Shown here one piece after another: positions 1 through 64,000 of a DNA stretch of 64,000 bases. The notes below the pieces were generated by a model. It was not told where the DNA came from. It did no database searches and saw nothing but the letters and a program-made list of their open reading frames with translations. How positions within the stretch are numbered: position 1 is the first letter of the stretch; each line of letters begins with the position of its first letter. Source of the stretch: Clostridia bacterium (GTDB lineage: Bacteria; Bacillota; Clostridia; RGIG7378); assembly GCA_017559445.1 (NCBI GenBank), contig JAFYSJ010000023.1, positions 1-64,000 of the forward strand. The letters are read 5' to 3'. Both the position numbers and the translations under genes were made by a program.

Positions 1-101
1 AGAGGGACTTAGAATGCTGTCTGTATAATATAAAGAAAACAACTAGGGTAGGAACTACCCGAAGTCACGCTTGTGGAGTTAGTAGGTTGCGAGGACATTG
101 A
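1..101 (+). CDS. tnpB: C-terminal fragment of a TnpB (IS200/IS605-type RNA-guided nuclease), cut by the window edge
   Basis: Reading from base 3, an open frame runs to a TGA at 99-101. It contains an RD-L-E...N-I-K segment, like the region of the last catalytic Asp of TnpB (usually RDxNAAxNI), followed by RVGTTRSHACG, which resembles the VGTT..ACG tail of many clostridial TnpB proteins. The RD-to-NI spacing is one residue longer than usual, so the gene may be a divergent or decayed copy. Only about 32 codons are visible, and the rest lies upstream of the window. The identification rests on this short tail together with the transposon-end-like sequence that follows, so it is moderate. Confidence 0.5.
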   Translation, partial: RDLECCLYNIKKTTRVGTTRSHACGVSRLRGH

Positions 102-160
102 AGCAAGAAGCCAGTAAGCTTTAGCTTAGTGGTAGTTCACTTTGCTAAGCTGTGCATTTC
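102..160 (+). ncRNA. Probable omega-RNA 3' end / IS200-IS605 right end plus adjacent guide
   Basis: Just after the tnpB stop, a stem (CCAGTAAGC / GCTTAGTGG, one mismatch, loop TTTA) is followed by TAGTTCAC, ending at 140. In IS200/IS605 elements the right end has this form: GAAGCC, a hairpin, then TAGTTCAC. TnpB-bound omega-RNA is made from the tnpB 3' end and this hairpin, and the flanking DNA serves as guide. The guide would therefore begin at 141. The stem and tail are read directly; the omega-RNA function is inferred from the family. Confidence 0.45.
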
Positions 161-176
161 ACATGTACAGTTTTTT
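150..176 (+). terminator. Rho-independent terminator after the tnpB/omega-RNA end
   Basis: An 8-bp stem (150-157 with 163-170, one G-T pair) and a 5-nt loop are followed directly by six T and an AT-rich tract. It probably ends the tnpB/omega-RNA transcript. It overlaps the predicted guide. Confidence 0.6.
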
Positions 177-182
177 ATTTTC

Positions 183-211
183 TTAAATTGTAAATTAATA
201 TGTGCTATAAT
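183..211 (+). promoter_or_regulatory. Promoter of ade (extended -10)
   Basis: TGC-TATAAT (203-211) is an extended -10 with a consensus hexamer. The -35 region at 183-188 (TTAAAT, 17-nt spacer) is weak, as is usual with an extended -10. It lies about 40 bp before the ade start. No purine riboswitch fold was recognised in the short leader. Confidence 0.6.
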
Positions 212-252
212 AAACAAACTATAAAGAAAAATCATATGGAAGGACTTAACTT

Positions 253-2043
253 ATGATTAATCATTTTTGTAAAAAACCACTTTGGGAATGCTCAATGGCC
301 CTTGCAAAGGTTGCAACTGGAGCAGAGAAGGCAGACCTTGTAATTAAGAATGCACGTCTTATTAACGTATGCACACATGAGATTATAGATAACACTTCTG
401 TAGCTATCGTAGAAGGCAGAATTGCTTTGGTAGGTGATGCAGAGCACTGTATCGGACCTAACACACAGGTAATTGACGCTGAGAATAAATACTTGGCACC
501 AGCTTTCATGGATGGACATATTCACATCGAATCTTCCATGCTTTCTGTAGGAGAGTATGCTAAGGCAGTAGTTTCCCACGGTACAAGTGGTGTTTTCATC
601 GACCCACACGAGATTTGCAACGTTCTTGGATTGGACGGTGTAAGATACATGATGGAGGATGCTAAGCGCACACCTCTTAAGACAATGCTCACAACACCAT
701 CTTGCGTACCTGCTGTTAGCGGTTTCGAAGATACAGGTGCTAAGATTGATCCTGAGGATGTAGCTCTTACAATGGAGTGGGACAACTGTGTTGGACTTGG
801 TGAAATGATGAATTTCCCTGGCATACTTTATGCAAATCCTCACACTCATGCAATTGTTGGTGAAACTCTTAAAGCTGGCAAGATTCCTACAGGTCACTAC
901 TCACTTCCTGAAAACGGTTCTGGCTTAAACGCATATATTGCAAGCGGTCTCAGATGCTGCCACGAGTCAACTAGAGCAGAGGATGCTTTGGCAAAAATGC
1001 GTCTTGGTATGTATGCAATGTTTAGAGAAGGCTCTGCATGGCACGATCTTCAGGAAGTTGCTAAAGCTATTACTGAGAGAAAGGTAGATAGCCGTTATGC
1101 TTGCCTTATTTCTGACGATACACACCCTCATACTCTGATCCAGCACGGACACCTTGACTACATCGTAAAGCGCGCTATCGAAGAGGGCGTTGACCCAGTC
1201 ACAGCAATTCAGATGGTTACAATTAACGTTGCACAGTGCTTCCAGCTTGATCACGATATGGGTAGCGTAGCACCTTCTAAGTGTGCAGACCTTGTTCTCA
1301 TCGACGACCTTAATGCATGTCACGTAACTGAGGTATTCATTGACGGTGAGCTTGTTGCTAAGGATGGCAAGATTACTAAGGAATTTGCTCCTTATACATA
1401 TCCCCAAAAGGCTGTAAACTCAGTTCACTTGGACAAGGTAACAGCAGATGCATTTAAGATTTCCTATAATGGTGATTCTGCTAAGGTACATGCAATAGAG
1501 ATTATTCCTGCTAGAGTAGGTACATACGATAGAATTGTAAATCTTCCTGTATGCGATGGTAACATCTGCGCAGATCCTGACCAGGACGTACTTAAGGCAG
1601 CTGTATTTGAACGTCACACAAGAACAGGTACTGTTGGCAAGGGATTCGTTAAGGGCTTTGGCATTAAGCGAGGCGCACTTGCTCAGACTGTAGCACATGA
1701 CGCACACAACCTCCTTGTTGTAGGTAGCAATGACGAAGATATGGCACTTGCTGCAAATACTTTGATTGAGTGTGGTGGCGGTCTTGTTGCAGTTCTAGAT
1801 GGCAAGGTACTCTGCGTTGTAGAGCTTCCTATTGCTGGTCTCATGAGTGATAAGCCAATCGACGAAATGAGCGTAAAGATTGAAAAAATGGAGAAGACTT
1901 GGGAAGAAATGGGTAGCACATTACCTTCACCATTCATGACCATGGCTCTTATCCCATTAGCTTGTTTGCCTGAAACTCGTCTTACAAACAGAGGACTTGT
2001 TGACTGCAGAACATTTGAGTTCATTGACCTTATTGTTGAATAA
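253..2043 (+). CDS. ade: Adenine deaminase
   Basis: This 596-residue protein of the Ade family (amidohydrolase superfamily) converts adenine to hypoxanthine and ammonia in purine salvage. The metal-binding motif DGHIHIESS lies near residue 87, GHY near 216, and SDDTHPHT near 292. The C-terminal Ade-specific domain runs to the end, and the length matches the family. The ATG is preceded by GGAAGG at a suitable distance. The N terminus (MINHFCKKPLW) is slightly longer than typical, and a later Met (SMALAKVATG) is an alternative start. The gene stands alone on the plus strand, with its own promoter and a bidirectional terminator, and fits the nucleoside uptake and salvage genes at 54-60 kb. Confidence 0.95.
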   Translation: MINHFCKKPLWECSMALAKVATGAEKADLVIKNARLINVCTHEIIDNTSVAIVEGRIALVGDAEHCIGPNTQVIDAENKYLAPAFMDGHIHIESSMLSVGEYAKAVVSHGTSGVFIDPHEICNVLGLDGVRYMMEDAKRTPLKTMLTTPSCVPAVSGFEDTGAKIDPEDVALTMEWDNCVGLGEMMNFPGILYANPHTHAIVGETLKAGKIPTGHYSLPENGSGLNAYIASGLRCCHESTRAEDALAKMRLGMYAMFREGSAWHDLQEVAKAITERKVDSRYACLISDDTHPHTLIQHGHLDYIVKRAIEEGVDPVTAIQMVTINVAQCFQLDHDMGSVAPSKCADLVLIDDLNACHVTEVFIDGELVAKDGKITKEFAPYTYPQKAVNSVHLDKVTADAFKISYNGDSAKVHAIEIIPARVGTYDRIVNLPVCDGNICADPDQDVLKAAVFERHTRTGTVGKGFVKGFGIKRGALAQTVAHDAHNLLVVGSNDEDMALAANTLIECGGGLVAVLDGKVLCVVELPIAGLMSDKPIDEMSVKIEKMEKTWEEMGSTLPSPFMTMALIPLACLPETRLTNRGLVDCRTFEFIDLIVE

Positions 2044-2055
2044 CATATTAAAATT

Positions 2056-2091
2056 AATGGCCATTTACCCATTACGGTAAGTGGCCATTTT
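2056..2091. terminator. Bidirectional terminator between ade and the DUF11 gene
   Basis: A 13-14 bp stem (AATGGCCATTTACC / GGTAAGTGGCCATT) with a short loop has a T-rich tract on the plus side and an A-rich tract on the other. It can end ade and the converging minus-strand gene. Confidence 0.75.
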
Positions 2092-2106
2092 GTTGTTTTG
2101 AAAGAA

Positions 2107-2958
2107 TCAAACAACACCAGAAACTGTTAAAACAGATGTACCAGGTGTCACAGTCCAAGTACCATTAGATGCCTGTGTAAAAGTAGCAGCAGGCACTGTA
2201 ATTTCACCAGCTATTGTTGTGAACAAGCCTGTGGCTTCATCATAAGTGTACTCCACATCTTCTGTCCAAGGTGTACCATTAAATGTAACTGTAATTGGAT
2301 TTAAAATAGGCGAGAATGTATCTGTAAGAACCACGTTATCTGTAGCTACAGCATCTGTATTACCCTGGTTTTCAATTACAAATGTATATGTGAGAACACC
2401 ATTTTCAGATACTACGCTAGGGCAAACAGATTTGCTAATGCTTAAATCTGCACGATCCTCAGTGTTGATGATTTCACTTACAATAACAGGAGAGGATAGA
2501 CCATCTGCTGTAATCTCAGCAGTATTTGTAATTGTACTTTCAGATGCCAATGGAGCATATGCTGTTACTGTAGCCTCATAAATGACAATAGCATTTCCTC
2601 CTGCTGGAATAGTAATACCTGAAATTAAAAGTGGTGGGCCAGCAGATACAGACGGTGCAGGTTGTAAAGTACCATTAATATACAAACGTGCAGATCCTGC
2701 TGTGTATGTTAGTGGATAAACTGTGGTACCATCGAATAAATATCCACCTAAATCGTCTTCGATCGTCACATTTGTAAGTGGTGCATTACTGCTATTTAGC
2801 AATGTAATTACATATGTTACATCATCCTTAGCTGTGTAATCGTCTACAACTGCTGTTTTAGTAGAAGAAAGTGCAGATAGTATTTCGCCTGTAACTGTGT
2901 TAGAAGTGGACGTTCCGCCGCTATATGACAAAGTAGCAAAGTTGTTAAAGGTAGCCAT
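2107..2958 (-). CDS. DUF11 repeat-domain protein
   Basis: A 283-residue protein rich in Thr, Val and Ser and almost without Cys. Two stretches match the DUF11 conserved-repeat style (DUF11/TIGR01451): DDVTYVITLLNSSNAPLTNVTIEDDL near residue 45 and ENGVLTYTFVIENQGNTDA near residue 185. These are Ig-like beta domains usually found in surface or spore-associated proteins. No N-terminal signal peptide, sortase motif or membrane segment is visible; the protein starts MATFNNFATLSYSGGT. The start is fixed by AAGGAG seven bases upstream of the ATG. It is monocistronic, convergent with ade, and shares its terminator. Function is unknown; an exosporium, inclusion or otherwise unconventionally located structural protein is a guess. 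Confidence 0.8.
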   Translation of the reverse strand: MATFNNFATLSYSGGTSTSNTVTGEILSALSSTKTAVVDDYTAKDDVTYVITLLNSSNAPLTNVTIEDDLGGYLFDGTTVYPLTYTAGSARLYINGTLQPAPSVSAGPPLLISGITIPAGGNAIVIYEATVTAYAPLASESTITNTAEITADGLSSPVIVSEIINTEDRADLSISKSVCPSVVSENGVLTYTFVIENQGNTDAVATDNVVLTDTFSPILNPITVTFNGTPWTEDVEYTYDEATGLFTTIAGEITVPAATFTQASNGTWTVTPGTSVLTVSGVV

Positions 2959-3242
2959 AAAGAACTCCTTAAATAATAGATTGTTTCTGCTACAAAATAT
3001 GCTGGATTTCACCAAAAGTTGCATGAATTTACATGTACTTTATGCTGATACTTATGTTTGATATAATTGGAATATTGCAGATATTGTTGTACTGCAAATA
3101 ATCACTTGTATGTAATAGAACTAAATAAACATAAGTTACTGCAAATAATTGAAACTAGATAAATAGGATACCCCTAAAAAAAGAAATATCTAATTAGGCA
3201 AAATAAAAATTTTGTATAATTGGGAAGACCAAAATAAAGAAA
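2959..3242. other. AT-rich intergenic region
   Basis: This stretch separates the DUF11 gene from ruvA. It is very AT-rich, and several TATAAT-like strings occur (for example 3215-3220 on the plus strand) without a convincing -35. The DUF11 promoter should lie at its left end, but I cannot assign it. No gene is seen. Confidence 0.4.
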
Positions 3243-3265
3243 AAAGCACGGTAAATCCGTGCTTT
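3243..3265 (-). terminator. Terminator of the ruvC-ruvA transcript
   Basis: A perfect 9-bp stem (AAAGCACGG / CCGTGCTTT) with a 5-nt loop is followed on the minus strand by a T-rich tract. It lies about 55 bp past the ruvA stop. Confidence 0.85.
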
Positions 3266-3320
3266 TCTATGTTAAAAACGTGTTTTAATGATATTTTGTT
3301 ATATCTACAAAATTATCTAA

Positions 3321-3932
3321 TTAGAATTTTGCTAATATCTTAAGCGCCGCTTTGATTGTTTCTTCTGTAGTCATTCCATCTACATAAACATCTGCAACTG
3401 CCTTCTTAGCAACCTGTGGTGTGAATCCTAATGCACAAAGTGCAAATGTGCATTCATCAGAAATATTTGTTGATGTATGTACACCTGTTGAAAGATTTTC
3501 TGTAAGAATTACATTTTGTGTTTTGCATTCCTTTTTAATCTTATCCTTAAGCTCTAAGATAATTCTCTGTGCAAGCTTTGGTCCAACTCCACTGATTTTA
3601 GTTAATTCCTTATAATCATCATTCAATACAGAAATTGCAAATGATGATGTAGATATTCCAGACATAATCTGTAATGCAACCTTAGGACCAACGCCTGATA
3701 CAGAAATCAGCTGATCAAACATTGTGAGCTCGTCCTTAGATGCAAATCCATACAAAGCTATCAGATCCTCACGAAGGTATGTTTCTGTGTATAGCAAAAC
3801 CTCACCAGACTGGTTGCTACAAGCTCCAATGGTGCTAAGGGATGTATTTACTTCATATCCCACGCCATTTACATCAATTACTACGGAATTTTGTCTAATT
3901 TCAAAGACCCTTCCTCTAATAAAAGCTATCAT
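3321..3932 (-). CDS. ruvA: Holliday junction branch migration protein RuvA
   Basis: This 203-residue protein binds four-way DNA junctions as a tetramer and loads the RuvB helicase. The N-terminal OB fold opens MIAFIRGRVFEIRQNSVVIDVNGVGYEV. Helix-hairpin-helix repeats follow (SVSGVGPKVALQIM near 75 and ISGVGPKLAQRIILELKDK near 110), with a C-terminal RuvB-contact domain ending AAL-KIL. Length is normal. A GAGGT box precedes the ATG. RuvC lies upstream, but the two are separated by a 230-bp hairpin array. RuvB, often adjacent, is not in the window. Confidence 0.97.
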   Translation of the reverse strand: MIAFIRGRVFEIRQNSVVIDVNGVGYEVNTSLSTIGACSNQSGEVLLYTETYLREDLIALYGFASKDELTMFDQLISVSGVGPKVALQIMSGISTSSFAISVLNDDYKELTKISGVGPKLAQRIILELKDKIKKECKTQNVILTENLSTGVHTSTNISDECTFALCALGFTPQVAKKAVADVYVDGMTTEETIKAALKILAKF

Positions 3933-4022
3933 TTCTATACCTCAAAAACCTAGTATTAACTAATTCTTTCAAAATTTGTCGATAGTTATAATGGTTTGCT
4001 AAACCAAACTATTTGCAATTCT

Positions 4023-4256
4023 CACTAGCAACGCAGTTGCGGTCACTAGCAAGCTTTGCTTGCGGCCTACTAACGAAGTGGTTCACTAGCAACGAAGTTG
4101 CGATCACTAGCAAGCTTTGCTTGCGGCCTACTAGCGCGATAGCGCGAATCACTAGCACCAACGGTGCGATTACTAGCGCGTCAGCGCGGCCACTAGGACC
4201 GAAGGTCCGGCCACTAGCATAGCGGCTACTAACGAGCTTTGCTCGTGGCTCACTAG
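4023..4256 (+). repeat. Array of 12 head-to-tail CACTAGC-hairpin units
   Basis: Twelve units of 15-24 bp abut without spacers, starting at 4023, 4044, 4068, 4084, 4105, 4129, 4150, 4171, 4191, 4212, 4227 and 4251. Each opens with YACTARN and most then form a tiny hairpin: GCAAC-gca-GTTGC, GCAAGC-ttt-GCTTGC, GCACC-aac-GGTGC, GGACC-gaa-GGTCC, ACGAGC-ttt-GCTCGT. Stem sequences change from unit to unit but both arms change together. The last unit runs into the ruvC 3' end and contains its stop codon. Related arrays lie at 38.5 kb and 60.6 kb. I know no named family that I can assign. Confidence 0.9.
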
Positions 4257-4753
4257 CGCATCGGTTTACTGAGCATTCCTTCCATCACACTATTCTGACA
4301 ATGACAAATTGCAATTGCCAAAGCGTCTGCAGCGTCATCAGGCTTAGGAATAGACTCAAGATTCAGTATTTTAGTCACCATATACTGCACCTGACGCTTC
4401 TCTGCCCTACCATATCCAACTACAGCCTGTTTTATCTGCATTGGAGTATATTCACGCACCTCAATTCCACGCTGTGCTGCGGCCAAAATAGCGCATCCAC
4501 GGGCCTGTGCAACATCAATTACTGTTGTCTGGTTATGACCATAAAACAGCTTTTCAATAGACACAACATTTGGCCTGTATTCATCCAAAATACCACAGAT
4601 TCTGCTATAAATTGTTGGCAGTCTATCAGTTATTGGAGACTTTACAGGCGTGGTAATGGTACCGTACTCAATGGGCTTAAATTTGCCATTGTCGTACCAT
4701 ACTAAACCGTAACCAAGAATACCGTATCCAGGATCAATTCCTAGAACAATCAT
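4253..4753 (-). CDS. ruvC: Holliday junction endonuclease RuvC
   Basis: A 166-residue RNase H-fold resolvase that cuts four-way junctions symmetrically. GIDPGYGILGYGLV at the N terminus carries the first catalytic Asp, SIEKLFYGHNQTT near 65 the Glu, and DDAADALAIAICH near 140 the C-terminal acidic pair. The start is set by GGAGG upstream of the ATG; that ATG overlaps the murD 3' end by 20 bp. The last codons and the TAG stop are made of hairpin-array sequence (CACTAGC read in reverse), so the tail SKPMR may have been altered by array growth. Confidence 0.95.
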   Translation of the reverse strand: MIVLGIDPGYGILGYGLVWYDNGKFKPIEYGTITTPVKSPITDRLPTIYSRICGILDEYRPNVVSIEKLFYGHNQTTVIDVAQARGCAILAAAQRGIEVREYTPMQIKQAVVGYGRAEKRQVQYMVTKILNLESIPKPDDAADALAIAICHCQNSVMEGMLSKPMR

Positions 4754-6167
4754 TATAGATTTCCTCCACAATGCTCTTAAAATGTCTGCCTCTTTCCATG
4801 AAATTCTTAAACAAATCATAAGAAGTGGACGCAGGTGATAAAACAACGTTATCTCCAGACTCTGCACACTTATAAGCAAACGTTACAGCATCTCTGTAAT
4901 CCTCTGCAAAGTAAACAACTGGCATATTCTTGCCTTCGTCCTCGCCAACATAGTCATAAAGGGACTTCGCAATTGCCTTAGATGTAGCTCCAATAAGAAC
5001 CAAAACCTTAACCTTGTTAGAAAGATACTCACCCAATGCATCGTAAGGAATACCCTTTTCTTTACCGCCAGCAATCAAAACAACAGGCTCGTCAAAGGAC
5101 TTAAGAGCTGCAATTGTTCTAGATGGACTAGTTGCAATGGAGTCGTTATAGAACTTAACTCCGTTAATTGTATTTACATGCTCAAGACGATGCTCAACAC
5201 CACCAAATGTATTTGCAACCTTCTTCATAACCTCTACAGGAACAATGCCATAGGTTGCTGCACATGCTGTCATGTAATTCTCTACGTTATGCATTCCAAC
5301 AAGCTTAATATCCTTACGAGTCATAATTTCGACCTTAGGCTCCTTGCCGTCCGCATAGATTAGAGAGTCGTTATCTAGATAAACACCGTTATTAAGAGGT
5401 GTTTTGGAGAACTGACGAACAATTCTCTTGCCACCAGCAATAACCTTCTGTGCAATCTGGTTAGTTACATCGTTATCCTTGTTAAGAACTACAAGACCAG
5501 ACTTATTGTTAAGGTAGATATTCTCCTTAGCAGCAATGTACTCATCGTAATCCTTATGCATATCTAGATGGTTTGGAGTAATGTTTGTGATTACAGAAAT
5601 ATTTGTAGAAACATTAATGCCCAAAAGCTGGAAACTAGAGAGTTCCAAAACTACATAGTCATCTGGAGTCATTTCCTCAACTCTGTGAAGCAATGGGAAA
5701 CCAATATTTCCTCCAAGATAGCAGTTGTAACCTGCTGTCTTGAGCATTGTATAGATCAAAGTTGTAGTTGTTGTCTTACCATCGCTACCTGTAATACCAA
5801 TTGTATGAGATGGGCAAAGATTAAGGAAAACTTCCATTTCAGAAGTCAAAACAGCGCCCTGGCTAACTGCAGCAGAAATTTCTGGCAAATCAGGTCTCAT
5901 ACCAGGTGTTCTAAAGATATATGCAAAGCTACCATCCAAGTTAGAAAGGTAATCTTCACCAAGATAAAAAGCCTCAACATATTCCTTATTATCACGAATT
6001 CTATCGGACAAAGCATCCTTAGTTGCACGGTCAAAAACGTATACCAATGCGCCGTAATTATGCAAGAACTTAACAAGCTCAAGGTTGTTAACACCAAAGC
6101 CCATTACAGCAATCTTGCGACCACAAATTCTATTTCTAAAATCTAAAAGTTTTAAGTTAAAATCCAT
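4734..6167 (-). CDS. murD: UDP-N-acetylmuramoyl-L-alanine--D-glutamate ligase MurD
   Basis: A 477-residue Mur ligase that adds D-Glu to UDP-MurNAc-L-Ala in the cytoplasm during peptidoglycan synthesis. An N-terminal Rossmann-like domain (KIAVMGFGVNNLELVKFL) is followed by the ATP loop GITGSDGKTTTTTL near residue 120, NITPNHLDMH near 190, and HRLEHV near 300. The chosen ATG (MDFNLKLLDF) has GAGGT eight bases upstream. An earlier in-frame ATG overlaps the polC end and has no ribosome site. It lies 16 bp after polC and overlaps ruvC. A location between polC and ruvC rather than in a dcw cluster is less common. Confidence 0.95.
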   Translation of the reverse strand: MDFNLKLLDFRNRICGRKIAVMGFGVNNLELVKFLHNYGALVYVFDRATKDALSDRIRDNKEYVEAFYLGEDYLSNLDGSFAYIFRTPGMRPDLPEISAAVSQGAVLTSEMEVFLNLCPSHTIGITGSDGKTTTTTLIYTMLKTAGYNCYLGGNIGFPLLHRVEEMTPDDYVVLELSSFQLLGINVSTNISVITNITPNHLDMHKDYDEYIAAKENIYLNNKSGLVVLNKDNDVTNQIAQKVIAGGKRIVRQFSKTPLNNGVYLDNDSLIYADGKEPKVEIMTRKDIKLVGMHNVENYMTACAATYGIVPVEVMKKVANTFGGVEHRLEHVNTINGVKFYNDSIATSPSRTIAALKSFDEPVVLIAGGKEKGIPYDALGEYLSNKVKVLVLIGATSKAIAKSLYDYVGEDEGKNMPVVYFAEDYRDAVTFAYKCAESGDNVVLSPASTSYDLFKNFMERGRHFKSIVEEIYNDCSRN

Positions 6168-6183
6168 ATTTACCTCAAATTTA

Positions 6184-9100
6184 TTAGAATAATCCATCAA
6201 AAAGGCTCATCTGAGAACTGTATGGTATGTCGCCAAGAGATCCCATCTGATGCATAGTATCAATTAAAGTCTTACTCAGCTTGGAAACTCTCTGTCCAAT
6301 TTCCTCAACTGTCTTGTAAGTACCATTTGCCTCTCTATCTGCAACAATTTCGTTAGCTACAGATTCACCAAGACCAGGTACAGCTACAAGTGGTGGCAAA
6401 ATAGTCTTGCCGTCCTCCATTACCAAGTACCTAGTGGCATGAGATGTCATGATATTTGGTATAGTAAAACCTATTCCTCTATGATACATTTCGTCAACAA
6501 TTTCGTAAAGGCCCACGGACTTTTGGTCCTTAGGAGAAGCCTTTTTACCCTGAGCGATAATGTCCTTCATATGTAGGAAGTTCTTCTCTACACCACCAGC
6601 CATCCACTCTAAGTCAAAATCGTTGCCAGATACAGTATAGTATGCAGCATAGAAATGAGCTGGATAGTAAAGTTTAAACCAGCCAAGTCTCTGAGCTGCC
6701 ATGGAATATGCAACAGCATGAGCCTTAGGGAACATGTACTTAATCTTCTTACAAGAATCGATGTACCAATCTGGAACTCCATGATCTCTCATTTCCTGTT
6801 CCTTTTCAGGCTTAATGCCCTTTCCCTTACGAACACCTTCCATGATACTAAAGGATTCTGCAGGATCCATGCCCTTGAGGATTAAGTATGTCATGATGTC
6901 GTCTCGACAAGCAATAAGCTCTGAAATTGTACATGTACCGTTGTCGATAAGGTCTTTACCATTGCCAAGCCATACGTCAGTTCCGTGAGAAAGTCCAGAA
7001 ATCTGCAAAAGGTCAAAGAACGACTTAGGTTGACAGTCCATAAGCATACCTCGAACAAAGTTAGTACCACTTTCTGGCAAACCAAGTGTACCGGTTGTGG
7101 ACTCAATGTCACCAGGCTTAAGTCCAAGGGGTTCAACTGAAGTAAAGAGCTTAATAACCTCTGGGTCGAACATTGGAACATCTTCCATTGCAACACTTGT
7201 ATGTGTTGTCAAATATCTAAGCATGGTTGGGGCTGTATGGCCCAAAATATCCAGCTTAAGAATAGTATCGTGAAGTGAGCTAAAGGCAAAATGAGTAGTA
7301 ATAATGTCACTATTTACATCATCTGCAGGATGCTGGAGCGGCGTAAAGTCATGTACATCATACTCTCTAGGTACAACGATAATACCTCCAGGATGCTGAC
7401 CTGTAGAACGCTTAGTTCCCATGCAACCAAGCTGAATTCTGTGAACCTCAGCTTCGCTCATCTGTATGCTATGGTCCTCGTTATAGTGAGTAACGTAACC
7501 GTAAGCTGTCTTATCAGCTACAGTAGAAATAGTTCCTGCACGGAAAACGTTTTCTTTACCAAAGAGAACTTCGATATATTTCATAGCCTTTCCCTGATAT
7601 TCACCTGAGAAGTTAAGGTCGATATCTGGAATTTTCATGTTACCTTCGAATCCAAGGAATGTTTCGAAAGGAATGTTATGTCCATCTCTCTTAAGATCTG
7701 TGCCACAGTTTGGACACTGCTTAGGAGGCATGTCAAAACCAACATGGTACTCACCCTGCGTGAAGAAATGTGAATATTTACACTTGGGGCAAACGTAATG
7801 TGGTGGAAGTGCGTTAACCTCAGTAATACCACTCATATTTGCAACAAAGGATGAACCTACGGAACCTCTAGAGTCTACCTTATGGCCGTTACTCTGGCTG
7901 TTATATACAAGCTTCTGGGCGATCATATACATAACGGAATATCCGTTCTTGATAATACCGTCCAACTCCTTAACAAGTCTTGTCTCAACAAGCTCTGGCA
8001 ATGGATCACCATATATTTCGTGGGCCCTATTCATGCACATTTCACGGAGTTCCTTGTCGGAATCCTGAAGCTTTGGTGGATGCATACCCTTAGGAATAGG
8101 TCTAATGTTATCCTCAATCATATCAGCGATCATGTTTGGATTTGTAATAACAAATTCCTTAGCTCTGTCGCCGAAATAACGGAATTCCTGAAGCATTTCA
8201 TCTGTTGTCTTAAAGTAAAGCTCTGCCTGCTTATCTGCATCCTCAAAGCCCTTACCATACATAATAACTCTACGGAAAACCTCATCTCTTGGGTTAAGGA
8301 AATGTACGTCTCCAGTAGCAACAACAGGCTTACCAATTCTATCCGCAATAGTAACTATCTTGCGGTTAAAGTTGCGCAAATCCTCATCATTAGTTGCCAT
8401 ACCCTTGCGAATCATGAATCTGTTGTTATCGATTGGCTGAATCTCCAAGAAATCATAGAAATTCGCAATCTTATCAAGTTCTTCATCAGGCTTACCTGCC
8501 AACATTGCGCGGAATAATTCGCCTGCCTCACATGCAGAACCAATAATCAAACCCTCACGATACATTTCTAAGAGTCTACGAGGGATTCGTGGCTGTCTAT
8601 GGAAATAATTCAAGTTAGATGCTGTAACGAGTCTGTAGAGATTTTTGAGACCCACAGCGTCCTTTACAAGCAAAATTACGTGATAAGTCTGTGTTTTAGT
8701 TGTATTAATGGACAAATTATTCATCCTAGCAATGCCAGGAAGCTGAGAATAAAAATCCTTTTGCTCAAGTAGTTCCAAAAGCTTAAAGAAAATACCTCCA
8801 CAGCAAACACAATCATCCACAGCTCTGTGGTGATTCTCAAGCTCTACATCCAAATATTTTGCAACTGTATCTAACTTGTAATTCTGAATACCTGTAAGAA
8901 TAAGGCGTCTAGAAAGCTCACATGTATCGATATAAACTGGGTCATTCCAGGAAAATCCTAATCTCTTAGTATTTTCTTCAATAAAACCAACATCAAAAGG
9001 AGCATTATGTGCAACAAGAATGGAATTGTCTATAAACTTAAGGAATTCTGGCAAAATTTCCTCAATTGTTGGCGCATCTGCCACCATTGCATCAGAAATT

Positions 9101-10554
9101 CCGTGAATTGCAAAGCTCTCATCTGGAATTGGTCTCTCAGGGTTAACAAATGAGGAGAATCTACCTACGATTTCACCATTTGTGTTATATCTAACGGCAC
9201 CAATTTCGATAATCTTATCTGTTGTCTTGTAAAGACCAGTTGTCTCAAGGTCAAATACAACATAATCCCTATCTAAATTGTCACCAAGCTTGTAATTAAA
9301 CATTACAAAGTGAGGCTCATCAAAGAGATAGCCTTCCATACCGTAAATAATCTTTACATTAAGCTTGCCAAATGACTTGCACTTAAATGCATCGTCGTAT
9401 GACTGAAGAACTCCGTGGTCAGTAATAGCAACAGCCTTATGACCCCAACGCTCTGCTGTCTTAAGCAGGTCCTCAACTGGAGTAATTCCATCCATAGCAC
9501 TCATTGCTGTATGCATGTGAAGCTCTACGCGCTTTTCTTCGCACTTATCCTCACGCTCCTGCCATGTACCAAACTTAAGAGTTGTACCCTTAATAGTTGT
9601 TTCCTTGGAGAAAGTATCGTACTGAGCCTCGCCCTGTACATAAACTGCCTTTCCTACTTTAATCTCAGCCTTTACATCTGCAATTTTGTCCTCTTTTACA
9701 AAGAACTTTACCTTAATACTAGATGTGTAATCTGTAACATCCAATGAGAACAGGTAGGCACCGCTCTTAAGCTGACGATCCTCAGTTGCAATTACCTGAC
9801 CGAAAATAGCAACAACATAGGAATCTGGAGTAATCTCACTAATTGGAGTAATCTCCTGTGTAATTTCTCTACCAATAAAGGCCGTTGCCTTCTTAGCACC
9901 TTCATCTGTATTCACCTTCGCTCTAGCACGTGCAGAAACAGATGGAGCGATGATGTCGTCCTTGCGCTGTTTTTTCTCCTTAGGTGCTTCAGGTGCCTTG
10001 TAGTTAAGGTCAATATTGCTAAGATCTAGGGATTTAAGGTGTCCCACATCCTGTGGATTTTCATCTGTTAGCAAGTTTGTAGATGTTTTGCCTGACTTAT
10101 CTGTAAAAGATACGTTACAGTTAATACCAAGCTGCTCATAAACAATATCGTGGATAGTTCTGTCAAAGTTCATGCTCTTAAGGAATGTAGAACAATCTCT
10201 GCCAAGTTTAATATAAATAGTCTTGTCATCCACAGACCAAACACTGTTTTTGAGGAAACCATAAGAAGATGGTGCTCTCTCAGAAAGAACCTGTCTGATG
10301 TGATCTAAGTATTGAGATAAATCGTGACCTTCTTCCGGCTGAGCTAATCTATAAGTAATCTTAACAGAGCCAACATCGTATGATTTGGCAAAAATAGTCT
10401 CAAGCTGACGAAGATAGCTATCTGAATAAGTTACAGGACCTGTAACATCAATATGAACACAATTAGTTTCCTTAATGAGCTTACAAGAATTAACCTTCTT
10501 GTCGCTTAAGAAGGTTTTAATCATGCTATTCTCAGTGGATGTAATTTTGCTCAT
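6184..10554 (-). CDS. polC: DNA polymerase III alpha subunit, PolC type
   Basis: This 1456-residue replicative polymerase is typical of low-GC Gram-positives. An N-terminal domain and OB fold (QVIATEDRQLKSG..) precede a PHP domain starting ELHMHTAMSAMDG near 346. The DnaQ-like 3'-5' exonuclease (VFDLETTG) is inserted near 433. A Cys4 zinc motif (CPKC...CPNCG) lies near 920-945, and the palm motif PDIDLNFSGEYQ near 980 carries catalytic Asp residues. Tandem HhH and the tail motif MSLFDGLF (beta-clamp binding, QMSLF) end the protein. ATG and the ispG stop overlap as ATGA. No truncation or frame break is seen. Confidence 0.98.
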   Translation of the reverse strand: MSKITSTENSMIKTFLSDKKVNSCKLIKETNCVHIDVTGPVTYSDSYLRQLETIFAKSYDVGSVKITYRLAQPEEGHDLSQYLDHIRQVLSERAPSSYGFLKNSVWSVDDKTIYIKLGRDCSTFLKSMNFDRTIHDIVYEQLGINCNVSFTDKSGKTSTNLLTDENPQDVGHLKSLDLSNIDLNYKAPEAPKEKKQRKDDIIAPSVSARARAKVNTDEGAKKATAFIGREITQEITPISEITPDSYVVAIFGQVIATEDRQLKSGAYLFSLDVTDYTSSIKVKFFVKEDKIADVKAEIKVGKAVYVQGEAQYDTFSKETTIKGTTLKFGTWQEREDKCEEKRVELHMHTAMSAMDGITPVEDLLKTAERWGHKAVAITDHGVLQSYDDAFKCKSFGKLNVKIIYGMEGYLFDEPHFVMFNYKLGDNLDRDYVVFDLETTGLYKTTDKIIEIGAVRYNTNGEIVGRFSSFVNPERPIPDESFAIHGISDAMVADAPTIEEILPEFLKFIDNSILVAHNAPFDVGFIEENTKRLGFSWNDPVYIDTCELSRRLILTGIQNYKLDTVAKYLDVELENHHRAVDDCVCCGGIFFKLLELLEQKDFYSQLPGIARMNNLSINTTKTQTYHVILLVKDAVGLKNLYRLVTASNLNYFHRQPRIPRRLLEMYREGLIIGSACEAGELFRAMLAGKPDEELDKIANFYDFLEIQPIDNNRFMIRKGMATNDEDLRNFNRKIVTIADRIGKPVVATGDVHFLNPRDEVFRRVIMYGKGFEDADKQAELYFKTTDEMLQEFRYFGDRAKEFVITNPNMIADMIEDNIRPIPKGMHPPKLQDSDKELREMCMNRAHEIYGDPLPELVETRLVKELDGIIKNGYSVMYMIAQKLVYNSQSNGHKVDSRGSVGSSFVANMSGITEVNALPPHYVCPKCKYSHFFTQGEYHVGFDMPPKQCPNCGTDLKRDGHNIPFETFLGFEGNMKIPDIDLNFSGEYQGKAMKYIEVLFGKENVFRAGTISTVADKTAYGYVTHYNEDHSIQMSEAEVHRIQLGCMGTKRSTGQHPGGIIVVPREYDVHDFTPLQHPADDVNSDIITTHFAFSSLHDTILKLDILGHTAPTMLRYLTTHTSVAMEDVPMFDPEVIKLFTSVEPLGLKPGDIESTTGTLGLPESGTNFVRGMLMDCQPKSFFDLLQISGLSHGTDVWLGNGKDLIDNGTCTISELIACRDDIMTYLILKGMDPAESFSIMEGVRKGKGIKPEKEQEMRDHGVPDWYIDSCKKIKYMFPKAHAVAYSMAAQRLGWFKLYYPAHFYAAYYTVSGNDFDLEWMAGGVEKNFLHMKDIIAQGKKASPKDQKSVGLYEIVDEMYHRGIGFTIPNIMTSHATRYLVMEDGKTILPPLVAVPGLGESVANEIVADREANGTYKTVEEIGQRVSKLSKTLIDTMHQMGSLGDIPYSSQMSLFDGLF

Positions 10555-11600
10555 AACTTATCTATCTCTTCAATCAATTCTTCTACAGCTCTGCTAGCTG
10601 GTATTTTGCGAATAATTTCGCCCTTGGAGAACAAAAGGAACTCCTCTGTTCCGCCTGCTAAACCAATGTCAGCATCTCTTGCTTCACCAGGTCCATTAAC
10701 TGCACAACCCATAATTGCTACCTTAATGTCCTTAGTGCACTTTGCAAGACGCTTTTCTACTTCTTTACATACGCCAATTAAGTCAACCTTAGTACGTCCA
10801 CATGTTGGGCAAGAAACGATCTTAGGGCCAAATTTGCGGTTACCTGTAGCAGACAAAATAGCCTTAGCAATCTCAATTTCCTCTGCAGGATCACCTGTTA
10901 CAGAAACGCGGATTGTATCACCAATTCCACGTGTAAGGAGGCTGCCAAGTGCAATGGATGACTTAACAGCAGACTGTGTATATGTGCCAGCCTCTGTTAC
11001 ACCTAAGTGAAGTGCATAATTTGTTGCCTTGGCAATCTGCTCGTAAGCAGAAATCGTCTTATTAACGTCTGAACTCTTAATAGAAATAACAATATCCTTA
11101 AAGTCAAACTTCTCAAGCAATGACACGTGATAAAGAGCACTTTCAACCAATGCCTCTGCTGTGTTTCCGTACTTTTCCAAAATATTTTTTTCAATAGAAC
11201 CAGAATTTACACCAATTCTAATTGGGATACCCTTAGCACCTGCAGCATCTGCTACTGCCTTTACTCTATCATCGGAACCAATATTACCTGGATTAATTCT
11301 AACCTTAGAAACACCAGCCTCAATAGCACCAAGTGCAAGACGATAATCAAAGTGAATATCTGCAACAATCGGCACTGAGCTATACTCTGTTATTAACTTG
11401 AGTGTTTCCAAGGACTTAGTATCCGGAACAGTAATACGAATAATCTCACAACCAGCATTTACCAAGGTATCAATCTGTTCCTTGGATGTATCAAAGTTAT
11501 GTGGATCTGTGTTAAGCATAGACTGAATAGAAACAGGAGCATCTCCACCAATCAATACACCACCGCAATTTACCTGTCTAGAAAAACGTCTTTCCATCAT
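10551..11600 (-). CDS. ispG: 4-hydroxy-3-methylbut-2-en-1-yl diphosphate synthase IspG (GcpE)
   Basis: A 349-residue iron-sulphur enzyme of the MEP isoprenoid pathway that converts MEcPP to HMBPP. An N-terminal TIM barrel (VSIQSMLNTDP near 25) and a C-terminal [4Fe-4S] domain with SCPTCGRTKVDL near 265 and IMGCAVNGPGEA near 300 supply the three cluster cysteines. The chosen ATG overlaps the rseP stop as ATGA, with a G-rich box upstream. A TTG five codons earlier is less likely. Co-operonic with dxr, another MEP enzyme. Confidence 0.97.
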   Translation of the reverse strand: MMERRFSRQVNCGGVLIGGDAPVSIQSMLNTDPHNFDTSKEQIDTLVNAGCEIIRITVPDTKSLETLKLITEYSSVPIVADIHFDYRLALGAIEAGVSKVRINPGNIGSDDRVKAVADAAGAKGIPIRIGVNSGSIEKNILEKYGNTAEALVESALYHVSLLEKFDFKDIVISIKSSDVNKTISAYEQIAKATNYALHLGVTEAGTYTQSAVKSSIALGSLLTRGIGDTIRVSVTGDPAEEIEIAKAILSATGNRKFGPKIVSCPTCGRTKVDLIGVCKEVEKRLAKCTKDIKVAIMGCAVNGPGEARDADIGLAGGTEEFLLFSKGEIIRKIPASRAVEELIEEIDKL

Positions 11601-12880
11601 GCGAATAACCCCCAAATATCCTTAGCTGTTGTAAGCAACATAATCAATAACAACACTGCAAATCCAACTAAAGAAATAATACCTTCCACCTTTTGAGGAA
11701 CATCCTTGCGAGTAATAGCAGAAACTCCAATGAACAAAAGCTTACATCCATCAAGTGCTGGAATTGGCAACAAGTTGAAAATGCCCAAGTTAATGCTAAT
11801 TAGAGAAGAAACTGTCAACAAGTTGAGAATCTTATCAGCAAAAGTAGGTGAAGTATTAACAATAGATCCAACAGTAGTAACGATACCTACAGGACCTGAA
11901 ACCTCTGTAACAGATACGGTACGATTAATAAGCCATACAACTGAGAGATAAATGGTGCGTACAGATGAAACTAAATAATCAACTGAATCTGGTATAACGT
12001 TCAAAAGATTTCTCTTTTCGTACTTAAATGAGTAAATACCCATTGCAGATGTTGTGTTCTGGATAGCAACAGAAGGCGTAAGCTTAAGATCTATTCTATG
12101 ACCATCTCGCTCAACTGTAACTGTAATTTCCTGACCATCGCTATTGGCAAGAGCTTCATCTAATGCATACTTATCAAGCAACTCTACACCATTAATAGCA
12201 ACAATTCTGTCACCAGCCAACATTCCAGCCTTATGAGCAGCTCCACTTTCTACAACTGAATCTACAATCGTTGTAACGCCACCTTCATCATCTGATTTAA
12301 CGGTAATATTCATCATGTAGCGCTTATAGTTAGGTGAAAGTGTAAGATCAATCTTCTGACCATCACGGATTACAGTAACATCCAAAGTTTCTGGTTTCTG
12401 ACCATAGGTAAGATATTCAATATCGGATGCAATATAAACCTTGGAACCATTAACTGAATACAAAACATCTCCGGGCTGAATTCCCTGAACCTCGGCTGTG
12501 GAACCTGGCTGAACATAATCAACTACATTAGTCATGAAATAAGAGGAACACATAACAATTGCTATGGCAACTAATGCCACAACAATGTTCATAATTGGTC
12601 CTGCTGCGATGATTATGGCTCTCTTCCACTTAGCTGCACGATTAAATGCCCTAGGATTATCTGACTCACTGTCCTCACCCTCCATGGCACAGAAACCACC
12701 AAGAGGAATGCAACGAAGTGAATACTTTGTCTCCTTACCCTGCCAAGAGAAAATCTCCGGTCCAAAGAAAAGAGCAAATTCATTAACCTGAACGCCACAA
12801 AGCTTAGCTGCAACAAAATGTCCAAGCTCATGAATAATTATCAAAAAAATCAATGCCAAAATGGCAACTAAATAACCCAT
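11597..12880 (-). CDS. rseP: RIP zinc metalloprotease RseP (site-2 protease)
   Basis: A 427-residue intramembrane protease. HELGHF at residues 18-23 lies in the first membrane helix and binds zinc. Two PDZ domains are visible (VQPGSTAEVQGIQPGDVLYSVNG near 125 and VESGAAHKAGMLAGDRIVAING near 215). FNLLPIPALDGCK near 370 carries the third zinc ligand. The Clostridia order dxr-rseP-ispG is conserved. It probably cleaves anti-sigma or other membrane-anchored regulators after a first cut; the substrate cannot be inferred here. Confidence 0.95.
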   Translation of the reverse strand: MGYLVAILALIFLIIIHELGHFVAAKLCGVQVNEFALFFGPEIFSWQGKETKYSLRCIPLGGFCAMEGEDSESDNPRAFNRAAKWKRAIIIAAGPIMNIVVALVAIAIVMCSSYFMTNVVDYVQPGSTAEVQGIQPGDVLYSVNGSKVYIASDIEYLTYGQKPETLDVTVIRDGQKIDLTLSPNYKRYMMNITVKSDDEGGVTTIVDSVVESGAAHKAGMLAGDRIVAINGVELLDKYALDEALANSDGQEITVTVERDGHRIDLKLTPSVAIQNTTSAMGIYSFKYEKRNLLNVIPDSVDYLVSSVRTIYLSVVWLINRTVSVTEVSGPVGIVTTVGSIVNTSPTFADKILNLLTVSSLISINLGIFNLLPIPALDGCKLLFIGVSAITRKDVPQKVEGIISLVGFAVLLLIMLLTTAKDIWGLFA

Positions 12881-12883
12881 TAA

Positions 12884-14038
12884 TTAAAAATGCTCCTTAA
12901 TATAACGTGCTGAATACTCTCTAGCCTGTCTATCAGCTGTTTCAACTGTATCAAGATTTGTAAGTTCTACAGAAGGAATATGCTCCAATGCAGCCTCAAT
13001 AACCTGAGGGATACCAACAAATGTAATCTCCTTATGCAAGAATGCACTTACAGCAATCTCATTAGCAGCATTAAGAATTGCACAAGATGTGCCTCCCTCT
13101 CTATAACACTTAAATGCCAAATCTAGACAACGGAATGTGTCTAAATCAGGATGTTCAAAAGTAAGTGGTCCCTTAGTCAAATCTGGATAATCTGAAACTG
13201 TAGGCATTCTATCTGGATATGTTAATGCCAACTGAATCGGAATATGCATATCTGGTACACCAAGCTGTGCCTTAATTGAACCATCTGTAAACTTAACCAT
13301 GGAATGCACAATACTCTGTGGATGAACCAAAACTTCAATATCATCTACGCTTACGCCAAATAAGTGGCCAGCTTCAATTACCTCAAATCCCTTGTTCATC
13401 ATGGATGCAGAATCAATAGTAATCTTGCTACCCATAGACCAATTAGGATGTTTAAGTGCCTGCTCAAGAGTTACATTGTTAAGCTGTTCCTTGGTAAAAC
13501 CTCTAAAGGGGCCTCCAGATGCAGTGAGAACAAGCTTAGAAATGTCCTTAGTATTCTCTCCCATTAGACACTGGAATATTGCAGAATGTTCACTATCTAC
13601 GGGAATAATTTCTGTATTATGAAGACGTGCTGCCTCCATAATAAATGAGCCTGCTGCAACCAAAGTTTCTTTGTTAGCAAGACCAATTCTCTTGCCAGCC
13701 AAAATAGCTGCATATGTCGGTCTAATGCCAGACGCTCCAACTACTGCTGTGACGCAAATATCCGCCTTAGAAACAGTTGCACACTTAATCATGCCTTCCT
13801 GTCCAGTTACTATCTCTGTAGGACAATTAGCTGGCAAAAGAGCCTTAAGAGGCTCTAGGTACTCTGACTGACAAATGCACGCAAGCTCAGGCTCAAACTC
13901 TATAATCTGCTCAGCAAGTTTCTTGTAATCCCTATTGGCAGACAAAGAAGCAACGTCAATATTATATTGACGTGCGCAATCCAAAGTCTGTGTACCTATT
14001 GATCCTGTTGAACCTAACAAAGATATTGATTTAACCAT
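12884..14038 (-). CDS. dxr: 1-deoxy-D-xylulose 5-phosphate reductoisomerase
   Basis: A 384-residue NADPH enzyme making MEP from DXP, the first committed MEP step. The N-terminal NADPH site is SISLLGSTGSIGTQTL. The central motif LANKETLVAAG is near 122, the catalytic loop VDSEHSAIFQCL near 150 and ASGGPFRG near 178. The start chosen is the ATG one base after the cdsA stop, with AGGT upstream. Full family length. Confidence 0.97.
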   Translation of the reverse strand: MVKSISLLGSTGSIGTQTLDCARQYNIDVASLSANRDYKKLAEQIIEFEPELACICQSEYLEPLKALLPANCPTEIVTGQEGMIKCATVSKADICVTAVVGASGIRPTYAAILAGKRIGLANKETLVAAGSFIMEAARLHNTEIIPVDSEHSAIFQCLMGENTKDISKLVLTASGGPFRGFTKEQLNNVTLEQALKHPNWSMGSKITIDSASMMNKGFEVIEAGHLFGVSVDDIEVLVHPQSIVHSMVKFTDGSIKAQLGVPDMHIPIQLALTYPDRMPTVSDYPDLTKGPLTFEHPDLDTFRCLDLAFKCYREGGTSCAILNAANEIAVSAFLHKEITFVGIPQVIEAALEHIPSVELTNLDTVETADRQAREYSARYIKEHF

Positions 14039-14039
14039 A

Positions 14040-14876
14040 TTAAATACCTGTAAGTAAAAGTGAGAAAATGTATACAAATGGAACAAGGTAAATTACACTA
14101 TCGAATCTATCTACAAATCCACCGTGTCCTGGCAAAATATTTCCAAAATCCTTAATATTAGCTCTACGCTTAATGCTTGAAGCAAACCAGTCTCCATATT
14201 GAGAAACTAAACTAAGCACTAAACCCAAAATAGAGAAAATCCACCAATCAAATTTGCCAAATCTGTTAGTAAATACTATTCCATAAATAGTCATAAGAAG
14301 AACAGATCCAACGAGTCCACCAAAGAAACCTTCCCAAGACTTTTTGGGGCTAAGTTTAGGCATAATCTTATGCTTACCAAAGAAAACGCCAACAAAATAT
14401 GCAAAAATATCTGTTCCCCAAGAAATAATAAACAGTACAAATACAAGCCATTTGCCATATTCGCCATAATAAATTGGCATTATTAAGAAAAACGGAATGG
14501 TGATATAAAATACTGAAAACAAGGTATGAGCAACATCATCAAAGGAATATTCCTCTGCCTTAACAACACAAGTTGTATACATCACATACAAAAGCAATAC
14601 AACAACTAATAGCGCTAATCCAAGAAAATATGATGAAATCTTGTTGTAAACATCAGGCAAAAACTCATAAATACCATAGAATGGGAAAATCAAAGTTGAG
14701 CAATAGCCTATAATCTTAAATGGGCGTCTACCTGTAGACTCAATAGCATGGAAATACTCATATAGTGAAAGCAAAGTTGCTGCCCAAATAACAAAAAACA
14801 AAATGCTACCACCAAATAAAATAATGGCTCCTAATAAGGGCAATGCTACTAAACCTGTCAAAATTCTTGCTTTCAT
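14040..14876 (-). CDS. cdsA: Phosphatidate cytidylyltransferase
   Basis: A 278-residue polytopic membrane enzyme that forms CDP-diacylglycerol for phospholipid synthesis. About eight hydrophobic helices are visible. The C-terminal CDS signature (SIKRRANIKDFGNILPGHGG...DRFDS) lies at about residues 230-260. Its ATG overlaps the uppS stop by one base (TAATG), which suggests translational coupling. Confidence 0.96.
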   Translation of the reverse strand: MKARILTGLVALPLLGAIILFGGSILFFVIWAATLLSLYEYFHAIESTGRRPFKIIGYCSTLIFPFYGIYEFLPDVYNKISSYFLGLALLVVVLLLYVMYTTCVVKAEEYSFDDVAHTLFSVFYITIPFFLIMPIYYGEYGKWLVFVLFIISWGTDIFAYFVGVFFGKHKIMPKLSPKKSWEGFFGGLVGSVLLMTIYGIVFTNRFGKFDWWIFSILGLVLSLVSQYGDWFASSIKRRANIKDFGNILPGHGGFVDRFDSVIYLVPFVYIFSLLLTGI

Positions 14877-15583
14877 TAAACTCCTCCAAACCTACGATGT
14901 CTTCTATTATATTCATCGATGGCCTTATCTAAATCTTCATCCTTAAAATCTGGCCATAAAACATCTGTGAAATACAACTCGGAATAAGCACTCTCCCAGA
15001 GGAGGAAGTTGCTAGTCCTAAGCTCTCCACTAGTGCGTACAATAAGGTCTGGATCTGGTATATCAGGATTAAAGAGATTATTGGAGATTAGATTCTCATC
15101 AATTTGATCTGGAGAAATCTCTCCTGCTGCAACTTTACGTGCAATCTCCTTAACAGAATGTACGATTTCGTCTCTTCCGCCATAGTTAAGAGCTATGTTA
15201 CATACCATACCAGTATTAGATGAAGAGTATTTAACGATATTATCAATTTTCGCAAGAAAATCTGGAGAAAACTCATCCCTTCTGCCAGAGAATGTCATTC
15301 TTACGTTTAATTCGTCTAATTCTTTACGTGAGGAAACGAGGTAATTACCAAGCAGAGCCATAAGACCGCCTACTTCCTCCTCAGATCTCCTCCAATTTTC
15401 AGTAGAAAAAGCATAAAAAGAAAGGTACTTAACGCCGATGCTAGATGCATATCTGATCATACGACGAAAAACCTCGGAACCAACTTTATGTCCATAGGTT
15501 CGAGGCATTCCTTTACTCTTAGCCCAACGGCCATTGCCGTCAGGAATTATAGCAATATGTGTGGGTATATATGTCTGATTCAT
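14876..15583 (-). CDS. uppS: Isoprenyl transferase (undecaprenyl diphosphate synthase)
   Basis: A 235-residue cis-prenyltransferase that makes the lipid carrier for cell-wall synthesis. The signature IIPDGNGRWAKSKG near residue 11 includes the catalytic Asp. FSTENWRRS near 71 and DLIVRTSGELRTSNF near 185 are further family motifs. The ATG overlaps the small upstream frame as ATGA. The order frr-(small gene)-uppS-cdsA is typical of Clostridia. Confidence 0.96.
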   Translation of the reverse strand: MNQTYIPTHIAIIPDGNGRWAKSKGMPRTYGHKVGSEVFRRMIRYASSIGVKYLSFYAFSTENWRRSEEEVGGLMALLGNYLVSSRKELDELNVRMTFSGRRDEFSPDFLAKIDNIVKYSSSNTGMVCNIALNYGGRDEIVHSVKEIARKVAAGEISPDQIDENLISNNLFNPDIPDPDLIVRTSGELRTSNFLLWESAYSELYFTDVLWPDFKDEDLDKAIDEYNRRHRRFGGV

Positions 15584-15792
15584 TGTAACTCAGAAACAAA
15601 AATGAAATAAGTATCGTCAGCGAACTCTGTGTATGCAACTCTACTTAAATCACAAGGTTCAAAATCCTGTTGACGTGGTGAGGTTTCCTTACAGATTATA
15701 TAGTGATATCCCAGGTTGGAGATGATCTCCTTAACCTGGGATAGTCTATAACCTGAATAAGTAAAATCTCTATTACAGCTCCATGATCTCAT
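15580..15792 (-). CDS. Small conserved-looking protein between frr and uppS
   Basis: About 70 codons starting at an ATG inside the frr 3' end; another ATG lies four codons upstream. It ends in an ATGA overlap with uppS, the arrangement expected of a coupled gene. The core YSGYRLSQVKEIISNLGYHYIICKETSP is reminiscent of small PASTA-like proteins with a YxGxRLSxV..L...GY pattern that I recall in Clostridia, though I cannot confirm homology. No strong ribosome-binding site is seen, and translation may rely on coupling with frr. Function unknown. Confidence 0.55.
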   Translation of the reverse strand: MRSWSCNRDFTYSGYRLSQVKEIISNLGYHYIICKETSPRQQDFEPCDLSRVAYTEFADDTYFIFVSELQ

Positions 15793-16330
15793 TAATCTTA
15801 GCATTTACGATAGCCTCAGCCTGCTCAATAGCCTTATCGAGAAGCTTCTGAACATCCTTCTCAGCAGTCTTAAGGTCATCCTCTGTAATCTCGCTCTTCT
15901 TCTCCATCTTCTTAAGCTCGTCCAATGTATCACGGCGAACGTTACGAAGTGCAATCTTTACTTCCTCGGACTCCTTGCGAACTTCCTTAGTAAGATCCTT
16001 ACGACGATCCTCTGTAAGTGGTGGGAAAACAAGTCTAATGCACTTGCCGTCATTGTTGGGGTTGATACCGATATCAGACTTCTGAATTGCCTTAGCGATA
16101 TCGTTAAGAAGTCTAGCCTCCCAAGGCTGGATCATAATAACTCTAGCCTCTGGTACAGAAACACTTGCAACTGTAGCAATAGGAGCTGGAGAACCATAAT
16201 AATCTATGCAAACATTCTTAAGAACATCTGGGTTAGCTCTACCTGCTCTAATAGTAGAAAGATGCTCCTTATAATTGTTGATAATCTTGTCCATCTTAGC
16301 GGTCATTATCTTGTATTCTTCTCTAGCCAT
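15773..16330 (-). CDS. frr: Ribosome recycling factor
   Basis: A 185-residue protein that splits post-termination ribosomes with EF-G. The three-helix-bundle hallmarks are present: LSTIRAGRANPDVLKNV near 25, EARVIMIQPWEARLLNDIAKAI near 65, IRLVFPPLTEDRRKDL near 102 and the long C-terminal helix. ATG at 16330 follows AAGGAGG by eight bases; a Met seven codons earlier lies upstream of that site. The gene is downstream of pyrH, separated by a perfect hairpin. Confidence 0.97.
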   Translation of the reverse strand: MAREEYKIMTAKMDKIINNYKEHLSTIRAGRANPDVLKNVCIDYYGSPAPIATVASVSVPEARVIMIQPWEARLLNDIAKAIQKSDIGINPNNDGKCIRLVFPPLTEDRRKDLTKEVRKESEEVKIALRNVRRDTLDELKKMEKKSEITEDDLKTAEKDVQKLLDKAIEQAEAIVNAKINEIMEL

Positions 16331-16347
16331 AATAGCCTCCTTAAACA

Positions 16348-16380
16348 ACAAAGTGATATAGAGATACTATATCACTTTGT
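16348..16380 (-). other. Perfect 13-bp hairpin just upstream of frr
   Basis: ACAAAGTGATATA (16348-16360) pairs perfectly with 16368-16380 around a 7-nt loop. It lies between pyrH and the frr ribosome site, with no T-run after it. It may be an RNA processing or stabiliser element, or a weak attenuator. Confidence 0.55.
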
Positions 16381-16416
16381 CTGCATTATTTCCACAATTT
16401 AATTGTCTTATTAGCC

Positions 16417-17112
16417 TTATTTGATAATAAGTCCCTGGATATTACCTGCTACAAGTTCAGACATGTTGCAAGCATCGTTTGCAGGGAAAAATACAATAGG
16501 CATGTTGTGCTGCATGCAAAGAGCTGCAGCTGCTGTATCCATAATCTGAAGATTCTTGGTAATGATATCGTTCAATGTAGGATTCTCAATGATCTTTGCA
16601 TTAGGATTCTTCTTTGGATCGCTATCATATACTGCGTCGATAGCCTTACCCATAAGAATAGCCTCTGCACCAATCTCAATAGCTCTGAGAGCAGCACCTG
16701 TATCTGTTGAGAAGAAAGGATGTCCCGTACCACATGCAAAGATAACAATGCTCTTGTCAGAAAGCTTCTGACGAGCTGTTCTTGTATCGAACAAATCTGC
16801 AACCTCGTGAAGGTCAAGAGCAGACATAACATCGCACTTATTACCCAAAGCCTTAATTGCATCAGAAAGTGCCAAAGCATTCATACCTGTACCAAGCATA
16901 CCAATATAGTCAGATGTAACTCTGTCCTCAATCTTGCAATCACGACCACGCCAGAAGTTACCACCACCAACTACTACTGCAAGCTCAACACCCATATTAG
17001 AAATCTTGCAAAGCTGTTCTGCAACTACCTTAATAGCATCTGTATCAAGACCATAACCCTTGGATCCTGCAAGTGCTTCACCACTAACTTTGATTAAAAT
17101 TCTCTTATACAT
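16417..17112 (-). CDS. pyrH: UMP kinase
   Basis: A 231-residue amino-acid-kinase-fold enzyme phosphorylating UMP to UDP. Motifs: KRILIKVSGEALAG at the N terminus, VVVGGGNFWRGRD near 50, DYIGMLGTGMNALAL near 70, and GTGHPFFSTDTGAALRAIEI near 128. ATG at 17112 has GAGGT upstream. It sits in the conserved rpsB-tsf-pyrH-frr order, although a terminator precedes it. Confidence 0.97.
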   Translation of the reverse strand: MYKRILIKVSGEALAGSKGYGLDTDAIKVVAEQLCKISNMGVELAVVVGGGNFWRGRDCKIEDRVTSDYIGMLGTGMNALALSDAIKALGNKCDVMSALDLHEVADLFDTRTARQKLSDKSIVIFACGTGHPFFSTDTGAALRAIEIGAEAILMGKAIDAVYDSDPKKNPNAKIIENPTLNDIITKNLQIMDTAAAALCMQHNMPIVFFPANDACNMSELVAGNIQGLIIK

Positions 17113-17143
17113 ACCAAAATACCTCAAAAATTTTCAAAAAAAA

Positions 17144-17163
17144 GGGGACATTAATATGTCCCC
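17144..17163 (-). terminator. Terminator after tsf
   Basis: A perfect 8-bp stem GGGGACAT / ATGTCCCC, loop TAAT, is followed on the minus strand by eight T. It should partly separate rpsB-tsf from pyrH-frr and the downstream genes. Confidence 0.85.
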
Positions 17164-17177
17164 AATCCATTTGTGGA

Positions 17178-17825
17178 TTACTTAATCTGGTTCATAACCT
17201 CTTCTACGAAGTTGTCAACCTTCTTCTCCAAGCCCTCGCCTCTCTCGTATCTAACGAAACGACGAACGGAGATGTTCTCACCGATCTTCTGGATGAGCTG
17301 AGTAAGCTTCTCCTGAACTGTCATGCTATCATCCTTGATGTAAGCCTGGTTCAAAAGAACTGCATCCTCATAGAACTTCTTAAGTCTGCCCTCGATGATC
17401 TTGTCAAGGAAGTTAGGATTCTTACCCTCGTTGATAGCCTGCTGACGTACGATTTCCTTCTCGTGCTCAACAACCTCTGCTGGGATATCCTCAACTCTTA
17501 CATACTCAGGTCTGTTTGCTGCGATCTGCATAGCAAGATCCTTAGCAAATGCCTTGAAGTCTGCATTCTGAGCTGCGAAGTCTGTCTCGCAGTTAACTTC
17601 TACCATAACGCCGATTCTGCCGCCCATGTGAACGTAGCACTCAACGATACCCTCAGAAGCGATTCTGCCAGCCTTCTTAGCTGCCTTTGCAACGCCTGTC
17701 TCTCTGAGATAGTCAATAGCCTTATCAATATCACCGTTAGAATGAACAAGTGCCTTCTTGCACTCCATCATACCTACGCCTGTAAGCTCTCTGAGCTCCT
17801 TAACTAAGCTTGCTGTAATTTCCAT
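17178..17825 (-). CDS. tsf: Elongation factor Ts
   Basis: A 215-residue nucleotide exchange factor for EF-Tu. The N-terminal UBA-like domain has VKELRELTGVGMMECKKAL, and EVNCETDFAAQNADF near 77 is the EF-Tu contact core. At 215 residues it is the short type of EF-Ts, with a reduced C-terminal core compared with E. coli. AAGGAG precedes the ATG. It is transcribed with rpsB. Confidence 0.97.
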   Translation of the reverse strand: MEITASLVKELRELTGVGMMECKKALVHSNGDIDKAIDYLRETGVAKAAKKAGRIASEGIVECYVHMGGRIGVMVEVNCETDFAAQNADFKAFAKDLAMQIAANRPEYVRVEDIPAEVVEHEKEIVRQQAINEGKNPNFLDKIIEGRLKKFYEDAVLLNQAYIKDDSMTVQEKLTQLIQKIGENISVRRFVRYERGEGLEKKVDNFVEEVMNQIK

Positions 17826-17854
17826 AGTAGTTTCTCCTTGAAAAATTATGGTGA

Positions 17855-18610
17855 TTAGTTGTTCTCAACAACTGTCTCTTCTGCCTCAACAACCTCTGCT
17901 GTCTCCTCAACAGGTGCTGCAAAGGACTCGCCCTGCTTACCCTCGATAACAGCATCAGCCATTCTAGCTGTGATAAGCTTAACAGCTCTAATAGCATCAT
18001 CGTTGCCAGGAATTACGTAATCGATCTCATCAGGATCACAGTTTGTATCAACGATACCAATGATCGGGATGTTAAGCTTACGTGCCTCAAGAACTGCGTT
18101 GTGCTCCTTGCGAGAGTCAACTACGAACATAGCGCCAGGAAGATTCTTCATCTCCTTGATACCGCCAAGGTTCTTCTCAAGAGTCTCCTTCTCCTTCATG
18201 AGCTTAACGATCTCCTTCTTAGGAAGAGCGTTGATCTCACCGGACTCAATCATCTTGTCGATGTTCTTAAGATACTCAATTCTGGACTTGATTGTCTTGA
18301 AGTTTGTGAGCATACCACCGAGCCATCTGTTGCAAACATAGTACATACCGCAACGCTCTGCCTCTTCCTTAATGGAATCCTGAGCCTGCTTCTTTGTACC
18401 TACAAAGATGATATCCTTGCCGCTTGCGGAAATCTCTCTGATGAAGTTATATGCCTCATCGCACTTCTTAACTGTCTTCTGCAAATCGATGATATAAATA
18501 CCATTACGCTCTGTGAAGATGTACTCACCCATCTTAGGGTTCCAGCGTCTTGTGTGGTGACCAAAATGAACACCAGCCTCCAAAAGCTGCTTCATTGAAA
18601 TTACTGCCAT
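17855..18610 (-). CDS. rpsB: 30S ribosomal protein S2
   Basis: A 251-residue S2 protein: [22 protein letters not shown] at the N terminus, [15 protein letters not shown] near 38, [15 protein letters not shown] near 83, and [25 protein letters not shown] near 185. The C terminus is a short acidic tail ([17 protein letters not shown]). AGGAGG precedes the ATG. The promoter is about 110 bp upstream. Confidence 0.98.
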
Positions 18611-18721
18611 TTGAATGACCTCCTAAAAATTTGTTAATCCTCCCTATTTCTCATCCTATTATTCCGACGGTTACCCGCAACAGAAATAGTAGTCAAAATA
18701 GGTGTGTTTTACCAAAGGTGG

Positions 18722-18751
18722 ATTATAGCATAGTGCATATATATAATGCAA
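18722..18751 (-). promoter_or_regulatory. Promoter of rpsB-tsf
   Basis: On the minus strand TTGCAT and TGC-TATAAT are separated by 18 bp, so the -10 is also extended. The leader to rpsB is about 100 nt and could hold an S2-responsive element, but I cannot assign a known fold. Confidence 0.75.
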
Positions 18752-18768
18752 CAATTATTTACAAAAAA

Positions 18769-18791
18769 AGGTCTGGAAAATTTCCAGACCT
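18769..18791 (-). terminator. Terminator of tRNA-Val
   Basis: A stem AGGTCTGGAAA / TTTCCAGACCT is followed on the minus strand by a run of seven T, just after the tRNA CCA end. Confidence 0.9.
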
Positions 18792-18867
18792 TGGTGGTCG
18801 TAACAGAGCTCGAATCTGTGACCTCCACGATGTCAACGTGGCGCTCTACCGGCTGAGCTATACGGCC
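18792..18867 (-). tRNA. tRNA-Val (GAC anticodon), CCA encoded
   Basis: The full cloverleaf reads on the minus strand: acceptor GGCCGTA / TACGACC with discriminator A and encoded CCA, D stem GCTC/GAGC, anticodon stem CCACG/CGTGG with loop TTGACAT, variable AGGTC, and T arm ACAGA-TTCGAGC-TCTGT. Loop position 34-36 is GAC, hence valine. The third acceptor pair is a C-A mismatch (C3-A70), which is unusual. Confidence 0.93.
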
Positions 18868-18872
18868 ATAAA

Positions 18873-18905
18873 TAGTGATTAGTGATTAGTGGTTAGTGTG
18901 TAGTT
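18873..18905. repeat. Heptamer tandem repeat TAGTGAT/TAGTGGT
   Basis: About 4.5 copies of a 7-bp unit (TAGTGAT, TAGTGAT, TAGTGGT, TAGTGTG, TAGTT) sit between divIVA and the tRNA. The unit is the reverse of the ATCACTA/CACTA heptamer that opens each unit of the hairpin arrays at 4.0, 38.5 and 60.6 kb. Confidence 0.8.
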
Positions 18906-18937
18906 AAAAACCAAACTCCAAACACTCGAACAAAGCA

Positions 18938-19444
18938 TTACTCTGCAGTTTCGTTCAATGCCTTAACTTCTCCCTCAGAGCCGTCGGTAATTGTAGCATC
19001 GGAATCTACTTCTTGCAAGAGGTCAATTTGAGTCTTAAGCATGGACATCATCTTACTCTTGTAAAGGTATGCCTGACGCTTATAAGAGTCCATATCATAC
19101 TTAATCTGAAGTGCCATGTTGTTAGCAGAATCAACAATGCCGCGAGCCTTGTTCTCAGCCTCTACAATAATGTTAGACGCCTTAGCCTCAGCATTCTTAC
19201 GAACCTGCTCAGCTGTGTTCTGAGCCATGGAAAGTGTCTGCTGCATTGTGGACTCAAGCTCTCTATATCTCTCTACCTGCTGAGTTAACTCATTAATCTT
19301 AGCATTAAGAGAAGCAATCTTAGCATCATACTCTGCATAATCATAAGCTACCTTATCAACGAAAGAATTAACTTCTTCCTTGTTGTAGCCCTTCATCTTC
19401 TTATTAAATTGTGTGGAATTAATATTATCCTTAGTAAAGTTCAT
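18938..19444 (-). CDS. divIVA: DivIVA-family cell division/polarity protein
   Basis: A 168-residue coiled-coil protein. The N-terminal lipid-binding DivIVA domain (TQFNKKMKGYNKEEVNSFVDKVA) precedes heptad-rich helices from about 35 to 145 (NAKINELTQQVERYRELEST..). It scaffolds division-site or pole proteins at curved membrane. Neighbours sepF and yggS are the usual Gram-positive context. The length is normal. Confidence 0.92.
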   Translation of the reverse strand: MNFTKDNINSTQFNKKMKGYNKEEVNSFVDKVAYDYAEYDAKIASLNAKINELTQQVERYRELESTMQQTLSMAQNTAEQVRKNAEAKASNIIVEAENKARGIVDSANNMALQIKYDMDSYKRQAYLYKSKMMSMLKTQIDLLQEVDSDATITDGSEGEVKALNETAE

Positions 19445-19455
19445 AGGTTACTTCC

Positions 19456-19974
19456 TTAGTTGGATCTCTTGTCAATGTTCTCTACACCGCTAGGTGTAAT
19501 AACGAATGTCTGAGGAGCAACTCTCTGTACTGTACCCTCGAGAGCACATGCAGCGCCACTCATAAAGTCAACAATACGACGAGCTTCCTTATCGTCTCTA
19601 GCATTAGCAAGAGAAAGAATAATTGTCATCTCATCCTTAAGGTAACCTACCAATGGATATGCAACGTCTACTTCCTCAGGGTTAACATAAATAACTGTAG
19701 AACCTACAGAACCCTTACGGTGATTAATCTGAGTAATGTTCTTGCCAAAGTCTGGCTTGGAAACAGGTCTAGTTGGAACAGTTTCCTCACGGTTAAGATC
19801 TGTATAATAAACATCGTCCTCTTCAACTCTGCTTCTAACTCGGCGAGGTGCCTCATCATATGCGTCGAGATTATCGAACTCCTCATCAATATCAACTCTA
19901 TAATCATCTGTACGCTCTGTATTGCGAGTAGGCATTACATCTGTAAATAAGCCCAAGAAAGATTTCTTTGCCAT
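19456..19974 (-). CDS. sepF: Cell division protein SepF
   Basis: A 172-residue FtsZ-binding membrane anchor. The N-terminal MAKKSFLGLFTDVM is the amphipathic membrane-binding helix, followed by an acidic linker and the C-terminal SepF domain (VDVAYPLVGYLKDEMTIILSLANA..EARRIVDFMSGAACALEGTVQRVAPQTFVITP). The ATG has GGGAG 11 bases upstream. A GTG four codons earlier is possible but overlaps that site. Confidence 0.93.
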   Translation of the reverse strand: MAKKSFLGLFTDVMPTRNTERTDDYRVDIDEEFDNLDAYDEAPRRVRSRVEEDDVYYTDLNREETVPTRPVSKPDFGKNITQINHRKGSVGSTVIYVNPEEVDVAYPLVGYLKDEMTIILSLANARDDKEARRIVDFMSGAACALEGTVQRVAPQTFVITPSGVENIDKRSN

Positions 19975-19993
19975 AATATTGTTCACTCCCTAT

Positions 19994-20710
19994 TTAATGA
20001 AAAAATGTACTACCAATACGAAGAAGGTTAGCTCCCTCACGGATAGCAATTTCAAAGTCTGAAGACATACCCATAGAAAGGTACATCATAGGCATATTAT
20101 CGATGTTTTTCGACCCTATGTCAACATACATTTTGTGTGCCTGACCGAAGACTTGACCCAATAGGTGGTCATTTGCATCTTTGGGAGCCATTGTCATAAG
20201 TCCGCAGAAAGTGAGATTCTGATACTGAGGACACTTATCCAATAACATGTTCAAATCTTCAGGGCTAAAACCGGATTTAGATTCCTCGCCAGAGATGTTG
20301 AACTCCAACATAACCTGTCTCTTAATTCCATCTGTTGCACTAAGCTTATTAAGCTTATCCAAGAGGGAAACTGTGTCACAGGAATGGATGATGTAATCCC
20401 TATCCTTTAACTTTTTAACCTTATTGGTCTGAAGATGGCCAATCAAATGCCAATCCAGATTGTTATAACCTAAAGCCTTGCAATAATCCTCTTTTTCAAG
20501 AATATCATCTACTCTATTTTCACCAAAAGAAGTAATGCCGTTGGCAGCCATGGCTCCAATTGTCTCTGGAAATACGTACTTAGAAACACAAATCACTTTA
20601 ACGTCATCTGTATTTCTGCCGGATGCAATACATGCCTGATCTACTCTATCACGAATAGATGCAGAATTACGCTTGATCAAATCAATATCTACGTTAATCT
20701 TATTAATCAT
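19994..20710 (-). CDS. yggS: YggS/YlmE-type PLP homeostasis protein
   Basis: A 238-residue alanine-racemase-fold protein that binds pyridoxal phosphate and helps control vitamin B6 and amino-acid pools. VICVSKYVFPETI near 40 holds the PLP lysine. FGENRVDDILEKE near 63, WHLIGHLQTNKVKKL near 85, and LSMGMSSDFEIAIREGANLLRIGSTFF at the C terminus are family signatures. It sits in the sepF cluster as in many Firmicutes. Confidence 0.95.
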   Translation of the reverse strand: MINKINVDIDLIKRNSASIRDRVDQACIASGRNTDDVKVICVSKYVFPETIGAMAANGITSFGENRVDDILEKEDYCKALGYNNLDWHLIGHLQTNKVKKLKDRDYIIHSCDTVSLLDKLNKLSATDGIKRQVMLEFNISGEESKSGFSPEDLNMLLDKCPQYQNLTFCGLMTMAPKDANDHLLGQVFGQAHKMYVDIGSKNIDNMPMMYLSMGMSSDFEIAIREGANLLRIGSTFFH

Positions 20711-21978
20711 CTAACTAACTGTCCTTCTATTACTGATGATGGGTTTACGATAATTTCGTCATATAGAACCATGCTGTCATCGTACTTGTTTGGAATCTCC
20801 TCGATAATGGCAAAGTATGTATCCTGAGCCAAAACCTTAACCATTCTCTTTTCTGCTGCACCAATCTTAGAAAGGATGTAAACATAACCCTCACCTGTTG
20901 TGCTGTTATAATCAAAGATACTGCTGAGACGAACCTTAAATCCCTCATAATCCTTTATAACTAACTGAGCATTCTGGTCATACATAAGACCAATTGTGTC
21001 CTGCAGACCATATCTCGTCTTAAGAATAACTGTATACTTACCATTATCAGCTCTGCAGTCGTTATACTGAACAAGTTCGCAAGGAATCTCTGTGCCATTG
21101 GAAAGTCTTACGCTATAGCTCTTCAAATAATACATGTTAGCATACTGCTCTTCGGTAACAGTAAATGCAATGTAGTATTCATAACCATAAACAGCACGTG
21201 CAATAGATGTGCCATATTTATAAAGTTTATCAATCTGGGATGTTGTCTCCTTGGCTTTGAAATTGTCCAAGTAAGACGCATTCAATGTAGATATTTGATC
21301 AAACTCACAAATCTTAGTATTGTCGTAAATATTATAAGAAATAGAACAAGAGTCCTTAGCCTTAACGATAGTTGTGTGAGCATTTAAGGAAGTTTGATAT
21401 GACTTACGCTTTGCAATAAGGTTATTAACTTCGCCAATAGATGTATCACCGTAGTTAATATATGTATCATACTTATCAGAAAGGGCATCGTTAACATTAC
21501 CTGTATAAATTCCAAGCATATCGTAAGAACCCTTAGTTACCGCAGCAACCATGCTCTTAAGAGAATCCGTAATGGACCCATTAAGAATTGCGTCCTTTTC
21601 TGCAAAAAGATTCTTGTTAACAGAGGAAGAAATCAATGTTGTGAATATCTCCGAATCCAACTGTCTAATGGTCTCTACCAATGAATATGAATCTTGGTCT
21701 ACGGAGCTGAAAATAACCTGATTGTTTGCTACTCTCTCTCCCTCCTTAATATCGCTAATAAGATATCCATCTGCAGGGATCATCAAGGTCTCTTCATCTC
21801 TGATAAAGAAAGCTTTAATCTCCATGGTATGAGAAATATTGCCATAAACAATAGGTTCAACATCTGGAGAATCCTGAGTCACCCAGTATGCAATAAGGCA
21901 TGCAAAAAGAATAACAACAACTGTTGCTACAATTACAAGACCTGTATATTTGTTATTGCTATGTCTAATAGTGCTCAT
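20707..21978 (-). CDS. HlyD-like single-pass membrane protein of the division cluster
   Basis: A 423-residue protein with one N-terminal membrane helix (about residues 13-33) and a large extracytoplasmic part. PADGYLISDIKEGERVANNQVIFS near 65 is a biotinyl/lipoyl-like hairpin as in HlyD/RND adaptors. A helical stretch and a beta-rich C-terminal region follow. Proteins of this type regularly stand beside yggS-sepF-divIVA in Clostridia. No efflux pump is adjacent, so a role in envelope or division is as likely as transport. GGAGG precedes the ATG; it overlaps yggS by four bases. Confidence 0.75.
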   Translation of the reverse strand: MSTIRHSNNKYTGLVIVATVVVILFACLIAYWVTQDSPDVEPIVYGNISHTMEIKAFFIRDEETLMIPADGYLISDIKEGERVANNQVIFSSVDQDSYSLVETIRQLDSEIFTTLISSSVNKNLFAEKDAILNGSITDSLKSMVAAVTKGSYDMLGIYTGNVNDALSDKYDTYINYGDTSIGEVNNLIAKRKSYQTSLNAHTTIVKAKDSCSISYNIYDNTKICEFDQISTLNASYLDNFKAKETTSQIDKLYKYGTSIARAVYGYEYYIAFTVTEEQYANMYYLKSYSVRLSNGTEIPCELVQYNDCRADNGKYTVILKTRYGLQDTIGLMYDQNAQLVIKDYEGFKVRLSSIFDYNSTTGEGYVYILSKIGAAEKRMVKVLAQDTYFAIIEEIPNKYDDSMVLYDEIIVNPSSVIEGQLVR

Positions 21979-22014
21979 ACTACCTCCAAATCATAAGGAA
22001 AATGATACCACAAT

Positions 22015-22042
22015 TTGCGAATAAATGAAATCATGTTATCAT
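22015..22042 (+). promoter_or_regulatory. Promoter of the rluA-type gene
   Basis: TTGCGA (22015) and TATCAT (22037) are separated by 16 bp, about 20 bp before the ribosome site. A divergent minus-strand promoter for the HlyD-like operon must lie in the same 80 bp; a TATCAT at about 22003-22008 on that strand is a candidate. Confidence 0.5.
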
Positions 22043-22060
22043 ACAGAGACGGAGGAAAAA

Positions 22061-22966
22061 ATGTATATAAAATTTGTAGTAGAACAACAATATGATGGTT
22101 TTAAATTAGGAGCCTGCCTTAGAGAAAAGTATGGCTTTTCTACAACTTTAATCAGACGTATCAAAGCATGTGATGGAGCCTCTATTAACGGCGAACCTCG
22201 ACACATGGGTAACTTTGTTAAGGCAAACGACCTTGTTGTTATTTCTACTCCCGAAAAGGACACCTCCGAGAAACCCTATGAATTAGGATTTGAACCTATT
22301 TACATGGATGATTATTTATATGCTATTAACAAACCTGCTGGTATTTGTATGTATAGGATGTATCCCGAGGATGATGCTAACATAATTGCAGGTGTTCTTG
22401 CCATGAACGAAAGACTTGGCATTGACGATGGACCTATACGTCCTCTTTCCCGCTTAGATCGTGATACAACTGGCATTATTCTCTTTGCCAGATTCCCACA
22501 TGTCCAGCACCACTTACAAATGCTCCATGGTTATTCAAAGGAATATTTGCTCATTACAGATGGTTTGCCTCCAGAGGATTATGGCACCATCGACTTACCT
22601 ATTGGCAAACATGATGAGAAATCCTTTAGAATGACATGTATGCCAGAAGGTAAGCCTGCTCTTACAGAATATAGAGTTTTAGATAAGTGTGGTGACCACG
22701 CACTTGTACTTGCTAAACTTCATACAGGTCGTACCCACCAAATTAGAGTTCATTTTTTAACAATAGGTTGTCCCCTTCACGGTGACTCTTTATATCACGT
22801 GGCCTCTCCAGAGATTAGAGGTCAATCTCTTCATTGTCATCGAGTAACATTAAAGCATCCTGTGACTGGCCTCGATGTAAGTATTCGTGCTGAGCTACCA
22901 CCTGAATTTCAGGCTGCTCTTCAGGTTTGTGGACTTCACTTACCTTCTCATATAGAGCAGATATAA
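22061..22966 (+). CDS. RluA-family pseudouridine synthase
   Basis: A 301-residue enzyme converting uridine to pseudouridine in rRNA or tRNA. An S4-like N-terminal segment (LIRRIKACDGASINGE) precedes the catalytic motif RPLSRLDRDTTGIILFAR near 140, which contains the essential Asp. HTGRTHQIRVHFLTIGCPLHGDSLY near 225 is the RluA signature. The ATG at 22061 follows GGAGG. It is the only plus-strand gene for about 60 kb. The last 150 bp lie antisense to the 3' end of the Spo0A-like gene. Confidence 0.92.
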   Translation: MYIKFVVEQQYDGFKLGACLREKYGFSTTLIRRIKACDGASINGEPRHMGNFVKANDLVVISTPEKDTSEKPYELGFEPIYMDDYLYAINKPAGICMYRMYPEDDANIIAGVLAMNERLGIDDGPIRPLSRLDRDTTGIILFARFPHVQHHLQMLHGYSKEYLLITDGLPPEDYGTIDLPIGKHDEKSFRMTCMPEGKPALTEYRVLDKCGDHALVLAKLHTGRTHQIRVHFLTIGCPLHGDSLYHVASPEIRGQSLHCHRVTLKHPVTGLDVSIRAELPPEFQAALQVCGLHLPSHIEQI

Positions 22967-23678
22967 GTTCACAATTAGAAGGTCTCTTTCCTGTTGCTTT
23001 ATACGGATTATTAAAAAGTTCGTTAATGTATCTAGCGTTGGCGTTTTTCCACATTACGATGATGCCATGTCTAATTGATCTTTCTACATTTTCAACCTTA
23101 GTTCCATAAAATTCGGCAATTTCTTCATATAGATTATTCGTAACGTTGTGCAAAAGCCTCTTGTCATTAAGACAAGCACTTATTGCCATTGTTAGGTATT
23201 TATGGGCATTCAGTTTAGGTGAAATCTCAAGTCTCATTAACCAAGATTTAAGCTCCTTATCTGGCGTGCTATATTGGATGATATTCTCTCTTATCATTAA
23301 CTGACTTTCATCTTTAATTGTCCTTGCGATTCTATCTAACAGGTCAGAAGTATTTGTACCAGAATGCAAAACATCTGTTGCACCTAAATTAAGCATCTTC
23401 TCAAAGGATGCAGTAGATAAAGTAGAGCTTAAGATTACGAACTTAGGTGTTTCCTCTGCAAATTTGTATCTCATTCTGTGGAAGCACTCAATATAATCCA
23501 TATCCTTTGCAGTCGCTTCACAAATTATACATCTAATATTCACTGATCTCGATAAATCTAACAGAGGCCCAAAGGAATCCAATGCCCCAATCAACTGAAA
23601 TCTAAGATCTCGTCTAAAGGCTTTGGCAAGTGCCTCCCTGTCATTTATATTCTTGATTACTATGGCAACTCTTATCAT
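22815..23678 (-). CDS. Spo0A-like regulator with a degenerate receiver domain
   Basis: A 287-residue two-domain protein. Residues about 1-120 have a receiver layout, but the phosphorylation residues are changed relative to Spo0A: the DD pair reads IK (I8-K9), the phosphoacceptor position reads Glu in IICEATAKDMD, the Thr position is Ser (VILSS), and the Lys is replaced (DVLHSGT). Residues about 145-250 match the Spo0A DNA-binding domain: ISPKLNAHKYLTMAI, LYEEIAEFYGTKVENVERSIRHGIIVMW and NPYKATGKRPSNCELISALYEKV. A roughly 35-residue acidic tail follows. It may bind 0A boxes without phosphorelay input. Whether a canonical Spo0A exists elsewhere is unknown. Confidence 0.85.
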   Translation of the reverse strand: MIRVAIVIKNINDREALAKAFRRDLRFQLIGALDSFGPLLDLSRSVNIRCIICEATAKDMDYIECFHRMRYKFAEETPKFVILSSTLSTASFEKMLNLGATDVLHSGTNTSDLLDRIARTIKDESQLMIRENIIQYSTPDKELKSWLMRLEISPKLNAHKYLTMAISACLNDKRLLHNVTNNLYEEIAEFYGTKVENVERSIRHGIIVMWKNANARYINELFNNPYKATGKRPSNCELISALYEKVSEVHKPEEQPEIQVVAQHEYLHRGQSQDALMLLDDNEEIDL

Positions 23679-23795
23679 TTCCTTCCCTCTTGTTTCCAAT
23701 TTTTACCAAAAGTATAGACTAAAAACGAACTCAAAAGTGTGCCTATTATTCACATTTTTGTCGGATTGATGTGCATATCATTCACAAATAAAAAA

Positions 23796-23815
23796 GGACA
23801 GGAAATTTCCTGTCC
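23796..23815 (-). terminator. Terminator of the zinc-ribbon/TM2 gene
   Basis: A perfect palindrome GGACAGGAAATTTCCTGTCC is followed on the minus strand by six T. Confidence 0.85.
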
Positions 23816-23837
23816 GAAAATGTTTATTGGATAAAAA

Positions 23838-24221
23838 TTAGATGAACTTATTTGCATCTACAACATATTTATCTCTTGCAATATTGATAAGGTCAATAAG
23901 AACAAAAACCCAACCAAATAAACAACAGTTGCAAAGAATAATTTTAGCAATACCCTTCTTAGTTTCGCCCATCATAAAGTTATGTATGCCCAACCAGCCA
24001 AGGAAAAGACAAATAATAATCATTGTTACCTTATCTTGACCTGCGAGCTTAGCCTCTGGCTTCTTAAGAGATGCGCCACAGTTGAGGCAAACTTCCTGGC
24101 CCTCTGCAACTTCCTGACCACAATTAGGACAATAAGCGGAACCCTCGCCTACCTTAACGCCACACTTAACACAAATAGCCTGATTATCATTCAATGCTTC
24201 AGCACAATTTCTGCAATACAT
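23838..24221 (-). CDS. Zinc-ribbon and TM2-domain membrane protein
   Basis: A 127-residue protein. Its N-terminal half has three CxxC pairs plus CLNC (YCRNC, CVKC, YCPNCG, CLNCG), forming two zinc ribbons. Two C-terminal hydrophobic helices with LGWLGIHNFMMGETKKGI are a TM2 domain (a turn-containing membrane hairpin). GGAGG precedes the ATG. Such proteins are common in Clostridia and uncharacterised. Confidence 0.85.
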   Translation of the reverse strand: MYCRNCAEALNDNQAICVKCGVKVGEGSAYCPNCGQEVAEGQEVCLNCGASLKKPEAKLAGQDKVTMIIICLFLGWLGIHNFMMGETKKGIAKIILCNCCLFGWVFVLIDLINIARDKYVVDANKFI

Positions 24222-24272
24222 AAAACAAACCTCCATGTTTTTTACTATTCTACTTTTATTATCACAATAAAG

Positions 24273-24614
24273 TCAAACTAAAATTGGATGTGAAAGCCAA
24301 TTAACCAAAAAACCAACACCAATTGCAACAATAATTGCTCTATTAATGTATTTATTCTTAAATGGTCTACCATCACACAAAAAATATAGTCCTAAAATAG
24401 GCAATGACCATACCATGCCGTGGTAGTTTAACGCTGCCTTAAAGTCTAATTTAAACAAAGAAAGCACTGCTCTAGTCATACCGCAACCTGGGCAAGTTAT
24501 GCCAAACACTCTCTGATACACGCAGCCAAATTGTATTAGGTACATTACACCTACAACGACTGCAAAAAGCAGCACAAATATCACTTTGCTTTTGTCCAAG
24601 GTAGGCTTATTCAT
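24273..24614 (-). CDS. DUF2752 membrane protein
   Basis: A 113-residue protein with an N-terminal helix and two or more further helices. The family motif GITCPGCGMTRAVLSL lies near residue 38, and NYHGMVWSLPIL follows. DUF2752 proteins are uncharacterised. It starts one base into the CDF transporter stop codon (TAATG), so it is part of the arsR-CDF operon. Confidence 0.85.
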   Translation of the reverse strand: MNKPTLDKSKVIFVLLFAVVVGVMYLIQFGCVYQRVFGITCPGCGMTRAVLSLFKLDFKAALNYHGMVWSLPILGLYFLCDGRPFKNKYINRAIIVAIGVGFLVNWLSHPILV

Positions 24615-25546
24615 TAATGATGATGTCCTATGTGATAATGTCCATGGTGGTGTCCGTGATCATGATCGTGTTCATGTCTATGGTCGCAACACTCGTGCAC
24701 ATGGCAATCTGTATCATGACAGACTTCGTCAGGACTTTCAAGTTCCAAAGTAGAATGAACAATTCCATGTTCCTTAAGTTCATCCTTGATCTCATGCTTA
24801 ATTTTAGCATAATCACCATCTACTATAACGTGAAGTGTTGCGTAATTTTGGAAACCATCGTGGCTCCAAATGTGAATGTGATGCACATCAATTACACCAT
24901 CAATATGGCAAATGTGCTCTTTAATTTCATTAATTTCAATGGTTCTAGGAGTTCTTTCCAAGAAAATATATAAAGCTTCCTTTAGTGCAGCTACTGCGTG
25001 TGTAAGAATGAAAATCGCAACACCAATAGACATGACAGAGTCAATTAAAGCGATGTTTGTAAATCTCATTACAATAGCACCTACAAGAACAATAGCCCAT
25101 CCTAAGCAGTCCTCAAGCATGTGGAGATTAACTGCCTTCTGTCCAAGGGAATCGCCCTCTCTGGTGAAATATGCAGCTGCCAAGTTAACAACCAAACCAA
25201 CAACTGCAAATACAATCATGCCGTTGTAATTAATTGGTTCTGGGTTAAAGATTCTGGCAGCAGATGTAACAATTACGTAGATAGATCCAACGAACAAAAT
25301 AGATGTTGTAATTACGCTACCAAGAACTGAAAATCTCTTATATCCATAGGTATACTTTTCATCAGGCTTCTGCTTACTCTTTTTCTCCAAAAAGTAAGAA
25401 ATTCCGATACTGACGCTGTCGCCAAAGTCGTGCAATGCGTCGGAAATAATGGCAATACTGTTTGTAAAAATACCACCAATAAGCTCAAATACTGAAAAGA
25501 AAAGGTTCAGCAAAAATGCAATTAATATGTTCTTATCACTAGTCAT
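24614..25546 (-). CDS. Cation diffusion facilitator metal exporter
   Basis: A 310-residue CDF (CzcD/ZitB-like) exporter for Zn2+ or related metals. Metal-site motifs DALHDFGDSVSIGISYF near 36 and HMLEDCLGW near 142 contain the HD/DD pairs. Six transmembrane helices are followed by a cytoplasmic domain (VDVHHIHIWSHDG). The C-terminal 40 residues are His- and Cys-rich (HEHDHDHGHHHGHYH), a likely metal chaperone tail. It overlaps the arsR gene by 8 bp, indicating one metal-responsive operon. Confidence 0.93.
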   Translation of the reverse strand: MTSDKNILIAFLLNLFFSVFELIGGIFTNSIAIISDALHDFGDSVSIGISYFLEKKSKQKPDEKYTYGYKRFSVLGSVITTSILFVGSIYVIVTSAARIFNPEPINYNGMIVFAVVGLVVNLAAAYFTREGDSLGQKAVNLHMLEDCLGWAIVLVGAIVMRFTNIALIDSVMSIGVAIFILTHAVAALKEALYIFLERTPRTIEINEIKEHICHIDGVIDVHHIHIWSHDGFQNYATLHVIVDGDYAKIKHEIKDELKEHGIVHSTLELESPDEVCHDTDCHVHECCDHRHEHDHDHGHHHGHYHIGHHH

Positions 25547-25910
25547 GGTTTTCTCCTGTGTGATTAATATGTTCTAATCCTAAGTTATAAATAAGGCTTA
25601 CATGCGAGTCGTTAAGAGAGTATCTAACTTCTCTTCCTATCTTGATTGACTTAACTACACCAGCAGCTCTAAGCTTAGCTAGATGGTGAGACACAGAAGA
25701 TTTAGTCATGTTAAGCACATTTGCAATGTCGCAAACACACATCTCGTGCTGGCTTATAGAAAAAAGTATTCGACATCTAGTGCTATCTCCAATAATTGCA
25801 AAGAAATCTGCCAATCTATCTAAAGCTATACTACTTGGCATATTGGAACTAATCTCTTCCACCAACTCTGGGTGAATAACATTGCAATCACAACCATATT
25901 CTAAATCCAT
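25539..25910 (-). CDS. ArsR/SmtB-family metal-sensing repressor
   Basis: A 123-residue winged-helix repressor. MCVCDIANVLNMTKSSVSHHLAKLRAAG near 60-88 contains the CxC metal motif and the recognition helix. The N-terminal CDCN cysteines and the alpha-5 pattern D-x-H...H..H (SLNDSHVSLIYNLGLEHINH) match CadC/SmtB-type metal sites, so both types of site may be present. ATG at 25910 has GGAGG upstream. It likely represses its own operon, with CDF and DUF2752, until zinc or cadmium binds. Confidence 0.93.
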   Translation of the reverse strand: MDLEYGCDCNVIHPELVEEISSNMPSSIALDRLADFFAIIGDSTRCRILFSISQHEMCVCDIANVLNMTKSSVSHHLAKLRAAGVVKSIKIGREVRYSLNDSHVSLIYNLGLEHINHTGENHD

Positions 25911-25922
25911 ATTCCCTCCATT

Positions 25923-25981
25923 AGTTGAATCGTCATTCAATCAACGCTGTGATTATAGTTGAACGAATATTCAACTGTCAA
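25923..25981 (-). promoter_or_regulatory. Consensus promoter with two ArsR operators
   Basis: TTGACA (25976-25981) and TATAAT (25952-25957) have an 18-bp spacer. The palindrome AGTTGAA-CGAAT-ATTCAACT (25957-25976) fills the spacer, and a second copy GTTGAAT-CGTC-ATTCAAT (25924-25941) lies after the -10. Both resemble SmtB/CadC operators. Confidence 0.85.
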
Positions 25982-25991
25982 CAATAAAATA

Positions 25992-26016
25992 GGCACTACA
26001 TATTTTATGCAGTGCC
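25992..26016 (-). terminator. Terminator of the rhodanese gene
   Basis: An 11-bp stem GGCACTGCATA / TATGTAGTGCC (minus strand, one wobble) is followed by a T-rich tract. Confidence 0.7.
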
Positions 26017-26023
26017 ATGTGTT

Positions 26024-26428
26024 TTAGTCCTTTGTAGTGCCGTATGGCCAATCAATAATTCCGCCAAATTCCTTAACATTTGTATATCCTAGATCTGCAA
26101 GCTTCTGAGCTGCCTCTTTGCTTCTGCGACCGCTACGGCAATAAACTAAAATCAGCTGACTTTTATCTGTAAGTACGCTTTCTGCCTTAGTTGTTATATC
26201 ACCGTTAGGCAACAACACAGCTCCTGGAATATGTCCATCTGCAAATTCATAATCCTCGCGAACATCCAAAATAATGTAACCCTTTTGTGTGTCCATTATG
26301 TTCTTAGCCTCAGCCTGTGTAATCTGAGTATATGTGTTCTTAGATGTATTTGTCATATCCTGTCCTCCGCAACCGGCAAGCAAACCAAGAACTATTAACA
26401 TCACCATAATATAAATGCTTCTCTTCAT
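26024..26428 (-). CDS. Rhodanese-domain lipoprotein
   Basis: A 134-residue protein. The N-terminal signal ends in the lipobox LLAGCG, so it is probably lipid-anchored outside the membrane. A single rhodanese domain follows, with YIILDVREDYEFADGHIPGAVLLP near 50 and active-site CRSGRRSKEAA near 97. Roles in sulphur transfer or sulphane sulphur sensing are typical but not proven here. AAGGAGG precedes the ATG. Confidence 0.9.
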   Translation of the reverse strand: MKRSIYIMVMLIVLGLLAGCGGQDMTNTSKNTYTQITQAEAKNIMDTQKGYIILDVREDYEFADGHIPGAVLLPNGDITTKAESVLTDKSQLILVYCRSGRRSKEAAQKLADLGYTNVKEFGGIIDWPYGTTKD

Positions 26429-26482
26429 AAGCTTACCTCCTTGTTAATTTGGTTTTATTTTATAATATTTTTGTCAAAGTTC

Positions 26483-26498
26483 TGTGACTTTAGTCACA
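26483..26498. promoter_or_regulatory. CRP/FNR-type palindrome upstream of the rhodanese gene
   Basis: TGTGACTTTAGTCACA fits TGTGA-N6-TCACA exactly. It sits about 40 bp upstream of the likely start of transcription for the rhodanese gene (TATAAA-like -10 near 26462 on the minus strand), as in class II activation. A TTGACA follows the site, but its spacing to the -10 is poor. Confidence 0.5.
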
Positions 26499-26503
26499 AA
26501 AAA

Positions 26504-26523
26504 CTCCTAGACTAAGCTAGGAG
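26504..26523 (-). terminator. Terminator of the cysteine-rich membrane protein gene
   Basis: A 7-bp stem CTCCTAG / CTAGGAG with a 6-nt loop and a T6 run on the minus strand. Confidence 0.8.
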
Positions 26524-26530
26524 ACAAGGA

Positions 26531-27253
26531 TTACTTTCTTAATTTCTGACAATACTGGGTACACAGCTTGTCTGTACACTGAGAACACTTTAATGCAGCA
26601 TTACTCATTTCAGCAAATCTTTCTGGATAAATAAGTATACAAAGTTCCCACACTACCCATGCCAATAAGGCCATTCCAAATAATGAAAGGGAGAAAAATC
26701 CACCCATAAAAACAATTGGCGAAAACATCATAAGATGGTCCCAATTAAAGATTCTGCATGTTGTACAACACTTGTTCCTCATAATGAGTCTAAATGGGCA
26801 CCAAACGAGGACACAAATCAAATCACACACATAGAACAGAACTGTTATGATAAACAATCCAATCTTGCCGATTACACCAAAGAAATACAGAGCTCCAATA
26901 ACTGCAGTAAATAATGTCCAAATTATCATAACCAAGTATGCAGACTTAGATATTGATAAAATATGCTCTTTAAGATGAATCTTGTTAATTTTATCCCTTA
27001 TTGGCTTAAATCTATGGGCAAAAAGTTTCTGTGATCCAAGGGCTACTGTGCTTTTAAGTGGGATTATCTGAAGCACCATATCAAATACCCAAACAACCCA
27101 AAGCAAATGAAATATTGAAAACTTCTTAAAGAAATTAAATCCATTTAATATGTCAAAGGACTTGGGCGAAGCAAAGCACAAAACAAGGCATGCAATAAGG
27201 ATAAGCACCCTACACACCAGTCTTGCGAAATAAGTTTTTCTAATCTTAGACAT
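26531..27253 (-). CDS. Polytopic membrane protein with cysteine motifs
   Basis: A 240-residue protein with about five hydrophobic helices. A loop carries NKCCTTCRIFNWDHLMMF (about residues 163-180), and the C terminus holds CSQCTDKLCTQYCQ, a closely spaced CxxC.C.C cluster. The arrangement suggests a metal or iron-sulphur site, or redox-active cysteines, on the inner face. I do not recognise a named family. It starts at an ATG preceded by AAGGG and has its own terminator. Confidence 0.75.
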   Translation of the reverse strand: MSKIRKTYFARLVCRVLILIACLVLCFASPKSFDILNGFNFFKKFSIFHLLWVVWVFDMVLQIIPLKSTVALGSQKLFAHRFKPIRDKINKIHLKEHILSISKSAYLVMIIWTLFTAVIGALYFFGVIGKIGLFIITVLFYVCDLICVLVWCPFRLIMRNKCCTTCRIFNWDHLMMFSPIVFMGGFFSLSLFGMALLAWVVWELCILIYPERFAEMSNAALKCSQCTDKLCTQYCQKLRK

Positions 27254-27305
27254 ATAAAATCGCCCTTCAATCAAAGTAAACGGTTAGAATCATACCATAC
27301 AAATA

Positions 27306-27836
27306 TTAAAAAATACTGTGATTTTTAAGAATTTCTTGTGCCATTTCTAATACAGGCAATTCTCTATTACCAACCAAAGTGCCAAGTTTAGTATCCATAC
27401 GGCTTACATATTCGTTGTGAGCCTCCTGGTATGTTAACTTAAGTGTTGACAAATGGAACACATTTTTCTCATCTTCAGTCAAATTATTACGTCCAAAGGA
27501 TGTGATTTCACAAAGGAAGTAGTTATTAATATTGTGTCTATGAATCAGGTTATAGTAATCTTCTACTACTCCAATTTTGCCTAAAATATTAACATTTACA
27601 CCAAGTTCCTCAAGAAGTTCTCGCTTAATGGCAGTTTCAAGTTCTTCATTGGGCTCTGCTCCACCACCCGCTGTTTCGATTATGGTGGCTTTGCCAAAAT
27701 CGTCATCACGACAAGCGCGAACAAAATAGTAATAACCATCCTGGTCTACTACTATGGCTCTAGCAATTTGTCTATCATGATCAGTGTATGTATATGGCCA
27801 CTGTGTATCTTGTAGTTTTAAGTAAAGTGTGTTCAT
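27306..27836 (-). CDS. Nudix hydrolase
   Basis: A 176-residue protein with an exact Nudix box, GGGAEPNEELETAIKRELLEELGV (G-x5-E-x7-RELLEELG, near residues 57-80). Nudix enzymes cleave nucleoside diphosphates linked to another group, including ADP-ribose and NAD(H); the substrate is not evident. Its ATG overlaps the stop of the tandem-TIR gene as ATGA, so it is the last gene of a four-gene operon. A plain housekeeping clean-up role is possible. Confidence 0.92.
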   Translation of the reverse strand: MNTLYLKLQDTQWPYTYTDHDRQIARAIVVDQDGYYYFVRACRDDDFGKATIIETAGGGAEPNEELETAIKRELLEELGVNVNILGKIGVVEDYYNLIHRHNINNYFLCEITSFGRNNLTEDEKNVFHLSTLKLTYQEAHNEYVSRMDTKLGTLVGNRELPVLEMAQEILKNHSIF

Positions 27837-28597
27837 GACAAAATAATGTTGGAACTAATTCTCTCAACAACCTTAGAAATATCTTCATCTGTCGGATTAT
27901 TTGGCAAGCGATAACATTGACGCTTATTCAACATTAAATTCATGGCAGGACTAAGCTCTGGATTACCTACATAAATTGGGATTATTCTTCCATCAAGATC
28001 AAATGCTAATCTAAGTTCATCTCTAAAATTTAGTGATTTAACTGAATTTTCAGTAATTAATGCAATAACGCATCCCTCAGCAGATGCTTGCACAATTGCG
28101 TTGGCAATCTCTTCTCCCCAACCAAAGCCGATTTCAATTCCTTCGTCCGAAAAAACAAGGAAGTCTTTTTCGATCAGCTTATTCTTTATGTGCTTATGAA
28201 TCGCATAGTCCTTATGCGAGTAAGCAATATATACTCGGAGCTTTTGGGATATTTTATTGATTACTTCGCTTATGGACTTAGGATTATCTAAATCCACAGT
28301 CAAAATCTTCTTTTTATTGGAGCTAGTAATATACTCTCTTTCCATGTTTACCCACTTGGACTTACGAGAATTTTCGCTATTTACAAATACAAACCACTCA
28401 CGAGCATCTATCTCGCGCTTAATAAGCTCCTCAATTTCGCCATCCTCAGAAAGGCACTTCAAATAAAAGCAAAGTGGCTCAAAACCATCCTCCTCTAATT
28501 TGTTACGAATCTTACGAACTTCCTCAATATCTGCATGGGAATGGGATAAGAATATATAACCTGTATTTTCTTTTTTAAGTTTATCAAAAATACCCAT
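27833..28597 (-). CDS. Tandem TIR-domain protein
   Basis: A 254-residue protein made almost only of two TIR-like domains. TIR1 (about 13-120) opens YIFLSHSHADIEEVRK, has EIEELIKREID and ends in SENSRKSKWVNMEREY. TIR2 (about 133-245) opens RVYIAYSHKDYAIHK, has GWGEEIANAIVQAS (the Glu at the usual NADase catalytic place) and ITENSVKSLNFRDELRLA. No sensor, membrane or repeat domain is attached. Bacterial TIR proteins typically hydrolyse or cyclise NAD+ in antiphage defence. The ATG at 28597 has GGAG upstream; the XRE gene stops 4 bp before it. Confidence 0.88.
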   Translation of the reverse strand: MGIFDKLKKENTGYIFLSHSHADIEEVRKIRNKLEEDGFEPLCFYLKCLSEDGEIEELIKREIDAREWFVFVNSENSRKSKWVNMEREYITSSNKKKILTVDLDNPKSISEVINKISQKLRVYIAYSHKDYAIHKHIKNKLIEKDFLVFSDEGIEIGFGWGEEIANAIVQASAEGCVIALITENSVKSLNFRDELRLAFDLDGRIIPIYVGNPELSPAMNLMLNKRQCYRLPNNPTDEDISKVVERISSNIILS

Positions 28598-28601
28598 AGT
28601 A

Positions 28602-29234
28602 CTACTCCAAAATGTCTTCGATTTTACAACACAAAACATTGGCTAAGGATTTCAAATGGTTATGTTGTGCGTTGTTGATATTAGTCTGCCTCTGCTCGTA
28701 CAACTGGATTGATCTAATAGAAACTCCTGACTCCTTAGCAAGTTGCGACTGCGAAAGTTCCCTAAGTTTACGCAATTTAGCCAAGTTAGTCTCTCCTGTT
28801 GATACCATCATTTTATCAAAAACATCTCTTGCTTTTCTAGGGTCTACTTCATGGAGCGGGTAATATAACCTAAAAATTGTTTCAAAAGGTATTTTTTTAA
28901 GAATTTCCTTAAAAGGTTTTCCAGATTCCCACTGATAATATGCCAATATCCATCCTGTCCAATACTCTGGTGGATAATCGATATAAGACAGATATGTGTT
29001 GCGCGTTGAATTATTGCCACACCTATTAAGTACAGTCATGGCCAACTCCATGCCAGACATACCAGAAATATACTTAACATTTCCTCTTTCAAACTGCTCT
29101 GCAATACCGCTAGCAATAAACAGATCGAAGAACTCCTGACCATCCATGTTATTTAGGATCGTAGCATATTCCACAGCACCACCAAGTGCATCCATTGCGT
29201 CATCTAAATATATTTTATCGTAGGCGTGGGTCAT
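28602..29234 (-). CDS. XRE-type HTH protein, probable antitoxin/regulator of the DUF3990 gene
   Basis: A 210-residue protein. Residues about 1-145 form a helical domain with IDYPPEYWTGWILAYYQWESGKPFKEIL, a pattern I associate with proteins encoded beside DUF3990 genes in Clostridia. Residues about 150-205 are a Cro/C1-type HTH (LRKLRELSQSQLAKESGVSIRSIQLYEQ). It overlaps the DUF3990 gene by 20 bp. It probably neutralises that protein and represses the operon, but this is inferred. Confidence 0.85.
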   Translation of the reverse strand: MTHAYDKIYLDDAMDALGGAVEYATILNNMDGQEFFDLFIASGIAEQFERGNVKYISGMSGMELAMTVLNRCGNNSTRNTYLSYIDYPPEYWTGWILAYYQWESGKPFKEILKKIPFETIFRLYYPLHEVDPRKARDVFDKMMVSTGETNLAKLRKLRELSQSQLAKESGVSIRSIQLYEQRQTNINNAQHNHLKSLANVLCCKIEDILE

Positions 29235-29889
29235 CGTTCTTTACCTTCTCGTTGATTATATCTCGAACAAAAAGTTCACTTCCAACATCAAAATCTGCGC
29301 CATGATTATCTAAATAAGCTCTTCTCGCTTTTGTCTCACGTTGCATTCTCTTATTGTAGTATATAGTTGAATCAGCAATCTCAAAGCCCAAATACTTAAT
29401 TTGCTCAAAGGACTTAGGCGAAATCAAAACTATCTGATTGCCTAAATCTCCTAATTTCATTGCTCGAGATAGCTGAGTAACAGAAATACTGTTGTTAATA
29501 AAGTCCTTTGCGTAGCTAAAATATGAATCATCTGCTCTATAACCACATACAACATCATATTCATAAATATCTGGCAAAAATTCCTGAATTAGATAATCGC
29601 TGGCTTCACGAGCAATAATTGTTCTTTTTTCAAAATATCGGTTATTCAACAATACTGCAATCCAATTGAGTACATTGTAGTCCTTTGAATTCAAATCAAG
29701 AATCTTAAGTCCAGTTATGTCAAACTCATATTTATTGGAAAAGCCAAACATATCTGAAGAACATGCCCACTCCTTGGACAACTCTAAAGATTCCGTACAG
29801 TAAAATCCCTGACCATAGTCATTATTTAATCCACCTTTGCCAAATTCTGGTTTATCTACAATTTCCTGTGATCCGTGATACAAAATCAT
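29215..29889 (-). CDS. DUF3990 protein, ADP-ribosyltransferase-like
   Basis: A 224-residue protein. MILYHGSQEIVDKPEFGKG and NDYGQGFYCTESLELSKEWA at the N terminus match the DUF3990 pattern (YHGS...DFGxGFYxT), regarded as part of the ADP-ribosyltransferase superfamily with motif-I His and motif-II Tyr. NQIVLISPKSFEQIKYLGFE near 160 is the last motif, with Gln where many ARTs have Glu, so activity is uncertain. AAGGAGG precedes the ATG. As first gene of the operon, before the XRE partner, it is a likely toxin. Confidence 0.82.
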   Translation of the reverse strand: MILYHGSQEIVDKPEFGKGGLNNDYGQGFYCTESLELSKEWACSSDMFGFSNKYEFDITGLKILDLNSKDYNVLNWIAVLLNNRYFEKRTIIAREASDYLIQEFLPDIYEYDVVCGYRADDSYFSYAKDFINNSISVTQLSRAMKLGDLGNQIVLISPKSFEQIKYLGFEIADSTIYYNKRMQRETKARRAYLDNHGADFDVGSELFVRDIINEKVKNDDPRLR

Positions 29890-29903
29890 GGCTCTCCTCC
29901 TTA

Positions 29904-29956
29904 CTATATCATTTTATTGATATAGCTATTATATTCTTCTATAACAACAAAAACAA
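29904..29956 (-). promoter_or_regulatory. Promoter and palindromic operator of the DUF3990-XRE-TIR-Nudix operon
   Basis: TTGTTT (29951-29956) and TATAAT (29928-29933) are 17 bp apart on the minus strand. Directly after the -10, CTATATCA (29904-29911) and TGATATAG (29918-29925) form a perfect 8-bp inverted repeat with a 6-bp spacer, a good site for a dimeric XRE repressor. Confidence 0.7.
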
Positions 29957-29962
29957 GAAAAA

Positions 29963-29983
29963 TCCACACCTTAATGATGTGGA
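29963..29983 (-). terminator. Terminator overlapping the end of the XRE-membrane gene
   Basis: An 8-bp stem TCCACATC / GGTGTGGA (one wobble) with a 5-nt loop, then T5 on the minus strand. Its first arm contains the last codons. Confidence 0.75.
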
Positions 29984-30591
29984 ATAAGCTTTACAATCTT
30001 AAGTTGTAATAGTGCTTTAACTAACAATATCATCACACAAATTGTGGCAGCATAAGGTTCTCGCGCTAAACTTAGATAAAGAACTGTAGTAACACCTAAT
30101 GCAAAAGATATAATATCTAGTGCACTTTTTTCCTTTGTATCACTACACTTGACCACAAGTTTTACAACACCAAGCAGTACCAAACATAGGAACAAAACCC
30201 AATATATTGTCAGATTAAGCTTTGAAGTTTCCCCGTAATTCCAAAGATTAACTGAGTACACATAGTTCCCTATTGTTTTGGAGTAAATTGGTAGGGCAAT
30301 CAACAATAGGTACAGCAAATCAACAAATGACGACAGTTTGTCGTATAGTCGTTTTATGTTGGTTTTATTTTCATTTTCTGCTATCAATATAAGCTTTTCA
30401 CTGGACAAAAGGTCGTCCATGGATATTGCAAAATATTTAGATATATCTTTAAGTGATTCTATATTTGGATAACCTCTGCCTGATTCCCATTTAGTTACAG
30501 CAGCTCTAGACACAAATAAGTCGTCAGCCAGTTCCTCCTGAGTAAGACCCTTGCTCCTACGGAGTTCTTGAAGTTTTTCACTAAATTCCAT
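29971..30591 (-). CDS. XRE HTH regulator fused to membrane helices
   Basis: A 206-residue protein. The N terminus is an XRE HTH (LQELRRSKGLTQEELADDLFVSRAAVTKWESGRGYPN), and the rest carries four to five hydrophobic helices from about residue 85 on. It is a membrane-tethered transcription factor of the kind common in Clostridia; its ligand is unknown. GGAGG precedes the ATG. It may control the PAP2 gene just upstream. Confidence 0.88.
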   Translation of the reverse strand: MEFSEKLQELRRSKGLTQEELADDLFVSRAAVTKWESGRGYPNIESLKDISKYFAISMDDLLSSEKLILIAENENKTNIKRLYDKLSSFVDLLYLLLIALPIYSKTIGNYVYSVNLWNYGETSKLNLTIYWVLFLCLVLLGVVKLVVKCSDTKEKSALDIISFALGVTTVLYLSLAREPYAATICVMILLVKALLQLKIVKLIPHH

Positions 30592-30603
30592 ATTCCCTCC
30601 AAG

Positions 30604-31257
30604 TTATTCTTTTTCACATAATAGGACAGTTGCCTTGTATATGCAAAATAGTCCTGCGCTTATAAGTATTGACCCAACAATATCTGTTAACCAATGGACA
30701 CCCGCCACTAACCTTCCAAATACCATTAGTCCTGCAAAAAGCATAGCAATGTATGTAAGTACATTTACACATAACCTGTCGGAAATCCTACCTTTAATCT
30801 GATAAACAAATGTTGGCATTACGCTAAGGACAAGCAATGTTGTAGATGACGGATAGGACTGTTCTAGTCTACCATCAATTAAAACAGGTCGATAGTTTAT
30901 GGGGATCATTTCAAATGCCAAGTAAGCAACAATTACAAGTATGTAGTAAATACCAAGTAACAATATACTCGCATCCACCTTAAATAAGTCTCTCCTTTTG
31001 ATCAGCTGCACTAGGCCAACTACACCAAATACAATGCAGATAAAAACAGGCACTAAACCAAGCCAATCTGTAACAGTGTAAATCCACATGTGAACGCCTG
31101 TAAGCTTATGAAACCAGCAATTCATGGTGCTAAATCCTATATTTGATCCTGAAACTCCCAATGGTTTAACATCCACATTTTGGATTAGTATTGTCCATAA
31201 AACAAATAGTAAAAGGAAACATATTCCTTTGAAAAATAAACTAATATTTCTTTTCAT
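30604..31257 (-). CDS. PAP2-family membrane phosphatase
   Basis: A 217-residue polytopic protein. The PAP2 motifs are present: a partial first motif, SYPSSTTLLVLSVMP near 142, and GRLVAGVHWLTDIVGS near 187 with the catalytic His and Asp. It could dephosphorylate lipid phosphates such as undecaprenyl pyrophosphate or phosphatidic acid. The chosen ATG lies seven bases after GGAG; an ATG two codons earlier is too close to that site. Confidence 0.88.
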   Translation of the reverse strand: MKRNISLFFKGICFLLLFVLWTILIQNVDVKPLGVSGSNIGFSTMNCWFHKLTGVHMWIYTVTDWLGLVPVFICIVFGVVGLVQLIKRRDLFKVDASILLLGIYYILVIVAYLAFEMIPINYRPVLIDGRLEQSYPSSTTLLVLSVMPTFVYQIKGRISDRLCVNVLTYIAMLFAGLMVFGRLVAGVHWLTDIVGSILISAGLFCIYKATVLLCEKE

Positions 31258-31316
31258 GTGCATTCTCCTTTTTAAATAACATATCAAGGAAAATGTCCAC
31301 AGAATAGTAAAATGCC

Positions 31317-31346
31317 GTTACGTAAGCGTTACTTTTCGTAACAAAC
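31317..31346. promoter_or_regulatory. Repeated GTTACG motifs upstream of the PAP2 gene
   Basis: CCGTTACGTAAGCGTTACTTTTCGTAAC contains three GTTAC/GTAAC half-sites in inverted and direct order. It lies about 60-90 bp before the PAP2 start and could be a regulator site. No clear -10/-35 is assigned. Confidence 0.35.
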
Positions 31347-31352
31347 AAAAAA

Positions 31353-31368
31353 GCAGCCTCTCGACTGC
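31353..31368 (-). terminator. Terminator of the CPBP protease gene
   Basis: The lying stem reads GCAGTC-GAGA-GGCTGC on the minus strand with T6 after it. It lies just past the CPBP gene stop, so it ends that transcript. Confidence 0.7.
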
Positions 31369-31374
31369 CTTGGC

Positions 31375-32115
31375 TTATTCTTCTATATCTACTTTCTCCT
31401 TAGTTACTCGGCATATATACCATGCGTATCCAATAGCGATTGCAACTAGATACATGCAATCCAAAAATCTTCTAACTGGCGGAATCACAATATCTCCACC
31501 AAAAACACTTAAGCTATTAAATACTCCATGAGTTATGATGCATGGCCAAATGCTCTTTGTTTTATAATACACAATAACAAACACAAAACCAATTGCTATG
31601 GCATACGTTACCTGTAAAAGGTTAGGAATAAGTTTGACATATGTATTGGTCAGCAAGTTAATAATATGTCCCAAACCAAAGGTAATGCTAGAAATTACAA
31701 TTGCAGGCTTAATTCCATCTAAGGCAATTGCCTCAAACATGAAACCTCTAAATATCATTTCCTCGATAAAACCTACACATAACATGGACAATACATAAAG
31801 TACTGCTTCCAATGGAGTGTAGCTAATTGCAAAACCTGCCCATAGATTAACAAGTGTAAGTGCAGCTAAAGGCAAATAAAACAACATCTTGCTCGCCTTT
31901 ATCTCAGGTTTCTTTAGACCATATCTTCCCTTAAGATCATGCCTTTTAACAAAGCTATAAATGGCAATTGAAAGTGCCAACAATATTGGAAAAGTTGCAA
32001 TTTTAGCAACTCCAATTACCGATGATGCCGCATCACCTATAGAAGCCAATACACAATACAAAACAATCCATACCATGGAGAACCAAATCTCACTTTTGCC
32101 ATACAATCTGTTCAT
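31375..32115 (-). CDS. CPBP-family intramembrane metalloprotease
   Basis: A 246-residue membrane protein with about eight helices. The Abi/CPBP motifs are EEMIFRGFMFEA near 118, FGLGHIINL near 145 and HGVFNSLSVFGG near 198, carrying Glu-Glu-R, His and His-Asn. Bacterial members act in bacteriocin immunity or membrane protein processing; the substrate is unknown. The ATG follows GAGAG; an upstream in-frame TTG has no better site. Confidence 0.9.
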   Translation of the reverse strand: MNRLYGKSEIWFSMVWIVLYCVLASIGDAASSVIGVAKIATFPILLALSIAIYSFVKRHDLKGRYGLKKPEIKASKMLFYLPLAALTLVNLWAGFAISYTPLEAVLYVLSMLCVGFIEEMIFRGFMFEAIALDGIKPAIVISSITFGLGHIINLLTNTYVKLIPNLLQVTYAIAIGFVFVIVYYKTKSIWPCIITHGVFNSLSVFGGDIVIPPVRRFLDCMYLVAIAIGYAWYICRVTKEKVDIEE

Positions 32116-32191
32116 GATTTCTCTCAACGCAAAAAGATATTGGTAAATTATATGGATGGATAAGCAGAAGAATTACTGAGTCAAAAGAAAA

Positions 32192-32220
32192 ATCCTACCT
32201 ATGAGAATCATAAGTAGGAT
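32192..32220 (-). terminator. Terminator of the M42 peptidase operon
   Basis: A 13-bp stem ATCCTACTTATGA / TCATAGGTAGGAT (one wobble), 3-nt loop and T5 on the minus strand. Confidence 0.9.
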
Positions 32221-32229
32221 AAAAATCTG

Positions 32230-33261
32230 TTACTTGCAATATGAAACAAGGAGCTTCAATGTGTTCTCCACACCGTCCTTGTGGCTTCTCTCGTATCCAT
32301 GGGATGCATACACACCAGGGCCAATAAGTCCATGACGAAGATCGTGTCCTGCAACTAATGTTGCATCTACATCTGAACCATAAAAAGGATAAATATCCAC
32401 TGCAAAATCAATGTTATTGTCCTTAGATGCCTTAACCAAACCTGTAACTACATCGTAGTTGTAAGGTCCGCGAGAATCCTTTGCACAGATAGAAACCATG
32501 TGCTCATTGCATGTCAAACCATTACCAACACAACCCATATCTACAGAAATCATCTCTGTAACACCTGCTGGAATGGATGCTGCTCCACCATGTCCAACCT
32601 CTTCGTAAACAGTGATGTAATGATATTGAGCATTTTCAAGTTCGATGTTGTTATCCTTAATGTACTTTGCATATCCAAGAAGAATGCTTACGCTAAGTTT
32701 ATCGTCTAAGAAACGGCTCTTGATATAACCCTTTTCAGTAATTGTAGTTCTAGGATCAAAGCAAACTATATCGCCAACCATGATTCCAAGCTTTTCTGTA
32801 TCTGCCTTGGAATTAACCACCTCATCCAAAACAACTTCCATCTCTGGGAACTTGCGAACAGTATCGCTGTAGGATGGATTCACATGGACGGATGCGTTAT
32901 TAAGCTGGAATGTTCCCTCATATACTCCATCAAAACGTGTTACTATGCGGCAATTTTCTGCCTCAGCATTATTAGGGTTCATACCACCAAGCGGAGAAAC
33001 CTTAAGGTTACCATTTCCCTTAATCTCGGAAACCATGGCTCCCAAAGTGTCTGTATGTGCTGCAAGTACAATTCCGTTGTCCTTGTTCTTACCACCGATG
33101 TTTACTAGAACACAACCCTTAACAGTCATTGTTGCTTCGTAACCGAGCTTTCTGTACTCGTCCATTACAAACTCTGCTGCACGTTTTGTGTAGCCTGTGG
33201 GGCTATCAATTGCCAAAAGCTTACATGTTGTATCTACAATATAGTCTACGTAATTCTTCAT
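32230..33261 (-). CDS. M42-family aminopeptidase
   Basis: A 343-residue di-metal aminopeptidase. AAHTDTLGAMV near 69 (His, Asp), RFLDDKLSVSILLG near 188 (bridging Asp), YEEVGHGGAA near 222 (catalytic Glu-Glu) and VDMGCVGNG near 240, with YASHGYERSH near 318, are the M42 ligands. It trims peptides in the cytoplasm. It overlaps the upstream pseudo-ABC gene by four bases (ATGA) and so shares its transcript. Confidence 0.95.
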   Translation of the reverse strand: MKNYVDYIVDTTCKLLAIDSPTGYTKRAAEFVMDEYRKLGYEATMTVKGCVLVNIGGKNKDNGIVLAAHTDTLGAMVSEIKGNGNLKVSPLGGMNPNNAEAENCRIVTRFDGVYEGTFQLNNASVHVNPSYSDTVRKFPEMEVVLDEVVNSKADTEKLGIMVGDIVCFDPRTTITEKGYIKSRFLDDKLSVSILLGYAKYIKDNNIELENAQYHYITVYEEVGHGGAASIPAGVTEMISVDMGCVGNGLTCNEHMVSICAKDSRGPYNYDVVTGLVKASKDNNIDFAVDIYPFYGSDVDATLVAGHDLRHGLIGPGVYASHGYERSHKDGVENTLKLLVSYCK

Positions 33262-34388
33262 AATTGTTTCGCTCTTTTCTTATAATGCTTTTTGTCCATT
33301 ATTACAACTTTATCGCAAAGTCTACGTAATAACATCTTTTGACTTGATGGAACAATAACAATTCCACCGCTTTTCTTAATCGTTTCAACAATTCCTAATT
33401 CAACTGCTATTTCGAAACGACCAACATAAAGTTCATTTAGCCAAGGATACACAAAAATCTTTTTTCCAGCAGCAAATCCAATAGCTGCAGATGCTAACCA
33501 CTTTTCACCACTGATGAAATCCATATGTCTATCAAATCTCTCATCTGTTAAACTGAACATTTCTTTAATTTGCTCTACTGTATATGGTAAACCACTAAGT
33601 TCTAATGCACTTTCAATGCAATTTCTAATGGTCGGTTCTCCTTTAACATACAATTGCTTATAACAATCTTCATAAACAAAACATGTAAACTCAAGCAACC
33701 TTGAAGGATGAATTTCCCTATTATTTAAGAACATCTTTCCACTGAATGTTTCAGAAGTTCTTCCTCCAATACAATTAGCAAATGCCCAGCTTCCAAAGCC
33801 AAAATCACTAACCAAGCCATATGACATTCCTGAATTTACTTCTAATGTCATCATTGGAAATGAATCTATGGTTTTAGTATGCAAAAAATTGCATTCAACC
33901 GAATCCATAAACTTTTCTAAACAAATAGAATTAATTACGTTGAATCCCCATTTTTTCCTATACTTTTCCACATACGTTTTCCAGAAAAACTTAGGAATAG
34001 AATAATTATAATCTAAAATTACTGTTGGCAAGTTATGAAGGCAATCTGCAAAATCAACAATTTGCTCAGCAATTCCAATCTTTATAACATCTCTTAATTC
34101 ATTTAAAGAACTTTCCAAAAAAAAATAGGCTTTACCAAATTTTAGTTCAGATGTAACATTACATGAATCTTCTCTATCATCAATCCAAAAACTATAAAAT
34201 TCAAAATTATGTATTTCTGGAATTGTCCTGAGAACTTTTCTGAGTTGATTTGCATCACAATTAGATTTAGGAATACGCATTAAATCTAAAATTTTAGATA
34301 TAACTTCAAAGTGAATAACAGCATCCGGATTTGCACGAATAACCACTAAAATCCTATGTAAATCTAGTAAATCAAACTCATTTAACAT
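33258..34388 (-). CDS. Degenerate ABC-ATPase-like protein (pseudo-ATPase)
   Basis: A 376-residue protein with no family I recognise at first sight. Residues 178-365 follow an ABC nucleotide-binding domain step by step, yet the catalytic residues are lost. The Walker A site reads VSDFGFGSWAF (194-203; GK-S/T became GSW), the Q-loop FVYED (238-241), the signature FISGEKW (291-297), Walker B IFVYPWLNE (311-319; no DE), and the H-loop VPSSQ (346-350; His lost), then CDKVVIMDK. Residues 108-165 look like the tail of a second decayed domain (AEQIVDFADCLHNLPTVILDY). ATP hydrolysis is unlikely. It is co-transcribed with the M42 peptidase; the start has only a weak GAG upstream. Confidence 0.7.
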   Translation of the reverse strand: MLNEFDLLDLHRILVVIRANPDAVIHFEVISKILDLMRIPKSNCDANQLRKVLRTIPEIHNFEFYSFWIDDREDSCNVTSELKFGKAYFFLESSLNELRDVIKIGIAEQIVDFADCLHNLPTVILDYNYSIPKFFWKTYVEKYRKKWGFNVINSICLEKFMDSVECNFLHTKTIDSFPMMTLEVNSGMSYGLVSDFGFGSWAFANCIGGRTSETFSGKMFLNNREIHPSRLLEFTCFVYEDCYKQLYVKGEPTIRNCIESALELSGLPYTVEQIKEMFSLTDERFDRHMDFISGEKWLASAAIGFAAGKKIFVYPWLNELYVGRFEIAVELGIVETIKKSGGIVIVPSSQKMLLRRLCDKVVIMDKKHYKKRAKQL

Positions 34389-34416
34389 TTCTCATTACTC
34401 ATTAATAAAAATAATA

Positions 34417-34917
34417 CTACTCTGCAGTAAAAGCATTCTTAGCTCTATTTGTTGCGTGAATATACACATTTGGTGCATCCTGCAAAATACCATTTACCTT
34501 ATCCATATACTCAAGACAAGGATCATCTGCAAACTTTTCACCATTCACATAGTCCAGCTGGTACTTGATTCTGTTCTTGTACTCGATAATGTTATAAAGA
34601 GAATCGGAAATTCTGTCCAAAATGGACTCCTTTTTATCCTCGTTGCAAATCTTAATTGCGAAAATCAAAGAATCCAACTGGTTGCTAGATGCTTGAATAG
34701 CATCATCTACCATACCAATGTTGTAGTATGAATCAGAGATATAACCCCAAACGCTAGCTGCATCTTCGCCATCACCTGAGAATCTAAGTTCAATAGTCTT
34801 GGTCAACTCTCCAAGTGCATGAATATTCTCAAGCAACTCATCAGATGCACCATTACTAATCTGTGAGTCAATCTTATTCTTTAATGCAACAAATTGTTCA
34901 ATTACTTTTAAATCCAT
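34417..34917 (-). CDS. Helical protein of unknown function downstream of recO
   Basis: A 166-residue, acidic, mostly helical protein (MDLKVIEQFVALKNKIDSQIS...; YISDSYYNIGMVDDAIQASSNQLDSLIFAI has a TPR-like rhythm). No signal peptide, membrane segment or catalytic motif is visible. It lies 2 bp after recO and 28 bp before the pseudo-ABC gene. I do not recognise it. Confidence 0.65.
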   Translation of the reverse strand: MDLKVIEQFVALKNKIDSQISNGASDELLENIHALGELTKTIELRFSGDGEDAASVWGYISDSYYNIGMVDDAIQASSNQLDSLIFAIKICNEDKKESILDRISDSLYNIIEYKNRIKYQLDYVNGEKFADDPCLEYMDKVNGILQDAPNVYIHATNRAKNAFTAE

Positions 34918-34919
34918 AC

Positions 34920-35666
34920 TTAATCCCTTAATTTATCCAAATAATCTAACTTGTGATACTCTCGTTCGTTAACCTTTTCGATAATCTTGCGAGCCAAATT
35001 AACAAATTGCTTTTTAGAAACATCGTCCAACGTAAACTTGTATGTCTTACGAATGTCACATGTAGCCACATATTTTAATGCCCTAAGGCATCCTTCCCCT
35101 ATGGGAATAAACCTCATACTTTTGCCACCGCAATCCTTGCACATTACTGAATACTCATCCATATCAAAATAATATGGAGCCTCAGTTAATGTAACTCCGC
35201 AGTCCCTACATGCAGTAATCTCAGGAATAAATCCGTTAAGACATGCCATTTTGAACTCAAAACAAGCTCCAACAAGTTCTGGATCTGCTCCCTCTGACAA
35301 CATATACAATGCACAAAGGAACAAAAGAAGCATGTCGTCTGCCTGCTGTTCCTCCTGAACCATATCACCCATTATTTCAGCCAAATGGGATGCATAAGTA
35401 ATAGCAAAAATATCGTTACGCAAGTTGTAGAAACTCTCGATAATCTCTGCAGAATTCAGCCTATACTTACCGGACTGTACGTAAAGGTTAAAATCCGAAT
35501 AAGCAAAAATATCTGTACCAGCAGAATTCTTACTCTTAGTCTTACGAACACCACCGGCATATACATTTATTTTGCCAATACCCTTCGCGATGAGAGTAAT
35601 AGCCCTATCCCCCTCGCCTGTATCAAAGGCGCGAATAACAATAGCCTTGGTGTTTACAAAAGACAT
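34920..35666 (-). CDS. recO: DNA repair protein RecO
   Basis: A 248-residue recombination mediator of the RecFOR pathway. The N-terminal OB fold (KAIVIRAFDTGEGDRAITLIAKGIGKINVYAGGVRKTKSK, shown here only as landmarks) is followed by a helical domain and a C4 zinc site (CRDCG near 150, CKDCGG near 175). It sits beside era, as in most Firmicutes. Confidence 0.93.
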   Translation of the reverse strand: MSFVNTKAIVIRAFDTGEGDRAITLIAKGIGKINVYAGGVRKTKSKNSAGTDIFAYSDFNLYVQSGKYRLNSAEIIESFYNLRNDIFAITYASHLAEIMGDMVQEEQQADDMLLLFLCALYMLSEGADPELVGACFEFKMACLNGFIPEITACRDCGVTLTEAPYYFDMDEYSVMCKDCGGKSMRFIPIGEGCLRALKYVATCDIRKTYKFTLDDVSKKQFVNLARKIIEKVNEREYHKLDYLDKLRD

Positions 35667-35667
35667 A

Positions 35668-36564
35668 TTAATCCCTACGTTCTGTGTATCCTAAATCTCT
35701 AAGAGCTGACATGTTATCTTTCCAGCCACTCTTTACCTTAACCCACAACTGGAGGAAAACCTTAGTTCCAAGAAGTCGCTCCATCTGTGTACGAGAGTTA
35801 GAACCAATCTTCTTAAGCATTTCTCCGCCCTTACCGATAAGAATGCTCTTGTGAGAATCTCTCTCGCACATTACTGTGGCAGCAATCTCAATAACGCCGT
35901 CCTCTCTCTCCTTAAATGTGTCAACTACAACGCCAACACCGTGAGGAACTTCGTCTCTAAGGTATCTCAAAATACTCTCTCTAACATACTCTGCGCAAAT
36001 CTGTTTCTCTGGCATATCTGTAAGGTAGTCATCTGGGAAAAGCATATGTCCCTCTGGCAACATCTTGTAGATAATCTCCTCGAGAACCTTAATTCCGTCG
36101 CCTGTTCTAGCAGAAACTGGAATAATATCCTGGAAGTTAAATCTCTTGCTGTACTCGTTGATAATCTTAAGCAAGGACTCCTTTTCAACAGCATCTACCT
36201 TGTTAATAATGAGGCAAATTGGCTTACGAACCTTGGCGATTCTCTCCAAAATAGCTTCCTCTGTCTCTCTGATCTGAGGTCTAGTTGCATCTACTACAAA
36301 CAAAAGACAATCTGCATTGCCCATGGAGCCGTCAGCAACCTTATTCATGTACTTACCGAGACGAGTCTTAGGTGCATGGATACCAGGAGTATCCAAGAAA
36401 ATAGCCTGCATCTTGTCATTTGTAACAACACCAGTAATAACATTTCTAGTTGTCTGTGCTCTGGGAGAAACAATAGCAATCTTTTCTCCGCAAAGTCTGT
36501 TGAGCAATGTAGACTTACCTACATTTGGAATACCAATAATGGAAATATAACCACACTTAAACAA
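35668..36564 (-). CDS. era: GTPase Era
   Basis: A 298-residue GTPase that binds 16S rRNA during 30S assembly. G1 GIPNVGKSTLLNRL near 10, G3 DTPGIHAPK near 58, G4 NKVDAVEK near 122, and G5 SARTGDG near 150 are all present. A C-terminal KH domain (SHKSILIGKGGEMLKKIG) starts near 235. It is 4 bp downstream of ybeY. Confidence 0.97.
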   Translation of the reverse strand: MFKCGYISIIGIPNVGKSTLLNRLCGEKIAIVSPRAQTTRNVITGVVTNDKMQAIFLDTPGIHAPKTRLGKYMNKVADGSMGNADCLLFVVDATRPQIRETEEAILERIAKVRKPICLIINKVDAVEKESLLKIINEYSKRFNFQDIIPVSARTGDGIKVLEEIIYKMLPEGHMLFPDDYLTDMPEKQICAEYVRESILRYLRDEVPHGVGVVVDTFKEREDGVIEIAATVMCERDSHKSILIGKGGEMLKKIGSNSRTQMERLLGTKVFLQLWVKVKSGWKDNMSALRDLGYTERRD

Positions 36565-36568
36565 AATA

Positions 36569-37039
36569 TTACCTCCTAAGTCCTAACTTATTAAGGACGA
36601 TTTCCTGCTTTTCAAACATGATGTTGCTGCCGTCAACATGGTCATATCCCATGATGTGATACATGCCATGGCAGAACAAAAAACCAATCTCTCTATCTAC
36701 GCTGTGACCATACTCCTTGGCCTGTTCCACAGCTCTCTCAATAGAGATTACAATATCTCCCAAGTACAAGCGACCTCTCTCTAAATCGTAGGGCTCGTAC
36801 ACAAGTTCACCATTAAGGGAATCTGTGCTTGGGAAAGAAAGAACATCTGTAGGAGCGTCAATTTGTCTCTGCTCCTTGTTAATCTCACGAATGTACTCGT
36901 TGTCACAAAAGATAACGGAAACTCTGCAAGGAACCTTAATGCCCTCCTGTGCAAGGCTAAGCTTAGCAATCTTGCGAAGGACTGCCTTTTTAGGTTTAAG
37001 GGGCAACTTAGTCTCCTGTGAAAATGTAATCTTATTCAT
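36569..37039 (-). CDS. ybeY: Endoribonuclease YbeY
   Basis: A 156-residue zinc RNase for 16S rRNA 3' maturation and quality control. FCHGMYHIMGYDHVD near 125 is the H-x3-H-x5-H zinc motif; IREINKEQRQIDAPTDVLSFP near 50 is the second signature. It overlaps the HD-protein gene by 8 bp, within the phoH-HD-ybeY-era order. Confidence 0.96.
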   Translation of the reverse strand: MNKITFSQETKLPLKPKKAVLRKIAKLSLAQEGIKVPCRVSVIFCDNEYIREINKEQRQIDAPTDVLSFPSTDSLNGELVYEPYDLERGRLYLGDIVISIERAVEQAKEYGHSVDREIGFLFCHGMYHIMGYDHVDGSNIMFEKQEIVLNKLGLRR

Positions 37040-38450
37040 TTGAACCTACAAGTTCAGGCTTTTTGTACTCTGTACGAAGATGGTAATATCCACCAATTAC
37101 AACCTTGAACCTTGCTCCAATCTCATTTATTTCCTTAAAGGATATTGCAGACTCAGACAACTGGTTATCTGCAATCTTACCGTTGATAATATCGTCAACT
37201 CTCTTGGATACAGTTTCCTCATTTTTGTCAGGTAAAGATCTAACCGCAGCTTCTACGCTATCTGCAAGCATAAGGATTACAGCCTCCTTAGAAACTGGCT
37301 TAGGTGCATTGTACCTAAATTCGTCCTCAGTAACATCATCTCCAAAGTACTTATCGTTTAGTGCCTTGTAATAGAAATATGTTGTAGTTGTATTTCCGTG
37401 GTGAGAACCGATTACATCGATTACCTCTGTTGGAAGCTTATACTTTCTAGCCAAGTCTATGCCATCTGTAATATGGCTAAACAAAATATCTCTGCTCTCG
37501 TATGGATCAAGCATGTCATGAGGATTTGAACCATTCTGGTTTTCACCAAAGTACTGTGGTCTCTTAAGCTTGCCAATGTCATGATACATAGCTGCAACCT
37601 TAACCAAAGATGTGTTAGTGCCAATGGAATCAGATGCTGCCTCAGCCAAATTGCTTACCATTACACTGTGGTGATATGTGCCAGGTGCCTCAGAAATAAG
37701 TCTCTTGAGAAGTGGGCTATTCTGGTTCATAAGCTCCTGTGCTCTAAACTCTGTAAGAACACCAGAAATTCTCTCAAACAGTGGCAAAATGCCAACGATT
37801 AACATAACGCTGATAAAACAGTTAAGGGCAATAAATCCTGAGTCTCTCAAAATAACTGTCCAATTGTCTGCAAGACCTGTGCTATTGAGAAGCATGAGGG
37901 CAAAGGAAACTGCAAAGGACCCAATTGCGCCACCAACACCCATCATCGAAAGAGTACTACGTTCCTTAGTGGATGTTATGAGCTTAGAGATCATAAGGCA
38001 AACTGCCAAAATAATAGGTGCGTAGATTAAAAACTCTGGACGACTAGCAAATGCTGTAATTAGAACATTACATACAGCAGAAACCCAAGCCATCTTGTAT
38101 CCATAAAGAATTGCAAACAAGCATGAAACAAAAATTGCAGGTGTAACAAACATAAGGTTCTCTGCCCTGCAAATAAAGAACAAAGCAAGAACGCATGCCA
38201 TTTCACATGCTGTAATGATGAAAATATTCTTAATGCCTGAGTTCTTTTTGCTCATGACCTCCTCTATACCAACAGCCATAAAAAGTGTTGTAAGAGAAGA
38301 AATAACAATGGCACAAAGAATATAAAGTAGCTTAACAAACAAATTTGAAACTGTAACAGAATCAACTACGTTAACTGACAATAAAACTGAAACAAAAATA
38401 AAGAGAAAGCCATAAATGATGTAGTGCTTTTTGAACCACTTCTTTAACAT
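37032..38450 (-). CDS. Membrane HD-domain phosphohydrolase (PgpH-like, short)
   Basis: A 472-residue protein with about eight membrane helices to residue 230 and a cytoplasmic HD domain: LISEAPGTYHHSVMVSNLAEAA near 250, MYHDIGKLKRPQYF near 290, and ADSVEAAVRSL near 395. It matches the 7TM-HD and HD parts of PgpH, which cleaves cyclic-di-AMP, but lacks most of the large extracellular 7TMR-HDED domain (full PgpH is about 700 residues). The chosen ATG follows GGAGG. The phoH/ybeY position supports PgpH identity. Confidence 0.85.
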   Translation of the reverse strand: MLKKWFKKHYIIYGFLFIFVSVLLSVNVVDSVTVSNLFVKLLYILCAIVISSLTTLFMAVGIEEVMSKKNSGIKNIFIITACEMACVLALFFICRAENLMFVTPAIFVSCLFAILYGYKMAWVSAVCNVLITAFASRPEFLIYAPIILAVCLMISKLITSTKERSTLSMMGVGGAIGSFAVSFALMLLNSTGLADNWTVILRDSGFIALNCFISVMLIVGILPLFERISGVLTEFRAQELMNQNSPLLKRLISEAPGTYHHSVMVSNLAEAASDSIGTNTSLVKVAAMYHDIGKLKRPQYFGENQNGSNPHDMLDPYESRDILFSHITDGIDLARKYKLPTEVIDVIGSHHGNTTTTYFYYKALNDKYFGDDVTEDEFRYNAPKPVSKEAVILMLADSVEAAVRSLPDKNEETVSKRVDDIINGKIADNQLSESAISFKEINEIGARFKVVIGGYYHLRTEYKKPELVGSNE

Positions 38451-38532
38451 AACACGATCTCCTCCCATAATTAGTCATGAATATACATATATAGTGAGTT
38501 TATCATTTTGACAGTGAAAAGTCGACATATTT

Positions 38533-38656
38533 TAGTGAGCCGCAACTGCGTTGCTAGTGAGCCGCGGAGCTAGTAGGCCGCAAGCAAAGCTTGCTAGTGA
38601 AACGCCTTCGGCTAGTGAACCGCTGCGCTAGTAGCCGCAACTGCGTTGCTAGTGAA
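38533..38656 (-). repeat. CACTAGC-hairpin array, second copy
   Basis: Read on the minus strand, six abutting units open with YACTAGC: stems include GCAAC-gca-GTTGC (twice, identical to the first array), GCAAGC-ttt-GCTTGC and GCCGAAGGC. It lies between the LRR gene terminator and the HD-protein gene, in the direction opposite to the 4.0-kb copy. Confidence 0.85.
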
Positions 38657-38672
38657 TGTGGCATGTTTCAAT

Positions 38673-38705
38673 AAAAAAAGCCACTACGGATTTCTCCATA
38701 ATGGC
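38673..38705 (-). terminator. Terminator of the LRR lipoprotein gene
   Basis: An 11-bp stem GCCATTATGGA / TCCGTAGTGGC (two wobbles) around GAAA, then T7 on the minus strand. Confidence 0.9.
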
Positions 38706-38714
38706 CTATAACTA

Positions 38715-39692
38715 TTACCTATGAATTGGTTCTGTTAGGTTAACTAAGAACTCTGCTGCTGTCTCAGGATTACCTAAAATTTCAGCAAGGTCTCCCCAAT
38801 TTTCTGATCCTCTAACCCTAACATTTTTTAAATTATTGCACTCATAGAAAGCATATTCACTTATAGAATTCAATCTGTGATGAGTAGTTAAACTTTCAAT
38901 ATCACAACCTGCAAAAGCATATTCTCCAATCCACGTAATCATATTGGACAATTCCACATCCTTAAGAGACTTGCAATTCTTAAATGCTGCTCTCTGTATG
39001 GAAACAACGGAATCTGGAATCACTATTGAAGTAAGTTTCTCACAACCCGAAAATGTTGATGGAAAAATTGCTTTGATTCCATTTGAAAGCTGTACTGTTT
39101 CTAATGATGTACAATCAATAAATGCTCCCATATTCACATAAGTAACGCTATCTGGTAAGTTCAAATTCAATAAAGAACTACACTCCATAAAAGCATAAGC
39201 ATCGATTGTTGTTAATTTATTACCAAATTCAACTTCCTTAAGGTTCAAGCATGCTGCGAATGCAGATTTTCCAATTTCAGTTAATTCCGCAGGCAATTTA
39301 AGTTTTTCAAATGAACATCCTGCAAAAGCATAATCCCCAATCTTAGTAATATTGTCAGAGAATTGAACAGATTCTATCTGACCATGAAAATCAAAGGCAC
39401 TTGCGGCTATTTCAGTTACTGTATATCCATAAATATCGTCTGGAATTACAACATTTATCTGAGAATATGTAGGGGAACTTAAGAAAATATACGCAGTAAA
39501 TCCTGTAATAGTGCAAGTTTTACCATCAGGATTTATTTCGTATGTAAAAACTTCGTGCTCTCGTAAATCTCCTGAAAGATCTAATGCTGTGGAATTTTCA
39601 GATTCTGTTATATCCTCTGTATTAACATCATTGCATGCAACAAAAGACATACACATAGCTACTAATAACAGTAAACAAAAATACTTCTTCAT
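38715..39692 (-). CDS. BspA-type leucine-rich-repeat lipoprotein
   Basis: A 325-residue protein with a signal ending in the lipobox SFVAC, hence surface-anchored. From about residue 85 to 300 it has nine or so LRR_5 repeats of about 23 residues, such as ITKIGDYAFAGCSFEKLKLP and VVSIQRAAFKNCKSLKDVEL. Such repeats mediate surface binding in gut bacteria. It interrupts the usual phoH-HD protein order, carries its own terminator, and is flanked by repeat arrays on both sides, so it may be an insertion. Confidence 0.92.
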   Translation of the reverse strand: MKKYFCLLLLVAMCMSFVACNDVNTEDITESENSTALDLSGDLREHEVFTYEINPDGKTCTITGFTAYIFLSSPTYSQINVVIPDDIYGYTVTEIAASAFDFHGQIESVQFSDNITKIGDYAFAGCSFEKLKLPAELTEIGKSAFAACLNLKEVEFGNKLTTIDAYAFMECSSLLNLNLPDSVTYVNMGAFIDCTSLETVQLSNGIKAIFPSTFSGCEKLTSIVIPDSVVSIQRAAFKNCKSLKDVELSNMITWIGEYAFAGCDIESLTTHHRLNSISEYAFYECNNLKNVRVRGSENWGDLAEILGNPETAAEFLVNLTEPIHR

Positions 39693-39827
39693 ACGTACAC
39701 CTCACTTGTTTGACTTAAGCCAATCAAAATCTCTATCTACTTCAATAACCTCACACAATCTATATGTATTACTAAAATAATCAATCAAATATGTTCCTAT
39801 AAATGACCTCATGACCATAGTGACATT

Positions 39828-39882
39828 CACTAAACACCCAACACCCAACACCAAACACTAAACACCAACTGCGCAGCAACTA
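39828..39882. repeat. Heptamer tandem repeat ending in the phoH stop codon
   Basis: About six copies of a 7-bp unit (CACTAAA, CACCCAA, CACCCAA, CACCAAA, CACTAAA, CACCAA) are followed by a single mini-hairpin (CTGCGCAG) and CAACTAC. The CTA in the last heptamer is the TAG stop of phoH. Confidence 0.8.
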
Positions 39883-40845
39883 CTTTATTTCATTTTTCTC
39901 AAATGCCTTAATAATCTTCTTAACCAAGGAATGTCTTACAACATCTCTCTCATTAAGTGTGGCAAATGCAATACCGTCAATGTCTCTCAAAATTCGAGAA
40001 ACATACTTAAGACCTGACTTCTTACCGTCTGGCAAGTCGATCTGTGTAATATCACCTGTTACAACCATCTTAGAGCCAAAGCCCATACGTGTCAGGAACA
40101 TCTTCATCTGCTCTGTTGTTGTGTTCTGAGCCTCGTCCAAAATGATAAATGAATCATCCAAAGTACGTCCACGCATGTATGCCAAAGGTGCAATCTCGAT
40201 AATGCCCTTTTCCATATTCTTTTGGAAAACTTCCTGACCCATGATCTCATAAAGAGCATCGTAAAGAGGTCTCAAATATGGATCAACCTTACTCTGTAAA
40301 TCGCCTGGCAAGAAGCCAAGCTTTTCACCAGCTTCAACTGCAGGACGAGTCAAAATAATTCTGCTAACTTCCTTGTTTCTGAGGGCAACACATGCCATGG
40401 CAACTGCCAAAAAAGTCTTACCTGTACCCGCAGGACCAATGGCAAACATAATGTCATTCTTGCGAATTGCTTCAATATATGCTCTCTGACCTGCTGTCTT
40501 TGGCTCGATCTTTCTACCTCTAGCTGTGATACAAACATAGTCGCCAGTTACAGGGGCCATAGCATCGTCAAAATCCTTCTTAAGTACATCCTGCATAGTG
40601 TAGTAGATAGTTTGACGAGTTACAGGCACACCGCTTTCAGATGCAGAAATAGCCTTCCTGATTATATCTTCAGCAAGCAAACGCTTGTCCTCTTCGCCAA
40701 CGATAACGATGGCGCCATCTCTTCTAAATATATTTACTCCAAGTTCAGATTCTACCAGCTTTACATTGCCATCTAATGTGCCAAACACATCTGCCATTAC
40801 CTGTGCAGATTCTACCTCAATGTATGTTCTCGCTGTCTCCGTCAT
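39880..40845 (-). CDS. phoH: PhoH-family ATPase
   Basis: A 321-residue PhoH-like P-loop protein. AIGPAGTGKTFLAVAMA near 135 is the Walker A region; FIILDEAQNTTTEQMKMFLTRMGFGSKMVVTGDITQIDLP near 230 (landmark only) is the Walker B/motif III region. PhoH-like proteins are thought to act in RNA metabolism. It overlaps yqfD by 29 bp. The stop codon is formed by an array heptamer. Confidence 0.95.
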   Translation of the reverse strand: MTETARTYIEVESAQVMADVFGTLDGNVKLVESELGVNIFRRDGAIVIVGEEDKRLLAEDIIRKAISASESGVPVTRQTIYYTMQDVLKKDFDDAMAPVTGDYVCITARGRKIEPKTAGQRAYIEAIRKNDIMFAIGPAGTGKTFLAVAMACVALRNKEVSRIILTRPAVEAGEKLGFLPGDLQSKVDPYLRPLYDALYEIMGQEVFQKNMEKGIIEIAPLAYMRGRTLDDSFIILDEAQNTTTEQMKMFLTRMGFGSKMVVTGDITQIDLPDGKKSGLKYVSRILRDIDGIAFATLNERDVVRHSLVKKIIKAFEKNEIK

Positions 40846-41797
40846 ATTCTACTGTCCCCTCTATGTACTTTGTCTTAGCAATATTTGTGGTATATTCCAC
40901 CAAAACGGAATATTCATCCACTTCTAATCCTCTAGAAATAGTTGTGTTGACTATTTTGTAAGTCATTCCTTCCATTTCTGAGGCAACTCTTCTACGCAAC
41001 ATGTCCCAGACAGCATCTTCCTCTGTGCCCTTGGGTACATCTTGTGAATATGTTTCCCAAACAATGGCCATAACAACAGCCTTTGCGCTGACCACCTTTT
41101 CTTCCTTTTCGGAGACAAAATGGGAAACTAAAATTTCGCCTGCCGAAACTGCACGTCCAACCTTGACTAACGAATGTCCAGATAGGCAGGTTATTCCAAC
41201 TATATAACCATCTCTTGCCGCCACAATATCACAAATTTCGCCATTTGGACGACTAGAAATATAGTTAGCCTCGGATATCTTAAGGGTAGCAACTGTACCT
41301 TGTACGTCAAACTCTGCCCATGAAATCCTAGAATCCGCCAATAAAAGCTGATTAGATACATGCTCGTCAGATATACCGTACTTTATTGCGCCAATGTATA
41401 TACCCTGCGTCTCCAAATACTCCAGCAAATCACCTATGGCAATGGAATCATTCCCTTGAACTTCAATCTTGGTAATAAAAGATGTGCCCAAGAAAAACAT
41501 GGCCATGCTTACAAGTACGCCCAGTAACAATCCCAAGGATCTAACAACAGCCTTATATACAACAGGTCTACCATGCAATGTCACTGACTTAATGTGGCAA
41601 TTGCATTTAGTAGCAATACTTTGTATCTCTTTAACCATGCCGTGGTCCACATCAAAAGAGATAGAATCCGCGTCAAATTTCAGGTTAATAAGGCAAATAT
41701 CTCTGGCACAACAAATGCGAATAAACCTGTTACATTGTTGTCCTTCTACGGTCATTTTAGCAAATCCACATACAAAATTCCACAGAGAAGTACTCAT
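40817..41797 (-). CDS. yqfD: YqfD-family sporulation protein
   Basis: A 326-residue protein with one membrane helix (LGLLLGVLVSMAMFFLGTSFI, about 87-107) after an N-terminal domain and an extracytoplasmic POTRA-like region (ITKIEVQGNDSIAIGDLLEYL). The family is linked to stage IV sporulation. The pair yqfC-yqfD before phoH is a hallmark of spore-forming Firmicutes and supports a sporulation-capable ancestor. Confidence 0.9.
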   Translation of the reverse strand: MSTSLWNFVCGFAKMTVEGQQCNRFIRICCARDICLINLKFDADSISFDVDHGMVKEIQSIATKCNCHIKSVTLHGRPVVYKAVVRSLGLLLGVLVSMAMFFLGTSFITKIEVQGNDSIAIGDLLEYLETQGIYIGAIKYGISDEHVSNQLLLADSRISWAEFDVQGTVATLKISEANYISSRPNGEICDIVAARDGYIVGITCLSGHSLVKVGRAVSAGEILVSHFVSEKEEKVVSAKAVVMAIVWETYSQDVPKGTEEDAVWDMLRRRVASEMEGMTYKIVNTTISRGLEVDEYSVLVEYTTNIAKTKYIEGTVEYDGDSENIH

Positions 41798-42057
41798 TTG
41801 AGGCTCTCCTTAAAGGCTATGGAACATATGACGCCAACAATAGTCACAGATACTCCATCTATTTTAGTCACTCTAAGCTTTCTACCACAAATAACAAGAG
41901 GGCAAAGACATGTGTTTATCCATATTTCTTGATTCGAATATTTTATAACGCCCTTGTGACCATATATGATCATGGCGTTTTTGGTGGCAGCAATACGTGG
42001 AGATACAGACAGCTCTGCTAAAGGCAAATAAGAAATAGCTGTTCCTAAGTTATACAA
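41794..42057 (-). CDS. yqfC: YqfC/YabP-family sporulation protein
   Basis: An 87-residue small protein of the YabP/YqfC beta-barrel-like family: AMIIYGHKGVIKYSNQEIWI and ICGRKLRVTKIDGVSVTIVGVI are the two halves. No ATG is suitable, and AAGGAG lies five bases before an in-frame TTG, so a TTG start is likely. It overlaps yqfD by four bases. Confidence 0.88.
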   Translation of the reverse strand: MYNLGTAISYLPLAELSVSPRIAATKNAMIIYGHKGVIKYSNQEIWINTCLCPLVICGRKLRVTKIDGVSVTIVGVICSIAFKESLK

Positions 42058-42110
42058 AGTTACTCCTTAGTTTTTGTATATTTTATTTGCCTTTGGGCTG
42101 GTTAATTACA

Positions 42111-44447
42111 CTATTCCAAATGCTCTGCACATTCTAAAATAATCTGGTCTGCTATTTCTGCTGACATTGCCTCTGCTGTTATTCTCACAATGTTCCTGTA
42201 GTCATCTGCGCAAATATATGCCCATCCGTTCTTGTGCCTTATGAACTTACCCTTAATGCCAGGCTTAAGTTCGTGCCACTTAGACATCTTTTCCACCAAA
42301 TCTGCCTTGGATTTTACTGGCAATTCAACTTGCTTTATGGTTGTCTCCTTTAATGCTTCGTCCAGCTTGTCTATGGTCGAGCCAATTCTTTTTGCATACG
42401 CAAGTAGCCTCATGGTCAAAAGGAGTCCATCCGAAAGCCATTCCTGGTCCATTAAATCATTTACTAAATTCTCTCTATCACACAGGTCGCTAGAGGTGTA
42501 TAGAAGTCTTAGATTTTTTATCTTTGTGTAAAGGAAACTACTGTTTTCACAAACTGGAAAATCCCCATTGAACTGGTCTCTCAATGTGTATGAATAAAGA
42601 AGTCTCAGTCTCTCAGGATCAATGACTCTGCCAGAGCTTGTAACCAATGTAACATTCTCGCCCTTTTCGCCAAAATACATGGCCATTGCACCATGGTGGT
42701 AACTCAACCTATCTTGAACTGCCTCTATTCCATCCTGCTCGCCAAGCAAGATTGGAATGCACTTTATACCCAGTCCCCTGATTATGCTAGACATGTGAAT
42801 TGCAATACCCGGGTTATGTGAAAGAGCTAATATTCCAAATGGGGCTAGGTTAAGTCCTGTACCAATACTTCGTAGAAGCTTACCTAAATATCTACCTTCT
42901 GCATCGTTTACAGTCACAGATTGACCTGCCACATGGCAAATCTTAGACTCAAAATCGTTAATCTTGTAAGCTTGGCTAATTTTTCTCACTTGAGAAGTTA
43001 TAAGTCTCTTGCCCTTGTGGTCCAAAATTACAAACTTAATCCCATCGCCCTTACTCCTATGTGCGTAAAATCCTAATGCTGCGGGACTTCCGTCTACTGC
43101 ATGTCTAAAGGCTGGCATTATTCCACCTGCAACCTTAATCACAGAAATACCCATACCCCTGATTCCAATTGCCACAGCATCTGCCAACAAATTGCCCTCC
43201 CTAGAGCCATCTGTTCCCAAGGCTACTACTCCGTCCTCCATACCAAAGCCTAGTGCTTGACCAATCCTAGTACCTATTTCCACCACTGTCTGAGAGGAAA
43301 TATCTCCAAATATTTCACCTAAACGCCAATCTATCAAGGCGCTACAGCTGGGGTCATATACGGAATGCTTTATTACAGACTCATTTTCCATATAATGAGC
43401 GGGCCAGATTCTTACATTTTCTGTGATTATTACGTTATCTCCAATGTGGGAACCTTCTCCAATGCAAACTCCGTAGTTTATGTTGCAATTTGCCCCAATC
43501 AAGGCATCCTTGCATATACATGCACCATCTATTTTCGTGTTTTCTAATATGGCAACGCCCATATCCACCATGGAGTTAGATATTTTAGTGTTTTCTTTTA
43601 TCTCAATATCCCCTGCTAAACACGTATTAGGCCCTATTTCTGCACCTACACCAATAGAAACATTTTCACCAATAAATACGGGAGGTGTAATTTTTACACC
43701 ATCTTTGTTCTCGTGACTTTGAGCCTTGCCTGTCAAATAGAGTTTTCCAGAAATTGCATCCTGTACTCCCTCCAAATATGACTCAGGGTCTCCAATATCT
43801 CTCCAGTAGCTGTTAAACTTGTAGCCCGAAACCTTGGCACCTGCAGTAATAATGGCAGGAAAAAACTGACTTCCAAAGTCCACGGCCTCTCCCTTAGGGA
43901 TCATGTCCACAGCCTTTGGTGACAGCACATATATTCCTGTGTTAATAGTGGTGGATTCAACCATTCCCCAGCATGGCTTTTCTGTAAACCCCTTTATATC
44001 TCCATGTCTATCCATGTTTACACAGCCAAATCTAGTGGGGTCGCTGGATTTTGTCACAGCAATAACAGCATCTGCCTTAGATTTTGCCAGATGGTCCACA
44101 ACTTTTGTGTATTCCACATCTGTCAGTGCATCTCCACACAAAACGAGGCAATCCTCTTGAACTCCTTCCATTATTTTGGCAACACATCCAGCAGTTCCAA
44201 TATCTTCATCTTCTATAAAATAGGATATGTCCATGTCAAAAGCAGATCCATCTCCAAAATAGTCTGAAATCACATTTCCCATGTACCTCAAGGCAATAGT
44301 CACCTGGCGGATACCCTGTTCCCTAAGGCTCCTTATGGTCCACTCCAACAAAGGCTTATCCAAAATCCTAATCATAGGCTTTGGTAAATTGCTAGTTAAT
44401 GGTCTAAGTCGTGTTCCTTCTCCACCTGCGAGAATTATTGTCTTCAT
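42111..44447 (-). CDS. Nucleotidyltransferase-phosphohexomutase fusion (mannose-1-phosphate guanylyltransferase-like)
   Basis: A 778-residue fusion. Residues 1-230 are an NTP-sugar transferase (MKTIILAGGEGTRLRPLTSNLPKPM, CGDALTD, FTEKP). Residues about 250-370 are left-handed beta-helix hexapeptides (FIGENVSIGVGAEIGPN...). Residues about 375-760 are a phosphoglucomutase/phosphomannomutase-like unit with ALGTDGSREGN at the active-site serine place and a modified late motif. It probably makes NDP-hexose for glycan or polysaccharide synthesis. A terminator hairpin sits directly against the ATG, with no other ribosome site. Confidence 0.88.
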   Translation of the reverse strand: MKTIILAGGEGTRLRPLTSNLPKPMIRILDKPLLEWTIRSLREQGIRQVTIALRYMGNVISDYFGDGSAFDMDISYFIEDEDIGTAGCVAKIMEGVQEDCLVLCGDALTDVEYTKVVDHLAKSKADAVIAVTKSSDPTRFGCVNMDRHGDIKGFTEKPCWGMVESTTINTGIYVLSPKAVDMIPKGEAVDFGSQFFPAIITAGAKVSGYKFNSYWRDIGDPESYLEGVQDAISGKLYLTGKAQSHENKDGVKITPPVFIGENVSIGVGAEIGPNTCLAGDIEIKENTKISNSMVDMGVAILENTKIDGACICKDALIGANCNINYGVCIGEGSHIGDNVIITENVRIWPAHYMENESVIKHSVYDPSCSALIDWRLGEIFGDISSQTVVEIGTRIGQALGFGMEDGVVALGTDGSREGNLLADAVAIGIRGMGISVIKVAGGIMPAFRHAVDGSPAALGFYAHRSKGDGIKFVILDHKGKRLITSQVRKISQAYKINDFESKICHVAGQSVTVNDAEGRYLGKLLRSIGTGLNLAPFGILALSHNPGIAIHMSSIIRGLGIKCIPILLGEQDGIEAVQDRLSYHHGAMAMYFGEKGENVTLVTSSGRVIDPERLRLLYSYTLRDQFNGDFPVCENSSFLYTKIKNLRLLYTSSDLCDRENLVNDLMDQEWLSDGLLLTMRLLAYAKRIGSTIDKLDEALKETTIKQVELPVKSKADLVEKMSKWHELKPGIKGKFIRHKNGWAYICADDYRNIVRITAEAMSAEIADQIILECAEHLE

Positions 44448-44483
44448 AAAAAAAGTAGTCCTCAAATATGTTCTTGGACTACT
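44447..44483 (-). terminator. Terminator of the nusA-infB operon, abutting the next start codon
   Basis: AGTAGTCC (44476-44483) pairs perfectly with GGACTACT (44454-44461) on the minus strand across a 14-nt loop. T7 follows and is immediately joined to the ATG of the nucleotidyltransferase-mutase gene. It should end the transcript through queH and may attenuate the next gene. Confidence 0.8.
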
Positions 44484-44505
44484 ATTCTGTGTACATATTA
44501 AGTTT

Positions 44506-45075
44506 TTATACTTTGCCGTTATAGTTAGCTAAAAGCTTTTCCCTAAGCTCATCTGGTGCACTCCACATACAACCACAAAAACGCTGTCTATAAAGGCCAA
44601 TATCCTTTGCCATTTGTTGTCCCTGACGATAACCAAGTCTAAAATCCTCGTAATGGAATGTTATTCCATATTTTTGTGCCAATTGCTGACACTTTTGGAT
44701 AATGTAATCATGGTCTTGCCAAAGGCTAACAAGCAATGTTGTTGTAAATGCATCGTATCCATTTTCCTTGGCATACTTAGCCGCATATTCTAGGCGCAAG
44801 TCATAGCACATTCTGCAGCGAAGTTTGTTCTCCTCTGGGCCATATTTTGCCCACTTATCCTGGAGAAAATCCTCTGTGGTAACCAAGGCTATTCCATAGT
44901 GATCACATGCCAATTGAGCGTTTTCTTTGCGTCTAACAAACTCCTCAATTGGGTGAATATTTGGGTTATGGTAAAGTCCTGTTATGTTTTCTGCCTCAAA
45001 CTGTGGAATAAGCTGAGCCAAAGGATACATGGAACATGGTCCACAACAAATGTGAAGTAATAACTTATTTGCCAT
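44506..45075 (-). CDS. queH: Epoxyqueuosine reductase QueH
   Basis: A 189-residue protein with the QueH (DUF208) motifs LLHICCGPCSMYP at the N terminus, RCRMCYDLRLEYAA near 103, and RQRFCGCMWS near 163, supplying iron-sulphur cysteines. It performs the last step of queuosine synthesis in tRNA. It overlaps the FAD-synthetase gene by 11 bp, an unusual end to a nusA operon. Confidence 0.93.
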   Translation of the reverse strand: MANKLLLHICCGPCSMYPLAQLIPQFEAENITGLYHNPNIHPIEEFVRRKENAQLACDHYGIALVTTEDFLQDKWAKYGPEENKLRCRMCYDLRLEYAAKYAKENGYDAFTTTLLVSLWQDHDYIIQKCQQLAQKYGITFHYEDFRLGYRQGQQMAKDIGLYRQRFCGCMWSAPDELREKLLANYNGKV

Positions 45076-45598
45076 ATGAACCTCCCATTAAATCCTTAGC
45101 TGTTTGGATATCTCCACGGCTCATGGCATCGCGAATAACCGTACTGCTAACCTTGCTACCATCTCTAGTTACAAGAGGAACAACAATTGCTTCCATTCCT
45201 TCTGCACGACACATTGCCTCAAGGTCCTGGGATGTGGCCATTCCACCCTTACCGAATGTAAAATCCTGGCCAACAACAACACAAGAAATGTTTGCATCCT
45301 TAAGGTATTTAACAAAGTCCTCTGGAGCCATCCCAGCAAACTCTGGAGTAAAGTTTCTGCAGTAGTACTGGTCTACGCCAAGTTCTTCTAACTGGCTAAT
45401 CTTTTGATCCTCTGTCATGAGGAGAGTCGCTTCCTTAAAGGGCGAAAATGTATAAACCATAGAAAGACAATCATTTTCTTTAGAATATTCTATTGCTTTG
45501 GAGATAATCTCCCTGTGACCAATATGTATTCCATCGAAACAGCCAATACATGCACATCTCTTTTGTTGAGAATATATTAACTGGTGAAGTACGATCAT
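45065..45598 (-). CDS. ribF: FAD synthetase, riboflavin-kinase domain absent
   Basis: A 177-residue protein matching only the N-terminal adenylyltransferase half of RibF: ACIGCFDGIHIGHREII at the N terminus and SSTVIRDAMSRGDI near 150. The riboflavin kinase half (about 120 residues) is missing, so it probably makes FAD from FMN supplied by another enzyme, as in several Clostridia. It overlaps truB by four bases, the usual RibF position. Confidence 0.88.
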   Translation of the reverse strand: MIVLHQLIYSQQKRCACIGCFDGIHIGHREIISKAIEYSKENDCLSMVYTFSPFKEATLLMTEDQKISQLEELGVDQYYCRNFTPEFAGMAPEDFVKYLKDANISCVVVGQDFTFGKGGMATSQDLEAMCRAEGMEAIVVPLVTRDGSKVSSTVIRDAMSRGDIQTAKDLMGGSYGK

Positions 45599-46476
45599 GT
45601 ATCAAACCTCTTTTCCAGCTTAAGCATGTTGTCAATTACTCGGCCAGGTCCCATAAATATGTCGCTGTACACTCTGTAAAGTCCGTCTGGCAAATCAACC
45701 TTAATTGCAACACCATTAGATGCCTTAGCAAGATTCTTTCCACTTAAATGGACCTCTGGATAAACATGGAAAATATGGTCAGTTGGCAAAATCATCTGAT
45801 CTACTGTGCCATCTTCCAATGCTTTTTCGAATTGAGTTAAACTTACACACATGTTGCCCATAACAGCACCACAGGATGTGCGATAAAGGTATGACATACA
45901 CGCTGGACAACCAAGCTTTTTGCCAATATCGTAACAAAGTGAACGAATATATGTGCCCTTGGAAACCTCTACATCAAAGAGAACTCGAACATGGTCACCA
46001 TCTCTTGTAATGCTATTTACAGAAATACTGTGGATCTTAACCTTTCTTGCAGGCAAATCCACTGTTTCACCTCTACGTGCCACATCGTACATCTTCTGAC
46101 CATCGATTTTAATGGCAGAATACATAGGTGGTACCTGATCTATGTCACCACAAAAAGACTCAACTGCTGCAATAATTTCATCATCTGTTGCTTCACATGG
46201 CTTAGCCTCTATAACTTGTCCATCTGTATCGTATGTGTCTGTAGCAACTCCCAGGAGCATCTCTGCCCTATAGGATTTTGAATCGTACTCAAAGTAAGGG
46301 ATAGCCTTAGTTCCACGTCCAAGGCATAGAACCATAACACCCATGGCATTAGGATCCAGAGTGCCTGTATGTCCAACCTTTTTAGTAGAAAGTCTCCTGC
46401 GAACGTAGTTGACCAAGTCAAAAGAGGTCATATTTGCAGGCTTAAGCATGTAAATATATCCGTTAAATGAGTCCAT
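45595..46476 (-). CDS. truB: tRNA pseudouridine(55) synthase TruB
   Basis: A 293-residue enzyme modifying U55 in the T loop. Motifs: NGYIYMLKPANMTSFDLVNYVRR, KKVGHTGTLDPNAMGVMVLCLG near 38 (catalytic Asp), and SKGTYIRSLCYDIGKKLG near 175. The ATG at 46476 lies inside the nrnA 3' end, with no strong ribosome site; coupled translation is likely. Confidence 0.95.
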   Translation of the reverse strand: MDSFNGYIYMLKPANMTSFDLVNYVRRRLSTKKVGHTGTLDPNAMGVMVLCLGRGTKAIPYFEYDSKSYRAEMLLGVATDTYDTDGQVIEAKPCEATDDEIIAAVESFCGDIDQVPPMYSAIKIDGQKMYDVARRGETVDLPARKVKIHSISVNSITRDGDHVRVLFDVEVSKGTYIRSLCYDIGKKLGCPACMSYLYRTSCGAVMGNMCVSLTQFEKALEDGTVDQMILPTDHIFHVYPEVHLSGKNLAKASNGVAIKVDLPDGLYRVYSDIFMGPGRVIDNMLKLEKRFDT

Positions 46477-47455
46477 TTTCAATAATATATGTGGCCACAA
46501 TATGTGCTGCAGATTCTGCATCTGCATCTACTCTGCAACCAGCTGCGTTAATATGTCCGCCACCACCAAAATGTGCTGCAACCTGAGCCACATTGGCTTC
46601 CTTACTTCTCAAGCTACACTTTGTGGGGCCATCCAATGTTTCCTTAGCCAAAATGGCAATTTCGCAACCTTCTGTAGCAAAAACAAGGCTTACAATGCCA
46701 TCTGTTTCGCTATCTGTACATCCAGTTTCGTCCAAAAGTTGGCGTGTAATATAAGATGTACAAATCTTGCCACCTGCATACTGCTTTTCATTAGAAAGGC
46801 AATGTCCAATTACCTGATTTCTAGCAAAGGAAGATGACTTAAAGAGTCTAAAAGAAATATCGTCCACCTTAACTGAGTCATATTCACAAAGCTTAGCAGA
46901 AACCATCATGGAATTAGGAGTTGTATTCTTCTGTGAAAGTCCGCCTGTATCTGAGCTAATGGCTGTGTAAAGACAAACTGCCTCCTCTGCTGTTGGCTCA
47001 CCTGCAATATGACAGATGAACTCATACACAAGCTCTGCACAAGCACCATAGTGGGGCTCACGCACATCAACATCTGCGTATGCAGTGAAAGAGCTGTGGT
47101 GGTCAAATGAAATAACATATGCACCATCCAAAAGCTGAACTCTAGAGCCCAAAAGCTGTGTAGATGCTGTGTCTACAGTCAAAACAAGATCATACTTGTC
47201 CTGTCCATCTGGCCAAACCTTAATATTTTCAATACCTGGCATGAAGCTATATTTTGAGCCTACAGCCTCCTGAGAAATCAAGGTGCAGCATGTCAAGTTT
47301 TGTCCATAAACCCTAGATACGGCAGATTGTAAGGCCAAAGCAGAGCCGTAACAATCACCATCTCCATAAGCGTGACAAAGCACAGCAATTTTACTTGCTG
47401 TGCTCAATCTCTTCTCTATGGTAGCAAACAAATCAATCTTAATTTGTCTCTCCAT
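46463..47455 (-). CDS. nrnA: DHH-family nanoRNase/pAp phosphatase (NrnA-like)
   Basis: A 330-residue phosphoesterase of the DHH/DHHA1 superfamily that degrades very short RNA oligomers and pAp. HAYGDGDCYGSALAL near 29 and ISFDHHSSF near 116 carry the metal ligands; HFGGGGHINAAGC near 300 is the DHHA1 motif. ATG at 47455 follows AAGGAG; it overlaps rbfA by 17 bp. Confidence 0.92.
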   Translation of the reverse strand: MERQIKIDLFATIEKRLSTASKIAVLCHAYGDGDCYGSALALQSAVSRVYGQNLTCCTLISQEAVGSKYSFMPGIENIKVWPDGQDKYDLVLTVDTASTQLLGSRVQLLDGAYVISFDHHSSFTAYADVDVREPHYGACAELVYEFICHIAGEPTAEEAVCLYTAISSDTGGLSQKNTTPNSMMVSAKLCEYDSVKVDDISFRLFKSSSFARNQVIGHCLSNEKQYAGGKICTSYITRQLLDETGCTDSETDGIVSLVFATEGCEIAILAKETLDGPTKCSLRSKEANVAQVAAHFGGGGHINAAGCRVDADAESAAHIVATYIIENGLI

Positions 47456-47801
47456 TATCTTTCTCCTTGATCTCATTAAGAATTTTATCAATCTTAAAGC
47501 CGTAATCTACAGAGTCATCAATAACGAATGTCAACTCAGGAATGGAGCGAATAATAACCTTGCGGCCAATCTCTCTTCTAATAAAACCTGTTGCATTCTT
47601 AAGGCAAATGAGGCAATTCTTCTTGTCCTCCTGGGAACCCATAACGCTAATGTATACCTTAGCATACTTAAGGTCACGAGTTACATCTACACGCATAACA
47701 GTTACGAACTTTGGCATGCGTGGATCCTTAATGCTACCCTGCAAAATAACGGATAAAGCTCTCTTAATCTCCTCGGAGATTCTAACAATTCTATCTGACA
47801 T
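47439..47801 (-). CDS. rbfA: Ribosome-binding factor A
   Basis: A 120-residue KH-fold protein for 30S maturation. RIVRISEEIKRALSVIL at the N terminus and FVTVMRVDVTRDLKYAKVYISVMG near 32 are typical. It touches infB (one-base TA-ATG overlap) and overlaps nrnA. Confidence 0.95.
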   Translation of the reverse strand: MSDRIVRISEEIKRALSVILQGSIKDPRMPKFVTVMRVDVTRDLKYAKVYISVMGSQEDKKNCLICLKNATGFIRREIGRKVIIRSIPELTFVIDDSVDYGFKIDKILNEIKEKDNGETN

Positions 47802-50626
47802 TATCTGGCAACCTCTTCCATAGTGAAGGCCTCAATGATATCGCCTTCCTTAACGTCGTTAAACTTCTCAAGCTGGATACCACACTCGTAGCCTGCTGCA
47901 ACTTCCTTAACGTCATCCTTGAATCTACGCAAAGTCTCCATCTTGCCCTCGTATACTACGATACCATCTCTAACAAGACGAACCTCGCAGTTACGAACAA
48001 TCTTTCCGTCCTTAACCATACATCCACCGATTGTACCAACGCCGGAAATCTTGAAGAGCTGACGAACCTCTGCATGACCATGGATAACTTCCTGGAATGT
48101 AGGAGCCAAAAGACCCTTCATAGCAGCCTCAACATCATCAATAGCCTGGTAAATAACTCTGTAAAGTCTAACGTCTACGCCGTTCTCCTTAGCAACATCC
48201 ATAACGTTCAAACCAGGTCTTACGTTAAATCCAATGATAATAGCATTGGACAACTTAGCCAAGTTAACGTCGGACTCGTTAACAGCACCAACAGCACCGT
48301 GGATAACCTTAACCTTAACCTCGTCATTGGAAATCTTCTCCAAGGACTGCTTAACAGCCTCAACAGAACCCTGTACGTCAGCCTTAACAATAAGGTTAAG
48401 CTCCTTCATCTCACCAGCCTGAATCTGGTTAAACAAAGCATCCAAAGAAACAGTTGGCATGGACTTTCTGTAAGCCTCCTGCTGCTTTTCTTCCTTACGA
48501 CGCTCAACAAGCTGTCTTGCAACCTTTTCGTCGTCGATTACGTAGAACAACTCACCAGCCTCTGGAATCTCAGCAAGACCGAGAATCTCAACAGGAGTAG
48601 AAGGACCTGCCTCCTTAATACGCTTACCCTTGTCATCTGTCATAACACGGATACGTCCCATTGTTGTACCAGAAACGATGGAGTCACCGGACTTAAGAGT
48701 ACCTCTCTGAACAAGCATTGTAGCAACAGCACCCTTGTTCTTATCAAGACGTGCCTCGATAACTGTACCCTTTGCCTGAGCTGTAGGATCTGCCTTAAGC
48801 TCCTGCATATCTGCTGTGAGCAACATGAGCTCAAGCAAGTCGTTAATACCTTCGCCTGTCTTAGCGGATACTGGGATCATAGTGATGTCACCACCCCACT
48901 CCTCAGAAACAACGCCATAGTTAGCGAGCTCTCTCTTAACGCGATCTGGATCTGCTGTAGGCTTATCGATCTTGTTAATAGCAACTACGATTGTAACGTT
49001 AGCTGCACGAGCATGGTTAATAGCTTCAACTGTCTGTGGCATAACACCGTCGTCAGCTGCAACTACTAAGATAGCAATATCTGTTACCATAGCACCACGA
49101 AGTCTCATGGATGTGAAAGCCTCGTGACCTGGTGTATCCAAGAATGTAACTGTTCTGCCGTTTACCTGTACTACAGAAGCACCGATGTGCTGTGTAATAC
49201 CACCAGCCTCACCTGTTGTAACAGATGTGCTACGGATAGCATCCAAAAGGGATGTCTTACCATGGTCAACGTGACCCATAACTACAACAACTGGTGGACG
49301 TGCAACCATGTTGGAATCATCCTCTGGCTCCTCGTCGTTGAACAAAATATCCTCAGCTGTAACAATCTGTGCCTTCTCTACAGTTACGCCATACTCCATA
49401 GCAATAAGGGATGCTGTATCAAAGTCAATCTCCTGATTAACGCTAACAACAGAACCCATGAGCATAAGTCTCTTAATAACGTCTGCAGAAGTTTTCTTAA
49501 GAGCCTCAGCAAGCTCCTTTACGGAGATAGTATCTGCAATTGTAATCTTTGTGAGAACAGCCTTTGGTGGAATGTACTTTTCCTTCTTAGGAGCCTTGTA
49601 TGTCTTGCCTCCTGTGAAGAAGTTATCCATATCCAAATCTTCAATCTCACTACCAGAGTAATTGAGCATACGATTCTTATCAAATCTTGCATCGTTACTC
49701 AAGTTACGAGAACGCTCTCTCTCCTTGTTCTGATCCTTTGCTCCAGACTTAGCAGAATCCTTTGAGGAGTCACGTCTTGCATTAGGTTTTGCAGGCATGA
49801 AACCTTCAGCAGGCTTCTTTGGCTTTGGCTTAGCTGGAGACTTACCCTTTGTCTTGTAATCATCATCAGAATCCTTATCTGCAAAGGGAGAGTAATTGTC
49901 GTTCTTAGGTCTGTCGAACTGAGGCTTGTTGCCATAAGGCTTCTGACCATCCTTGTTGAAAGGTCTCTGACCGTCTCTGTTGAAACCGCCACCCTGGCCG
50001 TCTCTATTATATGGTCTCTGCTGTCCATCTCTGTTGTAGCCGCCACCCTGACCATCTCTGTCTCTGTTATATGGTCTCTGCTGGCCATCTCTGTTATAGC
50101 CGCCATTCTGACCATCTCTGTCTCTATTGTATGGTCTCTGCTGACCGTCTCTATTGAAACCGCCATTCTGACCATCTCTATCTCTGTTGTAAGGTCTCTG
50201 CTGACCCTGTCCCTGAGGTCTGTTATCATTGTTGCGCTCACGATCTGAGCGAACCTCGGAACCTGGCTTTACGTCACGAGTCTTCTTCTGAGGAGTAGTA
50301 ATCTGTGTATACTCACCTCTGTTAGAAGGTCTATGTCTCTTAGCGCCCTGATCATCACCATCCTGGCTGTGAACAGGCTTAGGCTGCTGTGGCTTAGCAG
50401 CAGGTGCCTTGTTAACAGGAGCCTGTGCCTTAGGCTGAGAAGACTCAGCAGGCTTATCTCCACCCATATTTACATATGAGCAAAGCTTCTTAACCTCATC
50501 TGCAGACAAAACCTTCATGAAGTTCTTAGCCTCAATGCCGATTTCGTTACACTTTTCGATAAGAGTCTTGCTAGGAATGTTTAATTCCTTTGACAAATCG
50601 TTGATTTTAATCTCTCTAAACTCCAT
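47801..50626 (-). CDS. infB: Translation initiation factor IF-2
   Basis: A 941-residue GTPase that places initiator tRNA on the ribosome. The N-terminal IF2_N motif ([22 protein letters not shown], landmark) is followed by a long basic, low-complexity linker (about 60-330) with [13 protein letters not shown] repeats, a second IF2_N motif near 360, the G domain with [15 protein letters not shown] near 452, DTPGHEAF near 497, and NKID near 552, then domains II-IV. Only the repeats in the linker are unusual. Confidence 0.97.
49926..50215 (-). repeat. In-frame tandem repeat in the IF-2 linker
   Basis: Five or so in-frame units of about 60 bp encode variants of [20 protein letters not shown]. Unit-to-unit identity at the DNA level is high, as expected from recent duplication. 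The repeat length is a multiple of three throughout. Confidence 0.9.
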
Positions 50627-50635
50627 TATTTCTCC

Positions 50636-50902
50636 TTAAATAGTACCTGTTTCCTTAATCATCTGGTCGATTAATTCCTGAGGAAGTGTTCCTCCCAGTG
50701 ACTTAGAAACCTTCTTTTTGTTTCCCAGGGTTGCGATGCACTCTGCATTCTTACATACATATGCGCCTCGTCCCTCTACCTTGAACAAATAGTCCACAAA
50801 AGGGGTGTTGCTTTCATCTCTGCAGATTCTATACAGGTCCTGCTTGGGATGCATCTTGCGACAAACAACACACATTCTGTAATTCTTTGGATTACTGCTC
50901 AT
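50636..50902 (-). CDS. rnpM: YlxR/RnpM family RNA-binding protein
   Basis: An 88-residue DUF448 protein. YRMCVVCRKMHPKQDLYRICR and VEGRGAYVCKNAECI are the two family motifs. YlxR homologues bind RNase P RNA. It overlaps the nusA end by 11 bp and lies 9 bp before infB. The L7Ae-like gene (ylxQ) that often follows is absent. Confidence 0.92.
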   Translation of the reverse strand: MSSNPKNYRMCVVCRKMHPKQDLYRICRDESNTPFVDYLFKVEGRGAYVCKNAECIATLGNKKKVSKSLGGTLPQELIDQMIKETGTI

Positions 50903-51992
50903 CTGTATTCTCTGTCTCCTCAACTACGTTAAAGAGCTCGTTTGCCATCTCCTGTGCGTACTGGCTCTCGCTCTTAATGTCGATCTTCCAGCCTGTGAGC
51001 TTAACAGCAAGTCTAGCATTCTGACCTTCCTTACCAATTGCAAGGGAAAGCTGAGAATCTGGAACTACAACTTTAGCTGCCTTCTCATCTGGGTTGATAT
51101 CAACCTTAGAAACCTTAGAAGGGCTAAGTGCGTTGGAGATAAACTCTGCTGGATCTGCGCTCCATACAACGATGTCAATCTTCTCATTACCAAGCTCGTT
51201 TGTGATGTTCTGAACTCTAGCGCCTCTCTGTCCTACGCAAGAACCAACTGGATCAACACCAGCCATAACTGCATTAACAGCAATCTTAGTACGAGAACCA
51301 GCCTCTCTAGCAATGTTAAGAAGCTCAACTGTACCTGTCTTAATCTCTGGTACCTCAAGCTCAAAGAGTCTGCGAATAAGACCAGGATGTGTTCTAGAAA
51401 CAACAATCTGAGGACCGGACTTAGTGGAATCCTTAACGTCTACAACATAAAGCTTAAGATGCTGGCTTACATAATACTTCTCACCAGGCATCTGCTCTGC
51501 AAGAGGAAGAACTGCCTCTGTCTTGCCAATGCCTACGATACAGTTGTTACGGTCAATCTTGTGGATAACGCCTGTAACGAGCTGGTCCTTCTTATCCTTG
51601 TTAAGCTTATAAATGTTATCTCTCTCAGCTTCCTTAATCTTCTGAACGAGAATCTGCTTAGCTGTCTGAGCTGCAATTCTCTGGAACTGGCTTGGAGCCT
51701 TAACAATCTCCTCGGACTCCTCGCTGATATCCTCGTTATGATCGATGGATCTCTCATCATCAACTGTAATGTGACCGCTGAAAGAATCAGACTCGATGAA
51801 AGTCTTCTTACGTACTACGATGCCAATCTCACCAGTCTCCATGTTGAGGAAAGCGCGAATGTTCTCGTCAGACTCAAAATACTTCTTATAAGCTGTAGTA
51901 AGTGCAGATTCAATAGCCTCTACAAGAACTTCCTTCTCAAGGCCCTTGTCTCTACACATTAATTCAATTGCATTAATCAAATCGTTTCCCAT
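50892..51992 (-). CDS. nusA: Transcription termination/antitermination protein NusA
   Basis: A 366-residue protein with an N-terminal RNAP-binding domain (ELMCRDKGLEKEVLVEAIESAL, landmark), an S1 domain (LVTGVIHKIDRNNCIVGIGKTEAVLP) and two KH domains (VMAGVDPVGSCVGQRGARVQNI near 255 and LAIGKEGQNARLAVKLTGW near 328). It lacks the C-terminal acidic repeats of E. coli NusA, as in most Gram-positives. GGAGG precedes the ATG. Confidence 0.97.
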   Translation of the reverse strand: MGNDLINAIELMCRDKGLEKEVLVEAIESALTTAYKKYFESDENIRAFLNMETGEIGIVVRKKTFIESDSFSGHITVDDERSIDHNEDISEESEEIVKAPSQFQRIAAQTAKQILVQKIKEAERDNIYKLNKDKKDQLVTGVIHKIDRNNCIVGIGKTEAVLPLAEQMPGEKYYVSQHLKLYVVDVKDSTKSGPQIVVSRTHPGLIRRLFELEVPEIKTGTVELLNIAREAGSRTKIAVNAVMAGVDPVGSCVGQRGARVQNITNELGNEKIDIVVWSADPAEFISNALSPSKVSKVDINPDEKAAKVVVPDSQLSLAIGKEGQNARLAVKLTGWKIDIKSESQYAQEMANELFNVVEETENTDEQ

Positions 51993-52003
51993 ATATACCT
52001 CCA

Positions 52004-52471
52004 CTAAAAAATCACGGTTCTCTTAACCTGTTTTACATTTTCAAAATCAAACTCTAAGGTTACATCCTTAACAGAGATTATTAACTTATCTGCTGTCTTA
52101 GATACAAGCTTACCCTCATACTTATTCTTCTTATTAACAGGGGTAACAAGCTTAACCTCTACGTCCTCTCCCTCATATCTCTCATAGTCCCTATCTGTAG
52201 TCAAGGGTCTATCAAATCCTGGGGAGCAAACCTCCAAATTGTATGGTTCATCGGGCATATCAATTGTGTCCAATCCACCATCAAACTCGTGACTCAAATC
52301 ACCAATTGTGTTCATGTCAACGCCGCCCTTGCGATCAACGACAATACGATAGTATCTCATGTCGTTCTCTCTACCAGTCTCAACAGCGATCAACTCAACA
52401 TCGGTGTTAGAAAGCACTGCTGTAACCATCTCAGTAATAGCTTCTACAATCTTAGCTCTGCCAAGTGCCAT
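52004..52471 (-). CDS. rimP: Ribosome maturation factor RimP
   Basis: A 155-residue 30S assembly factor. VELIAVETGRENDMRYYRIVVDRKGG and YNLEVCSPGFDRPLTTDRDYERY are the family motifs, followed by an SH3-like C-terminal domain. ATG at 52471 follows CGGAGG. It opens the rimP-nusA-rnpM-infB-rbfA-nrnA-truB-ribF-queH operon. Confidence 0.95.
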   Translation of the reverse strand: MALGRAKIVEAITEMVTAVLSNTDVELIAVETGRENDMRYYRIVVDRKGGVDMNTIGDLSHEFDGGLDTIDMPDEPYNLEVCSPGFDRPLTTDRDYERYEGEDVEVKLVTPVNKKNKYEGKLVSKTADKLIISVKDVTLEFDFENVKQVKRTVIF

Positions 52472-52493
52472 AAAACCTCCGAAATAATAACGA

Positions 52494-52517
52494 AAGAGTG
52501 GCCAAACGACCACTCTT
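52494..52517 (-). other. Leader hairpin of the nusA operon
   Basis: AAGAGTGG / CCACTCTT forms an 8-bp stem in the 5' leader between promoter and the rimP ribosome site. No T-run follows. It may be a stabilising or NusA-related regulatory hairpin. Confidence 0.5.
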
Positions 52518-52543
52518 CCAAAAAATCTCTAAACAACGCTGTT

Positions 52544-52572
52544 ATATTATCATTGTAAAAGTGGGTTGTCAA
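52544..52572 (-). promoter_or_regulatory. Promoter of the rimP-nusA-infB operon
   Basis: TTGACA (52567-52572) and TAATAT (52544-52549) are separated by 17 bp on the minus strand, a strong sigma-A type promoter. Confidence 0.85.
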
Positions 52573-52591
52573 TCTTATTAAAATTAAACAA

Positions 52592-52618
52592 TAGAGCTCG
52601 GCGCATTGCCGAGCTCTA
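52592..52618 (-). terminator. Terminator of pckA
   Basis: A perfect 11-bp stem TAGAGCTCGGC / GCCGAGCTCTA with a 5-nt loop, then a T-rich tract on the minus strand. Confidence 0.88.
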
Positions 52619-52646
52619 TCAATTAGCATATTAAGCTGTTGCTAAA

Positions 52647-54251
52647 TTAAGCCTTTGGGCCTGCAGCAACGAGTGCCTTACCAGCATCATTGCCCTCATA
52701 CTTAGCAAAGTTCTTAACGAATCTGGATGCAAGATCCTGAGCCTTTGTCTCCCACTGGGAAGCATCAGCATATGTATCACGAGGATCAAGAATCTTTGTA
52801 TCAACGCCGTTAAGCTCTGTTGGTACCTCGAAATCGAAGTGAGGAATCTTCTTTGTAGGAGCGTTGTTGATGTCGCCATTCAAGATTGCGTCGATGATAC
52901 CACGTGTATCGCGAATGGAGATACGCTTGCCTGTGCCGTTCCAACCTGTGTTTACAAGGTAAGCCTTAGCGCCGGACTGCTCCATCTTCTTAACGAGCTC
53001 CTCAGCATACTTTGTTGGGTGAAGCTCAAGGAATGCCTGACCGAAGCATGCAGAGAATGTTGGTGTAGGCTCTGTGATGCCGCGCTCTGTACCAGCAAGC
53101 TTAGCTGTGAAACCGGAGAGGAAGTAGTACTTTGTCTGCTCTGGTGTCAAGATAGAAACTGGAGGAAGAACTCCGAAAGCGTCTGCAGAAAGGAAGATAA
53201 CGTTCTTAGCTGCAGGTGCAGAAGATACAGGAGTTACGATGTTGTTGATGTGGTTGATTGGGTAAGAAACACGTGTGTTCTCTGTAACGCTCTTGTCGTT
53301 GAAGTCAATCACACCCTCTGCATCAAGAGTAACGTTCTCAAGAAGAGCGTTGCGCTTAATTGCATTGAAGATATCTGGCTCAGAATCCTTATCAAGGTTG
53401 ATAACCTTAGCGTAGCATCCACCCTCGAAGTTGAATACGCCGTTGTCATCCCATCCGTGCTCGTCATCACCAATAAGAAGACGCTTAGGATCTGTGGAAA
53501 GTGTTGTCTTACCTGTACCGGAGAGACCAAAGAAGATAGCTGTGTTCTCACCGTTCATATCTGTGTTAGCGGAGCAGTGCATGGAAGCAATACCCTTAAG
53601 AGGCAAGAAGTAGTTCATCATGGAGAACATACCCTTCTTCATCTCACCGCCGTACCATGTGTTAAGAATAACCTGCTCACGAGATGTAAGGTTGAAAGCA
53701 ACTGCTGTCTCAGAGTTAAGACCAAGCTCCTTGTAATTCTCAACCTTTGCCTTAGATGCATTGTAAACAATGAAGTCAGGCTCGAATGTCTCAAGCTCCT
53801 CTGCTGTAGGAACGATGAACATGTTCTTAACGAAGTGTGCCTGCCATGCTACGTTTACGATGAAACGGATAGCCATACGTGTATCCTTGTTTGCGCCGCA
53901 GAATGCATCTACAACGAAGAGTCTCTTACCAGAAAGCTCCTTAACTGCCAAATCCTTAAGAACGTTCCATGTCTCTGTGGAAATTGGGTGGTTGTCATTC
54001 TTGTACTCATCGGATGTCCACCATACTGTATCCTTGGATGTCTCGTCCATAACGATGTACTTATCCTTAGGGGAACGACCTGTGTAAACACCTGTCATAA
54101 CGTTAACAGCACCAAGCTCAGAAACCTGACCCTTCTCATAGCCCTCAAGCTCAGGCTTTGTCTCTTCTACGAACAATGTCTCGTAGGAAGGATTATGTAC
54201 AATCTCTGTTGTGCCGCAAATACCATACTTGTTAAGATTAAGTTCTGCCAT
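52647..54251 (-). CDS. pckA: Phosphoenolpyruvate carboxykinase (ATP)
   Basis: A 534-residue PckA that interconverts oxaloacetate and PEP with [18 protein letters not shown] near 57, the kinase loop [16 protein letters not shown] near 244, and [23 protein letters not shown] near 265 are diagnostic. In gut anaerobes it often runs toward oxaloacetate, capturing CO2 and making ATP. It has its own promoter and terminator. Confidence 0.98.
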
Positions 54252-54349
54252 TTTGTATATAACCTCTTTCTAAAAATATAATGCCTGCCATAGGCAGACA
54301 TATTGCTAACATCTGCACGTTGGCCCTACTATCTCACGATAGCATCCAA

Positions 54350-54378
54350 ATAATACACTAATTGTCATCTAAAAGCAA
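54350..54378 (-). promoter_or_regulatory. Promoter of pckA
   Basis: TTGCTT (54373-54378) and TATTAT (54350-54355) with a 17-bp spacer on the minus strand. The leader of about 95 nt contains a small GCCTGCC/GGCAGGC-like hairpin near 54284. Confidence 0.7.
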
Positions 54379-54397
54379 TATCCATTAACATAAAAAA

Positions 54398-54417
54398 GGC
54401 CCGGTTAAAACCGGACC
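54398..54417 (-). terminator. Terminator of the nucleoside ABC importer operon
   Basis: A 9-bp stem GGTCCGGTT / AACCGGGCC (one wobble), 2-nt core loop, T6 on the minus strand. Confidence 0.85.
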
Positions 54418-54436
54418 AATTTTGTATAAAATCACA

Positions 54437-55396
54437 TTATCTCTGGCCTTTTTCAAAGGGTATTCCCTCCGCCTTAGGAGCACGAGAAGATTTAGATGTA
54501 AATGCCAATACCAAAAGTGAAATAATGTATGGCAACATATTATAAACGTTACTTGGAATGTTGAGCTCCATGAGAAGTGGGAATGCTGTATAAACGTTAG
54601 AAAGTGCCCTGAACAAACCAAAAATAATGGCTGCTCCAGCAATCTTCCATGGCTTCCATTCACCAAAGATCATAACTGCCAATGCCAAGAAACCTGCACC
54701 AGCTACTCCATACTTAAAGTCCCAGCTTGAGTTAGCAGATGCAATGTATACAAGTCCACCGATACCGCCCAATACACCGGAGATCATAACACCAGAGTAT
54801 CTCATCTTAGCAACGTTAACACCTGCTGCGTCTGCTGCCTGTGGATGCTCACCGCATGCGTAAAGTCTAAGACCGAACTTTGTCTTATAAAGAATAACTG
54901 CAGAAACGATTAATGCAACAATTGTAATTACAAAGAACCAGTTAAATTCGAAGAATGACTTTTCTCCAAGGTTCCATCTTACGATAAAGGCTTCATGTTC
55001 TTCTATATATCTTACAATAGCAGAAACGTTATCACCGTGAGATGCAGTTGTGTTAATAGCCTTTACTACAACAGCTGCAACTGCTGTGGCCAAAATATTC
55101 ATAGCAGTTCCAACCAAAGTCTGGTCTGCCTTAAAGTTAATGGCCGCAACGGACAATAACATTGAGAACGCAAGTCCTGCCAAGGCCGCCATCAGAACTG
55201 TCAGCACCACAATCAAAAATGGTGATACACCTTCTGGCATATACATCATGGTAAGAGCTCCTCCAAGAGCACCGATAACCATGATACCCTCAAGACCAAT
55301 GTTAATAACACCACTATGTTCTGAGAACATACCACCAAGGGCTACCAAAATAAGGCAAGAAGCATAGATTAAAGTATACTGAATCAATAAAATCAT
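54437..55396 (-). CDS. BMP/Nup-type ABC transporter permease (NupQ-like)
   Basis: A 319-residue BPD_transp_2 family permease with about nine helices, starting MILLIQYTLIYASCLILVALGGMFSEHSGVINIGLEGIMV (landmark). The EHSGVINIGLEGIM motif is typical of nucleoside/simple-sugar importers. It overlaps the next permease by four bases and completes a BMP-ATPase-permease-permease operon. Confidence 0.93.
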   Translation of the reverse strand: MILLIQYTLIYASCLILVALGGMFSEHSGVINIGLEGIMVIGALGGALTMMYMPEGVSPFLIVVLTVLMAALAGLAFSMLLSVAAINFKADQTLVGTAMNILATAVAAVVVKAINTTASHGDNVSAIVRYIEEHEAFIVRWNLGEKSFFEFNWFFVITIVALIVSAVILYKTKFGLRLYACGEHPQAADAAGVNVAKMRYSGVMISGVLGGIGGLVYIASANSSWDFKYGVAGAGFLALAVMIFGEWKPWKIAGAAIIFGLFRALSNVYTAFPLLMELNIPSNVYNMLPYIISLLVLAFTSKSSRAPKAEGIPFEKGQR

Positions 55397-56499
55397 TGCT
55401 TTTCTCCCCTTTCTGCCTTACGTTCCTTGAGACGTTTAAGAACCATCCTAACAATCATTGTGAATGCGCTGAAATAAATAATAATAGCAACAATCAAACC
55501 TGAAATATCAGAACTATAAACGTTAAGGTCAATCATAGTTCCGCCAATGGAAATATGCTTAATGAAATAAGATGAGAAAATAACACCAATTGGGTTAAGT
55601 CCACCTAAGAAAGCAGCTACAATTCCGTCAAATCCCATGGCTGGCAATGAAGATGCAGATGTTTCCCACTGTTCAATACCAGTCAAATAATAAAGACCAG
55701 CACCAAGACCTGCCAAAGCACCAGAAATAGCCAATGTCAAAATGATATTTCTGTAATCATTCATACCACTGTATTTAGCTGCATGCTTGTTTCCACCAGT
55801 TGCCTTAAGCTCGTAACCAAAAACTGTCTTATTCAGTACAATGTTAATGATAATTGCAACTATGATTGCCACAAAGATAGATGGTCCAAAGTACTCGTTA
55901 TTAAGAACCTTATCAAGTCCAAGAGTTGGAATCATACCCTGTTTTGCGTAATTATGAAGCTGAAGTGTACCTGGGCTAACAGTTTCTTTAGTCAAGTCAT
56001 TGTTAAGCCAAATGTTAACAATATACAAAGAAATCCAGTTAAGCATGATGCCTGAAATAACTTCGTTAACATTAAATACTGACTTAAGGAATCCAGCTAT
56101 AGCACCCCAAACCATACCACCTACAACTGCAAACAAAAGGCAAAGGTACCAGGGCCAATCCCAAGCAAGAGCAGCCCACATGCAGCATCCAATACCGATT
56201 GTGTACTGTCCGGCAACACCAATATTAAACATACCAACCTTGTAAGCAAAAGTTACTGCCAAGGAAGTCATGATCAATGGAGCTGTTCTAACTAAAGTAC
56301 CACCAATATTCTTGAGAATAAGGTTTGGTCTAGTGAAATTAAGGTAGTTCTTAAGGATAGTTAAAATAGCCTTAGGAGCACCTGCTGGATTAATACAAAG
56401 TAAAACGATAAATCCAACAACTAAACCTGCAATAATTGCTACTACAGATGCAAGAAATGTCTGCATTCCTGGAGAATCAAGTTTGAATTTTTTCTTCAT
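55393..56499 (-). CDS. BMP/Nup-type ABC transporter permease (NupP-like)
   Basis: A 368-residue permease of the same family with an N-terminal helix pair, a long loop and about eight more helices. KVGMFNIGVAGQYTIG near 88 is the family motif. It overlaps the ATPase gene by one base. Confidence 0.93.
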   Translation of the reverse strand: MKKKFKLDSPGMQTFLASVVAIIAGLVVGFIVLLCINPAGAPKAILTILKNYLNFTRPNLILKNIGGTLVRTAPLIMTSLAVTFAYKVGMFNIGVAGQYTIGIGCCMWAALAWDWPWYLCLLFAVVGGMVWGAIAGFLKSVFNVNEVISGIMLNWISLYIVNIWLNNDLTKETVSPGTLQLHNYAKQGMIPTLGLDKVLNNEYFGPSIFVAIIVAIIINIVLNKTVFGYELKATGGNKHAAKYSGMNDYRNIILTLAISGALAGLGAGLYYLTGIEQWETSASSLPAMGFDGIVAAFLGGLNPIGVIFSSYFIKHISIGGTMIDLNVYSSDISGLIVAIIIYFSAFTMIVRMVLKRLKERKAERGEKQ

Positions 56500-58043
56500 T
56501 ATTTCTCTCCTCCATTCATATCATCTCTCTTTGCACCTGCCATGTAGAGGCCGAGTTCCTGTACAGAACATGTCTTAGGATTAAGTTCTCCTACGATTTC
56601 GCCTTCGAACATAACAAGGATTCTATCAGCAACAGACATAACCTCATCAAGTTCGAGAGAAACAAGCAATACTGCTTTGCCTGAGTCACGCTGTGCAACA
56701 AGCTGTCTATGAACCTGCTCAATGGCACCTACGTCAAGACCTCTTGTTGGCTGTACTGAAATAAGAAGTTCTGTATCTCTATCGATTTCTCTAGCAATAA
56801 TAGCCTTCTGCTGGTTACCACCAGACATGGATCTAGCTGTAGTAATGGAACCCTGACCAGATCTAATGTCATACTGATCAATCAATTTCTCAGAATAATG
56901 GCGAACTTCATTGAACTTAATAAAACCATTCTTTTGGAATTCAGGCTCAAAATATGTCTGCAAAACAAGGTTCTGTTCCAAACTGTAATCAAGAACAAGA
57001 CCATGCTTATGTCTATCCTCTGGAATATGGCTAATACCTGCCAAGTTTCTCTTACGGATTGACTGCTTAGAAAGCTCAACACCATTCATCTTAATGCTGC
57101 CGGAAACAATTGGCTCTAAGCCTGACAATGCATACACAAGTTCTGTCTGTCCATTGCCATCAATACCTGCAATACAGAGAATTTCACCCTTATGAACATC
57201 AAAGGATACATTCTTAACAGCATTATTCTTGTGTTGCTTAGATGCTACTACCATGTTCTTAACACTAAGAACCACATCGCCTGGAACAGCATCTGACTTC
57301 TCTACCTGAAGCTGAACCTTACGTCCAACCATCATCTCAGAAAGTTCCTCTGCTGTTGCATCCTTAACATCTACTGTACCAATATACTTGCCCTTGCGGA
57401 GAACTGTACATCTATCAGCTACTGCCAAAATTTCATTAAGCTTGTGAGTGATGAACAAAATAGCCTTACCCTCGTTGGCAAACTCTCTCATGATGATCAT
57501 AAGCTCATCAATTTCCTGAGGTGTCAGAACCGCAGTAGGCTCGTCAAATATCAAAATATCGTTATCGCGGTAAAGCATCTTAAGGATCTCTACACGCTGT
57601 TGCATTCCAACTGTAATATTTTCGATCTTAGCATCAGGATTAACGCTAAGATGATACTTTTCAGAAAGAGCCATAACTTTACGTCTAGCTTCTTTCTTAG
57701 TAATTAAACCAAATTTTGTTGGCTCTACGCCTAAAATAATATTGTCGAGCACAGAAAAACACTCCACCAACTTAAAGTGCTGGTGAACCATTCCAATTCC
57801 AAGTGCTGTGGCATCATTAGGGTTATTAATCTTAACCTCTTTGCCATCTTTTAAAATCTTACCTTCTTCTGGCTGATAAAGTCCAAACAAAACACTCATA
57901 AGAGTAGATTTACCTGCACCATTTTCACCCAAAAGCGCATGAATCTCTCCCTTGCGAAGACCAAGAGAAATATCATCATTAGCAACAATACCTGGGAAAA
58001 CCTTAGTAATATGTTGCATTTCAATTACGAACTTATCGTTCAT
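56499..58043 (-). CDS. BMP/Nup-type ABC transporter ATPase (NupO-like)
   Basis: A 514-residue protein with two fused nucleotide-binding domains. The first is canonical (LLGENGAGKSTLMSVL near 38, VGMQQRVEILKMLYR near 145, LIFDEPTAVLTP). The second has a degenerate Walker A (CIAGIDGNGQTELVYAL) but retains MSGGNQQKAIIAREI, the rule in this family. The ATG follows a G-rich box. It energises import of nucleosides by the two permeases. Confidence 0.94.
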   Translation of the reverse strand: MNDKFVIEMQHITKVFPGIVANDDISLGLRKGEIHALLGENGAGKSTLMSVLFGLYQPEEGKILKDGKEVKINNPNDATALGIGMVHQHFKLVECFSVLDNIILGVEPTKFGLITKKEARRKVMALSEKYHLSVNPDAKIENITVGMQQRVEILKMLYRDNDILIFDEPTAVLTPQEIDELMIIMREFANEGKAILFITHKLNEILAVADRCTVLRKGKYIGTVDVKDATAEELSEMMVGRKVQLQVEKSDAVPGDVVLSVKNMVVASKQHKNNAVKNVSFDVHKGEILCIAGIDGNGQTELVYALSGLEPIVSGSIKMNGVELSKQSIRKRNLAGISHIPEDRHKHGLVLDYSLEQNLVLQTYFEPEFQKNGFIKFNEVRHYSEKLIDQYDIRSGQGSITTARSMSGGNQQKAIIAREIDRDTELLISVQPTRGLDVGAIEQVHRQLVAQRDSGKAVLLVSLELDEVMSVADRILVMFEGEIVGELNPKTCSVQELGLYMAGAKRDDMNGGEK

Positions 58044-58124
58044 TTTGCCCCCAAAAAGTGCGAGGGACGACCACATAGGCCGTCCCTCTGTTAGTTAGTC
58101 TAATTAATCAATCTAAACGGCAGA

Positions 58125-59297
58125 TTACTTAATATTTCCGAGGTAGTTAACAGTAGTTCTAGAACCAACTGTAGGCTCCTTAGTTACGTCTGGAGAAACT
58201 GTAACTGTTCCATCAAACATAGCCTTTACAAGTGCCTTGTAATCTTCCTGTGTATAATCTGCATCCCACAATGTTGTGTTGTAAGGAATCTGAACGTAGT
58301 TAGCTTCTGGATCTGTGCCGGAAACGAGACCAAGGTTAACGATCTTACCCTTATAATCATCCCACTTACCATCTGCAATAGCGTTGAGTAACAACTTAAC
58401 TGTTGGCTGGAGACCCTTCATAGCGGATGTAATTGTCATACCCTCGCCATAGAGACCATCGATAATAGCCTTCTGGTCAACGTCAACACCGATAACCTTA
58501 CCACCTGTCTTCTTAGCAGACTCTGCTGCAGATGTGTAAATACCACCGCCGCAAGCGAATACTACTTCAACACCAAGGTTCTGATACCAGTTGTCTGTGT
58601 AAGCTGTGATAACGTCATCACCATAGAACTGGTTACCATATGCGTACTCAATCTTAATATCAACACCAAGCTGCTCAGCTGCGTAGTTAGCGCCCTGAAC
58701 GAAACCATAACCGAAACGAATAACTGCTGGAACTGCCATGCCGCCCAAGAAACCAAGGTGCTTGTAACCCTGCTCTACTGCGAATACACCAGCCATGAAG
58801 CCAGAAAGCTCTTCCTGGTAAACTGCGCAGAATACGTTGGACTTAAGATACTTTGTAATATCATAATCATCTGGGTTCCATGTGTAGGACTCACCAATAG
58901 CCTCAGAAAGGATATCACCAGCTGCTACGTCAAGAGCAACGAACTTAACGTCTGGATAATCATCCTGAACCTTAACGATAGTGCCTGCAAATGCATAACC
59001 TGGGAGAACGATAACGTTGTAACCCTCGTTAATTGCCTGCTCTACGGAAGCAACACGTGCGTCTGTGTTATTGTCTGCTGGCTTGAAGTACTTAAAATCA
59101 ACTTCGTTAGCCTCACACCACTCCTTACATGCCTCATATGTAGACTGGTTGAAGGACTGGTCTGTGATATCGCCATAGTCTGTAACCATAGCAACCTTCA
59201 TATCAGCTGTTCCATTATCGCCACCGCAAGCTGTGAATACTGCAAGAGTAGACATAACCAAAGCAAGTGCAAGAACCAATGATAAAATCTTCTTCAT
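58125..59297 (-). CDS. BMP-family nucleoside-binding lipoprotein
   Basis: A 390-residue solute-binding lipoprotein. A signal peptide ends in the lipobox AVFTACGG. The mature BMP domain has MVTDYGDITDQSFNQSTYEAC, a hallmark of purine nucleoside receptors such as PnrA/BmpA/NupN. First and likely most expressed gene of the importer operon. The ATG at 59297 has GGAG eight bases upstream. Confidence 0.95.
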   Translation of the reverse strand: MKKILSLVLALALVMSTLAVFTACGGDNGTADMKVAMVTDYGDITDQSFNQSTYEACKEWCEANEVDFKYFKPADNNTDARVASVEQAINEGYNVIVLPGYAFAGTIVKVQDDYPDVKFVALDVAAGDILSEAIGESYTWNPDDYDITKYLKSNVFCAVYQEELSGFMAGVFAVEQGYKHLGFLGGMAVPAVIRFGYGFVQGANYAAEQLGVDIKIEYAYGNQFYGDDVITAYTDNWYQNLGVEVVFACGGGIYTSAAESAKKTGGKVIGVDVDQKAIIDGLYGEGMTITSAMKGLQPTVKLLLNAIADGKWDDYKGKIVNLGLVSGTDPEANYVQIPYNTTLWDADYTQEDYKALVKAMFDGTVTVSPDVTKEPTVGSRTTVNYLGNIK

Positions 59298-59322
59298 ATT
59301 GTTCACTCCTTAATATATTTAT

Positions 59323-59382
59323 AGGGCGTAACTATAAAAATAGTTACGCCCTAACTGTACTCCATTGTGAATTCTTTGTCAA
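59323..59382 (-). promoter_or_regulatory. Promoter of the importer operon with a perfect palindrome at the start site
   Basis: TTGACA (59377-59382) and TACAGT (59354-59359) are 17 bp apart. A perfect 13-bp inverted repeat AGGGCGTAACTAT / ATAGTTACGCCCT (59323-59352, 4-nt centre) begins right after the -10, covering the start of transcription. It could be a repressor operator, or double as the cdd terminator. Confidence 0.75.
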
Positions 59383-59426
59383 TAAACACTAAATATTATG
59401 AGACCATATTAACATTTTTTATCATT

Positions 59427-59858
59427 TTAGCACATGTGAGAGTTATCAAATCCATAAGGGAGCAACTCCTTAAGCAAAAACTCATCGTATGTGTCTGGTT
59501 TTATTACGATAATTACAAACTTTTCGGGATCACAGAACTCCTGCATTACCTGTCTGCACACACCGCAAGGAGGAAATGCATCTGCAATTACTCCGCCTTT
59601 GCCTCCGCAAACTGCAATTGCTGTAAATTCCTTTATGCCAGAGCTAACTGCCTTAAAGAAAGCTACTCTCTCTGCACAACATGTAGGTGAATATGCGGCA
59701 TTTTCGATATTACAACCTGTAATTATAGTTCCTTCCTTTGCAAGAAGAGCTGCTCCTACTGTGTATCCTGAATAAGGAACATATGCCTTAGTCATAGCAA
59801 CCTTTGCCTCTGCAATAAGTTGGTCTACAATCTTAGAATCAATCAAATTTCTAGCCAT
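59427..59858 (-). CDS. cdd: Cytidine deaminase
   Basis: A 143-residue zinc enzyme turning cytidine and deoxycytidine into uridine forms. YVPYSGYTVGAALLAKEG near 25, NIENAAYSPTCCAERVA near 50 (TCCAE zinc site) and FPPCGVCRQVMQEF near 90 are diagnostic. ATG at 59858 follows AAGGAG; it overlaps tdk by 8 bp. A salvage partner for the nucleoside importer downstream. Confidence 0.97.
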   Translation of the reverse strand: MARNLIDSKIVDQLIAEAKVAMTKAYVPYSGYTVGAALLAKEGTIITGCNIENAAYSPTCCAERVAFFKAVSSGIKEFTAIAVCGGKGGVIADAFPPCGVCRQVMQEFCDPEKFVIIVIKPDTYDEFLLKELLPYGFDNSHMC

Positions 59859-60426
59859 TATTCTGCTCCTTAATCTTTCGTGTCCAACATCTATGGCACA
59901 TAGCCACATATTGGTCATTACCGCCCAACAAAATCTGGTCACCATCTGTTATGATGCGTCCATTTCCATCGATTCTAGCATTAACTATTGCCTTAGAACC
60001 ACATTCACACATGGTCTTAATCTCCTCTATTGCATCTGCAACCTCAAGGAGTCTATGGCTTCCTGGGAATGTCTTTGTTCTAAAGTCTGTTCTAAGCCCA
60101 AAGCACAAAACAGCTATGTTCTTTTCGTCAACAATAAGTCTAAGCTGATCAATCTGCTCAGGAGTAAAGAACTGTGCCTCGTCAGCAATAACTACGTCAG
60201 CTTGTCCATGGGCAATATATGCTTCATAAATATCGTCATTAGGTTCGATTACATGAACATCTGCAGCTAAACCAATTCTAGATTTAACTTGCGCATCTCT
60301 CTTATCAATAGAAGGCTTAATAAGCCATACAGACATTCCACGTTCCTCGTAGTTAAACTTGGTAATCAATGCCTGCGCAGATTTAGATGAGCCCATTGCT
60401 CCATACTTAAAATAAAGTTTAGCCAT
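59851..60426 (-). CDS. tdk: Thymidine kinase
   Basis: A 191-residue TK1-like enzyme. The P-loop reads YGAMGSSKSAQAL near 8, the variant seen in some Clostridia (usual GxMxSGKS). VVIADEAQFFTPEQI near 80, CFGLRTDFRTKTFPGS near 105, and zinc cysteines CECG and CHRC complete the family pattern. Co-transcribed with cdd. Confidence 0.95.
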   Translation of the reverse strand: MAKLYFKYGAMGSSKSAQALITKFNYEERGMSVWLIKPSIDKRDAQVKSRIGLAADVHVIEPNDDIYEAYIAHGQADVVIADEAQFFTPEQIDQLRLIVDEKNIAVLCFGLRTDFRTKTFPGSHRLLEVADAIEEIKTMCECGSKAIVNARIDGNGRIITDGDQILLGGNDQYVAMCHRCWTRKIKEQNNG

Positions 60427-60431
60427 AAAAA

Positions 60432-60565
60432 CTCTCCATTTTTTTAGTGTTTAGTGTTTGGTGTTTATCCATTACTTTGGAACGACCCAAAGTAATCAAA
60501 AGTCGCCCGCTACTTCCGAAGCGCGGGAGGCACGGTTCGCAAAGCTTTGCTTTGCAGTGTTTAGT
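60432..60565. repeat. Degenerate heptamer repeats with interspersed hairpins
   Basis: TAGTGTT-TAGTGTT-TGGTGTT at 60444-60465 opens the region, followed by a unique GC-rich segment with short palindromes (CCCGC..GCGGG, GCAAAGCTTTGCTTTGC) and another TAGTGATTG. The region lies between tdk and the third hairpin array. It holds no convincing gene. Confidence 0.65.
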
Positions 60566-60622
60566 GATTGTCACTATGTTCCAATGGTCGATTTTGCATA
60601 GGAACATGTTTCCTTCGTTAAC

Positions 60623-60696
60623 CACTAACCACTAGCAACACAGTTGCGTATACTAGCGCAGCGGCTCACTAACGAGCCTTGCTCGTGGTTCACTCA
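60623..60696 (+). repeat. CACTAGC-hairpin array, third copy, ending in a stop codon
   Basis: Abutting units at 60623, 60630, 60651, 60667 and 60691 open with YACTARC; hairpins GCAAC-aca-GTTGC and ACGAGC-ctt-GCTCGT match or vary those of the first array. The final CACTCAG holds, on the minus strand, the TGA stop of the following lipoprotein gene. Confidence 0.85.
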
Positions 60697-62697
60697 GTTA
60701 TATCTTTCCCAATACTGTGGTTCGTCGCCCCAAGTAGATGTGTCAAAGGCCTTATCTATAACTTCACACATAAATTTGATCTTTGCCTTCATTGCACTAT
60801 TCAACATCAACTGGTCTGCCATAGCGACATCACCCATTACCTTTTCGAAAATACGTGCTCTGTCCTCCTTGGCAAAAGTCTTGGCATAAGCATCTACAAA
60901 GTAAATACCATCTTGGCTCCAGTCGTAATATGTCCAATGAGAAGAATAGTTGTCAATGTAATTATATGTTTCGTAATACTCAAATCCCTCTGGATTCAAA
61001 GCATCCCAACCATCTTGCCACTCATAGGAGTGCTGAGAAATCTTAGCCTCAATAGCGTGCCACAACTCATGAGAGAATGTACCTTCCATACCTGTCTGGT
61101 ATGTAATATCAATTGCAATATTGTAGAAATAAGATCCCTTGTAGAAATAAGCAATTGTATTATTTGTGGACTCAATACCGCCAATGAGGTAAATATAAAC
61201 ACCGCCATTGCCCTGCTTATCCTTAAACTGTTCAAAGAATCCCTCTGGATACTTAGAAGCCATTTGCTCAAGCTCGTTTAATGCAAATGCGATGAGATCT
61301 CTCTCACCTTCCTGCATATATGTGTTTGTATAAGTATTTGTGTAACTTGCATTCTGTAAAGGCTTAATACACTGGTTAGACATAAGAATTGTAAAACCAA
61401 ATCTATCCTCTAACTCATCTGCTCTTACTCTAAGTGCAGCTAAGTGCTGGCTAATCTCTTCTACCTTAAGATCCGCAAGATAGTTTTCGATAATTGTCTG
61501 TTCAACCTTATAATACTCAGACTTTGTAACAGATGCAGCCTCTGTAAACTGAAGCAAATCAACTCTTAATACAGCAACCTGATACTTACCATCCTTTTCA
61601 ATAAGGGAAAGAATCATATCGCTATCTTCGATGTACTCGAAATAAACAATTCTATCGCCATACAAGGATGTGAAATCACACCACATAAGCTTATCGTCTT
61701 CGATGCTGTAAAGCTTATTCTGCAACGGTCCTTCTATTTCGCCATTTTCGTTATATGTGTAATTTCTGGCAAAATATGGTGAATCCATAACAAGTCTATA
61801 ACCAGAATTACCTGTCTCAAGAGAAATAGGTGAAATTGAATACTTAGTACCACCTACATATTTGTTAAGTGAATATCCACCTGGCTCGTAGGTAACAGAA
61901 TAAGATGCCTCTCCTGCAAAAGTTCTGTTAAAAGTATCTGTATTAAGGCTTAAAACCTGACCAGATGCAATATCAAAAATCATGTTAGCAGTACCATATT
62001 TATACAGAGATGTATTTACTGCCATGTATGCAATGTTGCTTTTGAAATCAAAGGAATCGATATAGCTAACTCTCATGCCATATGGAGCTTCAACATATCT
62101 AATAGTACCTGATGCTACGTCTCCTTCGTAAATATAGCCATCACATGTATAGTAATACTTTGTAAAATCGCTATTGAAAATAGAACCATACTGCTCTACT
62201 TCGATTGTACGGATTACATTCAAATTGGAATCCATAATGTAAAAGATTGTGCCAGCATAATTGCTACCCAAAACCTTACCAGATACTGGATCAGAATCTA
62301 CAAACATAAACTGATACTCAATAACTGGACCCTGTGTATATGTACCAGTTGTAAAATCATAAATAGCAGTATATGTGAAAGTATCATAATCAGAGTACTC
62401 ATCGCCTGAATACTGTCTCCATGTAACCAATACCTTGTTTGAACCCAAATAGAACATGTCTGGCATGTCTTCAAATGTAGGAACATTCAGCTCAACAATT
62501 GTCTGCTGAGGCAAAATATCACTCAAACTGGGTGTTGGAGTTGCTGTGGGCTCAGCTGTTGGGGTAGCAGTTGGTGTACCTGTAGGATTACCCTGTGTAA
62601 CATCTGAAATTTTGTCCCCACCGCATGCAATAACAATGGCCAAAGCTGTAGCCAATATAATAATCAATATAAGAATTTTGTTTAACTTTTTGTTCAT
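60694..62697 (-). CDS. Large lipoprotein with a C-terminal HExxH metallopeptidase domain
   Basis: A 667-residue protein. Signal and lipobox (ALAIVIACGG) are followed by a Thr/Pro linker (TPTATPTAEPTATPTPS) and a beta-rich, propeller-like region (about 70-400). The C-terminal domain has GTFSHELWHAIEAKI near 541 (HExxH zinc motif) and FVDAYAKTFAKEDRARIFE near 605, a gluzincin-like second half seen in putative zinc metallopeptidases. It is likely a surface protease of unknown target. Confidence 0.85.
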   Translation of the reverse strand: MNKKLNKILILIIILATALAIVIACGGDKISDVTQGNPTGTPTATPTAEPTATPTPSLSDILPQQTIVELNVPTFEDMPDMFYLGSNKVLVTWRQYSGDEYSDYDTFTYTAIYDFTTGTYTQGPVIEYQFMFVDSDPVSGKVLGSNYAGTIFYIMDSNLNVIRTIEVEQYGSIFNSDFTKYYYTCDGYIYEGDVASGTIRYVEAPYGMRVSYIDSFDFKSNIAYMAVNTSLYKYGTANMIFDIASGQVLSLNTDTFNRTFAGEASYSVTYEPGGYSLNKYVGGTKYSISPISLETGNSGYRLVMDSPYFARNYTYNENGEIEGPLQNKLYSIEDDKLMWCDFTSLYGDRIVYFEYIEDSDMILSLIEKDGKYQVAVLRVDLLQFTEAASVTKSEYYKVEQTIIENYLADLKVEEISQHLAALRVRADELEDRFGFTILMSNQCIKPLQNASYTNTYTNTYMQEGERDLIAFALNELEQMASKYPEGFFEQFKDKQGNGGVYIYLIGGIESTNNTIAYFYKGSYFYNIAIDITYQTGMEGTFSHELWHAIEAKISQHSYEWQDGWDALNPEGFEYYETYNYIDNYSSHWTYYDWSQDGIYFVDAYAKTFAKEDRARIFEKVMGDVAMADQLMLNSAMKAKIKFMCEVIDKAFDTSTWGDEPQYWERYN

Positions 62698-62717
62698 AAC
62701 AAACCTCTAAAAAAGAA

Positions 62718-62744
62718 AGTCCCGTACCATTTAGGTACAGGACT
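62718..62744 (-). terminator. Terminator of the Na/Pi cotransporter gene
   Basis: A stem AGTCC-x-GTACC / GGTAC-x-GGACT with one C-A mismatch and a 5-nt loop, then a T-rich tract on the minus strand. It directly follows a promoter-like sequence. Confidence 0.7.
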
Positions 62745-62773
62745 ATTTTACTAAATATCTACTATATTAACAA
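62745..62773 (-). promoter_or_regulatory. Candidate promoter of the metallopeptidase lipoprotein gene
   Basis: TTGTTA (62768-62773) and TAAAAT (62745-62750) with a 17-bp spacer. The -10 directly abuts the terminator hairpin, so the start of transcription falls inside it. Confidence 0.5.
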
Positions 62774-62791
62774 CACACTTAAGTAACAATG

Positions 62792-64000
62792 TTACCTACC
62801 AATTGTCGGTCTATTTACACCCATGCTTGTTTCAAGGATTGCAATACCAACGTTGGCACAGTGGTCGGAAATGCTGGAGTAGCTAGAAAGAACTTCCATA
62901 AGTACAAGGCCCATTTCTACAGTACACTTGCCCTTCTGAAGTCTCTTAATATGATGATCCTTCATTCTAGCCAATGTCATGCCAATCTTCTGTTGCATCT
63001 GGCCAATCTTAATTGCGTCAGCGGAATCTGTACTTGCAAAAGAGTGAATTGTGAGATCAAGCATCTCTACCATCATTGCATTAAGATTCTCAATTTCCTC
63101 AAATGCCTCTGGTGAGAATGAAAGCTCCTTATTCTTCATGTTGTTAGCACAAATCTTAAGACCCTGAGCATGGTCACCAATACGTTCAAAGTCACTAAGT
63201 GTTCTCATCATAAGAGAAACATGTCTAGCCTCATTGTGTGTAAGGTTCAAGTTAGAAAGCTTAACTAAATACTTACCAAGGTTAGACTCATAGTGGTCAA
63301 GCTGATCCTCCATAGATGAAATCTGCTCTGCCTCGTTATCATCAAACTTAACAAGCAAATCCTTAGCCTTAAGGAAAGCCTCTCTAGCCATCTTAGACAT
63401 TGTCTCTGTCATTGTGTATGCTTGAGATACAGCAAAGTGAGGAACTGCCATAATACGCTCGTCAAGAACTGTAAAGTCAACTTCCTCATCCTTTTTGCCC
63501 TTAACAATCATCTTAGCAAGCTTCTCAAGAAGGTTAACGAATGGGAACAACATAAATGTTGTAACTACGTTAAAGATGGAGTGCATAACAGCAATTGCAA
63601 ATGGAGTTACAGGTGCATCTGTAATTGCAAACTTAAAGATAGCATCTGCAATTAACCAAGCTGCTAAGCAAATAACTGTACCAATTACGTTAAACAAAAC
63701 GTGTACACATGCTACACGACGAGCATTCTTCTTAGTACCGATGGCGGACATGAGAGCAGAAATACATGTACCAATATTCTGACCCATGATAATTGGAATA
63801 GCTGCACCATATGTAATGGAACCAGATACTGCCAATGCCTGCAAAATACCTACTGAAGCTGCAGATGCCTGAATAGCAGCAGTTACAATAGTACCTACCA
63901 AAACACCGAGCAATGGGTTCTGGAATGCAACGAGGATATTAGTGAACTCAGGCATATCCTTAAGAGGAGCAACTGCAGTTGTCATCATAGACATACCATA
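62792..64000 (-). CDS. Na/Pi cotransporter-PhoU family protein (5' end beyond the window)
   Basis: At least 400 residues, with the N terminus outside the window. The visible part has Na/Pi-cotransporter repeats (TIVTAAIQASAASVGIL and MGQNIGTCISALMSAIGTKKNARR), four or more helices, and a C-terminal PhoU-like helical domain (about the last 210 residues). The family takes up phosphate with sodium or controls phosphate flux. The true start cannot be placed. Confidence 0.93.
   Translation of the reverse strand, partial: YGMSMMTTAVAPLKDMPEFTNILVAFQNPLLGVLVGTIVTAAIQASAASVGILQALAVSGSITYGAAIPIIMGQNIGTCISALMSAIGTKKNARRVACVHVLFNVIGTVICLAAWLIADAIFKFAITDAPVTPFAIAVMHSIFNVVTTFMLFPFVNLLEKLAKMIVKGKKDEEVDFTVLDERIMAVPHFAVSQAYTMTETMSKMAREAFLKAKDLLVKFDDNEAEQISSMEDQLDHYESNLGKYLVKLSNLNLTHNEARHVSLMMRTLSDFERIGDHAQGLKICANNMKNKELSFSPEAFEEIENLNAMMVEMLDLTIHSFASTDSADAIKIGQMQQKIGMTLARMKDHHIKRLQKGKCTVEMGLVLMEVLSSYSSISDHCANVGIAILETSMGVNRPTIGR

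Follow-up and report, generated by a model that had tools for sequence, protein, structure and literature searches.

What could be the function of a protein that keeps the fold of an ABC ATPase after the motifs of its ATP site have been lost? This question is raised by a gene on the minus strand of a 64,000-nucleotide stretch of DNA from a Clostridia bacterium (assembly GCA_017559445.1, contig JAFYSJ010000023.1), which is referred to here as the window. The gene (33258..34388) begins with an ATG at 34388 and runs through an open frame of 376 codons, without internal stops, to a stop codon at 33258-33260, and its product found no match in profile searches of Pfam, NCBIfam, PADLOC or PHROG. The likely answer is that it encodes an orphan, horizontally acquired polyimmunity protein, with an N-terminal immunity-like domain followed by a C-terminal pseudo-ABC domain, the neutralization of a toxin being inferred.

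The search for relatives divided the protein in two, at residues 1-151 and 151-376, and the two domains were treated apart, given that a joint alignment of both misaligned them. The N-terminal domain (residues 1-150; 33939..34388, minus strand) has stand-alone relatives of approximately 150-180 residues, and the C-terminal domain (residues 151-376; 33261..33938, minus strand) matches stand-alone proteins of about 200-230 residues. The first-pass annotation, made from the sequence alone, had missed that residues 1-150 form a separate domain, which is also found alone.

A single-sequence search of the PDB with the window protein gave MetN as the best match, with an E value of 0.05 over residues 170-365. 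When residues 151-376 were aligned by hhalign to a profile of 13 ABC nucleotide-binding domains (NBDs), a score of 85.2 was obtained (probability 97.8, E 8.3e-13), with residues 172-367 aligned over 189 columns. As controls against the same profile, the reversed sequence scored 22.7 and no shuffle among 200 exceeded 29.4; Era and PhoH, which are P-loop ORFs encoded elsewhere in the window, reached 46.7 and 43.4, and a true ABC protein of the window 323. The members of this profile were picked for their resemblance to the family, which makes the hhalign figure alone somewhat favorable, and an independent test of the fold is provided by structure prediction, in which the AlphaFold input consisted of residues 151-376 and 17 family relatives, with no ABC sequences in the alignment. 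The resulting model had a mean pLDDT of 80.8 and a pTM of 0.83, and the best 50 Foldseek matches in the PDB, among them LptB, EcfA and MetN, were all ABC NBDs (probability 1.00, E from 2.8e-12, TM-score to the query of about 0.6-0.7). Comparison with viral models recovered the same fold. The predicted ABC fold of residues 151-376 can be taken as settled as far as prediction allows. The first-pass annotation had claimed that the fold is retained over residues 178-365 and had proposed a profile-profile search and a structure prediction as checks, both of which returned the ABC NBD.

The motifs of the ATP site are lost, as read from the alignment to ABC profiles and from a comparison across 18 family members. 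At the Walker A position (SDFGFGSWA, residues 194-202; 33783..33809, minus strand), the Lys is replaced by S200, the Ser/Thr by W201 and the Thr by A202, and the Lys and Ser/Thr of the GxxGxGK[ST] motif are missing from all 18 members, with the former occupied by Asn, Ile, Ala or Cys in the relatives and the latter by Trp in 17 of the 18. The Q-loop position (FVYEDCY, residues 237-243; 33660..33680, minus strand) has D241 or E240 in place of Gln, with an Asp corresponding to D241 in 17/18, and at the signature position (FISGEKW, residues 291-297; 33498..33518, minus strand) LSGGQ has become ISGEK. The Asp-Glu pair of Walker B (KKIFVYPWLNE, residues 309-319; 33432..33464, minus strand) is replaced by P315-W316, where Pro is found in 15 and Trp in 17 of the 18 members, and the His of the H-loop (IVIVPSSQKML, residues 343-353; 33330..33362, minus strand) by P347/S348, the Pro at position 347 being invariant in the family (18/18). 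As these replacements are bulky and conserved, the pocket seems to have been filled on purpose and not to be eroding. The first-pass claim that the Walker A Lys, the Walker B Asp/Glu, the Q-loop Gln and the His were all changed was upheld; its broader wording, that every ATP-site residue was lost, is slightly overstated, since the P-loop glycines G197 and G199 and S293-G294 of the signature are still present. It is likely that ATP binding or hydrolysis has been lost, although this is inferred from the sequence and the predicted fold, with no biochemical data.

The same annotation had judged the frame, intact over 376 codons, to be selected and not decayed, and had proposed the ratio of non-synonymous to synonymous change among homologues as a check. 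Pairwise dN/dS among the relatives was 0.09-0.32 (pairs with saturated dS, L013-L080 and L080-L081, were left out), which, together with the conserved replacement residues, indicates that the family is not decaying. Purifying selection is thus shown for the relatives; the window protein has no close orthologue from which the ratio of its own gene could be measured.

Of 391 genomes of the class, about 7 carry the family of the C-terminal domain, and in a phylum-wide draw of 398 genomes it was found only in the window's own genome. A genome scan gave 16 loci, all from uncultured Clostridia/Oscillospiraceae and several from animal gut samples; it was run with a five-row alignment of a single clade, with the other clades under-sampled, and the family alignment is likewise shallow and weighted to one clade. 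Searches of plasmids by tblastn returned only weak true ABC ATPases, those of phages returned nothing, and scans of viral contigs found no relatives. None of the 18 members had a significant Pfam match, whether to an ABC family, to an Imm family or to any other. Many copies stand alone in housekeeping regions, and one clade (L013, L078-L080) is located where no toxin can be recognized. The homology between the C-terminus of the window protein and the clade linked to Rhs toxins is shown by hhalign (probability 99.0, E 2.7e-18, score 118.4 against a shuffle maximum of 23.4) and by blastp (E 1e-12 to 3e-21), at an identity to the toxin-adjacent members of only about 25-30%.

The genomic context of these relatives provides the main evidence on function. 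Immunity genes can be recognized by their position directly 3' of a toxin C-terminal domain and by toxin remnants beside orphan copies, and the first of these is met at four loci. At L040, L050 and L052, an Rhs gene or an Rhs-type toxin ORF is followed directly, or overlapped at its end, by the pseudo-ABC gene, and the three toxins share a C-terminal domain with the consensus TYYHxTTxENAxAI...GGYVYAW...ISFKT...FVxDxGI...PVVSARPGPIxVWDVQIVG; a fourth intact pair, at L090, includes a divergent pseudo-ABC protein. All four intact copies of the toxin domain that were found are followed by a pseudo-ABC gene, and this domain was present in 6 of 17 genomes picked for carrying the family, as opposed to 0/391 genomes of the class. 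The second is met by the orphan copies at L041, L045, L039, L044 and L046, which have the last codons of the toxin, whole or decayed, just 5' of the gene. In these scars, 22-27 of 30 nt are equal to the intact toxin ends, compared with a maximum of 21 among 316 control upstream regions. A fainter trace of toxin peptide at L049 falls below this control. Given that the genomes carrying the family have a modest number of Rhs cores (0-9 each), the abundance of Rhs does not account for the direct adjacency. The pseudo-ABC family is likely to consist of the immunity partners of this Rhs toxin domain, a reading in which toxicity, binding and neutralization are all inferred, without experiment. The window gene itself meets neither of the two conditions.

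The partner toxin domain belongs to no Pfam or NCBIfam family. Its AlphaFold model, built from four sequences, had a pLDDT of 89.3 and a pTM of 0.83, and found no significant match among PDB structures, those with ADP-ribosyltransferases (ARTs) being weak (E 0.3-0.7). The matches of highest probability were ART-fold proteins, namely the rifampin ADP-ribosyltransferase Arr (0.72, one entry), further ART A subunits, and TreX, an Rhs toxin, with its immunity protein. The domain has a conserved His, Tyr and Asp (H9, Y36 and D72 of alignment A13), which might correspond to an Arr-like H-Y-D arrangement, a possibility that rests on inference. The balance of these weak structural matches to a predicted model leans towards an ADP-ribosyltransferase fold.

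In the window, the fusion gene overlaps the downstream gene of an M42 family peptidase (32230..33261, minus strand) by an ATGA stop/start (33258..33261, minus strand). This overlap had been reported in the first-pass annotation, which had also suggested a link to the peptidase; the overlap was confirmed and the link was not supported, as no other inspected family member adjoins an M42 gene and the syntenic site of the sister species has neither gene. In that species, the order of PhoH, an HD-domain protein, YbeY, Era, RecO and a 169-aa protein is kept, and the last of these is followed by ruvA and ruvC on the opposite strand. An M42-linked function was rejected on this synteny; the overlap is likely to be incidental, and the peptidase is regarded as a neighbor outside the system. 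The GC content of the fusion gene is 0.28 in its N-terminal part and 0.33 in its C-terminal part, against 0.41 in the M42 gene and 0.40 in the window, which, together with the absence of the gene from the sister-species site, supports horizontal acquisition. There is no toxin scar beside the gene and no toxin nearby, and the partner domain of the Rhs-linked clade is absent from the window genome assembly (96% complete), where the three Rhs genes all carry other C-terminal toxin domains. The window gene thus has the appearance of a recently acquired orphan immunity gene.

Two further observations were made in the neighborhood. Downstream of recO, a conserved 166-aa protein of unknown function (34417-34917, minus strand), 65% identical in the sister species, has no convincing Pfam match. 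A protein with two TIR-domain stretches (27833-28639, minus strand; Pfam TIR_2, E 6.6e-30, with a weaker ThsB_TIR match) is located near a DUF3990 gene (29215-29889) and an HTH gene (28602-29234), which may form a small defense or toxin module.

The N-terminal half is less certain than the C-terminal one, as it belongs to a small family of distant members. Matches to residues 1-151 are a stand-alone 151-aa protein of the sister species, which is encoded elsewhere, between rpsR and a yabP-like gene, and a 163-aa protein of another genome, which also adjoins an Rhs region. Distant relatives occur in three other genomes of the class, two of these relatives directly following Rhs/HINT-type toxin ORFs, and one of the two overlaps a possible ParB-like nuclease-type ORF, a type judged by eye in the absence of a Pfam match. 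The support for a polyimmunity protein, which would have two or more immunity domains per chain, is uneven, with the C-terminal domain well linked to toxins and the N-terminal domain only through distant relatives found after Rhs/HINT genes; this evidence suggests a second, unrelated immunity-type domain, whose role remains inferred. The possible ParB-like nuclease toxin ORF (L071:1032-1442, plus strand) carries a DGHHRLNDA motif.

In the mechanism proposed here, the C-terminal half would belong to an immunity family derived from the ATPase domain of an ABC transporter, which lost its ATP site but retained the fold, now serving as a scaffold for binding. In the original arrangement, this pseudo-ABC protein would be the cognate partner of the Rhs toxin C-terminal domain, with its putative ADP-ribosyltransferase fold, and would bind the toxin in the cytoplasm, blocking it stoichiometrically without ATP. 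Once joined to the second, unrelated immunity-type domain that the N-terminal half may represent, the fused gene would have been acquired, probably horizontally and unaccompanied by a toxin. Its insertion point in this species would have been after recO, and the protein would now protect against toxins delivered by competitors. The toxin that the window protein itself targets is an inference, with no experiment behind it, and given that the protein is only distantly similar to the toxin-adjacent members, it is possible that its target differs or that it has taken on a new role.

The pseudo-ABC domain shares with the NBDs of ABC transporters (MetN, LptB, EcfA) the whole-domain fold and the collinear positions of the motifs, but it lacks the Walker A Lys/Ser, the Walker B Asp-Glu, the Q-loop Gln, the LSGGQ and the His, and has no permease partner. 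The degenerate-site NBDs of heterodimeric ABC exporters (PMC7756269) also combine an ABC fold with altered motifs, although they function within a membrane transporter and still bind ATP or have one or more active sites. Bacteriocin-immunity ABC pumps such as LanFEG are ABC proteins that serve self-protection, and they too retain ATP binding or a minimum of one active site as parts of a membrane transporter. The pseudo-ABC protein differs from both in having neither a site nor a permease.

The resemblance to the immunity proteins of Rhs and other polymorphic toxins (the Imm families; Zhang et al. 2012, PMC3482391) lies in the small size of the gene and its position immediately 3' of a toxin C-terminal domain (four loci), in the orphan copies and in the toxin scars, whereas the fold of a dead ABC ATPase and the lack of a Pfam Imm match set the family apart. 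Multi-domain polyimmunity proteins have already been described (PMC3482391) and, like these, the window protein appears to combine two different immunity-type domains in one polypeptide; unlike them, it has both domains from undescribed families and is not part of a multi-gene immunity array in this window. Acquired orphan immunity genes have a known protective role in gut bacteria (PMC12247911). In the survey of immunity families (PMC3482391), ABC ATPases are named only as secretion machinery or in a fungal fusion, and none as an immunity protein. An ABC-fold immunity protein was not found in the databases or in the open-licence literature searched, which is not proof of absence; within that scope, it is likely that such a protein is undescribed and that no characterized family matches the window protein. 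If so, an apparently undescribed fold would join those of the immunity proteins in bacterial toxin systems, a case in which a highly abundant enzyme fold has been stripped of catalysis and reused in inter-bacterial conflict. A candidate function is given to an ABC domain with a fully dead ATP site, which can be tested with two genes, and a new toxin-immunity pair is named in uncultured gut Clostridia.

Other explanations should be weighed against this one. The pseudo-ABC protein may be a non-catalytic regulatory or scaffold subunit, of the M42 peptidase or of a membrane protein, with no relation to toxins. The ATGA overlap, which suggests translational coupling to the M42 gene, and the many copies that stand alone in housekeeping regions speak for this reading. 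It is unlikely, however, since no other inspected member adjoins an M42 gene, the sister species lacks both genes at the syntenic site, and the relatives are paired with Rhs toxins or bear toxin scars.

A second alternative is decoy immunity, in which the target of the toxin would be an ABC ATPase and the pseudo-ABC protein a dead, sacrificial copy that absorbs the toxin. The domain is folded like a very common cellular protein, nearest to ATPases of the MetN/LptB/Ecf type, and the partner toxin appears ART-like, the members of this class being known to modify proteins or nucleic acids; one may thus ask whether ABC transporters are the target of the toxin. On the other hand, evidence for an action of the toxin on ABC proteins is lacking, described immunity proteins usually occlude the active site of the toxin (PMC13392607), and the ABC fold might be no more than a scaffold of convenience. 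This reading has no direct support and seems improbable, but it is not excluded, and, if true, the window protein would extend the decoy to a two-domain, two-toxin shield.

The weakest alternative, in which a pseudogene fragment of an ABC ATPase is decaying after a chance fusion to another ORF, is suggested by the lost motifs and the low GC content and is all but excluded, as it is already contradicted by the frame, intact over 376 codons, the family dN/dS of 0.09-0.32, the replacement residues conserved in 15-18 of 18 members, and the independent stand-alone members in many species.

Finally, several small genes were noted beside members of the pseudo-ABC family, whose preferred interpretation remains that of toxin immunity. 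At L086 (7207-9464, minus strand), a pseudo-ABC gene of the L013 type is closely preceded by an Ntox24-like toxin ORF (9042-9464; a weak match, E 0.014) and by a small ORF, possibly the immunity gene of that toxin, and is closely followed by a TIR-type protein; this would represent a second toxin context for the family. In two genomes, a further small family with an FHDSC...MHPIND-type motif adjoins pseudo-ABC genes (L042:9546-9950 and L052:5073-5522, plus strand) and probably represents another immunity protein, the L042 copy having no Pfam match. A short ORF with a double-glycine-type leader (LSAKELDEVSGG; L083:1186-1626, plus strand) adjoins a pseudo-ABC gene of the L013 clade and may encode a bacteriocin-like peptide.
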